Source: Acinetobacter sp. SFB (GTDB lineage Bacteria; Pseudomonadota; Gammaproteobacteria; Pseudomonadales; Moraxellaceae). From it: a DNA stretch of 64,000 nucleotides. Position 1 is the first letter of the stretch. The number at the start of each line of letters is the position of its first letter. The translations under genes and the position numbers were made by a program. The stretch lies in the NCBI RefSeq assembly GCF_001647545.1, contig NZ_LSZH01000011.1, positions 197,240 through 261,239 on the forward strand, written 5' to 3'. This document shows positions 1 through 64,000 of the stretch, piece after piece. The notes under the pieces are model-generated. The model had not been told where the DNA came from. It made no database searches and worked only from the letters and a program-made list of their open reading frames with translations.

Positions 1-218
<218 letters not shown>

Positions 219-396
219 ATACAACACCCAAACAGTTGTATGGTTCGATTGAATCGATACAAAAACCTTGATTTAGTTAAAGAAACGCTAGACAATACTC
301 AACTCAAACAGCCCAATCTGTCAAGATTTGGAAAAAGCCCAGGCATACACTGAAAAAGTGCAGCTAAGACCCAGGCAAGTATCCATAAACAGTTGT

Positions 397-511
397 GCTG
401 GCGACAATAGCAAGAGTGAACCACCTGATCCCTTCCCGAACTCAGAAGTGAAACCTCTTTGCGCTGATGGTAGTGTGGGGTTACCCATGTGAGAGTAAGT
501 CATCGCCAGCT
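397..511 (+). rRNA. 5S ribosomal RNA
   Basis: About 115 bases with the 5S hallmarks: complementary ends (GCTGGCGACAAT at the start, CATCGCCAGC at the end), the CCACCTGATCCCTTCCCGAAC region and the CGCTGATGGTAGTGTGGGG region. It sits about 180 bases after the 23S end and just before a strong terminator, so it is the last gene of the rRNA operon. An apparent reading frame on the opposite strand here is a by-product of the RNA gene. Confidence 0.95.
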
Positions 512-522
512 CATTATTCCTG

Positions 523-553
523 AAACCCCCTCAAGAAATTGAGGGGGTTTTTT
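523..553 (+). terminator. Rho-independent terminator of the rRNA operon
   Basis: A hairpin with arms AAACCCCCTCAA and TTGAGGGGGTTT, a 5-base loop and a run of T. It lies 11 bases after the 5S gene and separates the rRNA operon from the convergent Roadblock/GTPase cluster. Confidence 0.93.
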
Positions 554-609
554 TATGCAGTGATTTTATATGCTAAAAAAGGCTCCATGCGGAGCCATTT
601 TTATTTATT

Positions 610-1035
610 TCAAGAGTAAATAGCATCTGCTTTCACAATTTCAGCAGAACATTGTTTTATAGAAAATAGAAGTTGGCCTAAGAGTACATCTTTTGTTGTT
701 AAAGCCACAATTAGCAGAGGGTAGTTTTTGTTAGGTATAGAAGAGAGCAGGGCTTTACCATTTTCAGCATCAAGAGTGATAGATTGACAACCCCTCAAGT
801 TAATTTCACTTAAAAAAGCCTGAACCATTGCAAGAATGGAACTGCTCACAGCTGCTAATTTTCCGGCATTATCGACATTTTTTTTATGGACAGAAGTTAG
901 TTCAAAGCCATCAGTAGAACAAATCATCACGTATTCAACACCACTTACATTCGTTAAAAGGTTTTGAATGTGTTGTTGAGCAGTTTGAATTAATGTTTCT
1001 GGAGCAGATCGTTGTTGATGATTGGAATAAGACAT
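610..1035 (-). CDS. Roadblock/LC7-domain protein (distal gene of GTPase cluster)
   Basis: 141 aa. From about residue 18 to the end it has the alternating helix and strand pattern of the Roadblock/LC7 fold: an N-terminal helix, a 'GVEYVMICSTDGFEL' strand-turn-strand, a central helix rich in small residues (AGKLAAVSSSILAMVQAF) and a C-terminal 'LLIVALTTKDVLLGQLLF' strand and helix. Proteins of this fold bind small Ras-like GTPases, some as GTPase-activating partners (MglB on MglA). It is the last gene of a minus-strand cluster and starts 13 bases after the GTPase gene, which suggests translational linkage and a physical partnership. The partner role is inferred from fold and position. No signal peptide or membrane segment is seen. 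Confidence 0.8.
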   Translation of the reverse strand: MSYSNHQQRSAPETLIQTAQQHIQNLLTNVSGVEYVMICSTDGFELTSVHKKNVDNAGKLAAVSSSILAMVQAFLSEINLRGCQSITLDAENGKALLSSIPNKNYPLLIVALTTKDVLLGQLLFSIKQCSAEIVKADAIYS

Positions 1036-1048
1036 AAAAAATCTTCAG

Positions 1049-1585
1049 TTAGTGTGCTATTTGAATTTCAGCATTCGCAATTAGTGTTTCAACCAAAAGC
1101 AGAACGTCATTTTTGATACGGGCATCAATAAAAAAAACAGGATAGGTCTTCGATTGTAGTTCAGCCCATTCTCTGTAAATCAAGGTTGTATTTTTAGTTT
1201 TTTGATCAAGATGGGTGATTCCAATCACAATATTGTCATTCATTTCTTTGAAAGTGCTGAAATATTCATTAAGTTGTTGAATAGGATGTTCCGCACTGTG
1301 ATCGATTAAAATAATGGTTCCTAGTGCACCTTTACAGATTGCCGACCAAATAAAGTCAAATCGCTCCTGTCCTGGTGTGCCATATAAGCCTACTTTAATA
1401 TCTTCTTCTAGCGTAATTTCACCATAATCGATTCCGACAGTCGTTAATACTTTTTGATGGGAGGTAGTATCGGTATTTACTGCCTCTGTACTGAGTACAG
1501 ATATATCAGAAATGGTGTTAATTGCTGCACTTTTGCCTGCACCCATGCTTCCTGCAAAAACAATTTTGTAGTGTTGTAAGATCAT
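1049..1585 (-). CDS. Ras-like small GTPase (CvnD/MglA-like, COG2229-type)
   Basis: 178 aa, a single G domain. The P-loop is G12-SMGAGK-S19. The switch I threonines lie in 'TTVGIDYGEI' (48-57). The G3 region reads 'LYGTPGQERF' (67-76), and 'KGALGTIILID' follows. This pattern fits the GTPases of actinobacterial conservons and distantly MglA. Two departures from textbook GTPases are visible. The G3 Asp of DxxG is replaced by Gly69, and the G4 motif is THLD (124-127) rather than NKxD. It overlaps the upstream 322-aa gene by one base (stop/start) and is followed by a Roadblock gene. It probably acts as a cytoplasmic nucleotide switch with the Roadblock proteins. The pathway it controls cannot be read from the sequence. 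Confidence 0.85.
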   Translation of the reverse strand: MILQHYKIVFAGSMGAGKSAAINTISDISVLSTEAVNTDTTSHQKVLTTVGIDYGEITLEEDIKVGLYGTPGQERFDFIWSAICKGALGTIILIDHSAEHPIQQLNEYFSTFKEMNDNIVIGITHLDQKTKNTTLIYREWAELQSKTYPVFFIDARIKNDVLLLVETLIANAEIQIAH

Positions 1586-2553
1586 TAGAGGCCCAATTTT
1601 TTACGTAATTTATTAAAAAAACTTCGCATACCTGAAGTGTTTTCTGATCCGTATTGATGAATGGATTTATTTGCGTGATTTTTTACAGCAGATGCTGGAA
1701 TTTCTTCTATCATGTCTGCCATAAAACAGGTAAAAATAAAGCGATGGATAAAATTGCCGCTGATATTCATTTGCTGTTGTATGTACTGTACGGTATTGCC
1801 TTGTTGCAAATAGGCTGCAATTGTCAGCAAATCTTTACGCTCAGCAGAAGCAACGGGTTGTGGCCAATGTTTTAAATGATAACAACCTTCATAAATTGGT
1901 GTTTCATAACTTAAATTTTCCCAAATGAGTTGCCATATACCTTGTTTAAGGTCTTGCTTTAAATATGTATAACGAAAAGCGACAATACTATCTAGGTCAG
2001 CATGGACGAAATGTAAGCTAGCATTTATTTTTTTTAAATTTTCATCGGTCCATATTTCTTGGCTTTGAGTATCAATCAGGGCAATCTTGTTTTTATCATT
2101 CATTAGAATGAATTTATGGACTGCATTCTCTTTTTTTAATAAAGAAAAGATATCCTGAAAATAGCTGTAATTAAGTTTTTCTGTATGCTTTTCTAGTTTC
2201 TGTTCGACAATATTTTTTTGAATATCTAAGTATGGAATGATATCGCATAATAACCATCGTTTTAATGCATCTGAATCGGTTAATGGTAAATGTAAAGTAT
2301 TGTCTATAATTTCCCCTGAATATTCAGCATTATTGATAGTTTTTAAAATAAATAGATTTTTATGTTTTATATTTTTAATATTAGGAAGATCAAAAAAATG
2401 ATGATTAAGAATTAAAATCTGTAAATGAGGATCTGCAATATTCGTCCAATTTAGCTGATAATCATAAGATAAAAGATCTTCAAGCATAATTTTAAGTTTA
2501 TTAATTGTGCTTAAATTTAAACCAAATATCGAAATATTAATTTTATTTTTCAC
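1585..2553 (-). CDS. Unknown protein of the Roadblock/GTPase cluster
   Basis: 322 aa, not recognised. It is very rich in Ile, Asn, Lys and Leu in its first two thirds, with no signal peptide and no clear membrane segment. The N-terminal stretch (about 5-110) has short hydrophobic strands alternating with helices, reminiscent of a receiver-like alpha/beta domain. The C-terminal stretch (about 240-290, 'LLTIAAYLQQGNTVQYIQQQ' onwards) looks like a small helical or winged-helix element, and the extreme C-terminus is basic (FFNKLRKKLGL). It lies between the first Roadblock gene and the GTPase gene, and its stop overlaps the GTPase start by one base. It is therefore almost certainly made with them and may be an adaptor or output protein. 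That role is inference from position only. Confidence 0.7.
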   Translation of the reverse strand: MKNKINISIFGLNLSTINKLKIMLEDLLSYDYQLNWTNIADPHLQILILNHHFFDLPNIKNIKHKNLFILKTINNAEYSGEIIDNTLHLPLTDSDALKRWLLCDIIPYLDIQKNIVEQKLEKHTEKLNYSYFQDIFSLLKKENAVHKFILMNDKNKIALIDTQSQEIWTDENLKKINASLHFVHADLDSIVAFRYTYLKQDLKQGIWQLIWENLSYETPIYEGCYHLKHWPQPVASAERKDLLTIAAYLQQGNTVQYIQQQMNISGNFIHRFIFTCFMADMIEEIPASAVKNHANKSIHQYGSENTSGMRSFFNKLRKKLGL

Positions 2554-2619
2554 AATATGTCCACATGATACAGTAGTTTATAGAGACTACTTTGGAAAAT
2601 AGTCTCTAAATAAAATATA

Positions 2620-2979
2620 TTAAGAAAAATCTAATTCTTTTTCAAAACCTTTAAGCTCATGACGTGCCATTGCAAGATTTGATTTAGGACGATCTAATAC
2701 GAGATATAAAAACAAGCTGTCATTTGATACTAATGGTCGAATCAAGTGATATTGTTTACCTAAAGTAATTAAAATATCTTCAATATTATCTTGAAGATTA
2801 AGTGAACGAGCCACTTTACGTTTAGCGCGAATAACTTCAGTATTTCCTGCAGCTGCTAATTCTAAGTCAATGCTTGAAACACCTTGGGTTGCTAGAGCAA
2901 GACCACTTTCACTATCTACAAGTGCAGCAGCAATAAAACCATCAATCTCTGCCAGACTTTCTAATGATACTTTAGCCAT
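2620..2979 (-). CDS. Roadblock/LC7-domain protein (first gene of GTPase cluster)
   Basis: 119 aa covering one Roadblock/LC7 domain: '[17 protein letters not shown]' (strand, turn, strand), a helix starting '[20 protein letters not shown]', and a C-terminal '[15 protein letters not shown]' strand pair followed by a helix. The segment that follows ([20 protein letters not shown]) is typical of family members. It is the first gene of the minus-strand cluster, 66 bases ahead of the 322-aa protein, and starts at an ATG preceded by AAGGGGAAAT. It differs clearly in sequence from the Roadblock protein at the far end of the cluster, so the two may form a heteromeric pair or serve different partners. 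No membrane signal is present. Confidence 0.82.
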
Positions 2980-3367
2980 GATTTCCCCTTATATAATATA
3001 AAATAAATTAGATAGATAATAAATAATATCCACCTAAGCGTTATAGTCCAGTATTTTTATATTGTTATCAATGGCAGAATTTTAATTTAGATGTGAAAGT
3101 TGCTTTTTTATTCAAGATTTTAAAATAACAAATAATTATATTTTATATTTAAATTAATAGTATATTTATATTATATAATTAAATTAATTTATTTGTATAA
3201 AATTAATAGTCAGAGAAGATAAAAATATATCTCTAATGAGATATTTTAGTAGTTTTAGAGTAAAAAGAGAGTATTAGCCTCTTACCTAAATAATTGCTGT
3301 CAGAATATATTTTCTATTTTAATTTGATTATTAAGCCCTTTGTAAGGTTGATCTCAATTCTGAGCTT
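2980..3367. other. AT-rich intergenic region upstream of the Roadblock/GTPase cluster
   Basis: About 390 bases, extremely AT-rich with long A/T runs. It must carry the promoter of the minus-strand cluster, but too many A/T hexamers match a -10 element to choose one. No coding remnant is recognisable here. Confidence 0.5.
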
Positions 3368-4318
3368 ATGCATATTGAATATAATACAAAGCCATTTCTT
3401 ACAATTTTATTGTCATTATTTTTAGCAAAACTTTCTTCTTTTTCATCGTTGTATTGTCTGTAACCGATGATGCCGATATTTGTAAAATTCTTTGCTGTTT
3501 CTTCCATATCTAGCAGCTTTCCTTTATCTTTTCTACTGTAGTAATTAGTATAGGGCTGCAGGATATAGGCTTAATTTTAGACCGGTTTGGTCTTAAATCC
3601 ATTATGGTTTGGGCGCTATTTTAGCTGCAAGCCTATTGATCCTCAGTTCACTGTTTCCTGTAGGGGAAGTATTTTGGCACAGGGATATTGATTGGAATTT
3701 CGGTCAGTGGTGTGGCTGCTATTGCAATGGTTTATATCGGTGAAGAAATAGCTAAATATCCTAAATATCGGTTTTGCCATCGGTTGTATATATAGGTGCT
3801 GCTCTGGGCTGAATAGGTGACAGTTGCAATGTTGGGCTTTTTGTTGATTTTATTTCCTAGCAAAAGGCAACTTTGATGATTGGTTTAGTCATGGCGGTGA
3901 ATTTTTATAAGGTTTTACCCACGTCTAATTACTGGAGTCTATAGTTCACATGGTGCAGCGAGTTAGTGAAATAGGTTTAGGTAAAACAAAGTGCTTACTG
4001 CAATGTTAATGGCTATGCTTGTCGATTTATGGCTGATGCGGACTCCCTGATTCGATCAGTTTTATTGGGACTGGTGTTATTTCACTTTTTTATTTTTTGC
4101 GGAACATTCTCTCTGAATTAGTTGGGTATTGATGCAATTCATACAATATGGAGTAGTAGACTCTTTACTTTATTTGTTAATTTACTACATGAAATCCATT
4201 ATTTTGGTCAGTCGTATTGGTTGAATGTGGCAAAACTCTGGTTGGAAAGGCTTAGGGCTGATCTTATTATTTTGGCTATTCGGCTCCATTGCCCATCATC
4301 TTTACAAGCCTTAAATAA
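3368..4318 (+). pseudogene. Decayed MFS transporter (YnfM-like)
   Basis: Fragments of one transporter can be read in changing frames. They are an N-terminal part from ATG 3368 (LFLAKLSSFSSLYCL then MPIFVKFFAVSS), 'LILDRFGLKSIMVWG' near 3570, 'GTGILIGISVSGVAAIAMVY' then 'IGEEIAKYP' near 3675-3760, 'MIGLVMAVNF' near 3880, and a C-terminal 'WQNSGWKGLGLILLFWLFGS' at about 4230-4290. These match, in order, the transmembrane and loop motifs of YnfM-type drug/metabolite MFS proteins. At least four frameshifts and several stops interrupt it. At about 950 bases it is also shorter than the roughly 1.2 kb of an intact gene, so internal deletions have occurred. The family call comes from motif order, not alignment. 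Confidence 0.75.
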
Positions 4319-4451
4319 TTAAAACTTTAAATCTCTGTTTTTGTATATTTTTTAATCGGCAATGTAAGTGGAATTCATGGTAAAATGATCGGCTTTCATC
4401 TTTGATCTCATTTTTAAGATCTTTCATCTGCCAGCCGAGAATTTGCTATCC

Positions 4452-6872
4452 ATGTCTACAGCTTATACCGCACAGACAGCGCCGACCGCGTTGTTTGATT
4501 ACGACAAATATTGGGCGTCTTGTTTTGAACCCGCACCATTTTTGCCGATGTCACGCGAGGAAATGGATCTACTCGGCTGGGATGCCTGTGACTTTATTTT
4601 AATTTGTGGCGATGCCTATATTGACCACCCATCTTTCTGTTCAGGCATTATTGGACGTACCCTTGAAGCCCAAGGCTTCCGTGTGGGGATCATCGCTCAG
4701 CCAGATTGGACCGATCCTGAAGCATTCCGTGTATTGGGTAAACCGGCCATTGCTTGGGGCGTGACTGCCGGCAATATGGATTCCATGATCAACCGTTATA
4801 CGGCTGACCGTAAAATCCGTTCCGATGATGCCTATTCACCAGATAATCAGCCGAACAAACGCCCAGACCGTGCAGCAACTGTGTATTGTCAGCGCTGCCG
4901 CGAAGCATTCCCTGATGTACCTGTACTGTTAGGTGGAATTGAAGCATCATTGCGTCGTATTGCGCATTATGATTACTGGTCAGACAAAGTCCGTCGTTCC
5001 GTATTGATGGATTCAAAAGCCGATTTATTGATGTACGGTAATGGCGAGCGCTCGATTACTGAAGTGATGCACCGTTTGGCCAAAGGTGAAAAAATTCACG
5101 AAATTACCGATGTTCGTGGTACAGCATTTATTGTGAATAAACATAACCGTGCGTCTAAAGCCAAATTTGTTGAAATTGCATCCAATGATGTTGATAGCAT
5201 TGGACGTGTCGATGCGATCATCAATCCGTATGTAATGACGGAAGATTTGGATGGTTGTGAAATTGAAAAAGACAAAGGTAATTCTTTAACTCAATATCAA
5301 AATTTCCAAAAAGAACCGGTTGCCAATCCAATTATCCGCGAAGGGGATAATCTGGATGCCGATACGCAAATTGTTCAGCTTCAAGCTGCGCCATCCAAAG
5401 CCATTAAACATAAATTACCGCCACGTGAACTGGCTGTAATTCGTTTGCCTGCATTTGAAGAAGTGGCCAGTGATCCGGTGCTGTATGCACATGCCAATCG
5501 TATTTTGCATTTGGAAACCAATCCGGGCAATGCCCGTGCCATGGTGCAAAAGCATGGCGAACGCGATGTCTGGTTAAATGCTCCGCCAATTCCATTGACC
5601 ACTGAAGAAATGGATTATGTGTTTGACTTGCCGTATGCACGTTTGCCACATCCAGTTTATGGTGAGGCACGTTTCCCCGCATTCGACATGATCAAGTTCT
5701 CCGTGAATATCATGCGTGGCTGTTTTGGTGGTTGTACTTTCTGTTCGATTACTGAACATGAAGGTCGTATTATTCAAAACCGTTCTGAAGAATCGATTCT
5801 GCGTGAAGTGGAAAAAATTCGTGATACCGCACCTGGCTTTACCGGCATTATTTCCGATTTAGGCGGACCGACTGCGAACATGTATCGTTTGCAGTGTAAA
5901 GATCCTGAAATTGAGAAAAACTGTCGTAAACCATCGTGTGTATTCCCGGGTGTTTGTCAAAACTTGCATACCGATCATGCACCATTGACGCAGTTATATC
6001 GTAAGGCACGTGAACTAAAAGGCATTAAAAAGATTCTGATTAGTTCAGGTTTACGTTATGACCTGGCTGTATTGAACCCTGAATATGTGAAAGAGCTGGT
6101 TCAGCATCATGTCGGTGGTTATCTGAAAATTGCACCGGAACATACCGAAAAAGGTCCATTGTCGAAGATGATGAAACCGGGTATTGGTACCTATGATCGC
6201 TTCAAGCAAATGTTTGACCGTTTCAGCAAGGAAGCCGGTAAAGAACAATACCTGATTCCTTATTTCATCGCGGCGCATCCGGGTACTACCGATTATGACA
6301 TGATGAATTTAGCGATTTGGTTGAAGAAAAATGGTTTCCGTGCCGATCAGGTACAGAATTTCTATCCTTCACCCATGGCAACAGCAACCACTATGTATCA
6401 CACTGGTAAAAACCCGTTGGCGAAAGTGGCGCGTTATACTGAAAATGTGGACATTGTGAAAGGGGACAAGCGTCGTCGTTTGCATAAAGCATTCTTGCGT
6501 TATCATGATTCAAACAACTGGCCATTGCTGCGTGAAGCATTGAAAGAAATGGGTCGTTCTGACCTGATTGGTAACTCGAAACAGCATTTGATTCCGACCT
6601 ATCAGCCTGTAGGCACTGAAGGTCAGTATCAATCGGCACGTAAGAAGAATTCGACAGTTGCCGGTGATTCGCAAAAACGTAGTAGTGATAATACTGTTCG
6701 TAATCAAACTGCGGGCAGCCAAAGTCGTCCTTCAAATACCAAGAAGCGTCCTGAGCGTGGTCAAATCTTGACTCAGCATACTGGTTTACCACCTCGTGAA
6801 ACAGGGGATGCTAAAAAACCATTTGGTGGCCCAAAACCAAAAAGTAAATCTAAGCCGAAATCAAAAGCTTGA
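4452..6872 (+). CDS. ygiQ: YgiQ-family radical SAM protein
   Basis: 806 aa from ATG 4452. A TTG nine bases earlier opens the frame but has no advantage. The N-terminal third is the YgiQ-specific region. The radical SAM cluster CxxxCxxC is C424-FGG-C428-TF-C431, followed by the SAM-binding barrel (e.g. '[16 protein letters not shown]', '[12 protein letters not shown]'). The cysteines should hold a [4Fe-4S] cluster that cleaves S-adenosylmethionine. The substrate of the family is not established. The last ~90 residues are low-complexity, rich in Ser, Lys, Arg, Gln and Pro, ending in a [10 protein letters not shown]-type tail that may bind nucleic acid. The gene stands alone and ends in a terminator. 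Confidence 0.93.
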
Positions 6873-6886
6873 TTTCAAAATAAGAG

Positions 6887-6910
6887 AGAACGCTAAGGCG
6901 TTCTTTTTTA
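6887..6910 (+). terminator. Terminator after ygiQ
   Basis: Hairpin AGAACGC-taag-GCGTTCT followed by TTTTTT, 15 bases after the ygiQ stop codon. Confidence 0.85.
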
Positions 6911-7217
6911 TTGTTCAATAAAATCAACCGTTGCTAAAACAGTTCGTCGGAATTGTCCGACAATATCCAATAGTCTTATTGCATCACGACTTAGCCTTGA
7001 TATACCCTATTTATAGTGTCTGAGCAGGGATTAATTTAGACCGCGATGACATAAATAAAAGAACTGCAATTTTTTGTCAGTTTTTATAATGATTTTGTCA
7101 TCATTAAATGAAGTTTGTTTACTTAAAATATTTAATAAAAATACGAGCTGTATACTCACTTTCATAACAATCGGTGTGACACCGGACAGATTATAAAAAT
7201 TTTAAAGGACTAAGAGG
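6911..7217. other. Intergenic region upstream of the DUF2726 gene
   Basis: About 300 bases without a recognisable gene. It contains a TATAAT hexamer at 7085-7090 and a short inverted repeat (AATGA...TCATT, about 7089-7107) that could belong to the promoter of the next gene. No good -35 partner is visible, so this is only suggestive. Confidence 0.35.
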
Positions 7218-7763
7218 ATGATGATTTACATTTTAATTGCGAGTTTGCTTCTATTGTGTGTATTAATGATGGCTTGGAAAAGTCTTGAAAGTAATACAAA
7301 ACAGCAAGATAGCGCTTTAAAGCAAAGGGCTATTTTCAATATTAATCAACAATTAACCTATACGCGACTCACGGGAATATTACCGAAGAGTACCGTATTG
7401 GCGCATGTTTCATTTGATGCACTGCTGACGACTAAATACTCTCGTACCCGCTATAAATATCGCAATATGGTGGCAGATTTTGTCTTACTTGACGAGCATC
7501 ATCAAGTCACCGCCATTATTGCACTTGATGATCCGCTGGCATTAAAACATTTAAAGAATGCGCAATATCAAGATGCACTTTTAGCTATGGCGGGATATCG
7601 GGTAATTCGTTATGAGGATGTCCCTGAATATTATCAGTTAAGACAAGATTTTCTTCTTGAACAATCTTCTCACCTTGCATTAGAAACCCAAGCAGAAGAT
7701 ACACCAAAGAAGTATAGTTTTTATCCTGAATTGGAACGAAAAAAAATCCGAATTGTGGGTTAA
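7218..7763 (+). CDS. DUF2726-domain protein with N-terminal membrane anchor
   Basis: 181 aa. Residues 2-20 (IYILIASLLLLCVLMMAW) form a membrane anchor. The rest resembles DUF2726, a nuclease-like alpha/beta domain of unknown function: 'LTGILPKSTVLAHVSFDALL', then 'VADFVLLDEHHQVTAIIALD' and 'ALLAMAGYRVIRYED'. The Asp in 'ADFVLLD' and the following acidic strand resemble the restriction-endonuclease-like core, but catalytic competence is not provable here. The start ATG is preceded by AAAGGAC at a good distance. The gene is monocistronic and convergent with the RidA-family gene, sharing a terminator with it. Confidence 0.75.
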   Translation: MMIYILIASLLLLCVLMMAWKSLESNTKQQDSALKQRAIFNINQQLTYTRLTGILPKSTVLAHVSFDALLTTKYSRTRYKYRNMVADFVLLDEHHQVTAIIALDDPLALKHLKNAQYQDALLAMAGYRVIRYEDVPEYYQLRQDFLLEQSSHLALETQAEDTPKKYSFYPELERKKIRIVG

Positions 7764-7768
7764 TCACA

Positions 7769-7801
7769 ACAAGCATGAATTCATATTTTTCATGCTTGTG
7801 C
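7769..7801. terminator. Bidirectional terminator
   Basis: Inverted repeat CAAGCATGAA...TTCATGCTTG (7770-7799) with flanking A/T, between two convergent genes. The T-run is weak on both sides. Confidence 0.6.
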
Positions 7802-7818
7802 ATTTATTTCTTTTAACT

Positions 7819-8172
7819 TCAAGCACGAACAGCAGTCACCGTCATTTCTACTAAAACATCTGGTGCATAAAGTTTTGATTCAACACAAGTTCGTGCAGGT
7901 GCTTGATCTTCAGCCACCCATGCATCCCAAACTTCGTTCATTGCCGCATAATCTTGTTCTATATCTTTTAAGAAAATCATGACAGATAAAATATGGATTT
8001 TATCTGTTCCTGCATCTGCCAATAAACGGTCAATATTATCTAGAGTTTCTTGGGTTTGCGCTTTAATATCCAGTGAAGTGTCATTTGCCAATTGTCCGGC
8101 TAAATGAACCAGATTGCCTGAAATCGCTACTTCGCAATAACGCTTTTCTATATGTAGACGCTGAACGCTCAT
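7819..8172 (-). CDS. RidA (YjgF/YER057c/UK114) family protein, YoaB-like
   Basis: 117 aa, the full usual length of the family, with the trimeric chorismate-mutase-like fold signature: 'VHLAGQLANDTS', 'QTQETLDNIDRLLADAGTDK', 'SVMIFLKDIEQDYAAMNEVW' and 'APARTCVESKLYAPDVLVEM'. The Arg in 'PARTCV' is the residue that binds carboxylates of enamine/imine substrates in active RidA proteins. The overall pattern is closest to the YoaB subgroup rather than canonical RidA, so deaminase activity on 2-aminoacrylate is possible but unproven. It starts at the ATG 8172. Downstream (on the plus side) it meets a shared terminator; upstream lies a decayed transporter on the same strand, whose stop is seven bases away. 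Confidence 0.88.
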   Translation of the reverse strand: MSVQRLHIEKRYCEVAISGNLVHLAGQLANDTSLDIKAQTQETLDNIDRLLADAGTDKIHILSVMIFLKDIEQDYAAMNEVWDAWVAEDQAPARTCVESKLYAPDVLVEMTVTAVRA

Positions 8173-8178
8173 AAAATT

Positions 8179-9149
8179 TTAATCCTGGGTTGTGGGCATC
8201 ATCACCGCGGCTATAGCTGTGAGTAAACAGCCAATAGCCAAGTAATTGCTACATAATGCCATGAACCATTACCGCAAATCACTAGTGAAGTGGCAATAGC
8301 ACGGATGCCACCCACCGACAATACTTGTGGCCTGATCGTAAATCTCTTGGCTGCTATAACGGTATTGGCTACCCAAAAGTGACGTAAAAATCGGTTGCTG
8401 AACACTGATCATCCTATTATGGGTAATATTGGCTAGAAAATAGCAATGAAAACAATTATCTAAGTGGTAGAGCTAGTGACTTGTCTGATGCTTAAACCAC
8501 TTTATCAATGAATTGTTGAGCTTCATCTGGATCACGAGGGATCCATATCGCAATGCCGATCAAGACAATACTGGCAATGAAAGGTATACCTCAGCCATGC
8601 CCAAGCGGCAAAAGCGTCAACCTTCAGAGCGACAACAATAAATAATCGAGATTGCACCAATAGCCAAAACCAGTTCAACGCCAGCACCCTTAAAGCTGCA
8701 CAGCCCCCATTCACTAGTCATGATGAAATTTTGTAATGCACGTAGTATGACTAAGAGAACCGCTGCTTACCGGCCAATGTCTGTAAAGTTGCAGAATAAA
8801 GTAATCCCGAAGGTGGGGACAGTCCCATTAAAACTACAGAAATGACGAGCATTTTTTGCGTTCGAGTTTGTCACCGAAATAACCCAAGACTTCATTACTC
8901 AGTGGCCGGAATAAAAAGCCAACCCCTAAAGTTGCAAGCGCAGCTAAGCTGCCGATATGGTCATTTATACACGGAAAATTGGTTTTTAAAAATGAGTGCG
9001 GCAACAATGCCCTAAAGTAGAAACTGGTATTAACAACCTGCAACAGCAGCAATGAAACGACTGAGTACGGCTTTACGCTCGCGTTTTTTTTGGAGATTTA
9101 CGGATAGATTTCAAGATATTGACAGGACACAAGCAAGAGGGAGTTCCAT
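8179..9149 (-). pseudogene. Decayed MHS-family (metabolite:H+ symporter) MFS transporter
   Basis: Read on the minus strand in changing frames, the fragments match MHS transporters in order. Near 9060 is 'RKAVLSRFIAAVAG'. Then come 'SLAALATLGVGFLFRPLSNE' (about 8890-8950) and 'GYFGDKLERKK', the classic loop 2-3 signature. A segment resembling 'GAISIIYCC' lies near 8640. Close to the end is 'QEIYDQATSIVGG', and the C-terminus reads 'AIGCLLTAIAAVMMPTTQD' with its natural stop at 8179. Several frameshifts and nonsense codons are present, and the length (about 0.97 kb against about 1.3 kb) indicates deletions. The substrate of the ancestral protein cannot be named. The 5' boundary is approximate. 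Confidence 0.8.
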
Positions 9150-9352
9150 GGTTGACAACAGAGTTGCCCTGCAACATTCGGATTTGATCGTCACGCCAAT
9201 CACAGGACAGCATGCTAAAAGTAAAGGTGATTTTTAGCATCTCAGCGGCTACATGGATAAATGTATCGCGCCAATAGAGTACCGCAAAATGCGCAGTTGT
9301 GTAGTATTAATTGGTCTGGTTTTATTCTTTTGGTTGAAAAATATTCAAATAT

Positions 9353-10408
9353 TTACCACAGAGAAAGCTGTGGCTGATCTTGCTGGTCGGAAAGTTGGTA
9401 AACCCCAACCCCGATTAAACGAAATTGAAAATGTTCAGGAATCTGCATTTCGTGCAGTAATTGCTGAAGCACATCCTGCAGTTGTTTTTGATTTTCCAAG
9501 GGCTGTTTAAAACTTTTACTGTGCTGTAAAACCTGGAAATTTTTTAGCTTGAGCTTGGCTGAAACACCACGTGCACAGAGGTTTTTTTTATCTAGACTTT
9601 GCCAGACTTGCTCCATCAGTTTGGGCCAATAGGCCTGGCACTGAATTAAAGTTAGATCATCATCAAAGGTGGTTTCCTTGGAAATTTGCTGCCGTTCCCG
9701 TTCAGTTTGCACTGCTCGCTCATCAATCCCTTGAGCATAGAGAAAGAGCTGTCTGCCATATTTGCCAAAATGCTGAATCAGCATGCCTTCTTCGATTTGC
9801 TGTAAATCGCCCAAGGTTTCCAGTTGCAAATTTTTGAGTTTTTCTTGGGTGACTTTGCCGACACCGGGAATTTTCTTCAGTGGTAAATGTTGAATAAAGT
9901 TTTGCACCTGTGAGGGTTTAATCACCCAGATGCCATTGGGTTTATTCCAGTCTGAGGCAATTTTAGCTAAAAACTTGTTTGGCGCGACACCGGCTGATGC
10001 AGTTAAGCCTGTGGCTGTGAAAATATCTTCCCGGATTCGCATGGCGACTTCAGTTGCACTGGGAATGTTTTTTAAATTTTCAGTGACATCCAAATAGGCT
10101 TCATCTAAAGACAAGGGTTCAATAATCGGTGTATAACACTGAAAAATATGATGAATTTTAGCAGAGACTGCACGGTATTTTTCAAAATTGGGTTCAATCA
10201 CCACCACTTGAGGGCAACGTTTTCTAGCTTGTGCCATCGACATGGCTGAACGTAGACCAAACTCACGTGCAGGATAAGAGGCAGCACAAACCACAGCGCG
10301 TGGATGATGCGAAGAAACCACCACGGGTAAATGCTTTAACTCAGGTCGGTCTTTGAGTTCCACGGAGGCATAAAAGGCATCCATATCGATGTGAATGATT
10401 TTTCTCAT
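9353..10408 (-). CDS. dinB: DNA polymerase IV (Y-family translesion polymerase)
   Basis: 351 aa, the usual length. Catalytic acidic residues are D8 in '[12 protein letters not shown]' and D102/E103 in 'SLDEAYLDV'. F12/Y13 form the steric gate region. '[17 protein letters not shown]' is the finger segment, '[20 protein letters not shown]' continues the palm, '[12 protein letters not shown]' is the helix-hairpin-helix thumb, and the little-finger domain occupies the last ~110 residues. It copies past damaged bases without proofreading. The usual C-terminal beta-clamp peptide would be the last few residues (DQPQLSLW), consistent with the QLxLF-type clamp motif. It stands alone; no LexA box is evident upstream. 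Confidence 0.96.
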
Positions 10409-10456
10409 GCAGCCCTAATTCTGCCTCTAATTCTATATAGCTTGAGTATCTCATCT

Positions 10457-10725
10457 TCATGGCCGAGAGTGTAGCGCAGGATCAAGTGCATACGACACAG
10501 GCTGACTGAGTAAAATGACCTGTGTTTTTTGTGGTTCAGCCGCTTGAATCAGAATCTTTAAGCTTTGCTCGGTGTTATCGGCCAGATAAGGCAAAAACTC
10601 CAGAGGCTGGATATTACCATTTTTGAAAACTGGAAACTTGGCCAGAAGGTTGCAGTAAAAAAACCATGCCAGCCACCAAAAATAGAATAAGCAGTTCAAT
10701 GAAACCAAAATTCCTTGTTTAATCG
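10457..10725 (-). pseudogene. Probable frameshifted remnant of a small membrane-anchored protein
   Basis: On the minus strand one frame gives a convincing N-terminal membrane segment (GFIELLILFLVAGMVFLLQP) that stops after 'SSFQKW'. The next frame then continues with a plausible soluble segment (about 10650 down to 10470, 'EFLPYLADNTEQSLKILIQA' and 'QVILLSQPVSYALDP'). This looks like one small gene split by a frameshift. The ancestral function is unknown, and the fragment could also be an unusual intact short gene in one frame (83 aa). Confidence 0.4.
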
Positions 10726-10790
10726 ATATAATTTTCCTGTTTGTAATTGGTTATTATTTTTATTGTTGATGAAGACTTGAACTTGTCTTG

Positions 10791-11576
10791 TTATTTTTTC
10801 GGTAAATTTTCAATTGGTTTTTGAGGGTAAATCTTATTTTTTTCTAAAAAACTGATCCAATCAGATTGCTTACCATTAAATACATTTAAGTCGACCACTT
10901 TGGAAATGCCTTTAATGGTTCCCTGATTGGTATGTTGCCAGAACAGCCATTTTGGATTGCCTTTTAAATCGGGTTTATCCTGATATTCACGTACCCACAG
11001 CGGTGTTTTAGAAAACTCCCCCGCCAGAATAATGTTATAAAACGACTTGGAAATATAGAAAATCGGTTGTTTGCCATAATGCTGATACAGCCGATCATGC
11101 ATGACCTGAATTTCTTTAAGCAGTTGTTCCTTGGTATAGGTATTGATACAGTTACTGTCATATTCCAGATCAATTACCGGCGGTAAGGCATCGGCTTTAT
11201 TCGGTACCGTTTCAATAAAGTTTTGTGCCTGAATTTCACCATCACGGCACAAGCGATAAAAATGATAGGCACCGACCATCAAGCCATGTTCGCGGGCCTG
11301 TAGCCAATAGTCCTGAAATTTTTGATCTTTAAAGTCCCCACCTTCCGTGGCTTTGAGATACACAAACTGATAGTTTTTTGGGGAAATCTGTTTCCATTGA
11401 ATATCGCCCTGATGATGCGATACATCAAATCCTTTGACCGGATAATCCTGTGCCGAGGCAGGGTTGGTATGCAATACAAAAACATAAACGATGATTGCGA
11501 CACAAATCAGCACCAAGCCTGCGCAAGAGGCATAAAGCTTTTTATGGCTGTTCCGGGCTAATCGTTTTTTAGGCAT
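10791..11576 (-). CDS. Glycoside hydrolase family 25 (lysozyme-like) protein, membrane-anchored
   Basis: 261 aa. A basic N-terminus (KKRLARNSHKK) is followed by one hydrophobic segment (about 16-35), giving a signal anchor that places the rest in the periplasm. The GH25 domain runs from about 46 to 250: 'GFDVSHHQGDIQW' with D51, 'YQFVYLKATEGGDFKD', 'GAYHFYRLC' and 'PVIDLEYDSN' with the catalytic D136-x-E138 pair. 'PLWVREY' and 'WLFWQHTNQGTIKGI' close the barrel. GH25 enzymes cleave the N-acetylmuramic acid to N-acetylglucosamine bond of peptidoglycan. In this position, away from phage genes, a housekeeping cell-wall role is more likely than phage lysis. Confidence 0.9.
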   Translation of the reverse strand: MPKKRLARNSHKKLYASCAGLVLICVAIIVYVFVLHTNPASAQDYPVKGFDVSHHQGDIQWKQISPKNYQFVYLKATEGGDFKDQKFQDYWLQAREHGLMVGAYHFYRLCRDGEIQAQNFIETVPNKADALPPVIDLEYDSNCINTYTKEQLLKEIQVMHDRLYQHYGKQPIFYISKSFYNIILAGEFSKTPLWVREYQDKPDLKGNPKWLFWQHTNQGTIKGISKVVDLNVFNGKQSDWISFLEKNKIYPQKPIENLPKK

Positions 11577-11653
11577 GAATAAGTTGGCGATGATTGATCG
11601 AACACATGATAACGCGATCTGAGGCTTCAGACCACGTTGTTTCTAAAATCCGA

Positions 11654-13045
11654 TTAAACAGGCGTATTACGTGGAATACGCGAGAAAATGAAAGCCGTGA
11701 TGATATTAATACAGCCCACTAAAATCAAGGTGCTATGGAACGCGGTAGTGATCTGTTCGACACCATAATAGGCTGTAAAAACGTTGACCAAGGTTCCTGC
11801 CAAAGCCACACCAATACTCATCGATACCATCATGATCATCGACAAGAAACTGTTACCACTGCTGGCATCCTGCTGCGGTAAATCCTTTAAAGTTAAGGTA
11901 TTCATCGAGACAAATTGCAGAGAGTTTAGCATCCCGAAAATAAAGAAGTGCACCGCGCGCAACCAGATAGGTGTGTCTGCCGTAGTCAGGGCGAAACTGG
12001 CGATACAACCGCCGACCAACAAGGTATTGACTAGCAGCACTTTACGATAGCCAAAGCGTTGAATAATTTGCCGAAGAACCGGTTTAGATGCCAGTGAACC
12101 CAGTACCGTAGGAATCATTAGCAAACCGGTAATAAACGGCTCAAAACCAAAGGCCACCTGTAGCATCAGGGGGATGAGAAAAGGCATGGCATTGCCGCCT
12201 AAGCGAGCAAAGAAATTACCCACAATCCCAATGGCATAAATTTGATTGCTAAATAATTTGCTGCGGAACAGTGCATTTTGATGACTATGCGCATGATAGG
12301 CGTAAATAGCCACCGCCATTAAACCTGCAGTGATTAATCCAGCACTCCACCATAAGGGCTGATGAGGGCTAGAAAAGTTTTCGATTCCCAGTGAAACGCC
12401 GACCATGGCAATCACCAACAGTATAAAACCGGAAAAATCGAATGATTTAACAGTAGGCTCTGTGATATTGGGCATAGCTTTGACTGTAATTAAACAGCCT
12501 AAAAATCCCATCGGAATATTGATGAGAAAGATCCAGTGCCAGGTCGTCACTTCGACCATCCATCCACCCAGTGTTGGGCCGATGAGTGGACCCATTAACC
12601 CTGCTAGACTCATCAGGCTCATGGCAGATAAAAACTGGGTGCGCGGAATGACCTTGAGCATGGCCAAACGCCCGACCGGTAATAATAACGCTCCGCCAAT
12701 CCCCTGAATAACCCGATAGAGCAGCAGTTCATTTAAGCTGTTGGCAAGTCCACAGCCTAAAGAGGCCAGAGTAAAGATAATAATTGCGCTAAAGTAGGTA
12801 TTACGTACTCCAAACCGGTCTGCAAGCCAGCCACTTAAGGGAATACACGCAGCCACGGAAAGCACATAGGCCACCACGACACTATGCATCTGCAGCGGAT
12901 CTTCACCCAGGTTTGCCGCCATCGCAGGAATTGCGGTATTGACAATGGTGGTGTCCAAACCTTGCATAAAAAAGCCAATAGACACCAACAAGACCAAGAG
13001 TCTAAATTCAGGTTGTAAGGCTTGATGTGTTGGCGTGGCGTTCAT
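11654..13045 (-). CDS. DHA2-family MFS exporter, MdtD-like
   Basis: 463 aa with about 14 hydrophobic segments. The N-terminus 'FFMQGLDTTIVNTAIPAMA' is the DHA2 motif D1 with the key Asp in TM1. 'LADRFGVRNTY' is the loop 2-3 motif A, and 'LYRVIQGIGGALLLPVGRLA' is motif B/C in TM4-5. 'LMGPLIGPTLGGWMVE' then 'WHWIFLINIPMG' is motif C with the adjoining DHA2 signature. The pattern agrees best with E. coli MdtD. It should export an unidentified small compound by proton antiport; MdtD itself has a poorly defined substrate. No adjoining membrane-fusion protein or regulator is present, so it would work alone. It lies head-to-tail with the GH25 gene but 77 bases apart. Confidence 0.88.
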   Translation of the reverse strand: MNATPTHQALQPEFRLLVLLVSIGFFMQGLDTTIVNTAIPAMAANLGEDPLQMHSVVVAYVLSVAACIPLSGWLADRFGVRNTYFSAIIIFTLASLGCGLANSLNELLLYRVIQGIGGALLLPVGRLAMLKVIPRTQFLSAMSLMSLAGLMGPLIGPTLGGWMVEVTTWHWIFLINIPMGFLGCLITVKAMPNITEPTVKSFDFSGFILLVIAMVGVSLGIENFSSPHQPLWWSAGLITAGLMAVAIYAYHAHSHQNALFRSKLFSNQIYAIGIVGNFFARLGGNAMPFLIPLMLQVAFGFEPFITGLLMIPTVLGSLASKPVLRQIIQRFGYRKVLLVNTLLVGGCIASFALTTADTPIWLRAVHFFIFGMLNSLQFVSMNTLTLKDLPQQDASSGNSFLSMIMMVSMSIGVALAGTLVNVFTAYYGVEQITTAFHSTLILVGCINIITAFIFSRIPRNTPV

Positions 13046-13462
13046 ATAAGTATAAATGTGAAATTTTTAAACAGTTTAAAGGAATCCTCTAAAGATGGTG
13101 TAAGAAAAAGTTGTTCTATTGATAGCCAGATAAGGGCAATAAAGCCATGAACAGACCATCATGCTACAAGATAGCTTTAAGGTGAAAAATAGTTGAAATT
13201 TCATACAAAGCCAATAAGATCCAGAGCACAGTTCAGCTTTTGTTCTTCTCCTCCTCATAGAGTCGGTCGTTTAATGTGCAGCCATTCAGTTTATTTGAAA
13301 TAAAAAATGCAGATAAAAACAACATGAAGCTACTTTTTTAGAGACCAGAACAAAATCTTGTTATGCTGATGTCATTAAAATGACATAAAACTGTCATAAT
13401 CTGGCCCAGCCTCCAGCCATGCTGGACGAGTTCTTTTAATTGGTGAAAAAGGTTTTGTTTTT
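13046..13462. other. Intergenic region between divergent mdtD-like and PiT-like genes
   Basis: About 415 bases with no recognisable gene. A short minus-strand reading frame (about 13076-13258) has a composition and Cys/Phe/Tyr-rich content unlike a real protein. The region must hold both divergent promoters. A TTTTTAG-rich stretch at 13330 is the only compositional oddity. Confidence 0.4.
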
Positions 13463-14431
13463 ATGACAATCGAAATTTTGATGATTGTTGGCTTCTGTCT
13501 AGCCGCGTATTCAATTGTCGGAAATGATGTGCCGCAAACCTTAGGCACCTTTATTTCATCCAATGCCCATCGTCCCTGGTGGATACTGTGGTTATATACC
13601 AGCAGTATTTTAAGCGTGGTGTTGTTTTATGGCTGGTGGGTTTCAGGTGTTGGTGATGCCTCTTATGGCCGTCTGGAAACCATTGCTTTTCCTGAAGGTG
13701 GAATTACCTGGCTGTATATTGTTCCACCTATATTACTGATTATTTTGACCAAATATGGTATTCCGGTCAGTACCACATTTTTAGTCCTCACCATTTTTTC
13801 GCCCAGCAGTTTGGGTTCCATGCTGACCAAATCGATGATGGGGTATGCCGTTGCATTTGTGGTGGCCATCATTGTCTATCGTTTTGTGATTAAAGGCATT
13901 TCGGTTTATTTCAGTAAGACCCGAGACCATAAGGTTTCTCATATCTGGATAGGTTTGCAGTGGGTCTCCACCGCGTTTCTGTGGAGCCAATGGCTGATTC
14001 AGGATCTGGCCAATATTTTCGTCTATGTGCCACGTCAGGTTCCGCTGGGATTCCTGATTTTCGCGATTTCGGTTTTTGTCATTCTCTTGGGCATGATTTT
14101 CTACCAACGTGGCGGTGCCATCCAGAAAATTATCGACACCAAAACCGGTGTGGCGGATATTCGTTCCGCGACCATTATTGATTTTATTTACGCCCTTATT
14201 TTGCTGGTCTTCAAAGAGTGGAGCAACATTCCAATGAGTACCACTTGGGTGTTCTTGGGTCTGCTCGCAGGTCGTGAATTTGCCATGTCGATGCATCTGG
14301 CTGAAGTGAATAAATACCGGACTTCGCGCAATGTCAGTAAAGATGCGATGAAGCTGATGATCGGCTTAATCATGAGTATTGTCTTGGCAACCACGCTACC
14401 GTGGTTCTATAACTTTATTTCAAATTTATAG
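13463..14431 (+). CDS. Membrane protein with PiT (inorganic phosphate transporter)-like repeats
   Basis: 322 aa with eight or more hydrophobic segments. I do not recognise it as a named family, but two internal signatures recall the PiT family. 'GNDVPQTLGTFISS' (about 22-35) resembles the PiT GANDVANAxGTxVGS motif. There are also two copies of a 'PxSTTxxxLxxx' motif: 'GIPVSTTFLVLTIF' and 'IPMSTTWVFLGLLAG'. The two halves may be an inverted repeat. This suggests an ion permease in the cytoplasmic membrane. Phosphate as substrate is inference and the similarity is weak. It is monocistronic, with its own terminator. Confidence 0.65.
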   Translation: MTIEILMIVGFCLAAYSIVGNDVPQTLGTFISSNAHRPWWILWLYTSSILSVVLFYGWWVSGVGDASYGRLETIAFPEGGITWLYIVPPILLIILTKYGIPVSTTFLVLTIFSPSSLGSMLTKSMMGYAVAFVVAIIVYRFVIKGISVYFSKTRDHKVSHIWIGLQWVSTAFLWSQWLIQDLANIFVYVPRQVPLGFLIFAISVFVILLGMIFYQRGGAIQKIIDTKTGVADIRSATIIDFIYALILLVFKEWSNIPMSTTWVFLGLLAGREFAMSMHLAEVNKYRTSRNVSKDAMKLMIGLIMSIVLATTLPWFYNFISNL

Positions 14432-14450
14432 CGCGTCCAGGGCAATTAAA

Positions 14451-14476
14451 AAAGCGGGCTTGAGGCCCGCTTTTTT
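14451..14476 (+). terminator. Terminator between PiT-like and LOG genes
   Basis: AAAGCGGGC, a short loop, then GCCCGCTTTTTT. It serves the upstream plus-strand gene and, because it is flanked by A-runs, probably also the convergent minus-strand gene. Confidence 0.93.
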
Positions 14477-14503
14477 ATTGTTTCTTATAGTGAGGAAATA
14501 AAT

Positions 14504-15142
14504 TTAAATGGCAAAGTGTTTCGGAGCGCCAAGGTTTTTAAGCGCATTCAGAATTTGATCGGCATGATTACAAATAATCAGTTTTGCCCGATGCTGGGGC
14601 GGTAAAAATCCTTCACTGACCGCATGATCAAGCTGGGCAATTAAAGCATCATAAAAACCATTCACGTTATACAGCATCATCGGTTTTTGATGCTGATTCA
14701 ACTGACCCCAGGTGGCAATTTCCAGAATTTCTTCAAAGGTGCCCAAGCCACCGGGCAGGGCAACAAAAGCACTGGCACGTTCTGCCATCATGGCTTTGCG
14801 TTCATGCATGTTGTCTACAATATGCAATTCAGTCAGCTGGTGGTGTGCAATTTCATAATCGAGCATAAATTTAGGAATCACTCCGACCGTTTGCCCACCG
14901 CGTTGTCTGACCGCGTCAGCGACTTGTCCCATCAGGCCAATACTGGCGCCGCCATAGACCAGTCCAAAATCTAGGTCTGCTAGCGCTTGAGCCAGAGCAA
15001 TGGCTTTTTCTTGGTAAATCGGCTTGTTGCCCGAACGTGAACCGCAGTACAGCGCAATAAGGGGTTGCGTGGTTTTAGGAGATGGATTTTTATGTTTTGG
15101 AGTCATTTTTAATACACTGTTCATCATTATCTTTTTCACCAT
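14504..15142 (-). CDS. LOG-family (TIGR00730) nucleotide phosphoribohydrolase-like protein
   Basis: 212 aa at the longest. The Rossmann-type LOG core starts at about residue 28: 'IALYCGSRSGNKPIYQEKA', 'LVYGGASIGLMGQVADAV' and 'ALPGGLGTFEEILEIATWGQ'. The PGGxGTxxE motif supplies the catalytic Glu and binds the phosphate of the nucleotide. Family members hydrolyse cytokinin riboside monophosphates or, in bacteria, AMP-like nucleotides. The first ~25 residues (Lys/Met/Thr-rich) lie outside the family core. The ATG at 15106 (MTPKHKN) is a reasonable alternative start, and no clear Shine-Dalgarno sequence decides between them. It is monocistronic. Confidence 0.9.
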   Translation of the reverse strand: MVKKIMMNSVLKMTPKHKNPSPKTTQPLIALYCGSRSGNKPIYQEKAIALAQALADLDFGLVYGGASIGLMGQVADAVRQRGGQTVGVIPKFMLDYEIAHHQLTELHIVDNMHERKAMMAERASAFVALPGGLGTFEEILEIATWGQLNQHQKPMMLYNVNGFYDALIAQLDHAVSEGFLPPQHRAKLIICNHADQILNALKNLGAPKHFAI

Positions 15143-15463
15143 AGCATTTTATTTTTTCTTGCTCTAGCTTAAGTCGGAAATATGACAAAGCCGCTAAGGT
15201 CATGCATAGACTTTGCAAAGATTTGTTAAAACCTAATGGCAGAAGGCAGGAGGAGTGCTGAAAAAAAGATGAATTTCCAGTTCATCTTGTTATACTAAAA
15301 ATCTGTTTTCCAATAAATGAATCAACATGAGTAGTGGTTGTCCTCACTCTGAACATCTCAATTCTTCTTCAAAAATTATACAGAATGCTGTTCATAGAAT
15401 ATTTGCCGATTTTAATATCAACCTCCTAAAAGCAGTCCTTAAGCCCCAGCAGGAGAACATCCA
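15143..15463. other. Intergenic region upstream of the TerC-type gene
   Basis: About 320 bases between divergent genes. A Shine-Dalgarno sequence (CAGGAG) precedes the TerC start. I looked for a manganese-type riboswitch, because TerC genes often have one, and saw no convincing conserved core. Confidence 0.4.
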
Positions 15464-17041
15464 ATGATCTTTGAATGGATGTCAGATCCATCTGCCTGGA
15501 TTGGATTGGCTACTTTAGTGGTTTTAGAAATTGTTCTCGGTATCGATAATCTGGTCTTTATTGCCATTTTGGCGGAAAAACTTCCACCCGAACAGCGCAA
15601 TGCCGGTCGTATTGTCGGGTTGCTGCTTGCCTTGGGTATGCGCCTGATTTTGCTGGCTTCCATTGCTTGGGTGGTGACCTTAACCCAGCCCCTGTTTCAT
15701 ATTCTGGAGCATCCTTTCTCCGGCCGCGACCTGATTCTGCTGTTTGGTGGGGTGTTCCTTTTATTTAAGGGCACCATGGAACTGCATGAACGGATTGAAG
15801 GAACTCAGACCCAGAAAGAAGAAAATCCAGTGCATGCCGCTTTCTGGATGGTAATTGTTCAAATTGTGGTGCTGGATGCAGTTTTCTCTCTAGACAGTGT
15901 GATTACCGCAGTCGGAATGGTAAAAGACCTTTCGGTGATGATGATTGCGGTGGTGATCGCAGTCGGTATTATGCTGTGGGCATCGAAACCGCTGATGGAT
16001 TTCGTCAACAAGCATCCAACCGTGGTCATTCTATGTCTGGGCTTCTTGATGATGATTGGTTTTTCACTCATTGTTGAAGGTTTCGGTTTCCATATTCCAA
16101 AAGGCTATTTATACGCAGCCATTGGTTTCTCGGTGGTGGTTGAGTTTGTGAACCAAACCATGCGACGGAATCAGGAGAAGATGGTTACCACCACGGACTT
16201 GCGTTACCGCACCGCTTCTGCAGTGATGCGTATGCTCGGCGGCAAGTCAGAATCACAAAATAATGAGTCAGAAGATGTGCTGGCAACCCGTGCATATGCC
16301 GATGAAGTTTTTAATGAACAAAATGGGGCTTATCACAGTGTGATGGTGCAAGGTGTACTTGGACTGTCTGAACGACCGGTAAAATCGGTGATGACGCCAC
16401 GCCCTGAACTGGAATGGATTGATTTAGACGAAGATGATGCGGCCATTAAAGAACAGTTGTTGAGCATGACCCATTCACGTTTAATTGTGGCGCATGGTGA
16501 GCTGGACAACATTGCCGGTGTGGTTCTGACCCATAAAGTGATGAATGAATACATTGAAACAGGTGTAATTAATTTTGAACGTCACTTACGTGAACCGGTG
16601 ATTGTGCATGAAAATGCCCAGGTATTAATGGTGATGGAGCAGTTGCGTCAGGCACCGTTACAGTTGGCAATTGTACTGAATGAATACGGTTCGATTGAAG
16701 GGATTGCAACCCCGATTGATGTACTTGAAGCGATTGCGGGGGAATTCCCGGATGAAGACGAATTTGAAACAGCAGCAGAAAGTTTGGAAGATGGCACTTT
16801 AATTCTGGACGGTTCTACTGATATTCGCCACGTATCCTTACTTCTAGACTGTGATCTGGTCGATGAGTCTGACCAGTATTCCACCTTGTCGGGATATATT
16901 TTGCATCACTTGGGTCATTTACCAGAAAGTGGCGCAAAACTCGAAGCGGATGGTTATATTTTTGAAGTGGTGACGATGGACGGTCATAAGATTGATAAGG
17001 TTCATATCATTCCGCAAATTGAAAACAATGCCGATGATTAA
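15464..17041 (+). CDS. TerC-domain membrane protein with CBS and CorC/HlyC domains (YoaE/YegH-like)
   Basis: 525 aa. Residues 1-230 are a TerC membrane domain with about seven hydrophobic segments and the characteristic acidic intramembrane motifs '[17 protein letters not shown]' and '[18 protein letters not shown]'. A CBS pair follows (about 300-415: '[18 protein letters not shown]' and '[20 protein letters not shown]'). The C-terminus (about 440-520) is a CorC_HlyC transporter-associated domain ('[12 protein letters not shown]', '[20 protein letters not shown]'). TerC proteins export metal ions, notably manganese in characterised cases; CBS domains sense adenine nucleotides. A metal-efflux role is inference by family. 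It ends in a strong terminator. Confidence 0.92.
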
Positions 17042-17083
17042 CTTAAATGACGGTAGATGATCTTTGAAGCAAGATAATTGATT

Positions 17084-17114
17084 AAAATAGCCCGTATTGT
17101 CGGGCTATTTTTTA
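17084..17114 (+). terminator. Terminator after the TerC-type gene
   Basis: Perfect 11-bp arms AAAATAGCCCG / CGGGCTATTTT around a 6-base loop, followed by TTT. Confidence 0.92.
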
Positions 17115-17127
17115 TTGGGAAAATTTG

Positions 17128-17595
17128 ATGTCAGAAAACAATTGTCCATGTGGTGTTGGAATGTATGCCAGCTGTTGCCAGCCGCTACATTTGGGGCAAG
17201 CGCAAGCACAAACTGCAGAACAGCTGATGCGTTCACGTTATAGTGCATTTGCCAAGCATGAAATTGATTATATTGTCAAAACCACAGCGATTGGACAACA
17301 ACAGGCATTGGATGTGGCTGCTCTTGCTGAATGGAGTAAATCTAATCAATGGCTCAAGCTTGAAGTCATACAGGCCAAAGAAAAAATAGATAAAAATCAT
17401 GCCCAGGTAGAATTTAAAGCACATTATCACGATGGTCATCAGGCACAGGTACATCATGAAATTTCACATTTTGTGCTACATGAGGGAACTTGGTATTTCC
17501 TTGATCCGACCACAGCGATGCAAATCACCATGAAGCAAGCCTGTATTTGTGGATCGGGGAAAAAATTTAAACAATGTTGTGCCCAATATCTGTAA
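17128..17595 (+). CDS. ychJ: YchJ-family protein with two SEC-C metal-binding motifs
   Basis: 155 aa from ATG 17128. A TTG one codon earlier also opens the frame. An N-terminal SEC-C motif (CPCGVGMYASCCQPLH) and a C-terminal one (CICGSGKKFKQCC) flank a central NTF2-like domain ('AEQLMRSRYSAFAKHEIDYI' to 'HEISHFVLHEGTWYFLDP'). The cysteines of SEC-C motifs bind zinc, as in SecA. The family's cellular role is unknown. The terminator hairpin of the previous gene ends only about 14 bases before this start, so this gene has either a very short leader or depends on read-through. Confidence 0.9.
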   Translation: MSENNCPCGVGMYASCCQPLHLGQAQAQTAEQLMRSRYSAFAKHEIDYIVKTTAIGQQQALDVAALAEWSKSNQWLKLEVIQAKEKIDKNHAQVEFKAHYHDGHQAQVHHEISHFVLHEGTWYFLDPTTAMQITMKQACICGSGKKFKQCCAQYL

Positions 17596-17655
17596 ATTTC
17601 ATCTGAATTTGCCTTAGAATAACGCGCATCGATTACCCTCAGTGGAAGAAGGGCA

Positions 17656-18300
17656 ATGTTGTTATTGGTGATTTATATTATTGCAATTACGGCCGAAGCC
17701 ATGACCGGCGCTTTATCGGCTGGTCGGCGTAGTATGGATTGGTTTGGGGTAACGCTGATTGCTTGTGTGACGGCACTGGGTGGCGGTTCAGTTCGGGATG
17801 TACTGCTCGGACATTATCCACTGACTTGGGTCAAACATCCTGAATATCTGGTGCTGACCTGTGCTGCTGCCTTTGTCACCATCCTGATTGCCAAATGGAT
17901 GCGGCATTTACGCTCTATCTTCCTTATTTTAGATGCCATGGGATTGATTGGCTTCACCGTCATTGGGTGTCAGATTGCGCTTCAGATGGGACATGGTTTC
18001 GTGGTTTCGGCTGTCGCTGGAGTTCTGACCGGTGTGTCAGGTGGTATTCTGCGGGATATCCTGTGTAACGATGTACCCTTGGTGTTCCGCCGTGAACTGT
18101 ATGCCAGTATTTCCTTTGTTTCGGTCATTTGTTATTGGGTCTGTCAGGAGATTGGTTTCTCTTTAGAAGTCACCGTGATTTCGACCCTGATTTTCGGTTT
18201 TTCTTTACGCTGTATCGCCATCTACTTTGGGCTGGAAATGCCGAAATTTATTTATAAAGATGATGATGAGCAATCGGCATCTTCCAAAGATGCTTCATAA
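17656..18300 (+). CDS. TRIC-type (UPF0126) channel family protein, YadS-like
   Basis: 214 aa with about seven transmembrane segments. The repeated glycine-rich signatures of the family occur twice: 'VTALGGGSVRDVLLGHYPLTW' and 'GVLTGVSGGILRDILCNDVP'. These kinked helices line the pore in bacterial TRIC homologues, which conduct monovalent cations. The C-terminal tail is acidic (DDDEQSASSKD). 'EAMTGALSAGRRSMDWFGV' is the typical N-terminal segment. It is 60 bases after ychJ with no terminator between them and may be co-transcribed with it. Physiological substrate unknown. Confidence 0.88.
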   Translation: MLLLVIYIIAITAEAMTGALSAGRRSMDWFGVTLIACVTALGGGSVRDVLLGHYPLTWVKHPEYLVLTCAAAFVTILIAKWMRHLRSIFLILDAMGLIGFTVIGCQIALQMGHGFVVSAVAGVLTGVSGGILRDILCNDVPLVFRRELYASISFVSVICYWVCQEIGFSLEVTVISTLIFGFSLRCIAIYFGLEMPKFIYKDDDEQSASSKDAS

Positions 18301-18435
18301 AAAATTGCACAAAAAATGATAGATGACTGAAGATATGAGCGATCAATATTTTCAATTAGCGTATAAAAATCAGCACAATTATAAATCCTGTTGGGAAAGC
18401 AGTATGTATCCGTTCACCAAATCAGAGATCTTGTT

Positions 18436-19755
18436 ATGGATTTAGTCTCACGTGTACAACGCTTACCCATCGGTAAGTTTCACTATACTTTGCTATGGGT
18501 GATCGGACTCGGCTGGATGTTCGATGCAATGGATACCGGCCTGATTGCTTTTATCTTGACCACCATGGCCGAAGAATGGAACATGAGCCCGACTGAAAAA
18601 GGCTGGGTAGTGTCGATTGGTTTTGTCGGCATGGCCATTGGCGCAGTTTTCTCTGGTGGATTGGCGGATCGTATTGGACGTCGTAGCGTATTCGCGATTA
18701 CCTTGGTGACTTATAGTATTGCCACCGCTTTATGTGCCTTTGCACCGAATCTCACCTGGCTATTGGTATTCCGTTTTATTGTAGGACTAGGGCTAGGTGG
18801 GCAGCTTCCGGTTGCGGTGACTTTGGTCAGTGAATATATTCCTGCACAGGTGCGTGGACGTTTTATCGTTTTACTGGAAAGTTTCTGGGGTTTAGGCTGG
18901 TTGGTTGCCGCCTTGGTATCTTATTTCGTAATTCCAAATTATGGCTGGCATATTGCATTTTTAATTGGCGGTTTACCTGCCATTTATGTATTTATGATTC
19001 TGAAAAAAGTGCCGGAATCTGTTCCTTACTTAATTAACCGTGGACGCATTGAAGAAGCCCATGCCTTGGTTCAGAAACTGGAACGTCAATGTGGTGTGGA
19101 AGTGATTCAACACATTGAAGTCAAACCGGTTGCGGAAAAACAGAATATTTCTTTTAAACAGCTTTGGACGGGACCGTTTGCCCGTCGTACCTTAATGCTG
19201 TGGCTGATTTGGTTCGGTATTGTCTATTCGTATTATGGGATTTTTACCTGGTTGCCAAGTTTGCTGGTCAAACAGGGTTATACCATTGTGCAGTCGTTTG
19301 AATATGTGCTGATTATGATTTTGGCGCAGCTTCCGGGTTATGTCGCGGCAGCATGGCTGGTAGAAAAACTGGGGCGTAAACCCACATTGGCGGGCTTTAT
19401 TGGCATGTGTGCCGTTTCGGCCTATTTCTTTGGTCAAGCCAATACCGTGAACATGATTATGTTCTGGGGTTGCTTGATGTCGTTCTTTAACTTGGGCGCA
19501 TGGGGCGTACTGTATACCTATACGCCGGAACAGTATCCAACCAATATTCGTGCCTTTGGTTCGGGTTGGGCCTCTGCGGTGGGACGTATGGGCGGGATTG
19601 TAGCCCCCATGGTGGTCACCCATATGATGGTGATGAACAATGGTTTCACGCATGTCTTTACCATGTTTACTGCAGTATTACTGGCGGTGGCTTTGGTGAT
19701 TTTAGTCTTAGGTGAAGAAACCAAGGGCAAGACTTTAGAATCGATGGGGCTGTAA
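18436..19755 (+). CDS. MFS transporter, NiaP-like (niacin or aromatic acid uptake type)
   Basis: 439 aa from ATG 18436. The frame opens at a TTG 15 codons earlier with no Shine-Dalgarno sequence, whereas AGAG precedes the ATG. Twelve hydrophobic segments. 'GWMFDAMDTGLIAFIL' carries the acidic TM1 signature of the sugar/aromatic acid:H+ symporter branch. 'GLADRIGRRSVFAITL' is motif A, and 'RFIVGLGLGGQLPVAVTLVS' is TM4. 'FFNLGAWGVLYTYTPEQYPT' and 'RAFGSGWASAVGRMGG' are typical of the NiaP group. Substrate assignment (nicotinate or an aromatic acid) is by resemblance only. The gene lies alone between the TRIC gene and a convergent unknown gene. Confidence 0.82.
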   Translation: MDLVSRVQRLPIGKFHYTLLWVIGLGWMFDAMDTGLIAFILTTMAEEWNMSPTEKGWVVSIGFVGMAIGAVFSGGLADRIGRRSVFAITLVTYSIATALCAFAPNLTWLLVFRFIVGLGLGGQLPVAVTLVSEYIPAQVRGRFIVLLESFWGLGWLVAALVSYFVIPNYGWHIAFLIGGLPAIYVFMILKKVPESVPYLINRGRIEEAHALVQKLERQCGVEVIQHIEVKPVAEKQNISFKQLWTGPFARRTLMLWLIWFGIVYSYYGIFTWLPSLLVKQGYTIVQSFEYVLIMILAQLPGYVAAAWLVEKLGRKPTLAGFIGMCAVSAYFFGQANTVNMIMFWGCLMSFFNLGAWGVLYTYTPEQYPTNIRAFGSGWASAVGRMGGIVAPMVVTHMMVMNNGFTHVFTMFTAVLLAVALVILVLGEETKGKTLESMGL

Positions 19756-19799
19756 GCCTCTATAACATACTCAAAGTGCTGAACGTCAAACATGGGGAA

Positions 19800-21539
19800 C
19801 TAGTCGATTACCCAATGTTTGGCAGAATGCACCACATCTTGATTTAACATCAAGGCTATGCTTTGTAAGTTAAAGCTGTCTCGCTGCTCAGGTAATTGCA
19901 GTAAAATAGGCAATCGTGTCACGCCATTTTCACCATCGGCAAAGGCATAATGGCGTACTTTGGGATCATCCGCAGAGATTAAGTTCTTCGCCTCTAAATA
20001 AAGACTGTGCTGAGAGAATTGTTTTTGAATACGAATAATCTCAAGATAACAGCGATGATGCACTTCAAGAAGTGATGCTTTTAATTCATTTATTTTCTTA
20101 ATATTATTTTCTGGTTTACTGATTAGCCGCTTGAGAAAAGTGCTTTTTACCGATTGTTTAGTATTGCGTTCCAATTGACGCAACTGCTGTTGCAGAAGAC
20201 GACTTTGTTCAATGGCGCCATTCACCTGATCTTGCAGTTGCTCCAAGGGAGTCGTGACTAAATTGAGATGCTGTCGATAGTGAGCTTGGTCTTCAAACTG
20301 AACAAAAATATAAGCACGACGCTGCTTTAATAAATTTAGATAAGCAATCAACCGGTACTTGAGTTGACGTGCATGAGGATTAAATTGAATGGCAGGTTCC
20401 TGAGAGAACACTTCAAAACTGTGCAACAATTCGGTCATTAAACGTCGAATATTTAAAAAGCAAAATTCCAACTCATCGGGTTGCTGAATACTGTTTTTGA
20501 GACCGTTTTGAAAGGGTTCAAGAATATTGACACATAAGTCTTTTTCAATTTCCGTTAAATGCTCATTGATCAGGTGATCAATTGAAAAACCCTTAATTTT
20601 AATAATTTGAGTTATTTTTTCCCGAAGTTGATGTTGATTGTAATGATGTAATGACTCCATCAGCTCGACAATGTGAGGGTTCATTTGGCGTTGTAAGCCA
20701 ATCATTTTTCCCATCTGTTGTTTAAAGTTTTCAAGGTAGTCTGCAACATCAAGCTGTTTAGGATCAAGCACCAAACCACTCATATAAAACTTATTCGCCA
20801 CGCCAAAATTTTCTTCGGTTAAAAAGCGTCGAATAGAATAAGAAGATACTCGGCTGTCGCCAGAACTGCCAATGACAAAGTAATAATCTGAGGTTGGAAT
20901 AATTTCAAAGTCACGTACACGTTGTTCATGACTAAAATAATCTTGAAAAATAGGCAGTTCCTGCTGCGCATATTCACTGGGCAAAATATGGGCAAACCAG
21001 CTTCCCAAAATTTCACTTTTCATGAAAACTTCAAATATAAAACAGCGCACTTGATCAGATGTTAAGCCACGAAAATTTTGCGTGACTGAAAAATTGATCT
21101 GCTGAATACTCAGCGCAGCATCATATAAAAATGCACTTTTTAATAGCTGTTGGGCCTGAATATCTTTTTGGTCCTGTAGCTCTAGACTATTAATTTCATA
21201 AGTAATGGTTTCTAAATAATCAGCAATTTGGACATCAGTTTGATATTTTTCTAAATACTGAAAGGTGGCACGAATTTTTTGCGCAAGCTGTAACAGACCT
21301 GAATGCTGGATATAACTATGAAGTTCATGCAGCCCAACATGACCTTTAAACTCAAAAATTTGCGATAAATAGTTCCAATGAATATTCTTTGGCTTTAAAT
21401 ATTCATCTTCGATCTTGCAATGCAGATGTTCAGCTGTGGAAGCCAGCAGGAGACTAAGACGCTGTTGCCAGTGCTGATCTAAAATAGGGTCAATCTGTTT
21501 TAATTTTACCCGAAGCTGATAAGGAATATACATTTGCAT
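19800..21539 (-). CDS. Unknown 579-aa helical protein
   Basis: Not recognised. No signal peptide or membrane segment. It is rich in Gln, Leu and charged residues and predicted by eye to be mostly helical, with coiled-coil-like stretches at about 415-500 (containing 'LEQLQDQVNGAIEQSRLLQQ' and 'LRQLERNTKQSVKSTFLKRL'). A mixed segment at about 205-255 ('DFEIIPTSDYYFVIGSSGDS') looks like a strand-containing insert. A second in-frame ATG two codons downstream (MYIPYQ) is an equally good start. It is monocistronic and convergent with the NiaP-like gene. Base usage resembles its neighbours, so recent acquisition is not indicated. Confidence 0.7.
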   Translation of the reverse strand: MQMYIPYQLRVKLKQIDPILDQHWQQRLSLLLASTAEHLHCKIEDEYLKPKNIHWNYLSQIFEFKGHVGLHELHSYIQHSGLLQLAQKIRATFQYLEKYQTDVQIADYLETITYEINSLELQDQKDIQAQQLLKSAFLYDAALSIQQINFSVTQNFRGLTSDQVRCFIFEVFMKSEILGSWFAHILPSEYAQQELPIFQDYFSHEQRVRDFEIIPTSDYYFVIGSSGDSRVSSYSIRRFLTEENFGVANKFYMSGLVLDPKQLDVADYLENFKQQMGKMIGLQRQMNPHIVELMESLHHYNQHQLREKITQIIKIKGFSIDHLINEHLTEIEKDLCVNILEPFQNGLKNSIQQPDELEFCFLNIRRLMTELLHSFEVFSQEPAIQFNPHARQLKYRLIAYLNLLKQRRAYIFVQFEDQAHYRQHLNLVTTPLEQLQDQVNGAIEQSRLLQQQLRQLERNTKQSVKSTFLKRLISKPENNIKKINELKASLLEVHHRCYLEIIRIQKQFSQHSLYLEAKNLISADDPKVRHYAFADGENGVTRLPILLQLPEQRDSFNLQSIALMLNQDVVHSAKHWVID

Positions 21540-21844
21540 AGGATGAGTCAGACGCTTCCAAAAAAATGTTGCATAGTTAAATCAAAATGCATATTAATGT
21601 GATTTATATCGCAATATTATCTAGTATAGCCAATTAAAATAATATTTATACTTAAGTTTAATAGAATTTGTACTGCTATGCGGTTAATCGTTTTCAGTTG
21701 CTTTGTAAACATAAAATGAATATTTTTACTTCATAAGACACAATTTGTCGTGCAGTATCAATGACTGCTCTTGTGTAGTCGGCACTCGCGACTTAGCATA
21801 GCCACATAGATACAAAAACGAATTATTTAGGATTTCACGCTTTT
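21540..21844. other. Divergent promoter region between the 579-aa gene and parC
   Basis: About 305 bases, AT-rich, no gene recognised. It should contain both divergent promoters; no element is clear enough to call. Confidence 0.35.
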
Positions 21845-24064
21845 ATGACCAGCCTTGTGCATCAAGCCACAGAAAATCGTTCCGTAGCAGAATTTACCGA
21901 GCAAGCTTATCTTAATTATGCCATGTACGTGATTATGGACCGGGCCTTGCCGCATATCAGTGACGGCTTAAAACCGGTACAGCGCCGTATCGTTTATGCG
22001 ATGAGTGAGCTGGGTTTAAAGCATAGTGGCAAGCCAAAAAAATCTGCCCGTACGGTAGGTGATGTACTGGGTAAGTACCATCCGCATGGTGACTCGGCCT
22101 GTTATGAAGCGATGGTGCTGATGGCACAGCCGTTTAGTTATCGTTATCCGTTTATTGAAGGTCAGGGCAACTGGGGTTCACCCGATGATCCGAAATCTTT
22201 TGCAGCAATGCGTTATACCGAAGCCAAACTTTCACTTTACAGTGAAGTGCTGTTGTCCGAGCTGGGTCAAGGCACCTGTGATTGGCAGGACAACTTTGAT
22301 GGCTCGATGAAAGAGCCGGTCAATCTGCCTGCACGTGTACCGAATATCTTGTTAAATGGAACCACCGGTATTGCCGTAGGGATGGCAACCGATATTCCGC
22401 CACATAACTTACGTGAAGTGATTAAAGGCACCATTGCCCTGATTCGTAATCCGAATTTAACGGATGAAAAAATTGCAGAATATATTCCGGCACCGGATTT
22501 ACCGACCAAAGCGGAAATTATTACCTCGGCTGAAGATTTGTTAAAAATTCAAACTACAGGTCGTGGCAGTTATCGCATGCGTGCGGTGTACACGATAGAA
22601 AAAAATGAAATCGTGATTACAGAGCTGCCGTATCAGGTTTCAGGTTCAAAACTGATCAGCCAAATTGCTGACCAGATGCAGGCGAAAAAGCTGCCTTTGG
22701 TCAGTGATATTCGTGATGAATCGGATCATAAAAACCCGACCCGTTTGGTGATTGTGCTACGTTCCAATCGTATTGATGCTGAAGCGGTAATGAGTCACTT
22801 GTTTGCAACCACGGATTTAGAGTCGAGCTATCGTGTCAATATGAACATGATTGGTGCCGATGGCCGTCCGCAAGTGAAATCGATTCGCCATATTTTGCTG
22901 GAATGGATTGAGATTCGTAAGAATACCGTGACCCGTCGTCTGCAATATCATTTAAATAAAATTGAAAAACGCCTGCATATTCTAGCCGGTCTTTTGATTG
23001 CGTATCTGGATCTGGATACGGTAATTCGTATTATTCGCGAAGAAGATCATCCGAAAGCCGAACTGATTGCACATTTTGGTATTGATGAAATTCAGGCTGA
23101 AGCCATTTTGGAACTCAAGTTACGTCATTTGGCAAAACTTGAAGAAATGGAAATTCGCCGTGAACAGGAAGAATTGGAAGCACGTGCTGCCATTATTCGT
23201 GAACAATTGGCCAATCCGGAATCCTTGAAGAATCTGATTATTAGCGAACTGAAAGAAGATGCAAAACGATTTGGTGATGACCGTCGTTCGCCAATCGTAC
23301 AGCGCGCAGAAGCAGCCGCAATTAGTGAACAAGACCTGATGCCCGCTGACCCAGTGACTGTGGTATTGTCAGAAGCAGGTTGGGTTCGCTGTGCCAAAGG
23401 GCATGAAGTGGATGCAGAAAACCTGAATTTCCGGGCAGGCGATCAGTACTTAAGTCATGCAACCGGTAAATCAAATCAGCGCACTTACGTACTCGATGAA
23501 ACAGGACGTAGTTATGCGTTAGCGATTAACAGTTTGCCATCGGCACGTGGTTTAGGTGAGCCGTTAAGCTCCAAACTTGCTCCTGCAAACGGCATTGGCT
23601 TTATTCAAGTGCTGATTGCGGAAGATGAACAGGAAATTATTGCAGTAAGCTCTAAAGGCTACGGCTTTAAATCCAATGCAAAACAGCTGGATACCAATGC
23701 CAAAGCCGGTAAGGCTTTCTTGACGGTATCGGATGATGCTAAAGCCCTACCTTTGCAAATGGTAGAGGCCCATACGCATCTAGCCATCCTGAGTACCGCT
23801 GGTCGGTTACTGGTGATTGATTTGTCAGAATTACCAATGCTGAACAAAGGTAAAGGAAACAAGTTGATACAACTTGAAGCGAAAGAACAAATTTTGTCCA
23901 TGACATTGCTTGGTTTAAATGAAATAATTCAAGTGGTTGCAGGACAGCAACAATTAAAACTAAAAGGTGATGATCTTCATAAGTATATTGGTAAAAGAGC
24001 CTCTAAAGGTCAACTGTTACCACGGGGATATCAAAAAGCAAATAAACTGTTCATTCAGAGATAA
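21845..24064 (+). CDS. parC: DNA topoisomerase IV subunit A
   Basis: 739 aa. The breakage-reunion domain carries the catalytic tyrosine Y124 next to R123 ('[10 protein letters not shown]'). The quinolone-resistance region '[17 protein letters not shown]' (79-95) has Ser84 and Glu88, the unmutated state. The tower and coiled-coil region follows (about 345-490), then a C-terminal beta-pinwheel ('[15 protein letters not shown]', '[20 protein letters not shown]'). With ParE (not in this window) it decatenates daughter chromosomes. It is preceded by GGATTT before the ATG. It is ParC rather than GyrA on the shorter C-terminal domain and lack of a GyrA-box-like QRRGGKG motif. Confidence 0.96.
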
Positions 24065-24124
24065 AACTAGCATCCATTGATCAAAATACGTTATATATGA
24101 TTCGTATTCGTGTAAATGGATGTC

Positions 24125-24163
24125 ATGTTATGCATAAATAAGTTCAATAATGACGCATAACAT
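24125..24163. promoter_or_regulatory. Inverted repeat upstream of fadD
   Basis: Perfect 9-bp arms ATGTTATGC (24125-24133) and GCATAACAT (24155-24163) separated by 21 bases, about 50-90 bases ahead of the fadD start. It could be a two-site operator or a leader hairpin. No known fatty-acid regulator site is matched with confidence. Confidence 0.45.
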
Positions 24164-24211
24164 TGAAAAAGAGTTGAAAACTAGGGATTACAGATTGGAG
24201 ATAAGGGCATT

Positions 24212-25888
24212 ATGGAAAAGATTTGGTTCGCTGAATACCAAAAAACAGGGATTCCGGAAACTGTAGAATTACCACCAGAAAATACCTCACTTAATGATGT
24301 TTTTGAACGTAATTTTCAAAAATTTGGTTCACGTGATGCCTTTATCTTTATGGATAAAGTCTTAACATTTAATGAACTAGAAGAAGCAAGCCGTAAATTT
24401 GCAACCTATTTACAAAGCTTAGGTTTGGCAAAAGGTGCTCGCGTTGCAGTGATGATGCCAAACGTGCTGCAATATCCAGTGGTTGCATTGGGTGTATTCC
24501 GTGCAGGTTTGGTTCTGGTGAATGTGAATCCACTCTATACCTCGCGTGAACTTGAACACCAGTTGAATGATTCGGGTGCGGAAGCATTGGTGATCATTGA
24601 AAACTTTGCCACTGTTTATCAAGCTATTATTGGTAAAACACCGGTGAAACATGTGGTGGTGGCTTCCGTTGGCGATATGCTTGGTGCATTAAAAGGCACA
24701 TTAGTGAATTTTGTATTGCGTTCAGTACGCAAGCAAATTCCGGCATGGGATATTCCAGGACATATCAAATTTAATGCGGCAATGTCGAAAGTCAGTGCCA
24801 GCAATTACAAACGTCCAAGCTTGACTTTAAGTGATACGGCTGTACTGCAATATACCGGTGGTACGACTGGCGTTTCTAAAGGTGCAGAGCTGACCCATCG
24901 CAATCTTGTCGCGAACATGTTGCAGTGTGACGGTATTTTCCAAAGTAAATTTGGTGCACAAGACGGCTCTAAAGATGACCGTATTTTCTGTGCATTGCCG
25001 CTTTATCACATTTTTGCGTTCATGGTTTGTGCCATGTACGGCATGTATAAAGGTCAAGCCAACATTCTGATTCCAAACCCGCGTGACTTGCCCGCGGTCA
25101 TGAAAGAATTGCGCAAATATCGTCCATCATTCTTCCCGGCAGTAAACACTTTGTTTAATGCACTGGTTAATAATGAAGAGTTTAAGCAACTTGACCATAG
25201 CAACCTTAAAATGGCGATGGGTGGGGGGATGGCAGTTCTGGCTTCTACAGCTGAAGCATGGAAAAAAATTACCGGTACAAATATCATTGAAGGTTATGGT
25301 CTATCAGAAACTTCCCCTGTTGCGACTGCAAACCCGCCTTCATCAATGGAATTTAGCGGCACAATTGGTATTCCGTTGCCACTGACTGAAGTTGCGATTC
25401 TTGATGATGATGGCAATGAAGTTGCATTAGGTGAGCAGGGTGAAATCTCGATTCGTGGTCCACAAGTCATGAAAGGCTACTGGAATCGTCCGGATGAGAC
25501 TGAAAAAGTCATGACCCATGGCTTCTTCCGTACCGGTGATATCGGTGTGATGGATTCGCGTGGTTATATCAAGATTGTTGACCGTAAGAAAGACATGATT
25601 CTGGTTTCTGGCTTCAATGTTTACCCATCTGAAATTGAAGAGGTGATTTCTCAACATCCAAAAGTATTGGAAGTTGCAGCAATTGGTGTGCCTGATGAAA
25701 AATCAGGTGAAGTGCCTAAGCTGTTTGTGGTGAAAAAAGATCAGTCTTTAACTACGGAAGAAGTCCTTGCTTTTGCTAAGGAAAACTTAACCGGTTATAA
25801 ACGTCCGCGTTATGTTGAGTTTATGGATGAGTTACCAAAATCAAACGTAGGTAAAATCTTACGTAAAGATTTACGTAAAACAGCATAA
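24212..25888 (+). CDS. fadD: Long-chain fatty acid-CoA ligase
   Basis: 558 aa, the normal length. AMP-binding core motif 'YTGGTTGVSKGAELTHRNL' (P-loop-like A3), 'GYGLSETSPVA' (A5), 'YFRTGDIG'-type A7 as 'FFRTGDIGVMDSRGYIKIVD' with A8 'RKKDMILVSGFNVYPSEIE' close by, and the C-terminal catalytic Lys in 'PKSNVGKILRKDLR'. It activates fatty acids to acyl-CoA via an acyl-adenylate, at the inner face of the membrane, feeding beta-oxidation. It is monocistronic, about 150 bases after parC, and ends in a strong terminator. An inverted repeat upstream may be its operator. Confidence 0.94.
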   Translation: MEKIWFAEYQKTGIPETVELPPENTSLNDVFERNFQKFGSRDAFIFMDKVLTFNELEEASRKFATYLQSLGLAKGARVAVMMPNVLQYPVVALGVFRAGLVLVNVNPLYTSRELEHQLNDSGAEALVIIENFATVYQAIIGKTPVKHVVVASVGDMLGALKGTLVNFVLRSVRKQIPAWDIPGHIKFNAAMSKVSASNYKRPSLTLSDTAVLQYTGGTTGVSKGAELTHRNLVANMLQCDGIFQSKFGAQDGSKDDRIFCALPLYHIFAFMVCAMYGMYKGQANILIPNPRDLPAVMKELRKYRPSFFPAVNTLFNALVNNEEFKQLDHSNLKMAMGGGMAVLASTAEAWKKITGTNIIEGYGLSETSPVATANPPSSMEFSGTIGIPLPLTEVAILDDDGNEVALGEQGEISIRGPQVMKGYWNRPDETEKVMTHGFFRTGDIGVMDSRGYIKIVDRKKDMILVSGFNVYPSEIEEVISQHPKVLEVAAIGVPDEKSGEVPKLFVVKKDQSLTTEEVLAFAKENLTGYKRPRYVEFMDELPKSNVGKILRKDLRKTA

Positions 25889-25898
25889 ATCCTGCAAT

Positions 25899-25927
25899 AA
25901 AAAAAGCGCCGTAATCGGCGCTTTTTT
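25899..25927. terminator. Terminator after fadD
   Basis: AAAAAAGCGCCG-taat-CGGCGCTTTTTT, symmetric with A-run and T-run, so it can also serve the convergent minus-strand gene. Confidence 0.93.
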
Positions 25928-25940
25928 TATCCCTGAACTT

Positions 25941-26321
25941 TTAATCTTTCATCAACCAGCGATCAATATAAGGGCGGCCTATACCCATAATCCAGATGAA
26001 AGTCGTGATACTGCCGAACTGATAAAGGTAGCGCTGTGAATCAAATGCACCAAAGCTATAGAAATTATCAAACACACAGTAAACAGCCACGACTGTGGTC
26101 CAGATCCAAAGGGCTTGACGCTTAATACCGACCATCCAAAGTGCGATAATTGAAATCACAATGGTGAAAATCAGAGAAAACCTGTTTAAATTGGCACACA
26201 TGACTGCAAGTAAAAATCCCACAATCGGCAGCACGATTTTGAGTACACGATCTACTCTAAGTTGATGCAAGTGCTGTTTTTCCAAGACATCCAACATTTT
26301 TTGCTGATCTGGGTTGACCAT
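25941..26321 (-). CDS. Small membrane protein of unknown function
   Basis: 126 aa, not recognised. After a charged N-terminus (QQKMLDVLEKQHLHQLRVDR) there are four hydrophobic segments: about 27-43, 46-64, 70-86 and 98-114. The third includes 'ALWIWTTVVAVYCVFDNFYS', and the protein ends 'GRPYIDRWLMKD'. It is probably an integral cytoplasmic membrane protein. It is monocistronic, divergent from the MAPEG gene and convergent with fadD. Confidence 0.65.
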   Translation of the reverse strand: MVNPDQQKMLDVLEKQHLHQLRVDRVLKIVLPIVGFLLAVMCANLNRFSLIFTIVISIIALWMVGIKRQALWIWTTVVAVYCVFDNFYSFGAFDSQRYLYQFGSITTFIWIMGIGRPYIDRWLMKD

Positions 26322-26427
26322 AGGGGAGCCTTATTCCTCATTAATAAAAACATTATAATTTAACAAAAATTATTACTGAACCGCCATGCTATGATACTTG
26401 GCAGAAAATCTTAATGAGAAAAATGAG

Positions 26428-26826
26428 ATGCAAAACATCAGCGGAATAATCTATCTCATCTTAATTGCATGTTTATTGCCTTACGTTTTTACCATGATTG
26501 CAAAAAAAACTTCTGGCTTTAAAGGACGAGATAATCAAAATCCGCGCGATTTTTTAGCCAACACCACTGGTTTGGCGGCACGTGCTAATGCAGCACAGCA
26601 AAATAGTTTTGAAAGTTTACCTTTGTTTATTGCTGCCATTTTAATGGCGGAATATATGGTGGTTCCTCAAACCGTAATCATGACCTTTGGTATGGCCTAT
26701 ATCGTGCTGCGTATTATTTACGGTATTTGCTATTTGGCCAATTGGGCAACGTTGCGTAGCATTGTGTGGACCTTGTCTTTGTTGTGTCCAATTTGCTTAT
26801 TACTTCTGGTGATTAAATTAACTTAA
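26428..26826 (+). CDS. MAPEG-family membrane protein
   Basis: 132 aa from ATG 26428 (preceded by GAGAAA). The longest frame opens at a TTG at 26398, where a -10-like TATGAT lies just before, which argues against it. Four hydrophobic segments and the family segment 'RANAAQQNSFESLPLFIAAI' (RxxxxxxNxxE-type, with Asn and Glu that contact the thiol substrate in MAPEG enzymes) are seen. Eukaryotic members are glutathione transferases/peroxidases in membranes; the bacterial role is not established. It is monocistronic, 130 bases ahead of ppa. Confidence 0.85.
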   Translation: MQNISGIIYLILIACLLPYVFTMIAKKTSGFKGRDNQNPRDFLANTTGLAARANAAQQNSFESLPLFIAAILMAEYMVVPQTVIMTFGMAYIVLRIIYGICYLANWATLRSIVWTLSLLCPICLLLLVIKLT

Positions 26827-26906
26827 GATCGGCATCAGTCTGTGGAAATACATATTTTGACGTGGCGGATGTATAATCGCAAAGTTATTTAATTCTCAAA
26901 AACCGT

Positions 26907-26912
26907 TATAAT
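26907..26912 (+). promoter_or_regulatory. Likely -10 element of the ppa promoter
   Basis: A perfect TATAAT about 45 bases ahead of the ppa start. The -35 position (around 26884-26889, GTTATT) is poor, so this is a partial match. Confidence 0.45.
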
Positions 26913-26955
26913 CATGTCGGTTTAAATAAGATTTAACTTGTTAAAGAGTGATGCT

Positions 26956-27486
26956 ATGAGCTACAGCAATATCCCAGCGGGTAAAGATGCACCAAATGAC
27001 ATCTATGTCATTATTGAAATTCCTGCAAACGCAGCACCAATCAAATACGAAATTGACAAAGATTCAGATGCTTTATTTGTAGACCGTTTCATGGGGACAG
27101 CAATGTTCTACCCAGCGAACTACGGTTATGTACCGAATACCTTATCTCTAGATGGCGACCCATTAGACGTATTGGTGGTAACACCCTATCCAGTTGAACC
27201 AGGTTCAGTGATTCGTTGCCGCCCTGTCGGTAAATTGAACATGGAAGATGACGGTGGTATTGATGCGAAACTGGTTGCTGTACCGCATGAAAAATTGACA
27301 CCGATCTACAAAGACGTGAAAGAATACACTGATCTTCCTCCGTTATTGATCAGTCAAATCGAGCATTTTTTCCAGCACTACAAAGATTTGGAACCAGGAA
27401 AATGGGTTAAGTTAAGTGGTTGGGAAGGTGCTGACGTTGCGAAACAAGAAGTGCTTAGCTCAATTGAAGCTTACAAAAATGCATAA
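26956..27486 (+). CDS. ppa: Inorganic pyrophosphatase (family I, soluble)
   Basis: 176 aa from ATG 26956 (AAAGAG precedes it), identical in length to the E. coli enzyme. A TTG six codons upstream is rejected. The metal-binding signature is 'DGDPLDVLV'. '[20 protein letters not shown]', '[19 protein letters not shown]' with 'DAKLVAVPH' next, and '[20 protein letters not shown]' reproduce the family almost without gaps. It hydrolyses pyrophosphate to drive biosynthetic reactions, in the cytoplasm as a hexamer. It stands alone. Confidence 0.97.
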
Positions 27487-27530
27487 TTGATTTTTGGTAT
27501 TTAGCACTGATTGTTAAATATCAAAAACAA

Positions 27531-27558
27531 AAAAACCTGCACAATGTGCAGGTTTTTT
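27531..27558. terminator. Bidirectional terminator between ppa and the OprD-family gene
   Basis: AAAAACCTGCACA-at-TGTGCAGGTTTTTT, with A-run and T-run on either side of a strong palindromic stem, between convergent genes. Confidence 0.92.
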
Positions 27559-27579
27559 ATGTCTTGAACTTCCTGTGAA

Positions 27580-28863
27580 TTAAAAAAATTTCACAGGAAT
27601 ATCAAGGAAGATACGCCATTCATTGGTATCACCAAGGTACGCATTTTGGTATGCATCATTAGCACGGTAAATTGAGTTACGAACGCGTAAGCTTGCATCT
27701 TTGGCAAAGCCACTTTGAACCGTGTATTTTACTTGGTTAAAGAATTCCTTTTCTTTACCTTCTTGAGCAGTGTCTACAACGTTAATGTCCCAACCATAAA
27801 CATATGCAGTCGTCCAGTTCAAGCCTGGAATACCATAATCATTAAAGTTCAAGTTGTATTGAACTTGTGCTGATTTTTCATGGTTCCCGTTGAAGTCAGA
27901 CAAGTATGAGTTTGCGACATAAATTGACTGCCCGCCGTCAGCATTTTCGCCATAGTCATAGCCGGTATTGCCAGTATTTTGCTGGTAAGCAAGCATGACC
28001 GAGTGAGCGCCCTGATTCAAAGTACCGGATAATGACCAAATATTGTTGCTGCGGTCTTCAACATTTGAATTACCTAATGATGAAGAGTTAGTCGCGGCTT
28101 CTTTATCCCATTCTGTGTGATAGCCGTTAAAGTCTAAAGTTAAAGAGCGCTTTTCGGCCAAAGGAAGGGTGTAGTTGGCATTGATATAATGGCGGTCAAG
28201 TTTATCTTTAGAATCCATGCCGTAGTAAGATGCATTCAATTGATCATCAAACTTGTATTTCGCGCCCCATACAATTGCGTTGTCCAAGTGACGGCCATCA
28301 GTATTGATTTGGTCTGAATATTGGTCTTTTGTAAATTTACCGGCAACGACTTCTAAATCTTTAATTTCACGGCTCTTGATTAAAGTACCTTCGAAATATT
28401 CAGGCACCATACGCCCAGTATTGCTAGCCAATACAGGCAAGTCTAAAACTTGTGTCCCGTAACGCACTTCGGTGTTAGAAATACGTGCTTTTACATTTGC
28501 ACCGCCGCGTGTCCAATGGTCATATGCAGAACCATCAGCATGTTTAGGAATCATTTGGTTGCCAGCATGCTTGTTGTCACCCAGCTTGAAGGATGCATCA
28601 CCTACAACGCCGACACCAAAACCAACAATACCTTTGGTATAGCCCGACTCTAAATCAAAAATTGCAGATTGTGCTGAAGAGCGAGTATCTGTGCCTGCGG
28701 GAACATTTTTTTTGTCACGGTCAATAAAACCGGTGCGAAACAATACAGAACCTTCGGCATCTTCAATAAAGCCTTTGGCTTCGCTTTGTTCACTGGCATA
28801 GGCGGTTGAAATTAAAGCAGCTTGAATTAAAACAGCTAAAGTTAATTTTTGTGTTTTTTGCAT
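27580..28863 (-). CDS. OprD-family outer membrane porin
   Basis: 427 aa. Signal peptide of 23 residues, cut after 'STAYA'. The mature protein starts 'SEQSEAKGFIEDAEGSVLFR', the typical OprD N-terminus, and ends in Phe (DIPVKFF), the outer-membrane assembly signal. Between these, alternating aromatic and polar strands fit an 18-stranded barrel, and the segment 'YWTRGGANVKARIS'-like (here DHWTRGGANVKARIS) is the conserved basic stretch lining the pore in OprD proteins. The family takes up amino acids, peptides or aromatic acids. The substrate of this member is not evident. It is monocistronic with a long AT-rich upstream region. Confidence 0.92.
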   Translation of the reverse strand: MQKTQKLTLAVLIQAALISTAYASEQSEAKGFIEDAEGSVLFRTGFIDRDKKNVPAGTDTRSSAQSAIFDLESGYTKGIVGFGVGVVGDASFKLGDNKHAGNQMIPKHADGSAYDHWTRGGANVKARISNTEVRYGTQVLDLPVLASNTGRMVPEYFEGTLIKSREIKDLEVVAGKFTKDQYSDQINTDGRHLDNAIVWGAKYKFDDQLNASYYGMDSKDKLDRHYINANYTLPLAEKRSLTLDFNGYHTEWDKEAATNSSSLGNSNVEDRSNNIWSLSGTLNQGAHSVMLAYQQNTGNTGYDYGENADGGQSIYVANSYLSDFNGNHEKSAQVQYNLNFNDYGIPGLNWTTAYVYGWDINVVDTAQEGKEKEFFNQVKYTVQSGFAKDASLRVRNSIYRANDAYQNAYLGDTNEWRIFLDIPVKFF

Positions 28864-29443
28864 TGGGAGAAGGCCTTATACAAAATTGAACGAAGAAATT
28901 GGAGGAATTGTATACGTAATGTAGAGCAAAAATAATCTTTTTTTATTGATTTTATTTCATTAAAGTTATGCATTCTTTGAATATAATATTGTACCTTTGC
29001 GTTGGTAAAAAATATTCAAATTTTACTGTTGGTTAAATTTTTTTTACAAAACAATAATATATTTAAAGTATAAGTAACTTGATAAGTGGTTTTGAACAGT
29101 TATATCAAGCTGAAATTTACGAATTACACTAAAATCTATGAAGCTTTCCTGTTTTAAACTTTAGTCTAATATGGTTTAAAAGCGTTGATTGATGAATGTT
29201 CATAAAGAAGCGAGTGAACAATTAGAAATTTTTAAAAAATTGTATCGCTATGGAAATTTCATTTAAATTTTTAAGGCAAAAATTTAATTTACTTCAATAT
29301 GAAGCTGACTTATTGATTATTAGTTGAATAAAAGTAAGCCAGAATGATCTGAAAAATTAACCCAAAAGTATAAAAAAGTTCTAAAATTTGCAGCCAAATT
29401 CATTGTTGAACAGAATCTTTAATAGATTCTACATAGGATAAAA
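28864..29443. other. Long AT-rich region between two divergent porin genes
   Basis: 580 bases with no reading frame that looks like a protein. It is very rich in A/T and must contain both divergent promoters. The length is unusual for this window and leaves room for regulatory sites or a small RNA, none of which I can point to. Confidence 0.45.
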
Positions 29444-30220
29444 ATGCTGCACAATTCACACAAAGTTGCGTTATCTTTATTGCTTACCATAATCACAATG
29501 TCTGCATTTGCAGAACAACAGTCAACTTCAGCAACAACGGGAGCATTAACAGGTAATTTTGCTGTGGTGAATAAATATATTTTTCGCGGTGGTGTGGAAA
29601 ATGATGATGTTGCTCTACAAGCTGGCGTTGAGTATGCACATCAAAGTGGTGTTACAGTTGGGTACTGGGGTTCAACCCTCGATTATGATCTGTCTGATGA
29701 TAGTGAAGATAAAGATCATGGTTTTGAACATGATTTTTATGTGGCATACGGTAATGAAATTAATCAAAACTGGAGCTATAAAGTTCAAGGAACTGCCTAT
29801 TACTATCAGGATGGCGGTACTGTATATGGCGAAAATGACGATAAACGTAAAACCACAGCATTCGATGTATTGGGTGAATTGGCTTATAAAGACTTAACTT
29901 TAGGTGCCTCGCTAATGCTTGCCGATGCTTCTTTTGCAAATGCCGGGGATGTGTATTTAAGTGCAGCATATAGTTATGCTTTGCCGCAAAACTTTATGAT
30001 GAATACATCCATTGGCGCATCTATTTATAATAGTAGTCGTGATGACAGCATGATTGAAACTAAAAATACGGTTGCTTTTAATGAAGCGCGTATTGGTGTG
30101 AGTAAAGGAATTGCAAATACGGGAGCTACCGCCTCTTTAGATTATGTGGTCGGTGGTCAGGATCGCTTCGATACAGATTTTGATGATCAGGTTGTATTCG
30201 GTTTGAATTTTAGTTTTTAA
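29444..30220 (+). CDS. TorF-family putative porin (Gcw_chp), copy 1
   Basis: 258 aa. Signal peptide cut near residue 23 (MSAFA/EQQ). The mature start 'GNFAVVNKYIFRGGVENDDVALQAG' is the family signature (strand, then a YxFRG turn), repeated as beta-hairpins through the protein ('YAHQSGVTVGYWGSTLDYD', 'EHDFYVAYGNEINQNWSYKV'). The last residues (VVFGLNFSF) end in Phe, as in outer membrane proteins. Function of the family is not known; a barrel porin is inferred. Acidic surface stretch DDSEDKDHGFEHD at about 84-96. It is followed, 380 bases later, by a second family member. Confidence 0.85.
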   Translation: MLHNSHKVALSLLLTIITMSAFAEQQSTSATTGALTGNFAVVNKYIFRGGVENDDVALQAGVEYAHQSGVTVGYWGSTLDYDLSDDSEDKDHGFEHDFYVAYGNEINQNWSYKVQGTAYYYQDGGTVYGENDDKRKTTAFDVLGELAYKDLTLGASLMLADASFANAGDVYLSAAYSYALPQNFMMNTSIGASIYNSSRDDSMIETKNTVAFNEARIGVSKGIANTGATASLDYVVGGQDRFDTDFDDQVVFGLNFSF

Positions 30221-30600
30221 GCCTAAAAAATGTAAGAATTTTTGAAAGTGTATAAATTGCTTTAAATTTGTGCACTTTTTTTAAGCATAATAAAATAATC
30301 TGCTTAAAAAACAGCCTCAAAAAGAGGCATGATGTAAGTAAATATGAATCTTGTTTTAAAGCTCAAGTGAGTTTTAATGCTGAACCAACTGGCTAGAGCA
30401 GCGAATGAACTGGATTTCAGATAAGCTTGTTCAACTTGATTAAAATTTAATAAAAACAATAGGATAGATTTTTTTATTTTTTATTCTCGATCACTGATAG
30501 CGATCTCGTTTTGTTTTTGGCATAGCAATTGCTACTACCTCATTGAGTTTATCGAAATAACCAAAAAAACCGTCGTAGTACGATGTGGGGGAATCAAACA
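30221..30600. other. Spacer between the two TorF-family genes
   Basis: 380 bases without a gene. An imperfect hairpin AAGTGTATAAATT...AAATTTGTGCACTTTTTTT (about 30246-30284) directly after copy 1 is a likely terminator. A small hairpin GCCTC-aaaaa-GAGGC lies at 30313-30327. Copy 2 therefore probably has its own promoter. Confidence 0.55.
30246..30284 (+). terminator. Probable terminator after TorF-family copy 1
   Basis: AAGTGTATAAATT, loop GCTTT, AAATTTGTGCACTT, then a T-run. The stem has two mismatches. Confidence 0.55.
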
Positions 30601-31362
30601 ATGAAATTAACTTTAAATGCATTATCTCTAGCTGTATTAGGCGCAGCATCTAGCTTTACTTTCGCAGACGAGGTACCTGCATCACCATTAGGTTTGTCTT
30701 TTAGCGGTAGTGCAGCATTGACTTCAGACTACCGTTACCGCGGTATTACTCAAGCATTCAATGATCCAGCCGTCCAAGCAGGTTTCCTCTTATCTCATGA
30801 ATCCGGCCTATATGCAGGAGTGTGGGGTTCAAATGTGGATTTTGGTGGCCCTGCACATCTAGAACTTGACCCTTATGTGGGCTATACCACCACTTTAGAG
30901 AATTTTGCCAGCAAGCCTGTGGTAGATGTGGGCTTATGGTACTACGGCTATCCAAGTGATGGTGACCTGAATTGGTTAGAAGGTTATGCTAAATTAAGCT
31001 TTAAGGATGTATTGGTAAAAGATGCAAGCTTATTAACAGCAGTCAACTACAGCAATGACTTTTTGGGTTTAGATACCAATGCCTGGTACTTCAATGCTAC
31101 TTATAATGCACCATTTGGTTCAACAGGCTTTGGTGGTGTAGCCAGTTTGGGTTATACCGTAACTGATGATTATGACTTTGGTGGGGGTGATGACAGTTAT
31201 CTTGATTGGAAAGCTGGTGTAACTTACTCATTTGCTTCTCTTGGTGGTCTAACTGCTGAATTGGCTGCAGTGGGCACAAATATCGATACCGATGGTATGA
31301 CACATGTTGCGAGCCGTGGGGTCGAAACTGGTGCGGTATTTACCTTAACCAAAACATTCTAA
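30601..31362 (+). CDS. TorF-family putative porin (Gcw_chp), copy 2
   Basis: 253 aa from ATG 30601, which follows a GTGGGGG ribosome site. An ATG six codons earlier is less likely because the leader would then not be a clean signal peptide. Signal peptide cut near residue 22 (SFTFA/DEV). 'SGSAALTSDYRYRGITQAFN' followed by 'DPAVQAGFLLSHESGLYAG' is the family signature and is closer to the family consensus than copy 1. 'YVGYTTTLENFASKPVVDVG', 'NWLEGYAKLSFKDVL' and 'VASLGYTVTDDYDFG' give more barrel strands; the end is 'VFTLTKTF'. It should be an outer membrane barrel of unknown cargo. It ends in a perfect terminator. Confidence 0.88.
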   Translation: MKLTLNALSLAVLGAASSFTFADEVPASPLGLSFSGSAALTSDYRYRGITQAFNDPAVQAGFLLSHESGLYAGVWGSNVDFGGPAHLELDPYVGYTTTLENFASKPVVDVGLWYYGYPSDGDLNWLEGYAKLSFKDVLVKDASLLTAVNYSNDFLGLDTNAWYFNATYNAPFGSTGFGGVASLGYTVTDDYDFGGGDDSYLDWKAGVTYSFASLGGLTAELAAVGTNIDTDGMTHVASRGVETGAVFTLTKTF

Positions 31363-31386
31363 TTTTTAATGCTGATCTAAGTCATT

Positions 31387-31422
31387 AAAAGCCTCCAAAG
31401 TTCGACTTTGGAGGCTTTTTTA
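31387..31422 (+). terminator. Terminator after TorF-family copy 2
   Basis: Perfect stem AAAAGCCTCCAAAG-ttcga-CTTTGGAGGCTTTT followed by TT. Confidence 0.95.
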
Positions 31423-31492
31423 TCGAGATGATTTAGGGACTTCTGACCTTTCATTCCCTTGCGCTGAACATAAAGCACCGCTTTATTTTTGT

Positions 31493-31981
31493 TCATATTG
31501 CAGAAAATGCAGCATGATAACTCACGATTCCTTAAAGAACTTTCTGACCAAAAACCAAAACCTGAAAATATTCAGCCAAAACATGTTCTAAAATGAATGC
31601 AGGTATAGCGTTAAAACCAAATTTAGAATAAAAATTCGCATCACCTAACACCACACAGCCTTTTGCGCCAATCGTTTCCAATGGACTGGGTGTGGATTGA
31701 ATCAGTGCTGAAAAGGATTCTTTGTAGTTGTCATTCAGGTAAAACAGCAATAGGTATCCCAAGCCATGTCAACCCTCTATACCTGAAGAAATTCGGATAG
31801 CAGAGGTGGCAATATGCCCCACAATTTGCTGATTTAAAACAGTGGTTAAAGAAAGAGTCAGTGCATTTACCTTTCGAAGTACATCCACAATATAGTGCGC
31901 GATATGACTCCGAATAGTGCTGAGCTTGAAAAGCCTATTCGATGACCTCTGAAATAGCAGCCTAATCAGCAAGATTTTCAC
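31493..31981 (-). pseudogene. Decayed GNAT acetyltransferase (YhbS-like)
   Basis: Minus strand, readable in shifting frames. 'IVDVLRKVNALTLSLTTVLN' and 'QQIVGHIATSAIRISSG' match the first half of YhbS-type acetyltransferases. 'LGIPIAVLPE' is the acetyl-CoA strand, after which the QGxGxG loop has been lost. 'LETIGAKGCVVLGDANFYSK' and 'FGFNAIPAFILEHVLAEYFQ' are the C-terminal signature, and 'GIVSYHAAFSAI' reaches a natural stop at 31493. Stops and at least two frameshifts separate the pieces, and the loss of the acetyl-CoA loop makes it inactive. Confidence 0.8.
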
Positions 31982-32006
31982 TATGGGGCAGCATTTGTAT
32001 TTTGGA

Positions 32007-33494
32007 CTAGCCCTGTTGCGCCCGATAAGACAACGCTTCAGTTAAATGCTGGCTTTGAATCTCCGAATGCTGGGATAAATCGGCAATACTTCGCGCGACC
32101 CGTAATACCCGATGATAAGCACGGGCAGACAGGTTTAAGCGCTGCTGTGCCATTTCCATGATTTTTTTTGCCTGTGGATCGAGAGGAACAAATTGTTCAA
32201 GCTGTTTAGGGCTTAAAGCGTGATTCAGACATTGCTGTCGTTGTATTTGCAGGTTGTAGGCTTCAATCACGCGCTCACGTACGGTCTGTGAATTTTCGAC
32301 TGGGGTGGTATCTTGTAATTCATGTGCTTGTAAGGGTGGCACCTCCAGATGCAAATCAATACGATCGAGTAGTGGACCTGAAATACGATTCTGATAACGC
32401 TTAATCGCATCCGCGGAACATTGGCAACGAATATCCTGATTAAAAGCATAACCGCAAGGGCAGGGATTCATTGCCGCAATCAGCTGAAAGTTTGCCGGAA
32501 AGGTGATTTGTCGTGAAGCACGTGAAATTACTATTTCTTTAGATTCCAGCGGTTGTCTCAAGACTTCCAATACTTTTCGGTCGAATTCAGGCAGTTCATC
32601 TAAAAAGAGGACACCTAAATGGGCCAGAGTGATTTCACCGGGTTTGGGATGTGAACCGCCACCGACTAGTGCGATCGCTGAAGCAGTATGATGCGGTGCC
32701 CGAAAAGGGCGCTGGCCAAAAGGGTGCGAGTTATTGGAAACTGAATAAATACTGGCAACTTCCAGATTTTCCTGACTGTCCAAAGGCGGTAAAATACTGG
32801 CAAGCCGTGATGCGAGCAGGGTTTTTCCTGAACCGGGCGGACCTTTAAACAATAAAGAATGTCCGCCTGCTGCGGCAATTTCCAAGGCGCGCCGTGGACG
32901 CAGTTGACCTTTGACATCGGCCAAATCAAATTTGTATTGATCTGGTGCAATAGAGTGGCTGGCTTGATATTGCTGGATGGGCTGTTGATGAGAAAGGTGA
33001 TCACAGACATCTTTTAAATGTTTGGCTGCAAACACTTCAAAATGAGGCAGTTGAGAGGCTTGCTGGGCATTTTGTTCTGGCAAGATCAGCTGATGGCCTA
33101 ACTGTTGGCAAGCAATCGCAATACTCAAAATCCCGGTAATGGGGCGAAGTTGCCCATCCAAAGCCAGTTCACCGATGAATTCCAGATTGTCGGTAACATT
33201 TTCAGGGATTTGCCCAGATGCGATAAGGATGCCTAAGGCAATCGGTAAATCGAGACGTGAGCCATCTTTGGGTAAGTCTGCCGGGGCTAAATTGATAGTT
33301 AAGCGCTTAGTCGGAAATTGAAAACCACTATTGATAATGGCTGAGCGGACCCGATCTTTACTTTCACGAACTGCCGCTTCAGGCAGCCCGACAATGGTTA
33401 AAGAAGGCAAACCCTGACTGACATGAACTTCAACCTCAATTAAAGGCGCATGAAGTCCAAGCAGACCTCGAGTGTAAATTTTAGCAAAAGACAT
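32007..33494 (-). CDS. comM: ComM/YifB-family Mg-chelatase-like AAA+ ATPase
   Basis: 495 aa, full length. An N-terminal LonC-like domain ('GLPSLTIVGLPEAAVRESKD', 'INLAPADLPKDGSRLDLPIA'), then AAA+ with Walker A 'FKGPPGSGKTLLASRLASIL' and Walker B 'GVLFLDELPEF'. 'AAMNPCPCGY' is the cysteine-rich insert, and the C-terminal Mg_chelatase_C part includes 'LSARAYHRVLRVARSIADL'. ComM is a hexameric helicase that aids branch migration during natural transformation, a process prominent in Acinetobacter. It is monocistronic here, 67 bases after ubiK on the same strand. Confidence 0.95.
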   Translation of the reverse strand: MSFAKIYTRGLLGLHAPLIEVEVHVSQGLPSLTIVGLPEAAVRESKDRVRSAIINSGFQFPTKRLTINLAPADLPKDGSRLDLPIALGILIASGQIPENVTDNLEFIGELALDGQLRPITGILSIAIACQQLGHQLILPEQNAQQASQLPHFEVFAAKHLKDVCDHLSHQQPIQQYQASHSIAPDQYKFDLADVKGQLRPRRALEIAAAGGHSLLFKGPPGSGKTLLASRLASILPPLDSQENLEVASIYSVSNNSHPFGQRPFRAPHHTASAIALVGGGSHPKPGEITLAHLGVLFLDELPEFDRKVLEVLRQPLESKEIVISRASRQITFPANFQLIAAMNPCPCGYAFNQDIRCQCSADAIKRYQNRISGPLLDRIDLHLEVPPLQAHELQDTTPVENSQTVRERVIEAYNLQIQRQQCLNHALSPKQLEQFVPLDPQAKKIMEMAQQRLNLSARAYHRVLRVARSIADLSQHSEIQSQHLTEALSYRAQQG

Positions 33495-33561
33495 TATTAT
33501 TGTTCCGTTATAGTGCTTTATTTTTAATCGTTTTGTGTCTTTTAATGCACCAAATAAGTGC

Positions 33562-33789
33562 TTATTTATTGTTTTTAATTTTAATTTCTAATGCTTCAAC
33601 GTGTTTAAGCAGTTCATTCAGTCGTAAGTTGGCATTATTGAGTGCAGTACGTTGACGTTCAATTTCATCTTTTGAAACCAGATCCATCTTGGAAACAGCT
33701 TCATTGAGCAAGGCACGCAAATTATGTTCAATATCTTTTTTGGGCTGGTCTATTTGTTCCATGATTGCTTGTAATAAAGTTTCGATCAT
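33562..33789 (-). CDS. ubiK: Ubiquinone biosynthesis accessory factor UbiK
   Basis: 75 aa from ATG 33789 (MIETLLQAIM). The longer frame adds 14 residues that family members lack. The pattern is a short N-terminal helix, then 'NLRALLNEAVSKMDLVSKDE' and a C-terminal coiled coil ('LRLNELLKHVEALEIKIKNN'), as in YqiC/UbiK (BMFP family). It assists the aerobic ubiquinone (UbiJ-containing) assembly and trimerises through the coiled coil. It lies just upstream of comM on the same strand, and may be co-transcribed, and is divergent from glnK. Confidence 0.88.
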   Translation of the reverse strand: MIETLLQAIMEQIDQPKKDIEHNLRALLNEAVSKMDLVSKDEIERQRTALNNANLRLNELLKHVEALEIKIKNNK

Positions 33790-33970
33790 TGTTGATTCCC
33801 TAACGGTGCAGAAGTATGAGCAGTGTAGCATTGCTCAAACCTAGACTATAGCCCCCAACGATCAGATATAGTTTTGTTCGATAAGTAAAATCGTAAATTT
33901 TATAGTAAAAATGTCTGTTTTTTAAAGATCGGACTACGTTTAAAAGTATAAAATAGGTTATAAAGAAAAC

Positions 33971-34019
33971 TCGTGCCGAAACTCTCTATTTTCCCCCAAC
34001 CTTAGAAATTTTGGCACGA
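33971..34019. promoter_or_regulatory. Inverted pair of TTTGGCACGA motifs upstream of glnK
   Basis: TCGTGCCGAAA (33971-33981) and TTTTGGCACGA (34009-34019) are inverted copies with 10 of 11 positions matching. The right copy doubles as the -24 box of the glnK promoter. Role unknown; it may be a regulator site or a relic of a second, opposed promoter. Confidence 0.5.
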
Positions 34020-34028
34020 AATTTGAAC
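34012..34028 (+). promoter_or_regulatory. Sigma-54-type promoter of glnK
   Basis: TGGCACG-aaat-TTGAA: the GG of the -24 box is at 34013-34014, and ten bases later is GA instead of the ideal GC. It is 40 bases ahead of the glnK start. It suggests nitrogen control through RpoN and NtrC, neither of which is in the window. Confidence 0.65.
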
Positions 34029-34046
34029 ATAAAACCTTACTGGTGA

Positions 34047-34406
<360 letters not shown>

Positions 34407-34408
34407 TT

Positions 34409-34424
34409 TGGCACGAAGTTTGCT
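34409..34424 (+). promoter_or_regulatory. Sigma-54 promoter motif between glnK and amtB
   Basis: TGGCACG-aagt-TTGCT, a complete consensus with GG at 34410-34411 and GC at 34422-34423 (ten bases between). It lies a few bases after the glnK stop and 43 bases ahead of the amtB start, so amtB can be transcribed on its own. Confidence 0.75.
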
Positions 34425-34466
34425 GAGTACCTAATAACTCAAAAAATACTAGGTTGGGGGATACGA

Positions 34467-35870
34467 ATGAAAAAAATGCTCATTGCGCTGAGTTTGTCTG
34501 GCGCACTCTTAGGTGGTTCTGTTGCTTGGGCTGAAGAAGCTGTAACAGTACCCGTTGCTTCTCAAGATGTCACAGTGGTTGAAACTGCTGACACATCGTT
34601 CACAAATTCTGAATTAGCTGCAGTACCTACTCCAGCTGAACCAACAGTCGTGCCTGTAGAAGAAAAAGTAAAATTAGATACAGGTGATACCGCATGGATT
34701 TTAGTGTCTACAGCATTGGTTTTACTGATGACCATTCCAGGTTTAGCACTATTCTACGGTGGTATGGTTCGTAAGAAAAATGTCCTCGGCACAATGGCAC
34801 ACAGCTTTGTGGCAGCGGCAGTGGTCAGTATTACCTGGGTGGTGATTGGTTATACCCTTGCCTTTGGTGAGGGAAATGCATTCATTGGTGGCCTGGATAA
34901 AATCATGTTATCCGGCATTACCACACAGGCCTTAACCGGAACCATTCCTGAAATTCTGTTTGTTATTTTCCAAATGACTTTTGCCATCATTACCGTAGCC
35001 ATCATTACCGGTTCGATTGCAGAACGTATGAAATTCAGCGCTTTCGTTGCATTCATTACCATTTGGAGTGTGGTGGTGTATGCTCCAATTACCCATTGGG
35101 TTTGGGGTGGCGGCTGGTTGGGTAAAGACGGCGCACTCGATTTTGCCGGTGGTACTGTAGTCCATATTAACTCGGGTGTTGCAGGTCTGGTTGCTGCATA
35201 TATGCTTGGCAAACGTATGGGCTTGGGCCGTGAATCAATGGCACCGCATAATTTGACTTTAACCGTGATTGGTGCAAGCCTGGTTTGGGTGGGTTGGTTT
35301 GGTTTCAATGGTGGTTCTGCACTCGGTGCCAACGGTTCTGCAGGTTATGCCATAGTTGTAACTCAAGTTGCAGCGGCAGCCGCAGCAATTGCATGGTTAA
35401 TTACTGAAAAGGTGGTACGTGGTAAGGCTTCTGTATTGGGCGGTGCATCTGGTGCAGTTGCCGGTCTAGTAGTGATTACACCTGCAGCTGGTTTTGTAAC
35501 TGTAGGCGGTGCAATAGCCATGGGCCTAATAGGCGGTGTCGTGTGCTTCTGGGGTATTACTGCGCTTAAACGTGCACTGAAAGCCGATGACTCTTTAGAT
35601 GCTTTTGGTCTGCATGGTGTCGGTGGTATTGTCGGTGCAATCCTGACTGCAGTATTTGCGAGTGAATTCATCATGGGGGATAAAGTCCCTACAGATATGA
35701 TGCATCAATTATGGGTGCAAATTGAAGGTGTACTTGCAACGATCGCTTACTCTGGCGTACTGACTTTCATCATTCTTAAATTGATTGATCTGGTGATTGG
35801 TATTCGAGTTGAGGCGGATGATGAACGTATGGGTCTAGACTTAAGTCAACATGGCGAACGAGTAGAATAA
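34467..35870 (+). CDS. amtB: Ammonium transporter AmtB
   Basis: 467 aa. A cleaved signal peptide (about 22 residues, VAWA/EEA) is followed by a ~45-residue acidic linker before the first membrane helix, as in several AmtB proteins. Eleven membrane segments follow. 'PGLALFYGGMVRKKN' is the conserved TM2 start, 'THWVWGGGWL' holds one of the twin histidines, and 'GVAGLVAAYMLGKR' is also typical. 'GLHGVGGIVGAILTAVFA' holds the other. It conducts ammonium across the cytoplasmic membrane as a trimer, gated by GlnK. The C-terminal tail 'LDLSQHGERVE' has the conserved end found in GlnK-regulated channels. Confidence 0.96.
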   Translation: MKKMLIALSLSGALLGGSVAWAEEAVTVPVASQDVTVVETADTSFTNSELAAVPTPAEPTVVPVEEKVKLDTGDTAWILVSTALVLLMTIPGLALFYGGMVRKKNVLGTMAHSFVAAAVVSITWVVIGYTLAFGEGNAFIGGLDKIMLSGITTQALTGTIPEILFVIFQMTFAIITVAIITGSIAERMKFSAFVAFITIWSVVVYAPITHWVWGGGWLGKDGALDFAGGTVVHINSGVAGLVAAYMLGKRMGLGRESMAPHNLTLTVIGASLVWVGWFGFNGGSALGANGSAGYAIVVTQVAAAAAAIAWLITEKVVRGKASVLGGASGAVAGLVVITPAAGFVTVGGAIAMGLIGGVVCFWGITALKRALKADDSLDAFGLHGVGGIVGAILTAVFASEFIMGDKVPTDMMHQLWVQIEGVLATIAYSGVLTFIILKLIDLVIGIRVEADDERMGLDLSQHGERVE

Positions 35871-35899
35871 TAAAAAACTGATAATCAATATATGGTGTC

Positions 35900-35928
35900 A
35901 AACAGCCCTTATGGGCTGTTTTTTTTCC
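35900..35928 (+). terminator. Terminator after glnK-amtB
   Basis: AAACAGCCC-ttat-GGGCTGTTTTTTTT, 30 bases after the amtB stop. Confidence 0.94.
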
Positions 35929-36007
35929 ATATCTTGCGTAAGCCTCTACAAAGTGCAGAATTTTTGCTACACTCTAAATCCGATTTGATTTGTTCAATTA
36001 AACCGCT

Positions 36008-36466
36008 ATGCATTGTCCGTTTTGCAACGCCGCAGACAGTAAAGTTATCGATTCGCGTTTGGCCGCTGAAGGCTGTCAAATTCGTCGACGTCGTGAATGT
36101 ATCAGTTGCGGAGAACGATTTACCACTTTTGAAACCTATGAAGTGGTGATGCCTCGGGTAATTAAATCTGACGGCAAAAGCGAACCTTTTGATGAAGCTA
36201 AAATGCGTCGTTCATTGATGCATGCTTTGCAAAAAAGACCCGTCACACAAGAACAGATTGAAACGGTGCTCAGCGATATCCAACTACAAATTCGTCGCTT
36301 GGGTGAGCGTGATGTGAAATCACGCATGATTGGTGAAATTGTCATGCAATCCTTGTTTGCCCTCGATCATGTGGCTTATGTGCGTTTTGCCTCGGTGTAT
36401 CAAGACTTCCAGGATGTAGAAGCTTTTCGTCGTCAAATTGAACAAATGCAACAGCGTGAACACTAA
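36008..36466 (+). CDS. nrdR: Transcriptional repressor NrdR
   Basis: 152 aa. An N-terminal zinc ribbon (C3, C6, C31, C34: 'MHCPFCNA' and 'CISCGERF') binds DNA with the basic 'QIRRRREC' segment. An ATP-cone (about 49-139, '[20 protein letters not shown]') senses dATP/ATP. It represses ribonucleotide reductase genes. It is the first gene of a run with ribD (12-base gap), as in many Gammaproteobacteria. An extended -10-like TGCTACACT (35965-35973) lies 35 bases upstream of the start but no clear -35 accompanies it. Confidence 0.96.
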
Positions 36467-36478
36467 AAGAGTTTAAAG

Positions 36479-37582
36479 ATGTCTAAGTTAAGTCAAGATC
36501 CCATTCACCAACATCAGGTGTGGATGCAACGTGCGATTGAATTAGCGCGACTTGGACAATATTCAACCAAACCCAATCCTAATGTTGGCTGTGTCATTGT
36601 TAAAGACGGTCAACTGGTTGGAGAAGGTTTCCATCCGAAAGCAGGACAACCGCATGCAGAAGTCTTTGCCATGCGTCAAGCCGGTGATCTTGCTCAAGGT
36701 GCAACCGCTTATGTGACTTTAGAACCTTGTGCGCATTATGGTCGTACACCGCCTTGTGCCAAAGGTTTAGTGGAAGCCGGTGTTACTAAAGTGATCGTGG
36801 CTTGTGCTGATCCGAATCCGTTGGTGGCAGGTAAGGGCGTACACATTCTAAAAGATGCAGGCATTGAAGTTGAAGTGGGCCTGTGTGAATCAGAAGCAGA
36901 ACAACTCAATCTTGGTTTTTTAAAAGCCATGGCAACCGGTATGCCTTATGTGCGTTTAAAAGTGGCTTCAAGCCTTGATGGCCGTACGGCAATGGCATCG
37001 GGTGAATCGAAATGGATTAGCGGTAGCGCTGCCCGTCAGGATGTACAGCATTGGCGCGCGATTTCCGGGGTGGTGATTACCGGAATTGAAACGGTACTTG
37101 CTGACGATTGTCTGCTGAATGTGCGTCAGCTCAATGGTATTGACGATATCACCACTATTGTTCAGCCGAAACGTCTGGTACTGGATCGTCAGGGACGTTT
37201 ACCGCTTCATGCAAAAATACTGCAGCAGCCTGATACGGTGATGGTCATGGGGCCTTTCCGTCAGGACTTGGCTGATTTAGGCGTATTACAGTTTGCAGTA
37301 CAGCCATTAAAAGACTTGCTGCAGACCCTAGCTACACAGCACCAAATTTACGATGTACTGGTGGAAGCAGGAGTAACATTATCGACAGCCTTGTTACAAC
37401 AACAGCTGGTCGATGAAATGATCAGCTATGTTGCACCGACATTTTTAGGTCAAACAGCACGTGCAATGTTTAGTGCGGAATTTAGCCGTATGGCAGAGCA
37501 ACTTCGATTTAAGCTCATGCAGGTCACCCAATTGGGGGATGATGTGCGCTTAAGGTTAATTCCTTCTCAAGAGACAGTATGA
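36479..37582 (+). CDS. ribD: Bifunctional riboflavin deaminase/reductase RibD
   Basis: 367 aa. The N-terminal cytidine-deaminase-type domain has zinc ligands H59 (in 'QPHAEVFAM' with catalytic E61), C84 and C93 ('LEPCAHYGRTPPC'). The C-terminal reductase (about 155-360) includes 'VRLKVASSLDGRTAMASGES' and the NADPH-binding 'LVEAGVTLSTALLQQQ'. It carries out two successive steps of riboflavin synthesis. The stop codon overlaps the start of the next gene by four bases (ATGA), so the methyltransferase downstream is translationally coupled to it. Confidence 0.96.
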   Translation: MSKLSQDPIHQHQVWMQRAIELARLGQYSTKPNPNVGCVIVKDGQLVGEGFHPKAGQPHAEVFAMRQAGDLAQGATAYVTLEPCAHYGRTPPCAKGLVEAGVTKVIVACADPNPLVAGKGVHILKDAGIEVEVGLCESEAEQLNLGFLKAMATGMPYVRLKVASSLDGRTAMASGESKWISGSAARQDVQHWRAISGVVITGIETVLADDCLLNVRQLNGIDDITTIVQPKRLVLDRQGRLPLHAKILQQPDTVMVMGPFRQDLADLGVLQFAVQPLKDLLQTLATQHQIYDVLVEAGVTLSTALLQQQLVDEMISYVAPTFLGQTARAMFSAEFSRMAEQLRFKLMQVTQLGDDVRLRLIPSQETV

Positions 37583-38871
37583 ATTCAGAGTCTTCGGTTT
37601 ATCATAAACGTCGTCATTCAGCACGTACCACAGACGAATATCTTTTCAATCAGCTTGTTCCGTATCTAGGTAACAAACGGCGTTTACTTCATCTGATTTT
37701 GGAAGCACTTGAGAGTACGGGAACCTTAAATAGCAAAGATGGTCGTGCTCCGATTTTTGCTGACTTTTTTGCAGGCTCAGGCGTGGTTTCACGTCTGGCG
37801 CGTCAAAATGGTTATCGTGTGATTGCCAATGACTGGGAACCGTACAGTCATGCCTTAAATAGTGCGATTCTATCCTGCACGGAAGCGCCGGCATTTAAAG
37901 AACTGGGTGGTTATCAAAAAGCCATCGATTACCTTAACCGGTTGCCGGAAGTCAAAGGTTGGGTCACGCATAACCTGTGTCCGCGTAATGATGAAATTTA
38001 TGATCCGGCTCGTGATCGTCTGTTCTTCAAACGCCGTAACGGCATGCGTATTGATGCGATTCGTCAGCAAATTGCCGCTTGGCAGGCACAAGGTGCGATT
38101 GATGATGTCGAGATGTCGGCATTGCTTGCACCATTGCTTTATTCAGCCAGTTTTGTCAGCAATACGTCAGGTGTATTTAAAAGTTTCCATCATGGTTGGG
38201 GCGGTAAAACCCAAACCGCTTTGGAACGGATTGAATCATTACTCTGGCTAACACCGAGTCGTTTTTGTGCGGTGGGTGAACCGAAAAAGCCGGCAGCAGA
38301 AATGTGGTGTGTCGATGCACAGCATCTGGCCAATCAAATGAGTAGTTTTGAAGTGGATGTGGCTTATCTCGATCCACCGTATAACCAGCATGCCTATGGT
38401 AGTAACTATCACGTACTGAATGCTTTAACCTTGTGGGATCAGACAGATTTACCCAGTCCAGATACCAAAGGCTATAAGAGCGGGATTGACCGGGCATGGC
38501 GTAAAGAGCGTCCTAGTCAGTACAACTCTTCCAAGTATGCCAAAGATGCCTATGAGAAATTGGTTGCAACGATTAATGCACGTTATATTCTGACCAGTTA
38601 TTCGACCGATGGTAATATTGAAGCGGGTGATTTGCTGCAGGCGAATCTGAAACGTGGTCGTGTGACTTTGCTCACGCAAGATGTGCCACGTTATCGTGTC
38701 AGCAAGCAACGTCAGTCAGAGCGCGCACGTGTATTAGAGTTTATTGTGATTACCGATACTCATGCCAAATCGGGTCCACCACTGCGCCAATTATTGGGTC
38801 AGTTGTATCATTTTGCTGAACTGGGTGGTGTCGATACCACTGGTGTGAGTACGCAACTGGCATTGTGGTAA
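37579..38871 (+). CDS. DNA adenine methyltransferase (D12/FokI-like class), inside the riboflavin operon
   Basis: 430 aa. Motif X-like 'VPYLGNKRRLLHLI' (27-40), motif I 'ADFFAGSGVVSRLARQNGYR' (61-80, SAM binding, ending near 'VIANDWEPY'), and motif IV 'AYLDPPYNQHAYGSNYHVLN' with the catalytic D265-P-P-Y268 define an N6-adenine methyltransferase of the alpha type (Dam-like order X-I-IV, target-recognition region between I and IV at about 100-250). No restriction endonuclease lies beside it, so it is an orphan. An adenine methyltransferase called AamA is known from A. baumannii; whether this is its orthologue I cannot establish. It starts by a four-base overlap with ribD and is followed, 27 bases on, by ribE. 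Confidence 0.88.
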   Translation: MNSESSVYHKRRHSARTTDEYLFNQLVPYLGNKRRLLHLILEALESTGTLNSKDGRAPIFADFFAGSGVVSRLARQNGYRVIANDWEPYSHALNSAILSCTEAPAFKELGGYQKAIDYLNRLPEVKGWVTHNLCPRNDEIYDPARDRLFFKRRNGMRIDAIRQQIAAWQAQGAIDDVEMSALLAPLLYSASFVSNTSGVFKSFHHGWGGKTQTALERIESLLWLTPSRFCAVGEPKKPAAEMWCVDAQHLANQMSSFEVDVAYLDPPYNQHAYGSNYHVLNALTLWDQTDLPSPDTKGYKSGIDRAWRKERPSQYNSSKYAKDAYEKLVATINARYILTSYSTDGNIEAGDLLQANLKRGRVTLLTQDVPRYRVSKQRQSERARVLEFIVITDTHAKSGPPLRQLLGQLYHFAELGGVDTTGVSTQLALW

Positions 38872-38898
38872 AACAAAGATATAAATAGAGAATAGGTT

Positions 38899-39558
38899 AT
38901 GTTTACAGGCATTATTGAAAGTCTAGGCAAAGTGGAAAGTTTACAAAGCGTAGGCGGTGATGTCCGTTTGCGTATTGGTACCCATCTCGACATGTCAGAT
39001 GTGCATTTGGGTGACTCAATTGCCACCAACGGGATTTGCCTCACCGTGATTGAATGGGGTGAAAACTGGTATGCGGCCGATGTATCGCGTGAGAGTTTAA
39101 ACCGTACCACACTGGGCACATGGAAAGTCGGTCAGCGCGTGAATGTGGAAAAAGCGATGTTGCCCACCACACGTTTTGGCGGTCATATTGTCAGTGGTCA
39201 TGTCGATGCTGTGGGTGAAATTACCGTGGTGCGTGAAGATGCCCGCTCCATTTATTATGAAGTGACTGCGCCTGTTGAAATTGCCAAATATTTAGCTGAA
39301 AAAGGTTCGGTGACGGTCGATGGAATCAGTCTGACCATCAACCATTTACGCGGCAATGTGATTAGCCTGAATTTGATTCCGCATACGGCTGAACGAACCA
39401 ATATTGGTACTTGGAAAGCCGGCGCTAAAGTAAACCTGGAAGTCGATGTTTTAGCACGCTATATCGAGCGTTTAATGCTCGGTGATAAAGCGGCTGAAAC
39501 CAAGGAACCATCCAAATTAAGTATGGCATTTCTGGCAGAAAATGGCTTCTTGAAGTAA
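38899..39558 (+). CDS. ribE: Riboflavin synthase, alpha chain
   Basis: 219 aa. Two tandem lumazine-binding repeats (1-95 and 98-195), each starting with a 'FTGIIESLGKV'/'GHIVSGHVDAVGEI' strand. 'DVHLGDSIATNGICLTVIE' and 'EKGSVTVDGISLTINHLRGN' are the paired ligand loops. The enzyme dismutates two lumazine molecules to riboflavin. The name RibE/RibC differs between organisms; the function does not. It is the last gene of the nrdR-ribD-methyltransferase-ribE run, followed by a terminator. Confidence 0.95.
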   Translation: MFTGIIESLGKVESLQSVGGDVRLRIGTHLDMSDVHLGDSIATNGICLTVIEWGENWYAADVSRESLNRTTLGTWKVGQRVNVEKAMLPTTRFGGHIVSGHVDAVGEITVVREDARSIYYEVTAPVEIAKYLAEKGSVTVDGISLTINHLRGNVISLNLIPHTAERTNIGTWKAGAKVNLEVDVLARYIERLMLGDKAAETKEPSKLSMAFLAENGFLK

Positions 39559-39574
39559 AAAACCATAGAATAGA

Positions 39575-39612
39575 AAACAGTCTGGTTGAAAAGTCAGACT
39601 GTTTTTTTTTAT
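39575..39612 (+). terminator. Terminator of the nrdR-ribE operon
   Basis: AAACAGTCTG...CAGACTGTTT with a 10-base loop, followed by a run of nine T. Confidence 0.93.
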
Positions 39613-39665
39613 TTTTATTTAGGTTTTTTAGTGGGCTGGGTAGATCATGGGGCTAAAGTGGATTT

Positions 39666-40217
39666 GTGAAAATGCTTGATTTTTTAATGCATATTGAACA
39701 ATGGTTACCGACTTTACTGGACAACTATGGTCTGTGGATTTACGCCATTTTATTTCTCATTATTTTTGCAGAAACCGGCTCTGTATTTATGTTTTTCTTG
39801 CCTGGGGACAGTTTGCTGATTGGCATTGGTGCACTGTGTTCAACTACAGATGTGATCCATTTAAACTACATGGGATTGTTGCTTTTTAGTGCTTCGGTAT
39901 TGGGTTATACCGTCAATTACTATACGGGTCAGGTGCTGGGATTTAAATTTTTTCATGAACATTCACGGTTTTTAAAACCTGAATATATTGTCAAGACCAA
40001 TCATTATTTTAGCAAGCATGGTGGAAAAACCATTCTGGTCGCTCGTTTTGTGCCATTTGTCCGTTCATTTGCCCCCTTTGCTGCCGGGGCCGGGCATATG
40101 AGTATGTTCAGTTTTATGCTTTATAACGTGGTCGGTGGACTGATCTGGATCAGTCTGTTATTGGGGATTGGCTATGGCGCAGGCAATATGCTGGGAATTG
40201 CTGTAGATTTATTTTAA
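39666..40217 (+). CDS. DedA-family membrane protein
   Basis: 183 aa from GTG 39666; ATG 39672 is an equal alternative because one AAGTGG-like site serves both. The family signature 'FLIIFAETGSVFMFFLPGDS' with the Glu and 'GGKTILVARFVPFVRSFAPF' with the conserved Arg pair are seen, plus 'GAGHMSMFSFMLYNVVGGLI'. Four to six membrane segments. DedA proteins act in lipid carrier recycling or membrane homeostasis and some mediate colistin/polymyxin tolerance. Which role applies is unknown. It is monocistronic. Confidence 0.9.
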   Translation: MKMLDFLMHIEQWLPTLLDNYGLWIYAILFLIIFAETGSVFMFFLPGDSLLIGIGALCSTTDVIHLNYMGLLLFSASVLGYTVNYYTGQVLGFKFFHEHSRFLKPEYIVKTNHYFSKHGGKTILVARFVPFVRSFAPFAAGAGHMSMFSFMLYNVVGGLIWISLLLGIGYGAGNMLGIAVDLF

Positions 40218-40327
40218 GTTGTAAGCATTTAGATGATATTTGAATTTGATTAAATTGAATAAACAATCTAATCAAAATATGAAAATAAAAATAGCCCACC
40301 AAAGTAGACGGTTTTGACTGGTCTGTT

Positions 40328-40546
40328 TCAGTGTTTGGTAATGGTGACAGCAGTACTTTCTACCAAAGATCTTAGCGCAGCAGGCATAGAAACAGAAAAT
40401 TGTCCTTTTTCAGCTTCACGAGAAATATAAATCGAAACTGAATGGAAGTCGGCATGGCTAATCAGTAAGTCTTGAGCAGATACACGCCATTGTTCTCCAG
40501 CATTTAATGCAGCAATTTGAGTGGAAATTTGCTTCAAAATATCCAT
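40328..40546 (-). CDS. Small unknown protein, 72 aa
   Basis: Not recognised. Mostly alternating polar and hydrophobic residues with no membrane segment. An N-terminal helix (MDILKQISTQIAALNAGEQW) precedes a mixed strand region, including 'LLISHADFHSVSIYISREAE'. It starts at an ATG preceded by AGGAAG, a good ribosome site, which supports it being a real gene. It lies alone between dedA and the pepA cluster. Confidence 0.6.
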   Translation of the reverse strand: MDILKQISTQIAALNAGEQWRVSAQDLLISHADFHSVSIYISREAEKGQFSVSMPAALRSLVESTAVTITKH

Positions 40547-40686
40547 TTTTCTTCCTGTTAATATGATGTTAAGTATTAAAATAGCCTATCTTTAAATGTA
40601 CTGATTTAAAGATATGACCATTCTGTGACATAAACATGTCATTTATATGACAGTAGAAAAATAGCCAGATCACGAGCCATGAGAAA

Positions 40687-41319
40687 TTAATGTTTTGGTT
40701 TCTCGGTTGATAAATCAGAATCTTTCAAAATATAGTCAATTTCGTCTTGGCTGGCCTGATTTAATTTGGCACGAAAGACCGTAACCGCCTGTTCAATCAA
40801 GCTTTCAGCTTCTAATTCGAGACGTAAACGCACGCTTTCCAGTTCAGATAGCATGGTAGTGTCAGGAATCGACCGTATGCCTTTAGAAAAATTCAGTGCT
40901 GAGCCTTCAGGATTTTTATGATAACGTGCTGTATAAACATGCGTTTCATGCTCTAAATTTTGCCGGATAAAGGCCAAGGTTTGGCTTTGTTCGTCAAACT
41001 GTCGAGCTTCGTCTAGCTGCAAGGCTTGAGCATAGGCAGCCTGTTCCGCACGTTTATTTTCCAGCGACTTTTCTAGTGCAAGCTGCTTGCGAATGCGTGC
41101 TTCTTCAATTAATTGTGCCTTGCGCTCTGCGTATGCATGTTCAATTCTCTCAACAGAGTGTTGTTGTGCTTCCCTATCCTTTTCTAACCATTTTTGAATA
41201 TTGGTTTCTGGTTTTAGCACATTGCAGACACGGTGCAGGTCATCAATAAAGACCTGACGAACAGCCTCAGGCACATCTAACCAGCGCTGTTTAAAATCTT
41301 GACCGACATTTAATGCCAC
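40687..41319 (-). CDS. Coiled-coil protein downstream of holC
   Basis: 210 aa from GTG 41319, seven bases after a strong AAGGAG. The longest frame starts at ATG 41373, inside holC, with no such site, so I prefer the GTG. The product is unrecognised. About residues 55-130 (in GTG numbering, e.g. 'AYAERKAQLIEEARIRKQLA' and 'LEKSLENKRAEQAAYAQALQ') form a long charged helix, likely a coiled coil. A second helix follows around 170-195. No signal or membrane segment. It is the last gene of a pepA-holC run (28 bases after holC). Confidence 0.72.
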   Translation of the reverse strand: MALNVGQDFKQRWLDVPEAVRQVFIDDLHRVCNVLKPETNIQKWLEKDREAQQHSVERIEHAYAERKAQLIEEARIRKQLALEKSLENKRAEQAAYAQALQLDEARQFDEQSQTLAFIRQNLEHETHVYTARYHKNPEGSALNFSKGIRSIPDTTMLSELESVRLRLELEAESLIEQAVTVFRAKLNQASQDEIDYILKDSDLSTEKPKH

Positions 41320-41347
41320 CCCGTATCTCCTTATTGCAATTGACCGG

Positions 41348-43205
<1,858 letters not shown>

Positions 43206-43310
43206 TCATGCCTGTGAAAGTTTGCAAACCATTAAACCATTGAAACATTTCTATGAATAGAGTTTCAATGCGCAACAACAGTATAGGTTTTATATTTTCA
43301 CCATTCGGGT

Positions 43311-43326
43311 AAACTAGCGCTAGTTT
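43311..43326. promoter_or_regulatory. 16-bp perfect palindrome between pepA and lptF
   Basis: AAACTAGCGCTAGTTT, two identical halves meeting at GC-GC, 30 bases ahead of the lptF start. It could be the operator of an unknown dimeric regulator acting on the divergent pair. A terminator is less likely because the hairpin would need a central loop. Confidence 0.45.
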
Positions 43327-43355
43327 TTATTAGCCTCTTTTTTGGAAGAATTAAT

Positions 43356-44456
43356 TTGATTATTCGGCGTTATCTGGTCAAGCAAGTGGTGTCTACATCC
43401 TTGGTTGTGATTGCCTTGCTTACCTTGATCATGATGGGTGGTCGACTGATCAAGTACTTTGGCATTGCGGCACAAGGTCGTTTAGATGTCAGTATTTTGT
43501 TCAGTATTATTGGTTATCGGCTACCGGAATTTTTAACCCTGATTCTTCCCCTAGGCTTTTTCATCGGTTTGATGCTGGTATTTGGCCGTCTGTATGTCGA
43601 TCACGAAATGGCAGTCCTCAACGGCAGCGGTGTCAGTCGGCATCAACTGGGCTGGTTACTGATTCCGCTGGCCGTGGTATTTCTTGCGGTGCAAACCGTG
43701 TTGATGGTATGGATATCTCCTTGGGGGCTGCGTCAGTTTGAAGAGTTGACCACCAATCAGGCGGTCAGAACCGGTTTCGATTTGGTGCGTCCGAAAGAGT
43801 TTATTTCCTCCGGTCCTTACACCATTTATGCCGGAGACCTGTCAGAAGACCGTCGTAATCTTAAAGATGTGTTTTTCTATCAACGCGCAGAAAAACCGGG
43901 TAAACCGGATGTCATGATTTTGGCGAAAGAAGCCACGCGTGTAGAAATGGCCAATGAAACGGCCAGTATTGTCGATTTATCTGAAGGCCGCCGTTACGAA
44001 ATTTTTCCGGGAAAACCAAAATATACCCAAACAGAGTTTCAATCCTATCGTTTACGTTTAGAAAGTGATGCCGAAGCCAAATTTGAAAGTGCAGAAGTTG
44101 AAGCATTGCCGATTGGCAAGCTCTGGAACAACCGTACTGACCCTGTTGTGGCGAGTGAACTGGGCTGGCGGATCTTCGTGCCATTTTCAGTGCTTGTAGC
44201 TTTAATCCTGGCAGTTGGACTTTCAGAAGTGACTCCTCGTCAAGGACGTTATTTAAAACTATTTCCGGCTTTGCTGATTTTCGCCAGTTTGATTGTGGCA
44301 CTAATGGCATTGAAAACCCGTGTCAGTAAAGATGAGTTAGGAATTTGGGCATATCCTTTGGTCTTGGTCGTGTATGGTGTTGCGGGAGCCTTGTTCTCCC
44401 GAAAACAAAAGCTTGCGCCTAAAATCAAGAAACGAATTCAGCAGGCGAGGTCTTAA
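43356..44456 (+). CDS. lptF: Lipopolysaccharide export permease LptF
   Basis: 366 aa from a TTG start preceded by GGAAG; the protein begins 'IIRRYLVKQV', the usual LptF N-terminus. Two membrane helices N-terminal, one large periplasmic beta-jellyroll (about 130-265, 'GRRYEIFPGKPKYTQTEFQS'), then membrane helices to the C-terminus, with 'LSEVTPRQGRYLKLFPALLI' as the conserved coupling region. With LptG and the LptB ATPase it extracts LPS (LOS in Acinetobacter) from the inner membrane. lptG starts two bases after it. Confidence 0.94.
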   Translation: MIIRRYLVKQVVSTSLVVIALLTLIMMGGRLIKYFGIAAQGRLDVSILFSIIGYRLPEFLTLILPLGFFIGLMLVFGRLYVDHEMAVLNGSGVSRHQLGWLLIPLAVVFLAVQTVLMVWISPWGLRQFEELTTNQAVRTGFDLVRPKEFISSGPYTIYAGDLSEDRRNLKDVFFYQRAEKPGKPDVMILAKEATRVEMANETASIVDLSEGRRYEIFPGKPKYTQTEFQSYRLRLESDAEAKFESAEVEALPIGKLWNNRTDPVVASELGWRIFVPFSVLVALILAVGLSEVTPRQGRYLKLFPALLIFASLIVALMALKTRVSKDELGIWAYPLVLVVYGVAGALFSRKQKLAPKIKKRIQQARS

Positions 44457-44458
44457 AA

Positions 44459-45529
44459 ATGTTAGCACGTCGAATCATTGCCAAACATGTGACCAAAACC
44501 ACGGCATTGGCCATGCTGGGGGCAACAGCAGTACTCTCTGTTTTACAGGTACTGTTTACCTATTTGGGTGAACTGGGTTCACTGAACGAAGACTATGGTG
44601 CCTGGCAGGCATTTCTCTATGTATTATGGGGTGCACCCCGCTATCTATATGAAATTTTACCGATCTCTGCATTAATTGGTGCTGTACTCGGTTTAGGTAC
44701 TTTAGCCTCCAATAGTGAACTGGTGGTGATGCGTTCAATCGGCATTAGCTTATGGCGTATTGTCGGTTGGGTGATTCGCTCCGCATTAATCTTGGTGGTG
44801 TTATCCTTTGTCTTAAGTGAATGGGTCATTCCCTATACCAATGAGCAAGCCAAAAGCGTGAAAGATCACCGCAGTGTAAGTTCACTGGGTGAAGTCAGCG
44901 GTTATTGGACCCGCGAAGGTCAGCGTTTTATATATATTGATTATGCCAATGCACAAGGGCAACTGAAACATGTCCAAGTGATCGATTTTGATGATGATTA
45001 CCACTTGAAAGGTGTTTTAAATGCCGAGCAGGGTCAGTTCGTTAAAGATGGTGCCTGGAATCTGAAAAGTGCTGCGCAAATGGATATTTTGCCGCAGGGT
45101 AATTCAACGCTGATCAAAACCGATCAGCTGCCTTTGGCCTTAGCCTTGCAACCGAAATATGTGCATATGGTCACCATTGACCCAGAAGATTTATCACCGA
45201 GCCAATTGGTGAGCTTTATGAGTTATATGCATGAATACAGCCAAGTCCCGAAAACCTATAAGCTGGCATTTTGGCAAAAAGTTGGCTCGCCATTTGCACT
45301 CATTGCTTTGGTACTGATTGCATGTTCGTTTATTTTTGGTCCTTTACGTCAACAGTCGATGGGTTTTCGTTTGGTCATCGCCTTATTTATTGGCTTGGGA
45401 TTTTTCTATCTGCAAGATTTCTTGGGCTATGCAAGTCTGGTGTATTCACCTTCACCGGCATGGTTCGTATTTGTACCGATTGTGCTGATGATGCTGGTGG
45501 GCGGTTATTTACTGCGGCGCGCACGTTAA
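44459..45529 (+). CDS. lptG: Lipopolysaccharide export permease LptG
   Basis: 356 aa. Membrane helices at about 10-35, 55-75 and 95-120, a periplasmic domain (about 135-260), and three C-terminal helices. 'PRYLYEILPISALIGAVLGL' and 'SFIFGPLRQQSMGFRLVIAL' are LptG signatures. It pairs with LptF in the Lpt export complex. The start is two bases after the lptF stop, showing tight coupling. The C-terminus is short and basic (RRAR). Confidence 0.94.
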   Translation: MLARRIIAKHVTKTTALAMLGATAVLSVLQVLFTYLGELGSLNEDYGAWQAFLYVLWGAPRYLYEILPISALIGAVLGLGTLASNSELVVMRSIGISLWRIVGWVIRSALILVVLSFVLSEWVIPYTNEQAKSVKDHRSVSSLGEVSGYWTREGQRFIYIDYANAQGQLKHVQVIDFDDDYHLKGVLNAEQGQFVKDGAWNLKSAAQMDILPQGNSTLIKTDQLPLALALQPKYVHMVTIDPEDLSPSQLVSFMSYMHEYSQVPKTYKLAFWQKVGSPFALIALVLIACSFIFGPLRQQSMGFRLVIALFIGLGFFYLQDFLGYASLVYSPSPAWFVFVPIVLMMLVGGYLLRRAR

Positions 45530-45650
45530 CAGACTTAATAGTGATAAAAACAATGTGCATGATCAGCTTTAGTCATGATCTGCACATAGAGTCTTGACTG
45601 AAAATTCGTTAAGATATCCCGATGAAATTGTAAACAAAAGAGTGCTCATT

Positions 45651-47198
45651 ATGACGGATGCAACTGCAGGCAAAATCCCTCACGTATTGGTAATTATGGA
45701 TGGTGTGGGTCATCGCGAAGCGGTCGAAGACAATGCTTTCCTGGCAGCAAAACGACCAAATTTAACTGCTATGCAACAAAAGCATCCACATGGTTTAATT
45801 TCAGGTTCGGGCGAAGATGTCGGTCTGCCTGATGGTCAAATGGGCAACTCTGAAGTGGGTCATATGAACCTGGGCGCAGGTCGTGTGCTGTATCAGGATT
45901 TCACCCGCATCACCAAGGACATTCGTACTGGTGCTTTTTTTGAGCATGAAGTTTTGCTTGATGCGGTAGAGAAAGCCAAAGCTGCAAATGGCGTAGTACA
46001 TATCTTGGGCTTGTTGTCACAAGGGGGCGTACATGCGCATGAAGACCATATTGTTGCCATGTGTGAATTGGCATTAAAACGTGGAGCGACAGTGTATCTG
46101 CATGCTTTCCTGGATGGTCGTGATACGCCACCGAAAAGCGCGCAACCGTCTTTAGAAAAATTGGATGCAGTTTTTGCCCAATATCCGGGTCAAGGTCGGA
46201 TTGCGACCATGATTGGACGTTACTTTGCCATGGATCGTGACAATCGTTGGGATCGGGTTGAACAGGCCTATCGTCTATTGACTGAAGGGGAAGCTGCACG
46301 AACCGCAGCAACAGCAGTTGACGGTCTGGAACAGGCGTATGCAGCGAATGAGTCGGATGAATTTGTGAAAGCCACCCGTATTGGCGAGCTGGCTAAAATT
46401 CAGGATGGCGACAGCGTTGTATTTATGAATTTCCGTGCCGATCGTGCGCGTGAGATTACCAAAGCCTTTGTCGAAAAAGACTTTGCCGGTTTTGAACGTA
46501 AAGTCGTTCCCCACCTGTCTAAATTTGTGATGTTGACGCGTTACCAAGCGACGATTGATGCACCTGTTGCCTATATGCCAGAAGCGTTGAAAAACTCGAT
46601 TGGCGAATACTTGTCGAATTTGGGTAAAACACAGTTGCGTATTGCTGAAACAGAAAAATATGCGCATGTGACTTTCTTCTTTAGCGGTGGCCGTGAAGAT
46701 GAATACCCTGGCGAAAAACGTATCCTGATTCCATCGCCAAATATTGCAACTTATGATCTTAAGCCTGAAATGAGTGCTTATGAAGTTACCGATGAACTGG
46801 TTGCTGCAATTAACTCGGGTGAATATGACTTATTGGTGGTGAACTTTGCCAATGGTGATATGGTTGGGCATACCGGTGTATTTGATGCGGCGGTACAAGC
46901 CGTTGAAGCTGTCGATACCTGCCTCGGTCGGGTATATGAAGCAGTGATGGCAAAAAAAGGCCATATGCTGATTACTGCTGACCATGGTAATGTCGAGCAA
47001 ATGCAGGACTACAAGAGTGGTCAGGTACATACGCAACATACCACAGAACTGGTTCCCTTCATTTATGTGGGACCAACTTCTGCGAGCATTGCTGAAGGCG
47101 GTGTACTGGCAGATGTGGCACCAACATTGCTCAGCTTAATGCAAATTCCTGTCCCTGAAGAAATGCAAGGTCGCAATTTGATTACTTTAAAATTATAA
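45651..47198 (+). CDS. gpmI: 2,3-bisphosphoglycerate-independent phosphoglycerate mutase
   Basis: 515 aa from ATG 45651, the exact family length. The longest frame adds 19 residues with no family match. Catalytic Ser67 lies in '[18 protein letters not shown]'. '[15 protein letters not shown]', '[11 protein letters not shown]' and '[13 protein letters not shown]' give the metal (Mn) ligands. It interconverts 3- and 2-phosphoglycerate. A TTGACT at 45594-45599 could be a -35 element, but no good -10 follows. An imperfect hairpin lies between lptG and this gene, without a T-run. Confidence 0.95.
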
Positions 47199-47224
47199 AA
47201 TTAACCCGATAAACAGGTGGAAGG

Positions 47225-48400
47225 ATGGTTTTACAACGCTGGAAGATGGTTGTCGCTTTAACAACGTTATTCATCTGTGTGAGCCATTCTGCACTTGCGG
47301 CTGTGAAAAACCAGCCTGTTTTGGATTTTGATGATGAAGTCGAACAAAATTATGCTGAAGTTCCGGTGGAATCGATTCAGCAATTTGTACAAATCTATAG
47401 CATTGTTAAAGAAAATTATGTAGATGCGAAAAATGATGATGCTTTGTTTCAGCAAGCCATTCGAGGCTTGGTCAGTGGCCTAGACCGTTATTCTCGCTAC
47501 CTCAGTCCAGAAGATTATAAACAGCTGATGCAATATACCGAAGGTGATATTGCTTCTGTCGATTTTGAACTGATCTATGATCAGCAGTTACATCAATGGG
47601 TGATTCAAGGTTTAAAGGATAAAGCTGATTCTACCAAGCAAGGTTTACGCAATGGCGTAACGGTATTTAAGATTGATGATCAAGAACTGAAGAAACTCAA
47701 TCCCGATCAGGTCAATAGTCTGCTCAATGGCTCAATTGGTTCAACCTTAACTTTGCAACTGGCACAAAATAGTACGCCTATAATTTTGGTACGCAGTAAA
47801 AAAATAGAAACAGATATCCAAGCCAGCGTTTTGCATAATCAGGTTTTAGTGATCAAGGTAAAAGTTTTTCAGCAAGACACTGCCAATGAAATTAAACGCT
47901 TAATTGAAGATCATTCTTCTTCACGTCTCAAAGCAGTGTTGCTTGATTTAAGAAATAATCCCGGTGGATTATTGTCTGCTGCAGTTGAAACGGCTGATTT
48001 ATTTTTAAATCAGGGGGTGATTGTCTCTACCAAAAGCCGTTCTGAAGGCGCTCAACAATTTCAAGCTTTACCTAGTTTTGAGTTTCAAAATTTAAAGCTG
48101 GGTATCTTAATCAATAACCGTTCTGCTTCAGCCGCTGAAGTCTTTACTGCGGCAATGAAAGACCATGGCCGCGCTTGGGTCATCGGTGAGAAGAGCTATG
48201 GAAAAGGCGTGGTACAAAAGCTATTCCCGCTTTCCAATGGTGCTGCTTTACAGATGACGGTATCGCATTATTACACCCCGAAGGGGCAAATGATTGAAGG
48301 TATCGGGATTCAGCCGAATCAGCAATACCTGCTGCAACATGAGATGAAAGAAGAAAACTATCTTGAACATGTTGCAGAAATTATTCTAAACCGTAAGTAA
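47225..48400 (+). CDS. S41-family C-terminal processing peptidase, CtpA-like
   Basis: 391 aa with a signal peptide (cut near residue 25, SALA/AVK). An N-terminal helical segment (45-95, 'IYSIVKENYVDAKNDDALFQ'), a short PDZ-like part (about 140-180), and the S41 core. The catalytic pair is S302 in 'RSASAAEVFTAAM' and K327 in 'GEKSYGKGVVQ'. 'LLDLRNNPGGLLSAAV' is the family oxyanion loop. It is periplasmic and cleaves C-terminal tails of envelope proteins. The PDZ part is short and weakly conserved, which is worth noting. It lies 26 bases after gpmI and may be co-transcribed with it. Confidence 0.9.
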   Translation: MVLQRWKMVVALTTLFICVSHSALAAVKNQPVLDFDDEVEQNYAEVPVESIQQFVQIYSIVKENYVDAKNDDALFQQAIRGLVSGLDRYSRYLSPEDYKQLMQYTEGDIASVDFELIYDQQLHQWVIQGLKDKADSTKQGLRNGVTVFKIDDQELKKLNPDQVNSLLNGSIGSTLTLQLAQNSTPIILVRSKKIETDIQASVLHNQVLVIKVKVFQQDTANEIKRLIEDHSSSRLKAVLLDLRNNPGGLLSAAVETADLFLNQGVIVSTKSRSEGAQQFQALPSFEFQNLKLGILINNRSASAAEVFTAAMKDHGRAWVIGEKSYGKGVVQKLFPLSNGAALQMTVSHYYTPKGQMIEGIGIQPNQQYLLQHEMKEENYLEHVAEIILNRK

Positions 48401-48407
48401 CGGTTTA
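48387..48407. terminator. Weak terminator hairpin between the S41 peptidase and pilR
   Basis: TAAACCGT-aagta-ACGGTTTA, perfect 8-bp arms overlapping the S41 gene stop. No T-run on either side, so termination would be weak. Confidence 0.4.
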
Positions 48408-49817
48408 TTCCTCATCTGTGTCCAGACCAAATTTCTTTAAGCGGTAACGTAAAGAGCGGAAAGACATGCCGAGTTTTTTGGCTGCCAGCGTTCTGTTCCA
48501 ATGAGTCAAGTTTAGCGCATTGAGTAAAATATCTTTTTCAATATTCTCCAGATAAAGCTCTAAACCTTCATTCGGTAACTTTTTAGCAGAGACCAAGATA
48601 TCACTACGAAAAGCAGGGCTGGCTTCTTGCTGATGATCTAACGGTGCTGCTGTTGGATAACGCAATGGTGCGCTTTGTAAATGCGGTAAATCAATTTTAT
48701 CTTCATCACTGAGCGTGATAGCACGTTCAATAATATTGCGCAGCTCACGAACATTGCCAGGATAATACTGGCCCAGCAAAAAGTTTTTCGCACGTTCAGT
48801 CAGTTGTTTTTGAGGAATGCTCCATTCCTGACTAATTTTTTGAATAAAATGATGCGCCAATAAAATAATATCCTCCCCCCGTTCACGCAGTGGCGGAAGG
48901 ACCAGATCCATCACATGAATACGGAAGAATAAATCTTGTCGAAATCTGCCTTGCTGCACCAATGCATCCAAATCCTGATGACTGGCGCTGATCACGCGAA
49001 AATCGACATCAATTTCAGCATCTGAACCGACTGGACGAATCCGTTTTTCCTGCACTGCACGCAGCAGTTTGACCTGCATGGTTAAAGGCAGTTCAGCAAT
49101 TTCATCTAGAAAAAGACTGCCACCATGTGCTGATTGAATCAGACCTTGTTTGTCTTGCGTTGCACCGGTAAAGCTGCCTTTCTTATGCCCAAACAGTTCA
49201 CTTTCCATCAATTCAGTGGGAATGGCGCCACAGTTAATCGCAATAAAAGGGCCTTCATTACGATTGCTGAGTCGATGCACCAGATTGGCAATGACTTCTT
49301 TTCCTGTCCCGGATTCACCGCTAATAAAGACAGGAGCTTGAGAGCGGGCAATTTTATTTAAAGTAATGCGTAATTGCTGAATCGGCAGAGACTGGCCAAT
49401 CAATAATTTTTGTTCCAGACTATCTTCTTTGCTTTGGAAATTTTCAACCGGTTTGTTCAACGCTTTTTGTAAGAGTTGCTCCAGGTGTTTCTGATTAATC
49501 GGTTTACTGACAAAATCAAAAGCGCCGGCTTTTAATGCCGCAATCGCAATTTCCATATTGCCATATGCAGTCAATACCGCTACAGGTAGGGCAGGAAAAT
49601 GTTGACCAATCCATTCTACCAATTGCAGTCCATTCCCATCCGGTAAATTTAAATCCGTTAAACAGGCATCATATTCGTTTTCGGATAAGCATTTTTTGGC
49701 CTGTTCAAGACGATATGCGATATGGGTCTTGATGCCCATGCGTGATAAAGACATTTGCATTAAAGTACACAAATCTTCCTCATCATCTACCAATAAAACA
49801 AATGGTTGTCGTTCCAA
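48405..49817 (-). CDS. pilR: Sigma-54-dependent response regulator PilR
   Basis: 470 aa. Receiver domain with phospho-acceptor D55 ('ACLTDLNLPDGNG'), AAA+ domain with Walker A 'GESGTGKEVIANLVHRLS', the GSFTGA sigma-54 contact loop in 'GHKKGSFTGATQDKQG', and Walker B 'GGSLFLDEIAELP'. A Fis-type helix-turn-helix (about 425-465, 'LNLTHWNRTLAAKKLGMSFR') closes it. It activates pilA transcription with RpoN when phosphorylated by PilS. The pilS gene lies 18 bases upstream on the same strand. Confidence 0.95.
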   Translation of the reverse strand: MERQPFVLLVDDEEDLCTLMQMSLSRMGIKTHIAYRLEQAKKCLSENEYDACLTDLNLPDGNGLQLVEWIGQHFPALPVAVLTAYGNMEIAIAALKAGAFDFVSKPINQKHLEQLLQKALNKPVENFQSKEDSLEQKLLIGQSLPIQQLRITLNKIARSQAPVFISGESGTGKEVIANLVHRLSNRNEGPFIAINCGAIPTELMESELFGHKKGSFTGATQDKQGLIQSAHGGSLFLDEIAELPLTMQVKLLRAVQEKRIRPVGSDAEIDVDFRVISASHQDLDALVQQGRFRQDLFFRIHVMDLVLPPLRERGEDIILLAHHFIQKISQEWSIPQKQLTERAKNFLLGQYYPGNVRELRNIIERAITLSDEDKIDLPHLQSAPLRYPTAAPLDHQQEASPAFRSDILVSAKKLPNEGLELYLENIEKDILLNALNLTHWNRTLAAKKLGMSFRSLRYRLKKFGLDTDEE

Positions 49818-49835
49818 AATTACACCCCAACACTA

Positions 49836-51404
49836 TTAATTTAAAGCACCATCCAGGCATTCTATTCTAAAGCATGCGCCTTGTTTTTGTTCTACATAGT
49901 CCAGTTTTGCTTGATTCGCCTCACAGAAACTATGAGATAAGTATAATCCTAAACCAGTTCCCGTGATTTCGGTACTAAAAAAAGGTTGAAATAAGTAGGT
50001 TAAATCTTGGGATGCCACCCCTGAGCCAAAATCTCGGACTTCAATTCGGACATTGGATCCATGTGAATAAATATTTAATTCAATATGTGAATGCTCAGGT
50101 GAATTGTGCCGAATTGCATTACGAATCAGATTAATCAGAACTTGGCGAAATTGTGCTTCATCAAAAGTAATTGAGATTTTATTTTGTATGGTGCATCGAA
50201 TCTGATGGATGATATCAGATAAATCTTCCTGGATCATTTGCGGAATAAATTGATTCAGATGGATCTGTGCAGGATGTGTTTCCCTGTTTCGCACCATATT
50301 TAAGGTGTCTTGGATGATACGGTCAATGCGCTGTGCTTGTTTTGCAATCATCTGACTTAATAGCTTTTGTTGGTTGGAATCACTATCAGGCAACAGTTCG
50401 TTGGCTTGAACAATCGCAGCTAAAGGATTGCGAATTTCATGGGCGATACTGGCAGACAATTGTCCTAAAGCAGCTAGTTTTAATTGTTGTACCCGTTGAT
50501 TGATTTTGCCTGCATCTTGCAGCATCAACAGGGTGAGGGTCTGATGCGGAACCATTAACTTCTGCACTTCGATATGCATATGATAACGGCTTAGCTGTGA
50601 CTCGAATTGAAATCTTTCGCCATCTTGCAGCTGATCAAACTTAATCAGTTCAAACAGATCAGGTTGTGTTTTGTATAAAGGATATTTGTCATAGGCATAG
50701 AGGGGGGGAATGCCTAACAGCATACACGCCGCAGGATTACTCAGTACGATATGACAGTTTTCATCCAGAACCAGATAACCGAGTTCAATCTGTTCCAGAA
50801 TATAACGGTTCAGATTTTGCAGCCGATTGAGTTCCAAGGATTGAGAAAAATTTAAATTTTCCAGCAATTGGAAACGTCGTACAGCCACTTGAGCACTGCC
50901 ATAAACCACAAAAAACAGGAATGCCAATAAGGCACTATTGCCAATATTATTTAATGAAGAGAAATCGAAAAGATTGCCTACAAATAGTTGATAAACAATA
51001 CTAATGACGGCAATCAGGGTGATAATTAAAGCTTGTTGGGCATTTAACAGTAAAGACGCGGCAAAAATGGTAATCACAAACAGGAGACTTAAATGCAGAT
51101 TCGGACCATCCATCGCAAAAGTAAGTAAACTTAAAGCAATGACGTCGACAGCAAATACAAGCTCCAGTTGTTGTGGAACTCTGGAGCGTATTTTTTTTAA
51201 GCTCAGTAACTGTATGCAGCTTATCAATACTAAGCAAATCAGGACGTAAAGATAGAGCTGTGGATAGCGATAATCTGTATTTAAAAGCTGGTAGGTGAGT
51301 AAAAAAATCAGCAGAAGACAGCTGGCAATAATCAGTCTGTAGGCGCCATACCAAATGCCTAAATGGTACTGATTAAACTCAAAATTTTGGGTAGGCTGCG
51401 TCAT
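49836..51404 (-). CDS. pilS: Sensor histidine kinase PilS
   Basis: 522 aa. Six hydrophobic segments in residues 20-190, then a PAS-like region ('QIELGYLVLDENCHIVLSNP'). The HisKA phospho-acceptor lies in 'LSASIAHEIRNPLAAIVQAN'. The ATPase boxes are 'LINLIRNAIRHNS' (N), 'EVRDFGSGVASQDLTYLFQP' (G1) and 'GTGLGLYLSH' (G2). It phosphorylates PilR and thereby controls type IV pilin. It is read from the same strand as gacA, whose stop lies 31 bases upstream, and with pilR forms one operon. Confidence 0.93.
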   Translation of the reverse strand: MTQPTQNFEFNQYHLGIWYGAYRLIIASCLLLIFLLTYQLLNTDYRYPQLYLYVLICLVLISCIQLLSLKKIRSRVPQQLELVFAVDVIALSLLTFAMDGPNLHLSLLFVITIFAASLLLNAQQALIITLIAVISIVYQLFVGNLFDFSSLNNIGNSALLAFLFFVVYGSAQVAVRRFQLLENLNFSQSLELNRLQNLNRYILEQIELGYLVLDENCHIVLSNPAACMLLGIPPLYAYDKYPLYKTQPDLFELIKFDQLQDGERFQFESQLSRYHMHIEVQKLMVPHQTLTLLMLQDAGKINQRVQQLKLAALGQLSASIAHEIRNPLAAIVQANELLPDSDSNQQKLLSQMIAKQAQRIDRIIQDTLNMVRNRETHPAQIHLNQFIPQMIQEDLSDIIHQIRCTIQNKISITFDEAQFRQVLINLIRNAIRHNSPEHSHIELNIYSHGSNVRIEVRDFGSGVASQDLTYLFQPFFSTEITGTGLGLYLSHSFCEANQAKLDYVEQKQGACFRIECLDGALN

Positions 51405-51435
51405 GCATGTCTTCTAGAAAGCTAAATCAAAAGCA

Positions 51436-52071
51436 TTAAGGTTTAATCAGCCCATAACGAATGGCCAAATGGGTCAGTTTCACGTCACTATCTAAATTTA
51501 ACTTTTCAAAGATACGATAACGATAAGTATTGACGGTTTTAACACTGACAAAAAGCTTATCGGCAATTTCCTGGGCACTAATACAATTCACTACCATCAT
51601 CGCGACTTGCATTTCACGTTCAGAGAGTGAATCAAATGGCGATTGCTGGGTATCTGAAAGATATGAACTGGCCAGTTGTTCAGCAATATCTGCACTGAAA
51701 TATTTGCCACCTTGCATGACTTTATTAATAGCACGAACCATTTCGGTGACCGGTGCACCTTTGGTGATATACCCTTTTGCGCCGGCTTTAAGCAATAATG
51801 ATGGATAAGGTTCTTCAGCCAAACCACTCACCGCGACAACTTTGGTCTCAGGTGCGCTTTGCAAAAGACGGCGCGTGGTTTCTACTCCACCGATGCCCGG
51901 CATATTGACATCAAGTAAAACCACATTCGGATGATGGTGACGCACCAAGGTAATCGCTTCTTCCCCAGATTCAGCCTGACCAATCACTTGAACATCCGCA
52001 TGGTCTTCCAGCATTCGGCAAATCCCGGTACGTACTAATTCATGATCATCTACTACTAAAACTGTGATCAC
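51436..52071 (-). CDS. gacA: Response regulator GacA (UvrY/NarL type)
   Basis: 211 aa. Receiver domain with D54 ('VVLLDVNMPGIGGVETTRRL') and a LuxR-type helix-turn-helix C-terminal domain ('LSEREMQVAMMVVNCISAQE', 'LFVSVKTVNTYRYRIFEKLN'). The full sequence agrees with GacA/UvrY, the partner of the GacS/BarA sensor in controlling small RNAs, motility and virulence. GacS is not in the window. It is 31 bases upstream of pilS on the same strand, so it may lie in one transcript with pilSR. Confidence 0.92.
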   Translation of the reverse strand: MITVLVVDDHELVRTGICRMLEDHADVQVIGQAESGEEAITLVRHHHPNVVLLDVNMPGIGGVETTRRLLQSAPETKVVAVSGLAEEPYPSLLLKAGAKGYITKGAPVTEMVRAINKVMQGGKYFSADIAEQLASSYLSDTQQSPFDSLSEREMQVAMMVVNCISAQEIADKLFVSVKTVNTYRYRIFEKLNLDSDVKLTHLAIRYGLIKP

Positions 52072-52185
52072 CTATTTCTCCCCTCATATAAAAAAAGCAA
52101 TTTTTTTGTTACATAAAGCAAAATAAGCTTGCAATGAAATGACAAAATTAGCAATCCTATTATTCATCTTTAAATGAAATGTTAA

Positions 52186-52201
52186 GCATAAAGGTTTATG
52201 C
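52186..52201. promoter_or_regulatory. 16-bp palindrome between gacA and pbpG
   Basis: GCATAAA-GG-TTTATGC, two 7-bp arms separated by two bases, in the ~220-base divergent region. Possible operator; no known site is matched. Confidence 0.35.
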
Positions 52202-52291
52202 GTAAAAAATGTTCACCTTTGTGTTTAAATGTAAGGCATATTTGAGGTAATACACAAATGTATCTTGCCTCCATGAGTTGAGTAAACCACC

Positions 52292-53344
52292 GTGAAAAAT
52301 TCGAACAAGTCTTTAATCCATGTGCTAGGTATGTCTATCTTACTTAGTCTGAGTTCTACCAGTTTTGCAGAACTTATCATGGATGCTTCTGGAGGCACAG
52401 GTCAAGCTGCTTTAAACTGGTCTTCTGAAGAGGCCAAACAATTACTCAATGGCGATGTTTCGACATTGAGCGAAGAACCAACGCCACTAGGTTCAACTAA
52501 AATTACCACTTCAGTGCGTAGTTCTAATGGTGTGATTAGTCATTCTGCACCTAAAACTGTACAAATTTTAGATAATTCAGGTTATAGCAACCAGCCTTCT
52601 GTTAATGCACGTGCCGCATTGGTGATGGATTCACAAACAGGTGAAGTGCTATATAGTAAAAATAGTAACACCGCATTACCGATTGCCTCCATCACTAAGC
52701 TGATGACTGCAGTGGTAATTTCAGATGCTCGACTGAACATGTCTGAAAAAATCACCCTGCAATCGATTGATTTCGCAGGAGCGGGCGGTAAAAATTCGAG
52801 TTCGACCTTGCGTGCCGGCGATTCAATGAACCGCGCGGAAGCGTTATTGTTTGCTTTGATGAAATCGGAAAATCCGGCTGCTGCTGCTTTGGCTCGAACT
52901 TATCCAGGGGGACGTGCTGCTTTTGTTTCAGCAATGAATGCAAAAGCAAAATCTTTAGGCATGAATTCGGCTCATTATTATGAATCCACCGGTCTTGACC
53001 CACGTAATGTGGCTTCTGCACGTGATTTAGGTATTTTGGTGAGTGCAGCGTCGCAATACAGTTTAATTCGTCAATTCTCAACCACACCAAGCTATGATTT
53101 TAATTTGGGCTACCGTGTATTGAAATCAAATAATACCAATGCTCTAGTGCGTAATGGGGGCTGGAATATTAATATTTCCAAAACCGGTTATATCAATGAA
53201 GCAGGGCGTTGTGTGGTCATGCATACCACTTTAAATAACCGTCCAGCTGTGGTGGTGCTTCTTGGAGCAGATTCATCTGCCGCACGTACCAATGATGCAA
53301 CCCGTTTAATGAACTGGGCGAGCCAACTTCCAAAACGTATTTAA
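52292..53344 (+). CDS. pbpG: D-alanyl-D-alanine endopeptidase (penicillin-binding protein 7/8)
   Basis: 350 aa from GTG 52292, which gives an intact signal peptide (cut near SSTSFA). ATG 52331 would cut away half of it. The SXXK active site is S133-I-T-K136, the SxN triad S192-E-N194, and the KTG triad K297-T-G299. The layout is that of PBP7, which cleaves peptidoglycan cross-links in the periplasm. The 70 residues before the catalytic domain are low-complexity (Ser/Thr/Pro). It is monocistronic, divergent from gacA. Confidence 0.92.
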   Translation: MKNSNKSLIHVLGMSILLSLSSTSFAELIMDASGGTGQAALNWSSEEAKQLLNGDVSTLSEEPTPLGSTKITTSVRSSNGVISHSAPKTVQILDNSGYSNQPSVNARAALVMDSQTGEVLYSKNSNTALPIASITKLMTAVVISDARLNMSEKITLQSIDFAGAGGKNSSSTLRAGDSMNRAEALLFALMKSENPAAAALARTYPGGRAAFVSAMNAKAKSLGMNSAHYYESTGLDPRNVASARDLGILVSAASQYSLIRQFSTTPSYDFNLGYRVLKSNNTNALVRNGGWNINISKTGYINEAGRCVVMHTTLNNRPAVVVLLGADSSAARTNDATRLMNWASQLPKRI

Positions 53345-53365
53345 TCTTTGCTGTATGTGTAGCGA

Positions 53366-53395
53366 AAAAAAGCCCCGCAATTGCAGGGCTTTTTG
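53366..53395 (+). terminator. Terminator after pbpG
   Basis: AAAAAAAGCCC...GGGCTTTTT with the inner palindrome GCAATTGC. It faces a convergent threonine synthase gene. Confidence 0.85.
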
Positions 53396-53419
53396 TATTT
53401 CTAATGATGCTAAAAAGAA

Positions 53420-54559
53420 TTACATATTAGAAAGAATAGATTCTTTCACTTGATTCATTGTCGCATCGATTGACAGCATCACAGCATCAGAACATTGTTT
53501 GATGGCAGTATCTGGGTCTTTCAAGCCATTACCCGTCACAGTACACACAATCACTGAACCTTCAGCGATCTTGCCGGCTTTAATGTCACGGATGGCACCG
53601 CCCACAGATGCTGCAGAAGCAGGTTCTACAAACACGCCTTCGTACATTGAAAGTAAACGCTGTGCTTCAAGAATCTCGCTATCGGTTAATTCGTCAAACC
53701 AACCGTTCGAATCACGAACAACCGCTTTGGCATGGTTCCAGCTTTGTGGATTACCAATACGGATAGCAGTCGCAACAGTTTCAGGGTTTGCAATAGGAGC
53801 ACCACGTAGGAACGGTGCAGCACCAGATGCTTGATAACCCGCCATGATTGGAAGGCCAGCAGGTTTAGGACCAGTGAAAGCATCTGTTTCAGCATCGTAA
53901 ATCACTTGCTCAAATTCTTCTTTCGGCTGATTGGCAACTGCTTCGGTATACCCCATCCAGTGTGCAGTGATATTACCCGCGTTACCGACTGGCAAGCAGT
54001 GATAATCAGGTGCACGACCCAAAGCTTCAACGATTTCGTAAGCAATGGTTTTTTGACCTTGCAAACGATAAGGGTTGATTGAGTTTACGATGGTTACCGG
54101 CGCTTGATCAGCCACTTCTTTCACCAGGCGCATGCCGTCATCGAAGTTACCGCGAATTTGCATGGTGATTGCACCGTACATCATTGCTTGTGCCATTTTG
54201 CCCATGGCAATTTTGCCTTCCGGGATTAAAACGAAAGCTTTGATGCCTGCGCGTGCAGCATAAGCAGCAGCGGCAGCAGAGGTATTGCCGGTAGAAGCAC
54301 AAATAATAGCTTTAGAACCTTCTTCAACCGCTTTGGTCACCGCCATGGTCATACCACGGTCTTTAAATGAGCCGGTCGGGTTTAAGCCTTCGTACTTCAC
54401 ATAGATTTCAACGTCTTTACCAATAATGCGTGGAATGTTCTCAAGCTTGATCAGTGGGGTATTACCTTCACCTAAAGAAATAGCACGAGTGGTTGCAGAT
54501 ACGGGTAAACGGTCGCGATAACGGTCAACTAAACCAGTATAACGATTGGCATTAGACAT
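53420..54559 (-). CDS. thrC: Threonine synthase
   Basis: 379 aa from ATG 54559 (MSNANRYTG), preceded by GGAACATCATC. The longest frame adds eleven residues outside the family. The PLP lysine is K66 in 'NPTGSFKDRGMTMAVTKAV'. 'ICASTGNTSAAAAAYAARAG' binds the substrate phosphate, and 'GNAGNITAHWMGYTEA' binds the cofactor phosphate. This is the short, fold-II threonine synthase rather than the long E. coli type. It converts O-phosphohomoserine to threonine. It follows hom by 57 bases in one operon, with a small hairpin between them. Confidence 0.95.
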   Translation of the reverse strand: MSNANRYTGLVDRYRDRLPVSATTRAISLGEGNTPLIKLENIPRIIGKDVEIYVKYEGLNPTGSFKDRGMTMAVTKAVEEGSKAIICASTGNTSAAAAAYAARAGIKAFVLIPEGKIAMGKMAQAMMYGAITMQIRGNFDDGMRLVKEVADQAPVTIVNSINPYRLQGQKTIAYEIVEALGRAPDYHCLPVGNAGNITAHWMGYTEAVANQPKEEFEQVIYDAETDAFTGPKPAGLPIMAGYQASGAAPFLRGAPIANPETVATAIRIGNPQSWNHAKAVVRDSNGWFDELTDSEILEAQRLLSMYEGVFVEPASAASVGGAIRDIKAGKIAEGSVIVCTVTGNGLKDPDTAIKQCSDAVMLSIDATMNQVKESILSNM

Positions 54560-54593
54560 GATGATGTTCCAATTGTGTGTAGAGCTTGGCAAG

Positions 54594-54607
54594 GGGGAAT
54601 ACTCCCC
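54594..54607 (-). other. Small hairpin in the hom-thrC spacer
   Basis: GGGGA-gtat-TCCCC as read on the minus strand. It has no following T-run, so it is more likely an mRNA-stabilising or processing element than a terminator. Confidence 0.35.
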
Positions 54608-54616
54608 TCAACCCGA

Positions 54617-55921
54617 TTAATTATCAAGCGATTCTAAACGAATTCGTACAATTTCGCCATGAATGAAAGGCAATGCTTGAATTTGTTGCATCGCTTCATC
54701 CATTTTTGATTCCACGATAGGATCAGTTAAAATCACGATCGGAATCAGGTCTTTTAAGCGTGGTTGCTGCATGATGGCGTCAATACTGATTCCGGCACGA
54801 CTTAAAATAGTCGTCACATCGGCAAGTACGCCCATTTGGTCTTCGGCATTAATACGAATGTAGTAACCCGTAGTCATTTGTTCACGCGTTAAAATTGGTA
54901 AATCCGTTAAAGCTTCAAAGGCCAGTTGCGGAATGGTTCCAGCGCCATCTTCGGTATAAATAATATCACGCACAATATCGACAACGTCAGCAACCACCGC
55001 AGAAGCGGTTGGACCAGCACCAGCACCAGCACCGTAATACAGTGTTGGACCGACTGCATTGGCTTGTACCAAAACGGCATTTTTCACGCCGTTGACATTG
55101 GCAATCAGCTGGTCATCTGGAATTAAAGTTGGATGCACACGTAATTCAATCCCTGCATTGGTACGGCGTGCAATACCCAAATGTTTGATGCGGAAACCCA
55201 AGTCTTCTGCATATTTCACATCTTGTGCAGTGACTTTGCCAATCCCTTCAGTAAACACTTTATCAAGCTGCAATGGAATACCAAAGGCACATGAAGCCAG
55301 AATGGTCAGTTTATGGGCAGCATCAATCCCTTCTACGTCAAAAGTAGGATCAGCTTCGGCATAACCGAGTTCTTGCGCTTCTTTCAGCACATCTTCAAAA
55401 GCACGGCCCTTTTCACGCATTTCACTTAAGATGAAGTTGCCTGTGCCATTAATAATGCCTGCCAACCAGTCAATTTTATTGGCTGCCAAACCTTCGCGAA
55501 TGACTTTGATAATTGGAATACCGCCGGCAACAGCTGCTTCATAGGCAATTTGCACAGCGTTGTCTTCTGCCGCTTTAAATAATTCATTACCATGTTCAGC
55601 CAACAGGGCTTTGTTGGCAGTGACAATATGCTTGCCATGTTTCATGGCTTCCATGATGACTTCATAGGCAGGGTGGATACCGCCCATCACTTCAACCACA
55701 ACGTCAACATCTGGCTGACGTACAATTTCTAAAAGATCAGCACTTTGTTTGATTGATTCTGGAAGATCCAAATCAGGACGCGGACGACGTGTACCCACAT
55801 GGGTAATTTCAATTTCCCGACCGGTGCGACGTCTAATCTCAGCAGCGTTTTCTTTTAAAAGTTTAAGGGCACCACCACCTACAGTACCAAGACCGAGGAT
55901 TGCCAGACGAACTGGTTTCAC
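54617..55921 (-). CDS. hom: Homoserine dehydrogenase
   Basis: 434 aa from GTG 55921, six bases after GGAG. The longer frame starts with TTG and lacks a ribosome site. N-terminal Rossmann GxGxxG 'ILGLGTVGGGALKLL', the catalytic core with 'GGIHPAYEVIMEAMKHGKHI', and 'GIINGTGNFILSEMREKG' as the homoserine dehydrogenase signature. The C-terminal ACT domain (about 350-430, 'INAEDQMGVLADVTTILSRA') senses threonine. It reduces aspartate semialdehyde to homoserine. It heads the hom-thrC operon. Confidence 0.95.
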   Translation of the reverse strand: MKPVRLAILGLGTVGGGALKLLKENAAEIRRRTGREIEITHVGTRRPRPDLDLPESIKQSADLLEIVRQPDVDVVVEVMGGIHPAYEVIMEAMKHGKHIVTANKALLAEHGNELFKAAEDNAVQIAYEAAVAGGIPIIKVIREGLAANKIDWLAGIINGTGNFILSEMREKGRAFEDVLKEAQELGYAEADPTFDVEGIDAAHKLTILASCAFGIPLQLDKVFTEGIGKVTAQDVKYAEDLGFRIKHLGIARRTNAGIELRVHPTLIPDDQLIANVNGVKNAVLVQANAVGPTLYYGAGAGAGPTASAVVADVVDIVRDIIYTEDGAGTIPQLAFEALTDLPILTREQMTTGYYIRINAEDQMGVLADVTTILSRAGISIDAIMQQPRLKDLIPIVILTDPIVESKMDEAMQQIQALPFIHGEIVRIRLESLDN

Positions 55922-56044
55922 GTCACACTCCAATATCTAATCAATTTTAAGCGAACCTAGATCATAGCTAAAAAAAGCATGAGACTCTAGGAAAGAAATC
56001 ACTTTATCTTCAACTATAAAAAACAGTAATTTAACGAATAAAAA

Positions 56045-56866
56045 TTAGTTATTTAAACGTTCTGCCAATTCTTCAGGAGACAGGTATCCACCTAGATAAA
56101 CACCATCTTCATTGTAAATTGCCGGTGTGCCATTTACGCCCATATTTAGACCAAGTTGATACTGATCTCTAACGGGGTTTTTGCATGTTGCTGGGGCAAG
56201 AGGCGCACCAGCAATGGCCTGGTCAAAAGCAGCCTGACGGTCTTTGCTGCACCAGATGCTTTCCATGGCTGGCATGAACTGTTCGCCACGTGGCCATGCG
56301 ATATAACGCACTTCAATGCCTTTGGCATTAATTTCGCTCATGTGTTCATGCAGTTTATGGCAGTACGGGCAGCTGGCATCGGTAAATACATACACAATAT
56401 GTTTGGTTTTGCCTTGCGCCTTATAAACTAAAAGATCTTCAGTTTTTAAGCCAGCCAGAAGCTTTTTGTTGGCTGCGGATTGCAGGTTTTCACTGACATT
56501 GTGGATTTTGCTGTCGCCCAAACGAAGCACATCGCCTTGAATAATGTATTTACCATCTGCAGTTGCGTAAACAGACGACATGCCTTCCAGGTTGACCCAA
56601 TACAGGTTCGGTACTTCAGTGGCTTTAATATCCAGCACTTTGGCATTGATATTGGCTTTTTTAAAGTGCTGTTGCAGGGTGTTAATTAAACGCTGCTGTG
56701 CATTGCGCTCGGAAATATTCGAGGCCTGTCCGGTTGCGGGAGCACTAGCGGTTAAAGTGCCTTGCTTTTTTTCATCGTTATTTGAGTTGGAACACGCAGT
56801 GATGAGCATACTGCTTGCCAAAGTGCATGCAATAAAAATTTTTGAGCGGGTAAGTGACATAAACAA
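56045..56866 (-). CDS. dsbC: DsbC-like thiol:disulfide isomerase with a lipoprotein signal
   Basis: 273 aa from ATG 56866 (an ATG two codons on is equally good). The N-terminus has a lipobox L-I-T-A-C25, so it may be a lipoprotein. This is unusual, since DsbC is normally soluble. A dimerisation domain (about 55-135, 'NAKVLDIKATEVPNLYWVNL') precedes the thioredoxin-like domain. The redox centre is C166-P-Y-C169 ('TDASCPYCHKLHEHM'). A second Cys pair typical of DsbC occurs as 'IWCSKDRQAAFD' and 'APATCKNPV'. It isomerises wrong disulfides in periplasmic proteins. It lies after xerD on the same strand. Confidence 0.9.
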   Translation of the reverse strand: MFMSLTRSKIFIACTLASSMLITACSNSNNDEKKQGTLTASAPATGQASNISERNAQQRLINTLQQHFKKANINAKVLDIKATEVPNLYWVNLEGMSSVYATADGKYIIQGDVLRLGDSKIHNVSENLQSAANKKLLAGLKTEDLLVYKAQGKTKHIVYVFTDASCPYCHKLHEHMSEINAKGIEVRYIAWPRGEQFMPAMESIWCSKDRQAAFDQAIAGAPLAPATCKNPVRDQYQLGLNMGVNGTPAIYNEDGVYLGGYLSPEELAERLNN

Positions 56867-56966
56867 CCCTTTCTTTTAGCTATATAAAAATTGATGGCCT
56901 AGCATAACAAAAAAAAAGCCCGGCTCGTTAACACTTCTTAGTCTTAGATGATCAATGAAGATCAGA

Positions 56967-57884
56967 CTAAGCGCGAGGGTGATGCGTGGCATGCAGTTGC
57001 TGCATGCGAACTTGGGCAACGTGAGTATAAATTTGGGTGGTAGATAAATCACTATGACCCAATAACATCTGAACCACACGCAAGTCCGCGCCATGATTGA
57101 GTAAATGGGTAGCAAAAGCATGGCGTAAAGTATGCGGAGACAGTTCGGCTTGTACCCCGGCTTGTAGTGCATAGCGCTTAATGGCATACCAAAAATTTTG
57201 CCGGCTCATAATGCCGCCGTGCTGAGTCAAAAATACATAGTCAGTGGCAGATTTATATAAACTGGAACGTGCTTCATTGAGATATTTTTCGATCCATTCA
57301 CAGGCCACTTGTCCTAATGGCACCAAGCGTTCTTTATTGCCTTTGCCGACAACGCGTAAATAGCCTTGTTTTAAATTAATCAGTTCTAGACGTAAATTGA
57401 GCAATTCCGTCACCCGTAGTCCACAAGCATAAAGCACTTCAAGCATGGCGCGATCACGCAAACCCAAAGCTGTTTCAATATTCGGGGCATGAATTAAGGC
57501 TTCAACTTCTTGTTCGGAAATATCTTTGGGCAGCGAACGGCCAATTTTTGGGGTTTTATGGGTTGCCACAGGATTGTCGGAGCGAAGTTTTTGTTCACGT
57601 AAAAACTTATAAAAAGAACGCAGTGCAGAAAGTGATCGGGCAATCGAGCGCGGACTTTTACCCTGTTTGGTTAATGCCAGTAGAACATCAGAAATGTCAT
57701 CGCTGGACCATTGCGGCATGGAATTAGAGTTGCATTCACTACATTGAACCAAATCAGACAGATAGGCATTGCGAGTATGCGGACTGACGGTTTGTGCAAT
57801 TAAATAATCTCGGAAACCCTGTAAAAAACTTAAATGTTCAGGAATGCTCACCGGAGCAGGGATACGAGGTTTTTTATTAAGCAT
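56967..57884 (-). CDS. xerD: Tyrosine recombinase XerD
   Basis: 305 aa. Catalytic residues R157 ('ACGLRVTELLNL'), K181 ('VVGKGNKERLVPLG'), H251 and R254 ('LSPHTLRHAFATHLLNHGAD'), H277 and Y286 ('TTQIYTHV'). An N-terminal SAM-like DNA-binding domain (residues 18-105) precedes the catalytic part. With XerC it resolves chromosome dimers at dif. I call it XerD rather than XerC on its pairing with dsbC downstream, the common XerD arrangement. It is divergent from feoA. Confidence 0.92.
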   Translation of the reverse strand: MLNKKPRIPAPVSIPEHLSFLQGFRDYLIAQTVSPHTRNAYLSDLVQCSECNSNSMPQWSSDDISDVLLALTKQGKSPRSIARSLSALRSFYKFLREQKLRSDNPVATHKTPKIGRSLPKDISEQEVEALIHAPNIETALGLRDRAMLEVLYACGLRVTELLNLRLELINLKQGYLRVVGKGNKERLVPLGQVACEWIEKYLNEARSSLYKSATDYVFLTQHGGIMSRQNFWYAIKRYALQAGVQAELSPHTLRHAFATHLLNHGADLRVVQMLLGHSDLSTTQIYTHVAQVRMQQLHATHHPRA

Positions 57885-57998
57885 GACAGTTCTACATTGA
57901 ATGAAAAATCCAAGTTTTTCTTGGCTTGGGTCAATTTAGAACAATTTCTTGCCAATGTCGATCTGAGAGAGCAGATGAGAATTGGAATCAAACCTTAC

Positions 57999-58028
57999 TT
58001 GGTAATTATTCTCATTTGTTTGTATACT
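57999..58028 (+). promoter_or_regulatory. feoAB promoter with Fur-box-like operator
   Basis: A -35-like TTGGTA (57999-58004) and -10 TATACT (58023-58028) with an 18-base spacer. The bases 58000-58014, read on the minus strand as TGAGAATAATTACCA, match the Fur 7-1-7 pattern TGATAATnATTATCA at 12 of 14 positions. Fur bound here would cover the -35 element and block feoAB when iron is plentiful. Confidence 0.7.
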
Positions 58029-58055
58029 GTTCAAAATATTTTAGGATTAGATGCG

Positions 58056-58319
58056 GTGCGTTTATCTGATTTAAAAGTGAAACAAACGGCCATCATCAGC
58101 AAAGTCAATAAAACTTTAGATGGCAATATTTCTCAAAACGATTTGGTCGCAAGCCGTTTAGAAACGCTAGGGTTTGTTCCGGGCACAAAAGTAAAGGTGA
58201 TTACCAAAGGTGTTTTTGGTGGCGATCCGATTTTGATTCAAGTTGGATTTACCCGATTCGCACTGCGTAAAGTTGAAGCTGAAAAAATTGAAATTAATTT
58301 TGACGGAGCACCTGCATGA
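58056..58319 (+). CDS. feoA: Ferrous iron transport protein A
   Basis: 87 aa from GTG 58056, nine bases after AGGA. The frame is open far upstream (to 57834), but those residues lie across the promoter and have no family match. SH3-like fold: 'RLSDLKVKQTAIISKV', 'RLETLGFVPGTKVKVITKGV' and 'LIQVGFTRFALRKVEAEKIE' are the FeoA signature. It helps FeoB in iron uptake in an undefined way. The stop overlaps the feoB start (ATGA). Confidence 0.88.
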   Translation: MRLSDLKVKQTAIISKVNKTLDGNISQNDLVASRLETLGFVPGTKVKVITKGVFGGDPILIQVGFTRFALRKVEAEKIEINFDGAPA

Positions 58320-60172
58320 GTGATGCGCTACGTATTGCCCTGGTAGGTAACCCAAACTGTGGTAAAACATCATTATTCAACCATCTGACCGGCACCCGGC
58401 AAAAGGTGGCCAACTATGCCGGTGTCACGGTCGAGCGTAAGGTGGGACAGTTCACCTTGCCATCAGGCAAACCGGTTCGTGTTCTAGATTTACCCGGAAC
58501 CTACAGCTTAAATGCGACCAGCCCGGATGAAGCCATTACCCGCGATGTGGTGCAAGGAAAAATTGCCGAAGAAGGGCAGCAAGATGCGTTCTTGTGCGTG
58601 GTCGATGCCACCAATTTGAAACTGCATTTAGGTCTGGTGCTCGAGATGATCGAGCTGGGTCGTCCGATTCTACTTGTGCTGAACATGATGGATGAAGCAC
58701 GTCGCCGTGGTATGCAAATCAATACGCAAAAACTGGCGCAACGTTTAGGTATTCCAGTGGTGGAAACCGTTGCGGTACGTAATTCAGGCATTGAAAACCT
58801 GATGAATGCGCTTGATCAAGGTAAATATTCGACACCGCATACTGAACTCAGCGGCTTAACTGGCGATAATCATCATAAAATCACCACGATTTTGCATGAT
58901 GTGGTGCAGTCAGTCGATCAGGAAGATAAACGCTCCGATTTCCTCGATAAAATATTTTTACATCCAGTCTTAGGTTTGGTCAGTCTGGCACTGATGATGT
59001 TTGTGGTGTTCCAGGCGGTATTTGCTTGGGCTGCACCCTTTATGGATGGTATTGAAGCCTTCTTTGGCTGGTTCGGTGAATTCGTTGGACAACACATATC
59101 GCATCCATTGCTGAACAGCTTGGTGGTTGATGGTGTGATTGCCGGGGCAGGTGGGGTGGTGGTGTTCTTGCCACAAATTCTGATTCTGTTCTTCTTTATT
59201 CTCGTCCTCGAAGAGTCGGGTTATTTGCCGCGTGCTGCATTCTTGCTGGATAAGCTGATGTTTAAAGCCGGCTTAAGTGGTCGTGCGTTTATTCCATTGC
59301 TGTCTAGCTTTGCCTGTGCAGTCCCCGGGATTATGGCAACCCGCAGTATTAGCGACCCACGCGACCGTTTAACCACGATCTTTGTTGCACCGCTGATGAC
59401 CTGTTCGGCACGTTTACCGGTATATGCGCTACTCATTGCCGCCTTTATTCCAGAGTATATGGTTTGGGGGGTGTTTAATCTGCAGGGTCTGGTGCTGTTT
59501 GCTTTATACATGGCCGGAATTGTCAGCGCACTGCTGGTTTCTTTCATCTTAAAGTTTTTCCAGAAAGACAAATCACAACATATGTTGTTGATGGAATTGC
59601 CAAGCTACCGTTTTCCCGACGTGAAAAGTATTTGGATTGGTTTGCTGGACCGCGGCAAAATCTTCTTGAAACGTGTCGGTGGCATTATCTTCGCGTTATC
59701 AATTTTGCTTTGGTTCTTGTGTACTTTTCCGCAGCCGCCAGAAGGCGCGACTTTACCTGCAATTGATTACTCGCTCGCAGGTATGCTCGGACACGTGATG
59801 CAACCGATTTTTGCCCCACTGGGCTTTAACTGGCAGATCTGTATTGCTCTGATTCCTGCCATGGCGGCACGTGAAGTTGTGGTCGCGGCACTGGGTACGG
59901 TTTATGCCTTGTCTGCAACCGATGATGATGCAATATCGCAAGGTTTGGCGTCCATTATCAGCAGTGATAGTCACCTTGGTTGGTCGCTGGCGACCGGTTT
60001 ATCGCTTTTGGTCTGGTTTATTTATGCACCGCATTGTCTGGCAACCTTGGCAACGGTGAAACGTGAAACAGGTTCATGGAAAACCGTGAGCTTTATGACC
60101 GCTTATTTATTTGGTTTGGCTTATTTAATGTCGTTCCTGACCTATCAAGTTGCGACCCACTATTTGGGTTAA
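58316..60172 (+). CDS. feoB: Ferrous iron transport protein B
   Basis: 618 aa, at the short end for the family. The N-terminal G domain has G1 'GNPNCGKTSLFNHL' (G11-S19), G3 'LDLPGTYSLNA' and G4 'LNMMDEARRRG' (NxxD). A GDI-like helical segment follows, then about nine membrane helices with two Gate motifs ('RAFIPLLSSFACAVPGIMAT', 'ALIPAMAAREVVVAALGTVY'). It takes up Fe(II) across the cytoplasmic membrane. It overlaps feoA by four bases and is followed by a small Cys-rich protein. Confidence 0.94.
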   Translation: MSDALRIALVGNPNCGKTSLFNHLTGTRQKVANYAGVTVERKVGQFTLPSGKPVRVLDLPGTYSLNATSPDEAITRDVVQGKIAEEGQQDAFLCVVDATNLKLHLGLVLEMIELGRPILLVLNMMDEARRRGMQINTQKLAQRLGIPVVETVAVRNSGIENLMNALDQGKYSTPHTELSGLTGDNHHKITTILHDVVQSVDQEDKRSDFLDKIFLHPVLGLVSLALMMFVVFQAVFAWAAPFMDGIEAFFGWFGEFVGQHISHPLLNSLVVDGVIAGAGGVVVFLPQILILFFFILVLEESGYLPRAAFLLDKLMFKAGLSGRAFIPLLSSFACAVPGIMATRSISDPRDRLTTIFVAPLMTCSARLPVYALLIAAFIPEYMVWGVFNLQGLVLFALYMAGIVSALLVSFILKFFQKDKSQHMLLMELPSYRFPDVKSIWIGLLDRGKIFLKRVGGIIFALSILLWFLCTFPQPPEGATLPAIDYSLAGMLGHVMQPIFAPLGFNWQICIALIPAMAAREVVVAALGTVYALSATDDDAISQGLASIISSDSHLGWSLATGLSLLVWFIYAPHCLATLATVKRETGSWKTVSFMTAYLFGLAYLMSFLTYQVATHYLG

Positions 60173-60219
60173 TTAAATCAGGTTAAGTTGACTGAAAATA
60201 ATCTGTAGAGGAGATTGAG

Positions 60220-60471
60220 ATGATTGAAGTTGTGATTGTTGCGGCATTGGTGATTTGGAGTGCAATTGTGGTCTTCAAAAAGGTATTTCCTCAGACGGCA
60301 AACTCAGTCTTCATGCAGTTATCCCGTGTTTGTGATAAGCAAGGATGGCTCAGTTTAGCCAAATGGTTAAAACCTGCCATGGTCTCTGGTTGCGGTGGAA
60401 GCTGTGGATGTTCTGCAACACAAGACAACACCCAGAAAAAACCGGAAGTTCAAGCGGTAAAATGGAAGTAA
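60220..60471 (+). CDS. Small Cys-rich FeoB-associated membrane protein
   Basis: 83 aa. One N-terminal hydrophobic segment (4-20), then 'LAKWLKPAMVSGCGGSCGCS' with a CGGSCGC cluster followed by a basic tail. This resembles the small cysteine-rich proteins found beside feoB in several proteobacteria, whose function is open. It lies 47 bases after feoB with a GAGGAG ribosome site, and no FeoC-type winged-helix gene is present, so it could take that place. The cysteine cluster could bind iron or an iron-sulphur centre; that is inference. Confidence 0.7.
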   Translation: MIEVVIVAALVIWSAIVVFKKVFPQTANSVFMQLSRVCDKQGWLSLAKWLKPAMVSGCGGSCGCSATQDNTQKKPEVQAVKWK

Positions 60472-60492
60472 TTTTCTAATTTTTGCCCAATT

Positions 60493-60527
60493 TAAAAAAA
60501 CCGTCTTTTTTATGACGGTTTTTTTAC
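60493..60527 (+). terminator. Terminator of the feo operon
   Basis: AAAAAAACCGTC...GACGGTTTTTTT with an 8-base loop; strong on both sides. Confidence 0.92.
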
Positions 60528-60610
60528 GCGTGGACACAAAAAAAGACGCATAAAGTCAAAACAGAAAAAGCATTCAAAAGAGCAAAGTGCTAACATTTTG
60601 ACAGTTTTAA

Positions 60611-61981
<1,371 letters not shown>

Positions 61982-62002
61982 AAGAATTATAAGGAACGTT
62001 GT

Positions 62003-63199
62003 ATGGCTGGGTTAGCTCAGACGACCATAAGTAAAATTAATCAGGTCTATAATGAGTGGGGAGCAAAAATCCCTGCTGAAGTTACACCGCGTAATGTGCT
62101 GATTTTTTGTGTGATTGCCTTGTTGTGTATAGGCTCAATCATGGTGGCATCGGCCTCGATGCCCTATGCCGACCGTCTACATGAAAATGCATTTCATTAT
62201 GTGATCCGACATGGTATTTCAATTTTTGTGGCTGCTGTAGCCGCATTTTTAACCTATAAAGTGTCGTTGAACATCTGGTTCAATAACACCTTTCCCTTGT
62301 GGATCATGACCATTCTGTTGCTGACTGTGGTTTTAGTCGTCGGCACCGAAGTGAATGGTTCGACCCGTTGGATTCGTATTGCCGGCTTTACCTTGCAGGC
62401 ATCCGAAGTCGCAAAAGTCATGATGGCCATTTTCACCGCCGATTATGTGGTACGCAGGGCACAAGAGGTTCGAAATAATCTATCCGGTCTGTTCCGCTTA
62501 GGTGGGGTCATGATTATCACTGTCGGTTTAATCCTGGCAGAACCGGACTTGGGCGCAACTGCGGTTATTGTCTTGATGATTTTGGGGGTGTTCTTTTTAG
62601 CCGGTGCACCACCAATTCAGTTCATTGGTTTCATGGTGGCGATTATTCTGGGCTTAGGGGCTGCAATTATTTTTGAACCCTACCGCTTACAACGGGCCTT
62701 ATCCTTTACCGATCCGTGGGCAGACCCATTAGGAACCGGTTATCAGCTTTCCAATGCACTGATGGCCTTTGGTCGGGGTGAATGGGTAGGGGTAGGTCTA
62801 GGGCACAGTATCCAGAAAATGTCTTATCTGCCTGAAGCACATACCGACTTTATGCTGGCAATTTTAGGTGAAGAGTTTGGCTTCTTTGGTATTAGTACGG
62901 TACTGGTGTTGTCTTTTGTGATGCTGGTCTGTTGTATTAAAATCGGACACCGTGCTTTGCAGCATCAATATTTACGCGCAGGCTATTTGGCCTATGGCAT
63001 CAGTATCATTTTCCTGCTGCAAATTCTGGTGAATGCGGGGATGAATATGGGTATGTTGCCAACCAAAGGTTTGACCTTGCCCTTTATTAGTTATGGTGGT
63101 TCATCGTTAATTATGTGTGCAGTGATGATCAGTCTAGTGCTGAAAATTGATGCCACCACGCAAAAAGCCAATCCGAGTAAAGAAGAATCAAGCTTCTAG
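62003..63199 (+). CDS. ftsW: Septal peptidoglycan polymerase FtsW
   Basis: 398 aa with ten hydrophobic segments (SEDS family). 'GSIMVASASMPYADRLHENA', 'NGSTRWIRIAGFTLQASEVA', 'EPDLGATAVIVLMILGVFFL', 'SYLPEAHTDFMLAILGEEFG' and 'GMLPTKGLTLPFISYGGSSL' are all SEDS signatures. It polymerises glycan at the division septum with its partner FtsI. FtsW rather than RodA is chosen from its position after murD. The N-terminus carries a soluble stretch of ~30 residues before the first helix. Confidence 0.95.
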   Translation: MAGLAQTTISKINQVYNEWGAKIPAEVTPRNVLIFCVIALLCIGSIMVASASMPYADRLHENAFHYVIRHGISIFVAAVAAFLTYKVSLNIWFNNTFPLWIMTILLLTVVLVVGTEVNGSTRWIRIAGFTLQASEVAKVMMAIFTADYVVRRAQEVRNNLSGLFRLGGVMIITVGLILAEPDLGATAVIVLMILGVFFLAGAPPIQFIGFMVAIILGLGAAIIFEPYRLQRALSFTDPWADPLGTGYQLSNALMAFGRGEWVGVGLGHSIQKMSYLPEAHTDFMLAILGEEFGFFGISTVLVLSFVMLVCCIKIGHRALQHQYLRAGYLAYGISIIFLLQILVNAGMNMGMLPTKGLTLPFISYGGSSLIMCAVMISLVLKIDATTQKANPSKEESSF

Positions 63200-63225
63200 C
63201 TTTTTTCTGGATGTAATTCTGACCA

Positions 63226-63459
63226 TCAATCCTGCTGGGTATGGGTTAATACCGTACTCGGCATCTCAGTCCCACAATTCAGACATTTCACAAATTCTCC
63301 TTTCGCTTTTGAAAGGGGAATCAATGGGATAAAAAATAAAGAAAAATAAGTACGCTGTTGTTTTAGCTCATAGGCACTTCTGCTTCTACATACCGGACAA
63401 ACAAACTGACTTTTCTAAATAACTTTGGTTTTAGGCCCGATTCCAAAAATAAAAAACAT
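63226..63459 (-). pseudogene. Zinc-ribbon protein gene interrupted by one in-frame amber codon
   Basis: A 78-codon minus-strand frame beginning at ATG 63459 (MFFIFGIGPKTKVI) meets TAG at codon 15 (63417-63415) and then continues in the same frame without further stops to TGA at 63226. The second part ('FVCPVCRSRSAYELKQQRTY', 'FSLFFIPLIPLSKAKGEFVK', 'CLNCGTEMPSTVLTHTQQD') has two CxxC pairs joined by a hydrophobic loop, the shape of a small zinc-ribbon protein known in Acinetobacter. A single substitution would restore it, so this is a recent inactivation, a sequencing error, or a read-through case. Confidence 0.65.
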
Positions 63460-63510
63460 AGATCTGTCTATTTTCTGAAGATTAGCTTTGAGCTTAGCGC
63501 ATTTTTGATT

Positions 63511-64000
63511 TTATAAATAAGTGCCTTGCAGTTCTTTTGTGTGGGGAATGTGTTGTATATCCCACTGGGCAATGGCTTGTTTGAGCATGTGGGCTGGGGT
63601 GTCTAAATCAACTTCTGGCTGATGCAAAGCACGAATCGTTTGTTGTAATAGTTCGGGGGCATGCTTGAGATCGAGTGCTTGCGCCATGTTCTGTTTGGAA
63701 AGCTTTTGTCCCTGATCATTCATCGCAAGTGGCAGGTGCATATATTCAAGTTTTGGATAGCCTAGGATCGAACCAAGCCATATTTGCCGTTCGGTGTTAT
63801 CCAGCAGGTCTGCACCGCGCACTACATGGGTCATGCCTTGCAGATAATCATCCACCACCACAGCCAGTTGATAGTTGATAATGCCATCCCGACGCTTGAG
63901 CACAAAATCACCCAGATCCTGCTGTAGATTAGAACAATGGGTGCCTTGCAGACGGTCGTTAAAACAAATTTCCTGACCGGATACTTTGACACGAATGGCT
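63511..64000 (-). CDS. gluQ: Glutamyl-Q tRNA(Asp) synthetase, C-terminal part (runs off the window)
   Basis: The C-terminal ~163 residues are present; the 5' end lies beyond 64000. The frame is open through the window edge ('IRVKVSGQEICFNDRLQGTH', 'CSNLQQDLGDFVLKRRDGII', 'VVDDYLQGMTHVVRGADLLD', 'GYPKLEYMHLPLAMNDQGQK', 'LSKQNMA'). The KLSKQ motif is the KMSKS-like ATP loop. It glutamylates queuosine in tRNA-Asp and lacks the anticodon-binding domain of GluRS. The short length after the KLSKQ motif supports GluQ over GluRS. Confidence 0.92.
   Translation of the reverse strand, partial: AIRVKVSGQEICFNDRLQGTHCSNLQQDLGDFVLKRRDGIINYQLAVVVDDYLQGMTHVVRGADLLDNTERQIWLGSILGYPKLEYMHLPLAMNDQGQKLSKQNMAQALDLKHAPELLQQTIRALHQPEVDLDTPAHMLKQAIAQWDIQHIPHTKELQGTYL

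Follow-up and report, generated by a model that had tools for sequence, protein, structure and literature searches.

A probable Group 3 MglA-type cassette with two distinct Roadblock proteins beside an rRNA operon in Acinetobacter

The four-gene cassette described here, from Acinetobacter sp. SFB, encodes a Ras-like GTPase, two different Roadblock proteins (RobA and RobB) and a partner protein, X. It was found in a 64,000-nucleotide stretch of DNA, the whole of which is hereafter called the window. The cassette is a real, conserved four-part system. It is more than a chance arrangement because its parts co-occur across the genus and the four-gene order recurs in 42 of 80 loci. It fits the Group 3 MglA type of system, a kind already in print but little studied. 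The new points are a form of the cassette with a BLUF-domain protein and an RNA hairpin between RobA and X. Further additions are split and plasmid-borne versions, and a recurrent position beside rRNA operons. In our preferred reading, held with a little over even confidence, the cassette is a nucleotide switch that steers surface behaviour via type IV pili.

The features of the locus are given in Table 1. The first-pass annotation of this DNA had described four same-strand genes at these coordinates, with intergenic gaps of 66, -1 and 13 bases, and all of this was reproduced. It had also placed the cassette next to an rRNA operon, and rightly so; the last gene ends about 100 bases from the 5S rRNA gene and faces it. 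The next three long ORFs beside the cassette encode radical SAM, DUF2726 and L-PSP proteins. As the same annotation had said, there is no histidine kinase to be recognised, either among the four cassette genes or in these three ORFs. A position adjacent to an rRNA operon recurs in other cassette loci.

Table 1. Features of the cassette and its neighbourhood (window coordinates).
Feature	Position	Strand	Description
RobA	2620-2979	-	119 aa, first gene; Roadblock by predicted fold
RNA hairpin in RobA-X gap	2581-2608	-	12-bp stem, G-U pairs counted
X	1585-2553	-	322 aa, GTG start; receiver-like 1-118, middle domain, probable HTH ~239-285, basic C-terminal tail helix
Ras-like GTPase	1049-1585	-	178 aa; Ras profile and G motifs
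RobB	610-1035	-	141 aa, last gene; Roadblock by profile
5S rRNA gene (neighbour outside the switch)	397-511	+	Rfam; convergent with cassette
23S rRNA 3' end	1-220		rRNA operon facing cassette

A single set of 109 Acinetobacter genomes was searched with alignments of all four proteins. The GTPase was found in 69 genomes, X in 68, RobB in 68 and RobA in 70. All 68 genomes with X also carried the GTPase, while RobB and RobA were each present in 67 of them. The sole exception (genome G022, copy L027) is without both Roadblocks, and the switch motifs of its GTPase are ruined. The 41 genomes without X held one GTPase remnant (45 codons), one RobB remnant (34 codons) and three orphan RobA genes. The parts of the cassette travel together across Acinetobacter. 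A search for the same four-gene order across Acinetobacter and beyond had been suggested by the first-pass annotation; in the genus survey, all four parts were present in 67 of the 68 X-bearing genomes.

Gene order was surveyed in the best 80 of 242 loci, which by their titles comprise 78 from Acinetobacter and two from Moraxellaceae. The order RobA-X-GTPase-RobB accounts for the 42 loci mentioned above, one of which has X in two pieces. GTPase-RobB-X-RobA was seen in 12 of the best 80, once with a shortened RobB. Another 20 carry X-GTPase only, and six are incomplete, some being cut by contig ends. A standalone RobB-RobA pair, with X-GTPase elsewhere, was recognised by eye from the coordinates in 11 of the 109 genomes; these split-version genomes retain all four parts. 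Up to three copies of X occur per genome, and its presence is patchy (68/109). Broken copies of the cassette also exist. Family-wide, X is present in 83 of 249 genomes and in 9 of 16 genera; in several of these genera, the stretches read carry X-GTPase-RobB but no RobA. RobA occurs in 12 genomes of a 274-genome class sample, counting the window's own. With a wider alignment it was found in 50 of 398 genomes of a phylum sample, many of these matches being weak.

The GTPase matched the Pfam Ras profile at 29.4 bits (cut-off 21.6), in keeping with its earlier description as Ras-like and close to the conservon/MglA group. Its motifs are GSMGAGKS (G1), TTVGIDYG, PGQ (G3), THxD, which is without Lys (G4), and DAR (G5). 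THxD takes the place of the G4 motif of Group 1 MglA (the Myxococcus/Thermus type), [NT]KxD, which is absent. The window GTPase has both THxD and DAR, and so do 17 of 17 Acinetobacter GTPases that were compared, a set that leaves out the degenerate L027 copy. We take matches to Rab proteins in the PDB to reflect the generic GTPase fold. A 52-row GTPase tree, which includes no published Group 3 sequence, groups the 17 Acinetobacter rows together (fork support 93/91). Ten CvnD rows form their own clade (100/99), apart from the Acinetobacter rows. In the Neisseria Group 3 locus that is named in print, the GTPase and X frames are both interrupted; X-type matches lie directly before its GTPase.

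Both Roadblock assignments of the first-pass annotation held, by different routes. RobB matched Pfam Robl_LC7 at 30.9 bits (cut-off 23). Its profile reached a probability of 98% against 26 Roadblock rows picked by script from a Pfam search, and its PDB matches include Roadblock entries, the best at E 3.5e-5. RobA scored only 18 bits with Robl_LC7, below the Pfam gathering cut-off of 23, and the same profile was matched by 6 of 23 RobA relatives at E <= 0.1. Against a generic Roadblock profile, the RobA match was co-linear and weak (E 0.0003-0.03, depending on alignment and mode). A direct profile comparison of RobA with RobB gave no similarity. Structure prediction, which had been suggested as a check, was run on RobA, with an alignment of 23 rows including the window's own. 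The model has a mean pLDDT of 92.6, and its order of helices and strands, alpha-beta-beta-alpha-beta-beta-beta-alpha, is that of a Roadblock. Among solved structures it aligned best with Roadblock proteins, namely the Streptomyces Roadblock 3kye at Z 17.2 (rmsd 2.0, 114 residues) and Myxococcus MglB, 6hjm, at Z 17.0. The sequence profiles being weak, it is because the predicted fold matches solved Roadblocks that we take the identity of RobA as a Roadblock protein to be settled. RobA is also the most conserved part of the cassette; the window's RobA shares 77-84% identity with 13 other copies from Acinetobacter.

X is the one partner that had been listed without a family, and at the limits used it matched nothing in Pfam, NCBIfam, PHROGs or PADLOC. 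A phage or defence reading was rejected, with no PADLOC family and only two weak PHROG matches. The X model, built from 23 Acinetobacter rows, has a pLDDT of 82. Foldseek returned nothing for it at E <= 0.001, and the top rows were mixed. In a second structural comparison, X residues 1-123 scored Z 7.7-9.2 against receiver domains, values that straddle the usual noise level of 7-8 for that score. Nearly all of the 50 matches listed for the N-terminus were receivers or receiver-containing proteins. The pilus-assembly proteins 4dad and 4dn6 are among the matches listed. The positions that we take to be catalytic in receivers were assigned in X by strand order. At the place of the acceptor Asp, an Asp is found in one of 23 X proteins; the acidic pair and the Lys are each found in 0 of 23. 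As modelled, the N-terminus of X is a receiver-like fold without catalytic residues.

Further along X, the Pfam profile HTH_40 matched 7 of the 23 X proteins, with a best E of 0.00058, and HTH_23 matched 5 of the 23. The window's own X gave no Pfam HTH match. In its model, helices span residues 239-278 and a strand spans 282-285. Taken together, these data point to a probable HTH. The mean net charge of the region is +3.2 across the 23 proteins; that of the presumed recognition helix is only +0.4 (range -2 to +3, 23 proteins). The window X has the C-terminal tail MRSFFNKLRKKLGL, and the tail is conserved and basic, with a net charge of +4 to +6 in 23 of 23 proteins. Of 22 X-type tails, 5 passed a strict membrane-helix cut-off, against 57 of 993 control ORFs, which is no more than suggestive of a membrane helix. 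For the middle domain, DUF4388/PATAN was considered and remains a guess, X having no Pfam match. PF14332 was seen in one of 143 class genomes, below the cut-off. From other classes, seven proteins that lie next to the GTPase and look like PATAN by eye gave no DUF4388 match. Comparison of X with the DUF742 profile covered 44 columns (E 0.0003, probability 40%). This is too weak for a call of homology, and DUF742 was set aside as the origin of the X HTH.

The gap between RobA and X contains a hairpin. The RobA-X gaps examined were those between 25 and 120 bases long, 36 in number once duplicates were removed. A stem of at least 10 bp was present in 30 of the 36, compared with 1.5 expected from dinucleotide shuffles. 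Stems of this size were found in 0 of 17 X-RobA gaps and 0 of 14 RobB-X gaps. For all 62 distinct gaps and stems of at least 7 bp, the excess is smaller (59 versus 38 expected from mononucleotide shuffles). The stem sequences vary between species. The hairpin may be an attenuator or a message stabiliser that sets the amount of RobA apart.

Four loci (L194, L195, L196 and L293) have the order RobA, BLUF-domain protein, GTPase, Roadblock. L194-L196 come from two genomes of one family, and L293 is on plasmid pSU2 of Agarilytica rhodophyticola. The BLUF domain was identified by Pfam in three loci (E 6e-20 to 8e-24) and by the record annotation in the fourth. The RobA of L293 is annotated as hypothetical and was identified by eye. 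After the BLUF domain, these proteins have a W-P stretch and a basic tail, as X does. A model of the X C-terminus, built without BLUF members, recovered all four BLUF proteins from among 2203 targets (E 0.0002, 0.042, 0.057 and 0.11); ORFs taken as unrelated start at about 1.8, and one other ORF, L188:4085-4900, scored 0.26. When the C-termini of the BLUF proteins and of X were compared as profiles, neither the Acinetobacter set (probability 1.3%) nor that set extended by other Moraxellaceae (3%) showed similarity; the widest set gave E 2.5e-5 and a probability of 75%. Taken together, these results make homology of the C-terminal module in X and the BLUF proteins likely. The four GTPases linked to BLUF proteins cluster as a single long-branched clade in the GTPase tree and fall outside the fork that holds the Acinetobacter rows. 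Some marine relatives appear to have this switch connected to a blue-light sensor.

Wuichet and Sogaard-Andersen (2014) defined Group 3 MglA systems in beta- and gamma-proteobacteria (PMC4316618). By the main text of that paper, such systems consist of an unknown protein (receiver-like N-terminus, variable linker, winged-helix C-terminus), MglA and one or two MglB; the G4 motif of MglA is often without Lys, and G5 is DAR. The window cassette shares the G4 without Lys, the G5 DAR, the receiver-like neighbour and two MglB homologues (RobA and RobB). It differs in that its X-GTPase pair lies between two distinct Roadblocks. The main text of PMC4316618 has no mention of Acinetobacter, Moraxella, Psychrobacter or BLUF; we found none there of hairpin or split versions either. 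The first-pass annotation had presented a minimal nucleotide switch whose output is not described. On the second part, our literature search turned up no output in Acinetobacter; the kind of system itself had been published as Group 3 MglA (PMC4316618).

Other known systems offer partial likenesses. On Thermus and Deinococcus plasmids, a protein directly upstream of the GTPase (DUF4388 on the Thermus plasmid, unnamed on the Deinococcus plasmid) is followed by a Roadblock, but the annotated genes shown there are without a second Roadblock. The polarity module of Myxococcus, MglA-MglB-MglC-RomR, likewise combines a small GTPase, a GAP-type Roadblock, a second Roadblock and a receiver-domain partner. 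Unlike that of the window, its GTPase belongs to Group 1, with a consensus G4, and the partners are encoded away from mglA (main text of PMC4316618). Closer to function is the case of Snodgrassella. According to PMC11112851, its mglA was assigned to group 3 by the authors and is accompanied by two coupled mglB genes and a third, orphan mglB that encodes 121 aa. When this orphan gene carried a point mutation, soft-agar colony spreading and gut competition changed, and those authors deduced a pilus effect from soft-agar colony shape. Snodgrassella is of a different bacterial family, and the mutant phenotype belongs to its own orphan mglB. Judged by length and by the orphan RobA copies described above, the 121-aa MglB may correspond to RobA.

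We propose that the GTPase would cycle between GTP and GDP forms. RobB would be the cognate Roadblock regulator, most likely GTPase-activating like MglB, and would reset the GTPase. X would serve as an adaptor or input protein, whose pseudo-receiver domain would take up a protein signal. Its HTH and basic amphipathic tail would dock on the GTPase/Roadblock complex or on the membrane, and docked X would change the nucleotide state of the GTPase. RobA would be a second, non-equivalent Roadblock, probably an MglC-like scaffold, that tunes the complex. Because the hairpin separates RobA from X, RobA may be produced in a different amount from the other parts. The output of the switch would most likely be pilus-based surface behaviour (polarity, retraction, adhesion). 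We infer this output from the Snodgrassella case and from analogy to MglA. In the 274-genome class sample, all 12 RobA-bearing genomes have a PilT match of E 8.6e-150 or better. This was rejected as proof of a pilus role; since PilT is above the cut-off in 232 of the 274 genomes anyway, 12 of 12 is not significant (~0.14). Pilus or motility genes were not recognised among flanking ORFs of the loci read, in an unsystematic inspection by eye. Our literature search found no experiment on such a cassette in Acinetobacter.

Control of transcription remains the main rival to the pilus and surface reading. Here X would bind DNA at promoters via its HTH, gated by the GTPase and the Roadblocks. Such a role was suggested for Group 3 systems from the receiver and winged-helix prediction (main text of PMC4316618), and the HTH_40 and HTH_23 matches fit it, as does the positive charge of the HTH region. 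Speaking weakly against it are the small charge of the presumed recognition helix, the conserved tail that follows the HTH, and the fast divergence of X (23-31% identity to the window X), whereas RobA and the GTPase do not diverge in this way. We consider this rival unlikely, at about half the weight of the preferred reading.

A conservon-like relay, with a kinase encoded elsewhere and X as a fusion of a receiver and a DUF742-like part, could have any output, as in actinobacteria. The actinobacterial conservons (cvn, mfp) do have a related GTPase and a Roadblock, and their GTPase is preceded by a small protein of the DUF742 family. In all 11 actinobacterial plasmid loci that were opened, DUF742 comes immediately ahead of the GTPase, the place that X occupies in the cassette. 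Actinobacterial GTPases are also 31-35% identical to that of the window (among 60 of 128 records listed), and the local DUF742 match agrees with such a fusion. However, conservons have a histidine kinase, one Roadblock and a separate GTPase clade, the ten CvnD rows standing apart from the 17 Acinetobacter rows. In addition, 22 of the 23 X proteins lack the acceptor Asp, all 23 lack the acidic pair and the Lys, and the DUF742 match is too weak. We judge such a relay improbable. Least probable is a mobile or selfish cassette without a housekeeping role, spread by plasmids and by repeat regions, rRNA operons among them. One copy does sit on an A. wuhouensis plasmid that was typed as conjugative, and the multiple X copies, patchy presence, rRNA-operon sites and broken copies agree with such spread. 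Yet X matched just one plasmid record of 72,556, and toxin and recombinase are absent from the cassette. Moreover, the Acinetobacter GTPases stay together in the tree, RobA is strongly conserved and the split-version genomes keep all four parts.

The Snodgrassella mutant is the sole later experimental study that we found of Group 3 MglA systems, which were named in 2014. In Acinetobacter, a genome offers one to three copies, and split versions exist in nature. With the BLUF form, the input is known, which allows a direct light on/off test of GTPase loading. More tentatively, and with rather less than even confidence, X may be a cartridge slot: in Proteobacteria, one core of GTPase, RobB and RobA would accept exchangeable sensors that share a C-terminal WP-HTH-tail docking module. 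The sensor would be a protein-sensing pseudo-receiver in Acinetobacter and a BLUF blue-light sensor in Agarilytica and its relatives. If so, the GTPase of the BLUF form would be a Ras-like protein that responds directly to light; on such a link, the part of the literature consulted yielded nothing beyond an optogenetics review. If pili are the output, the cassette would bring a Ras-like layer into the surface behaviour of this genus, in which pili are important for motility and DNA uptake.

A convergent 5S rRNA gene faces RobB, one of the two Roadblock genes of the cassette, in the window and in 10 of the 80 loci compared (the best 80 of 242), at a distance of ~80–860 bases. The ten loci are L080, L081, L082, L088, L089, L103, L116, L126, L145 and L153. 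The 5S rRNA gene was confirmed by Rfam in nine of these; the exception is L082, where the 5S is only a fragment at a contig end.

At the edge of the window, the 23S 3′ end and 5S rRNA gene form a two-copy tandem repeat. The period is 526 bases and the copies match at 525 of 526 positions, with the second copy beginning at window base 1. The doubling of this rRNA end may be genuine or may come from the way the assembly was joined.

Coordinates of the features described
Feature	Record	Position
RobB/5S convergent pair	window	397-1035
Tandem repeat, 23S 3′ end and 5S	L028 (G000:C11)	6715-7765; partly window 1-525
Further cassette copy	L013 (G000:C12)	517-2919
Plasmid-borne cassette	L295	48258-50135 and 1-507

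Globin-like proteins were also seen near GTPase or Roadblock genes. The neighbour on a Thermus plasmid (L291) is annotated as a protoglobin; those in L260 and L266, from another class, appear globin-like when judged by eye. In Neisseria gonorrhoeae record L306, which at 2.17 Mb is chromosome-sized yet filed among plasmids, the X-type and GTPase frames are both interrupted.

The genome containing the window has a second cassette, ordered GTPase-RobB-X-RobA, in which the RobB frame is broken. Acinetobacter wuhouensis plasmid p1_010062, typed as conjugative, carries a cassette with the order GTPase-RobB-X-RobA that spans the start of the plasmid record.
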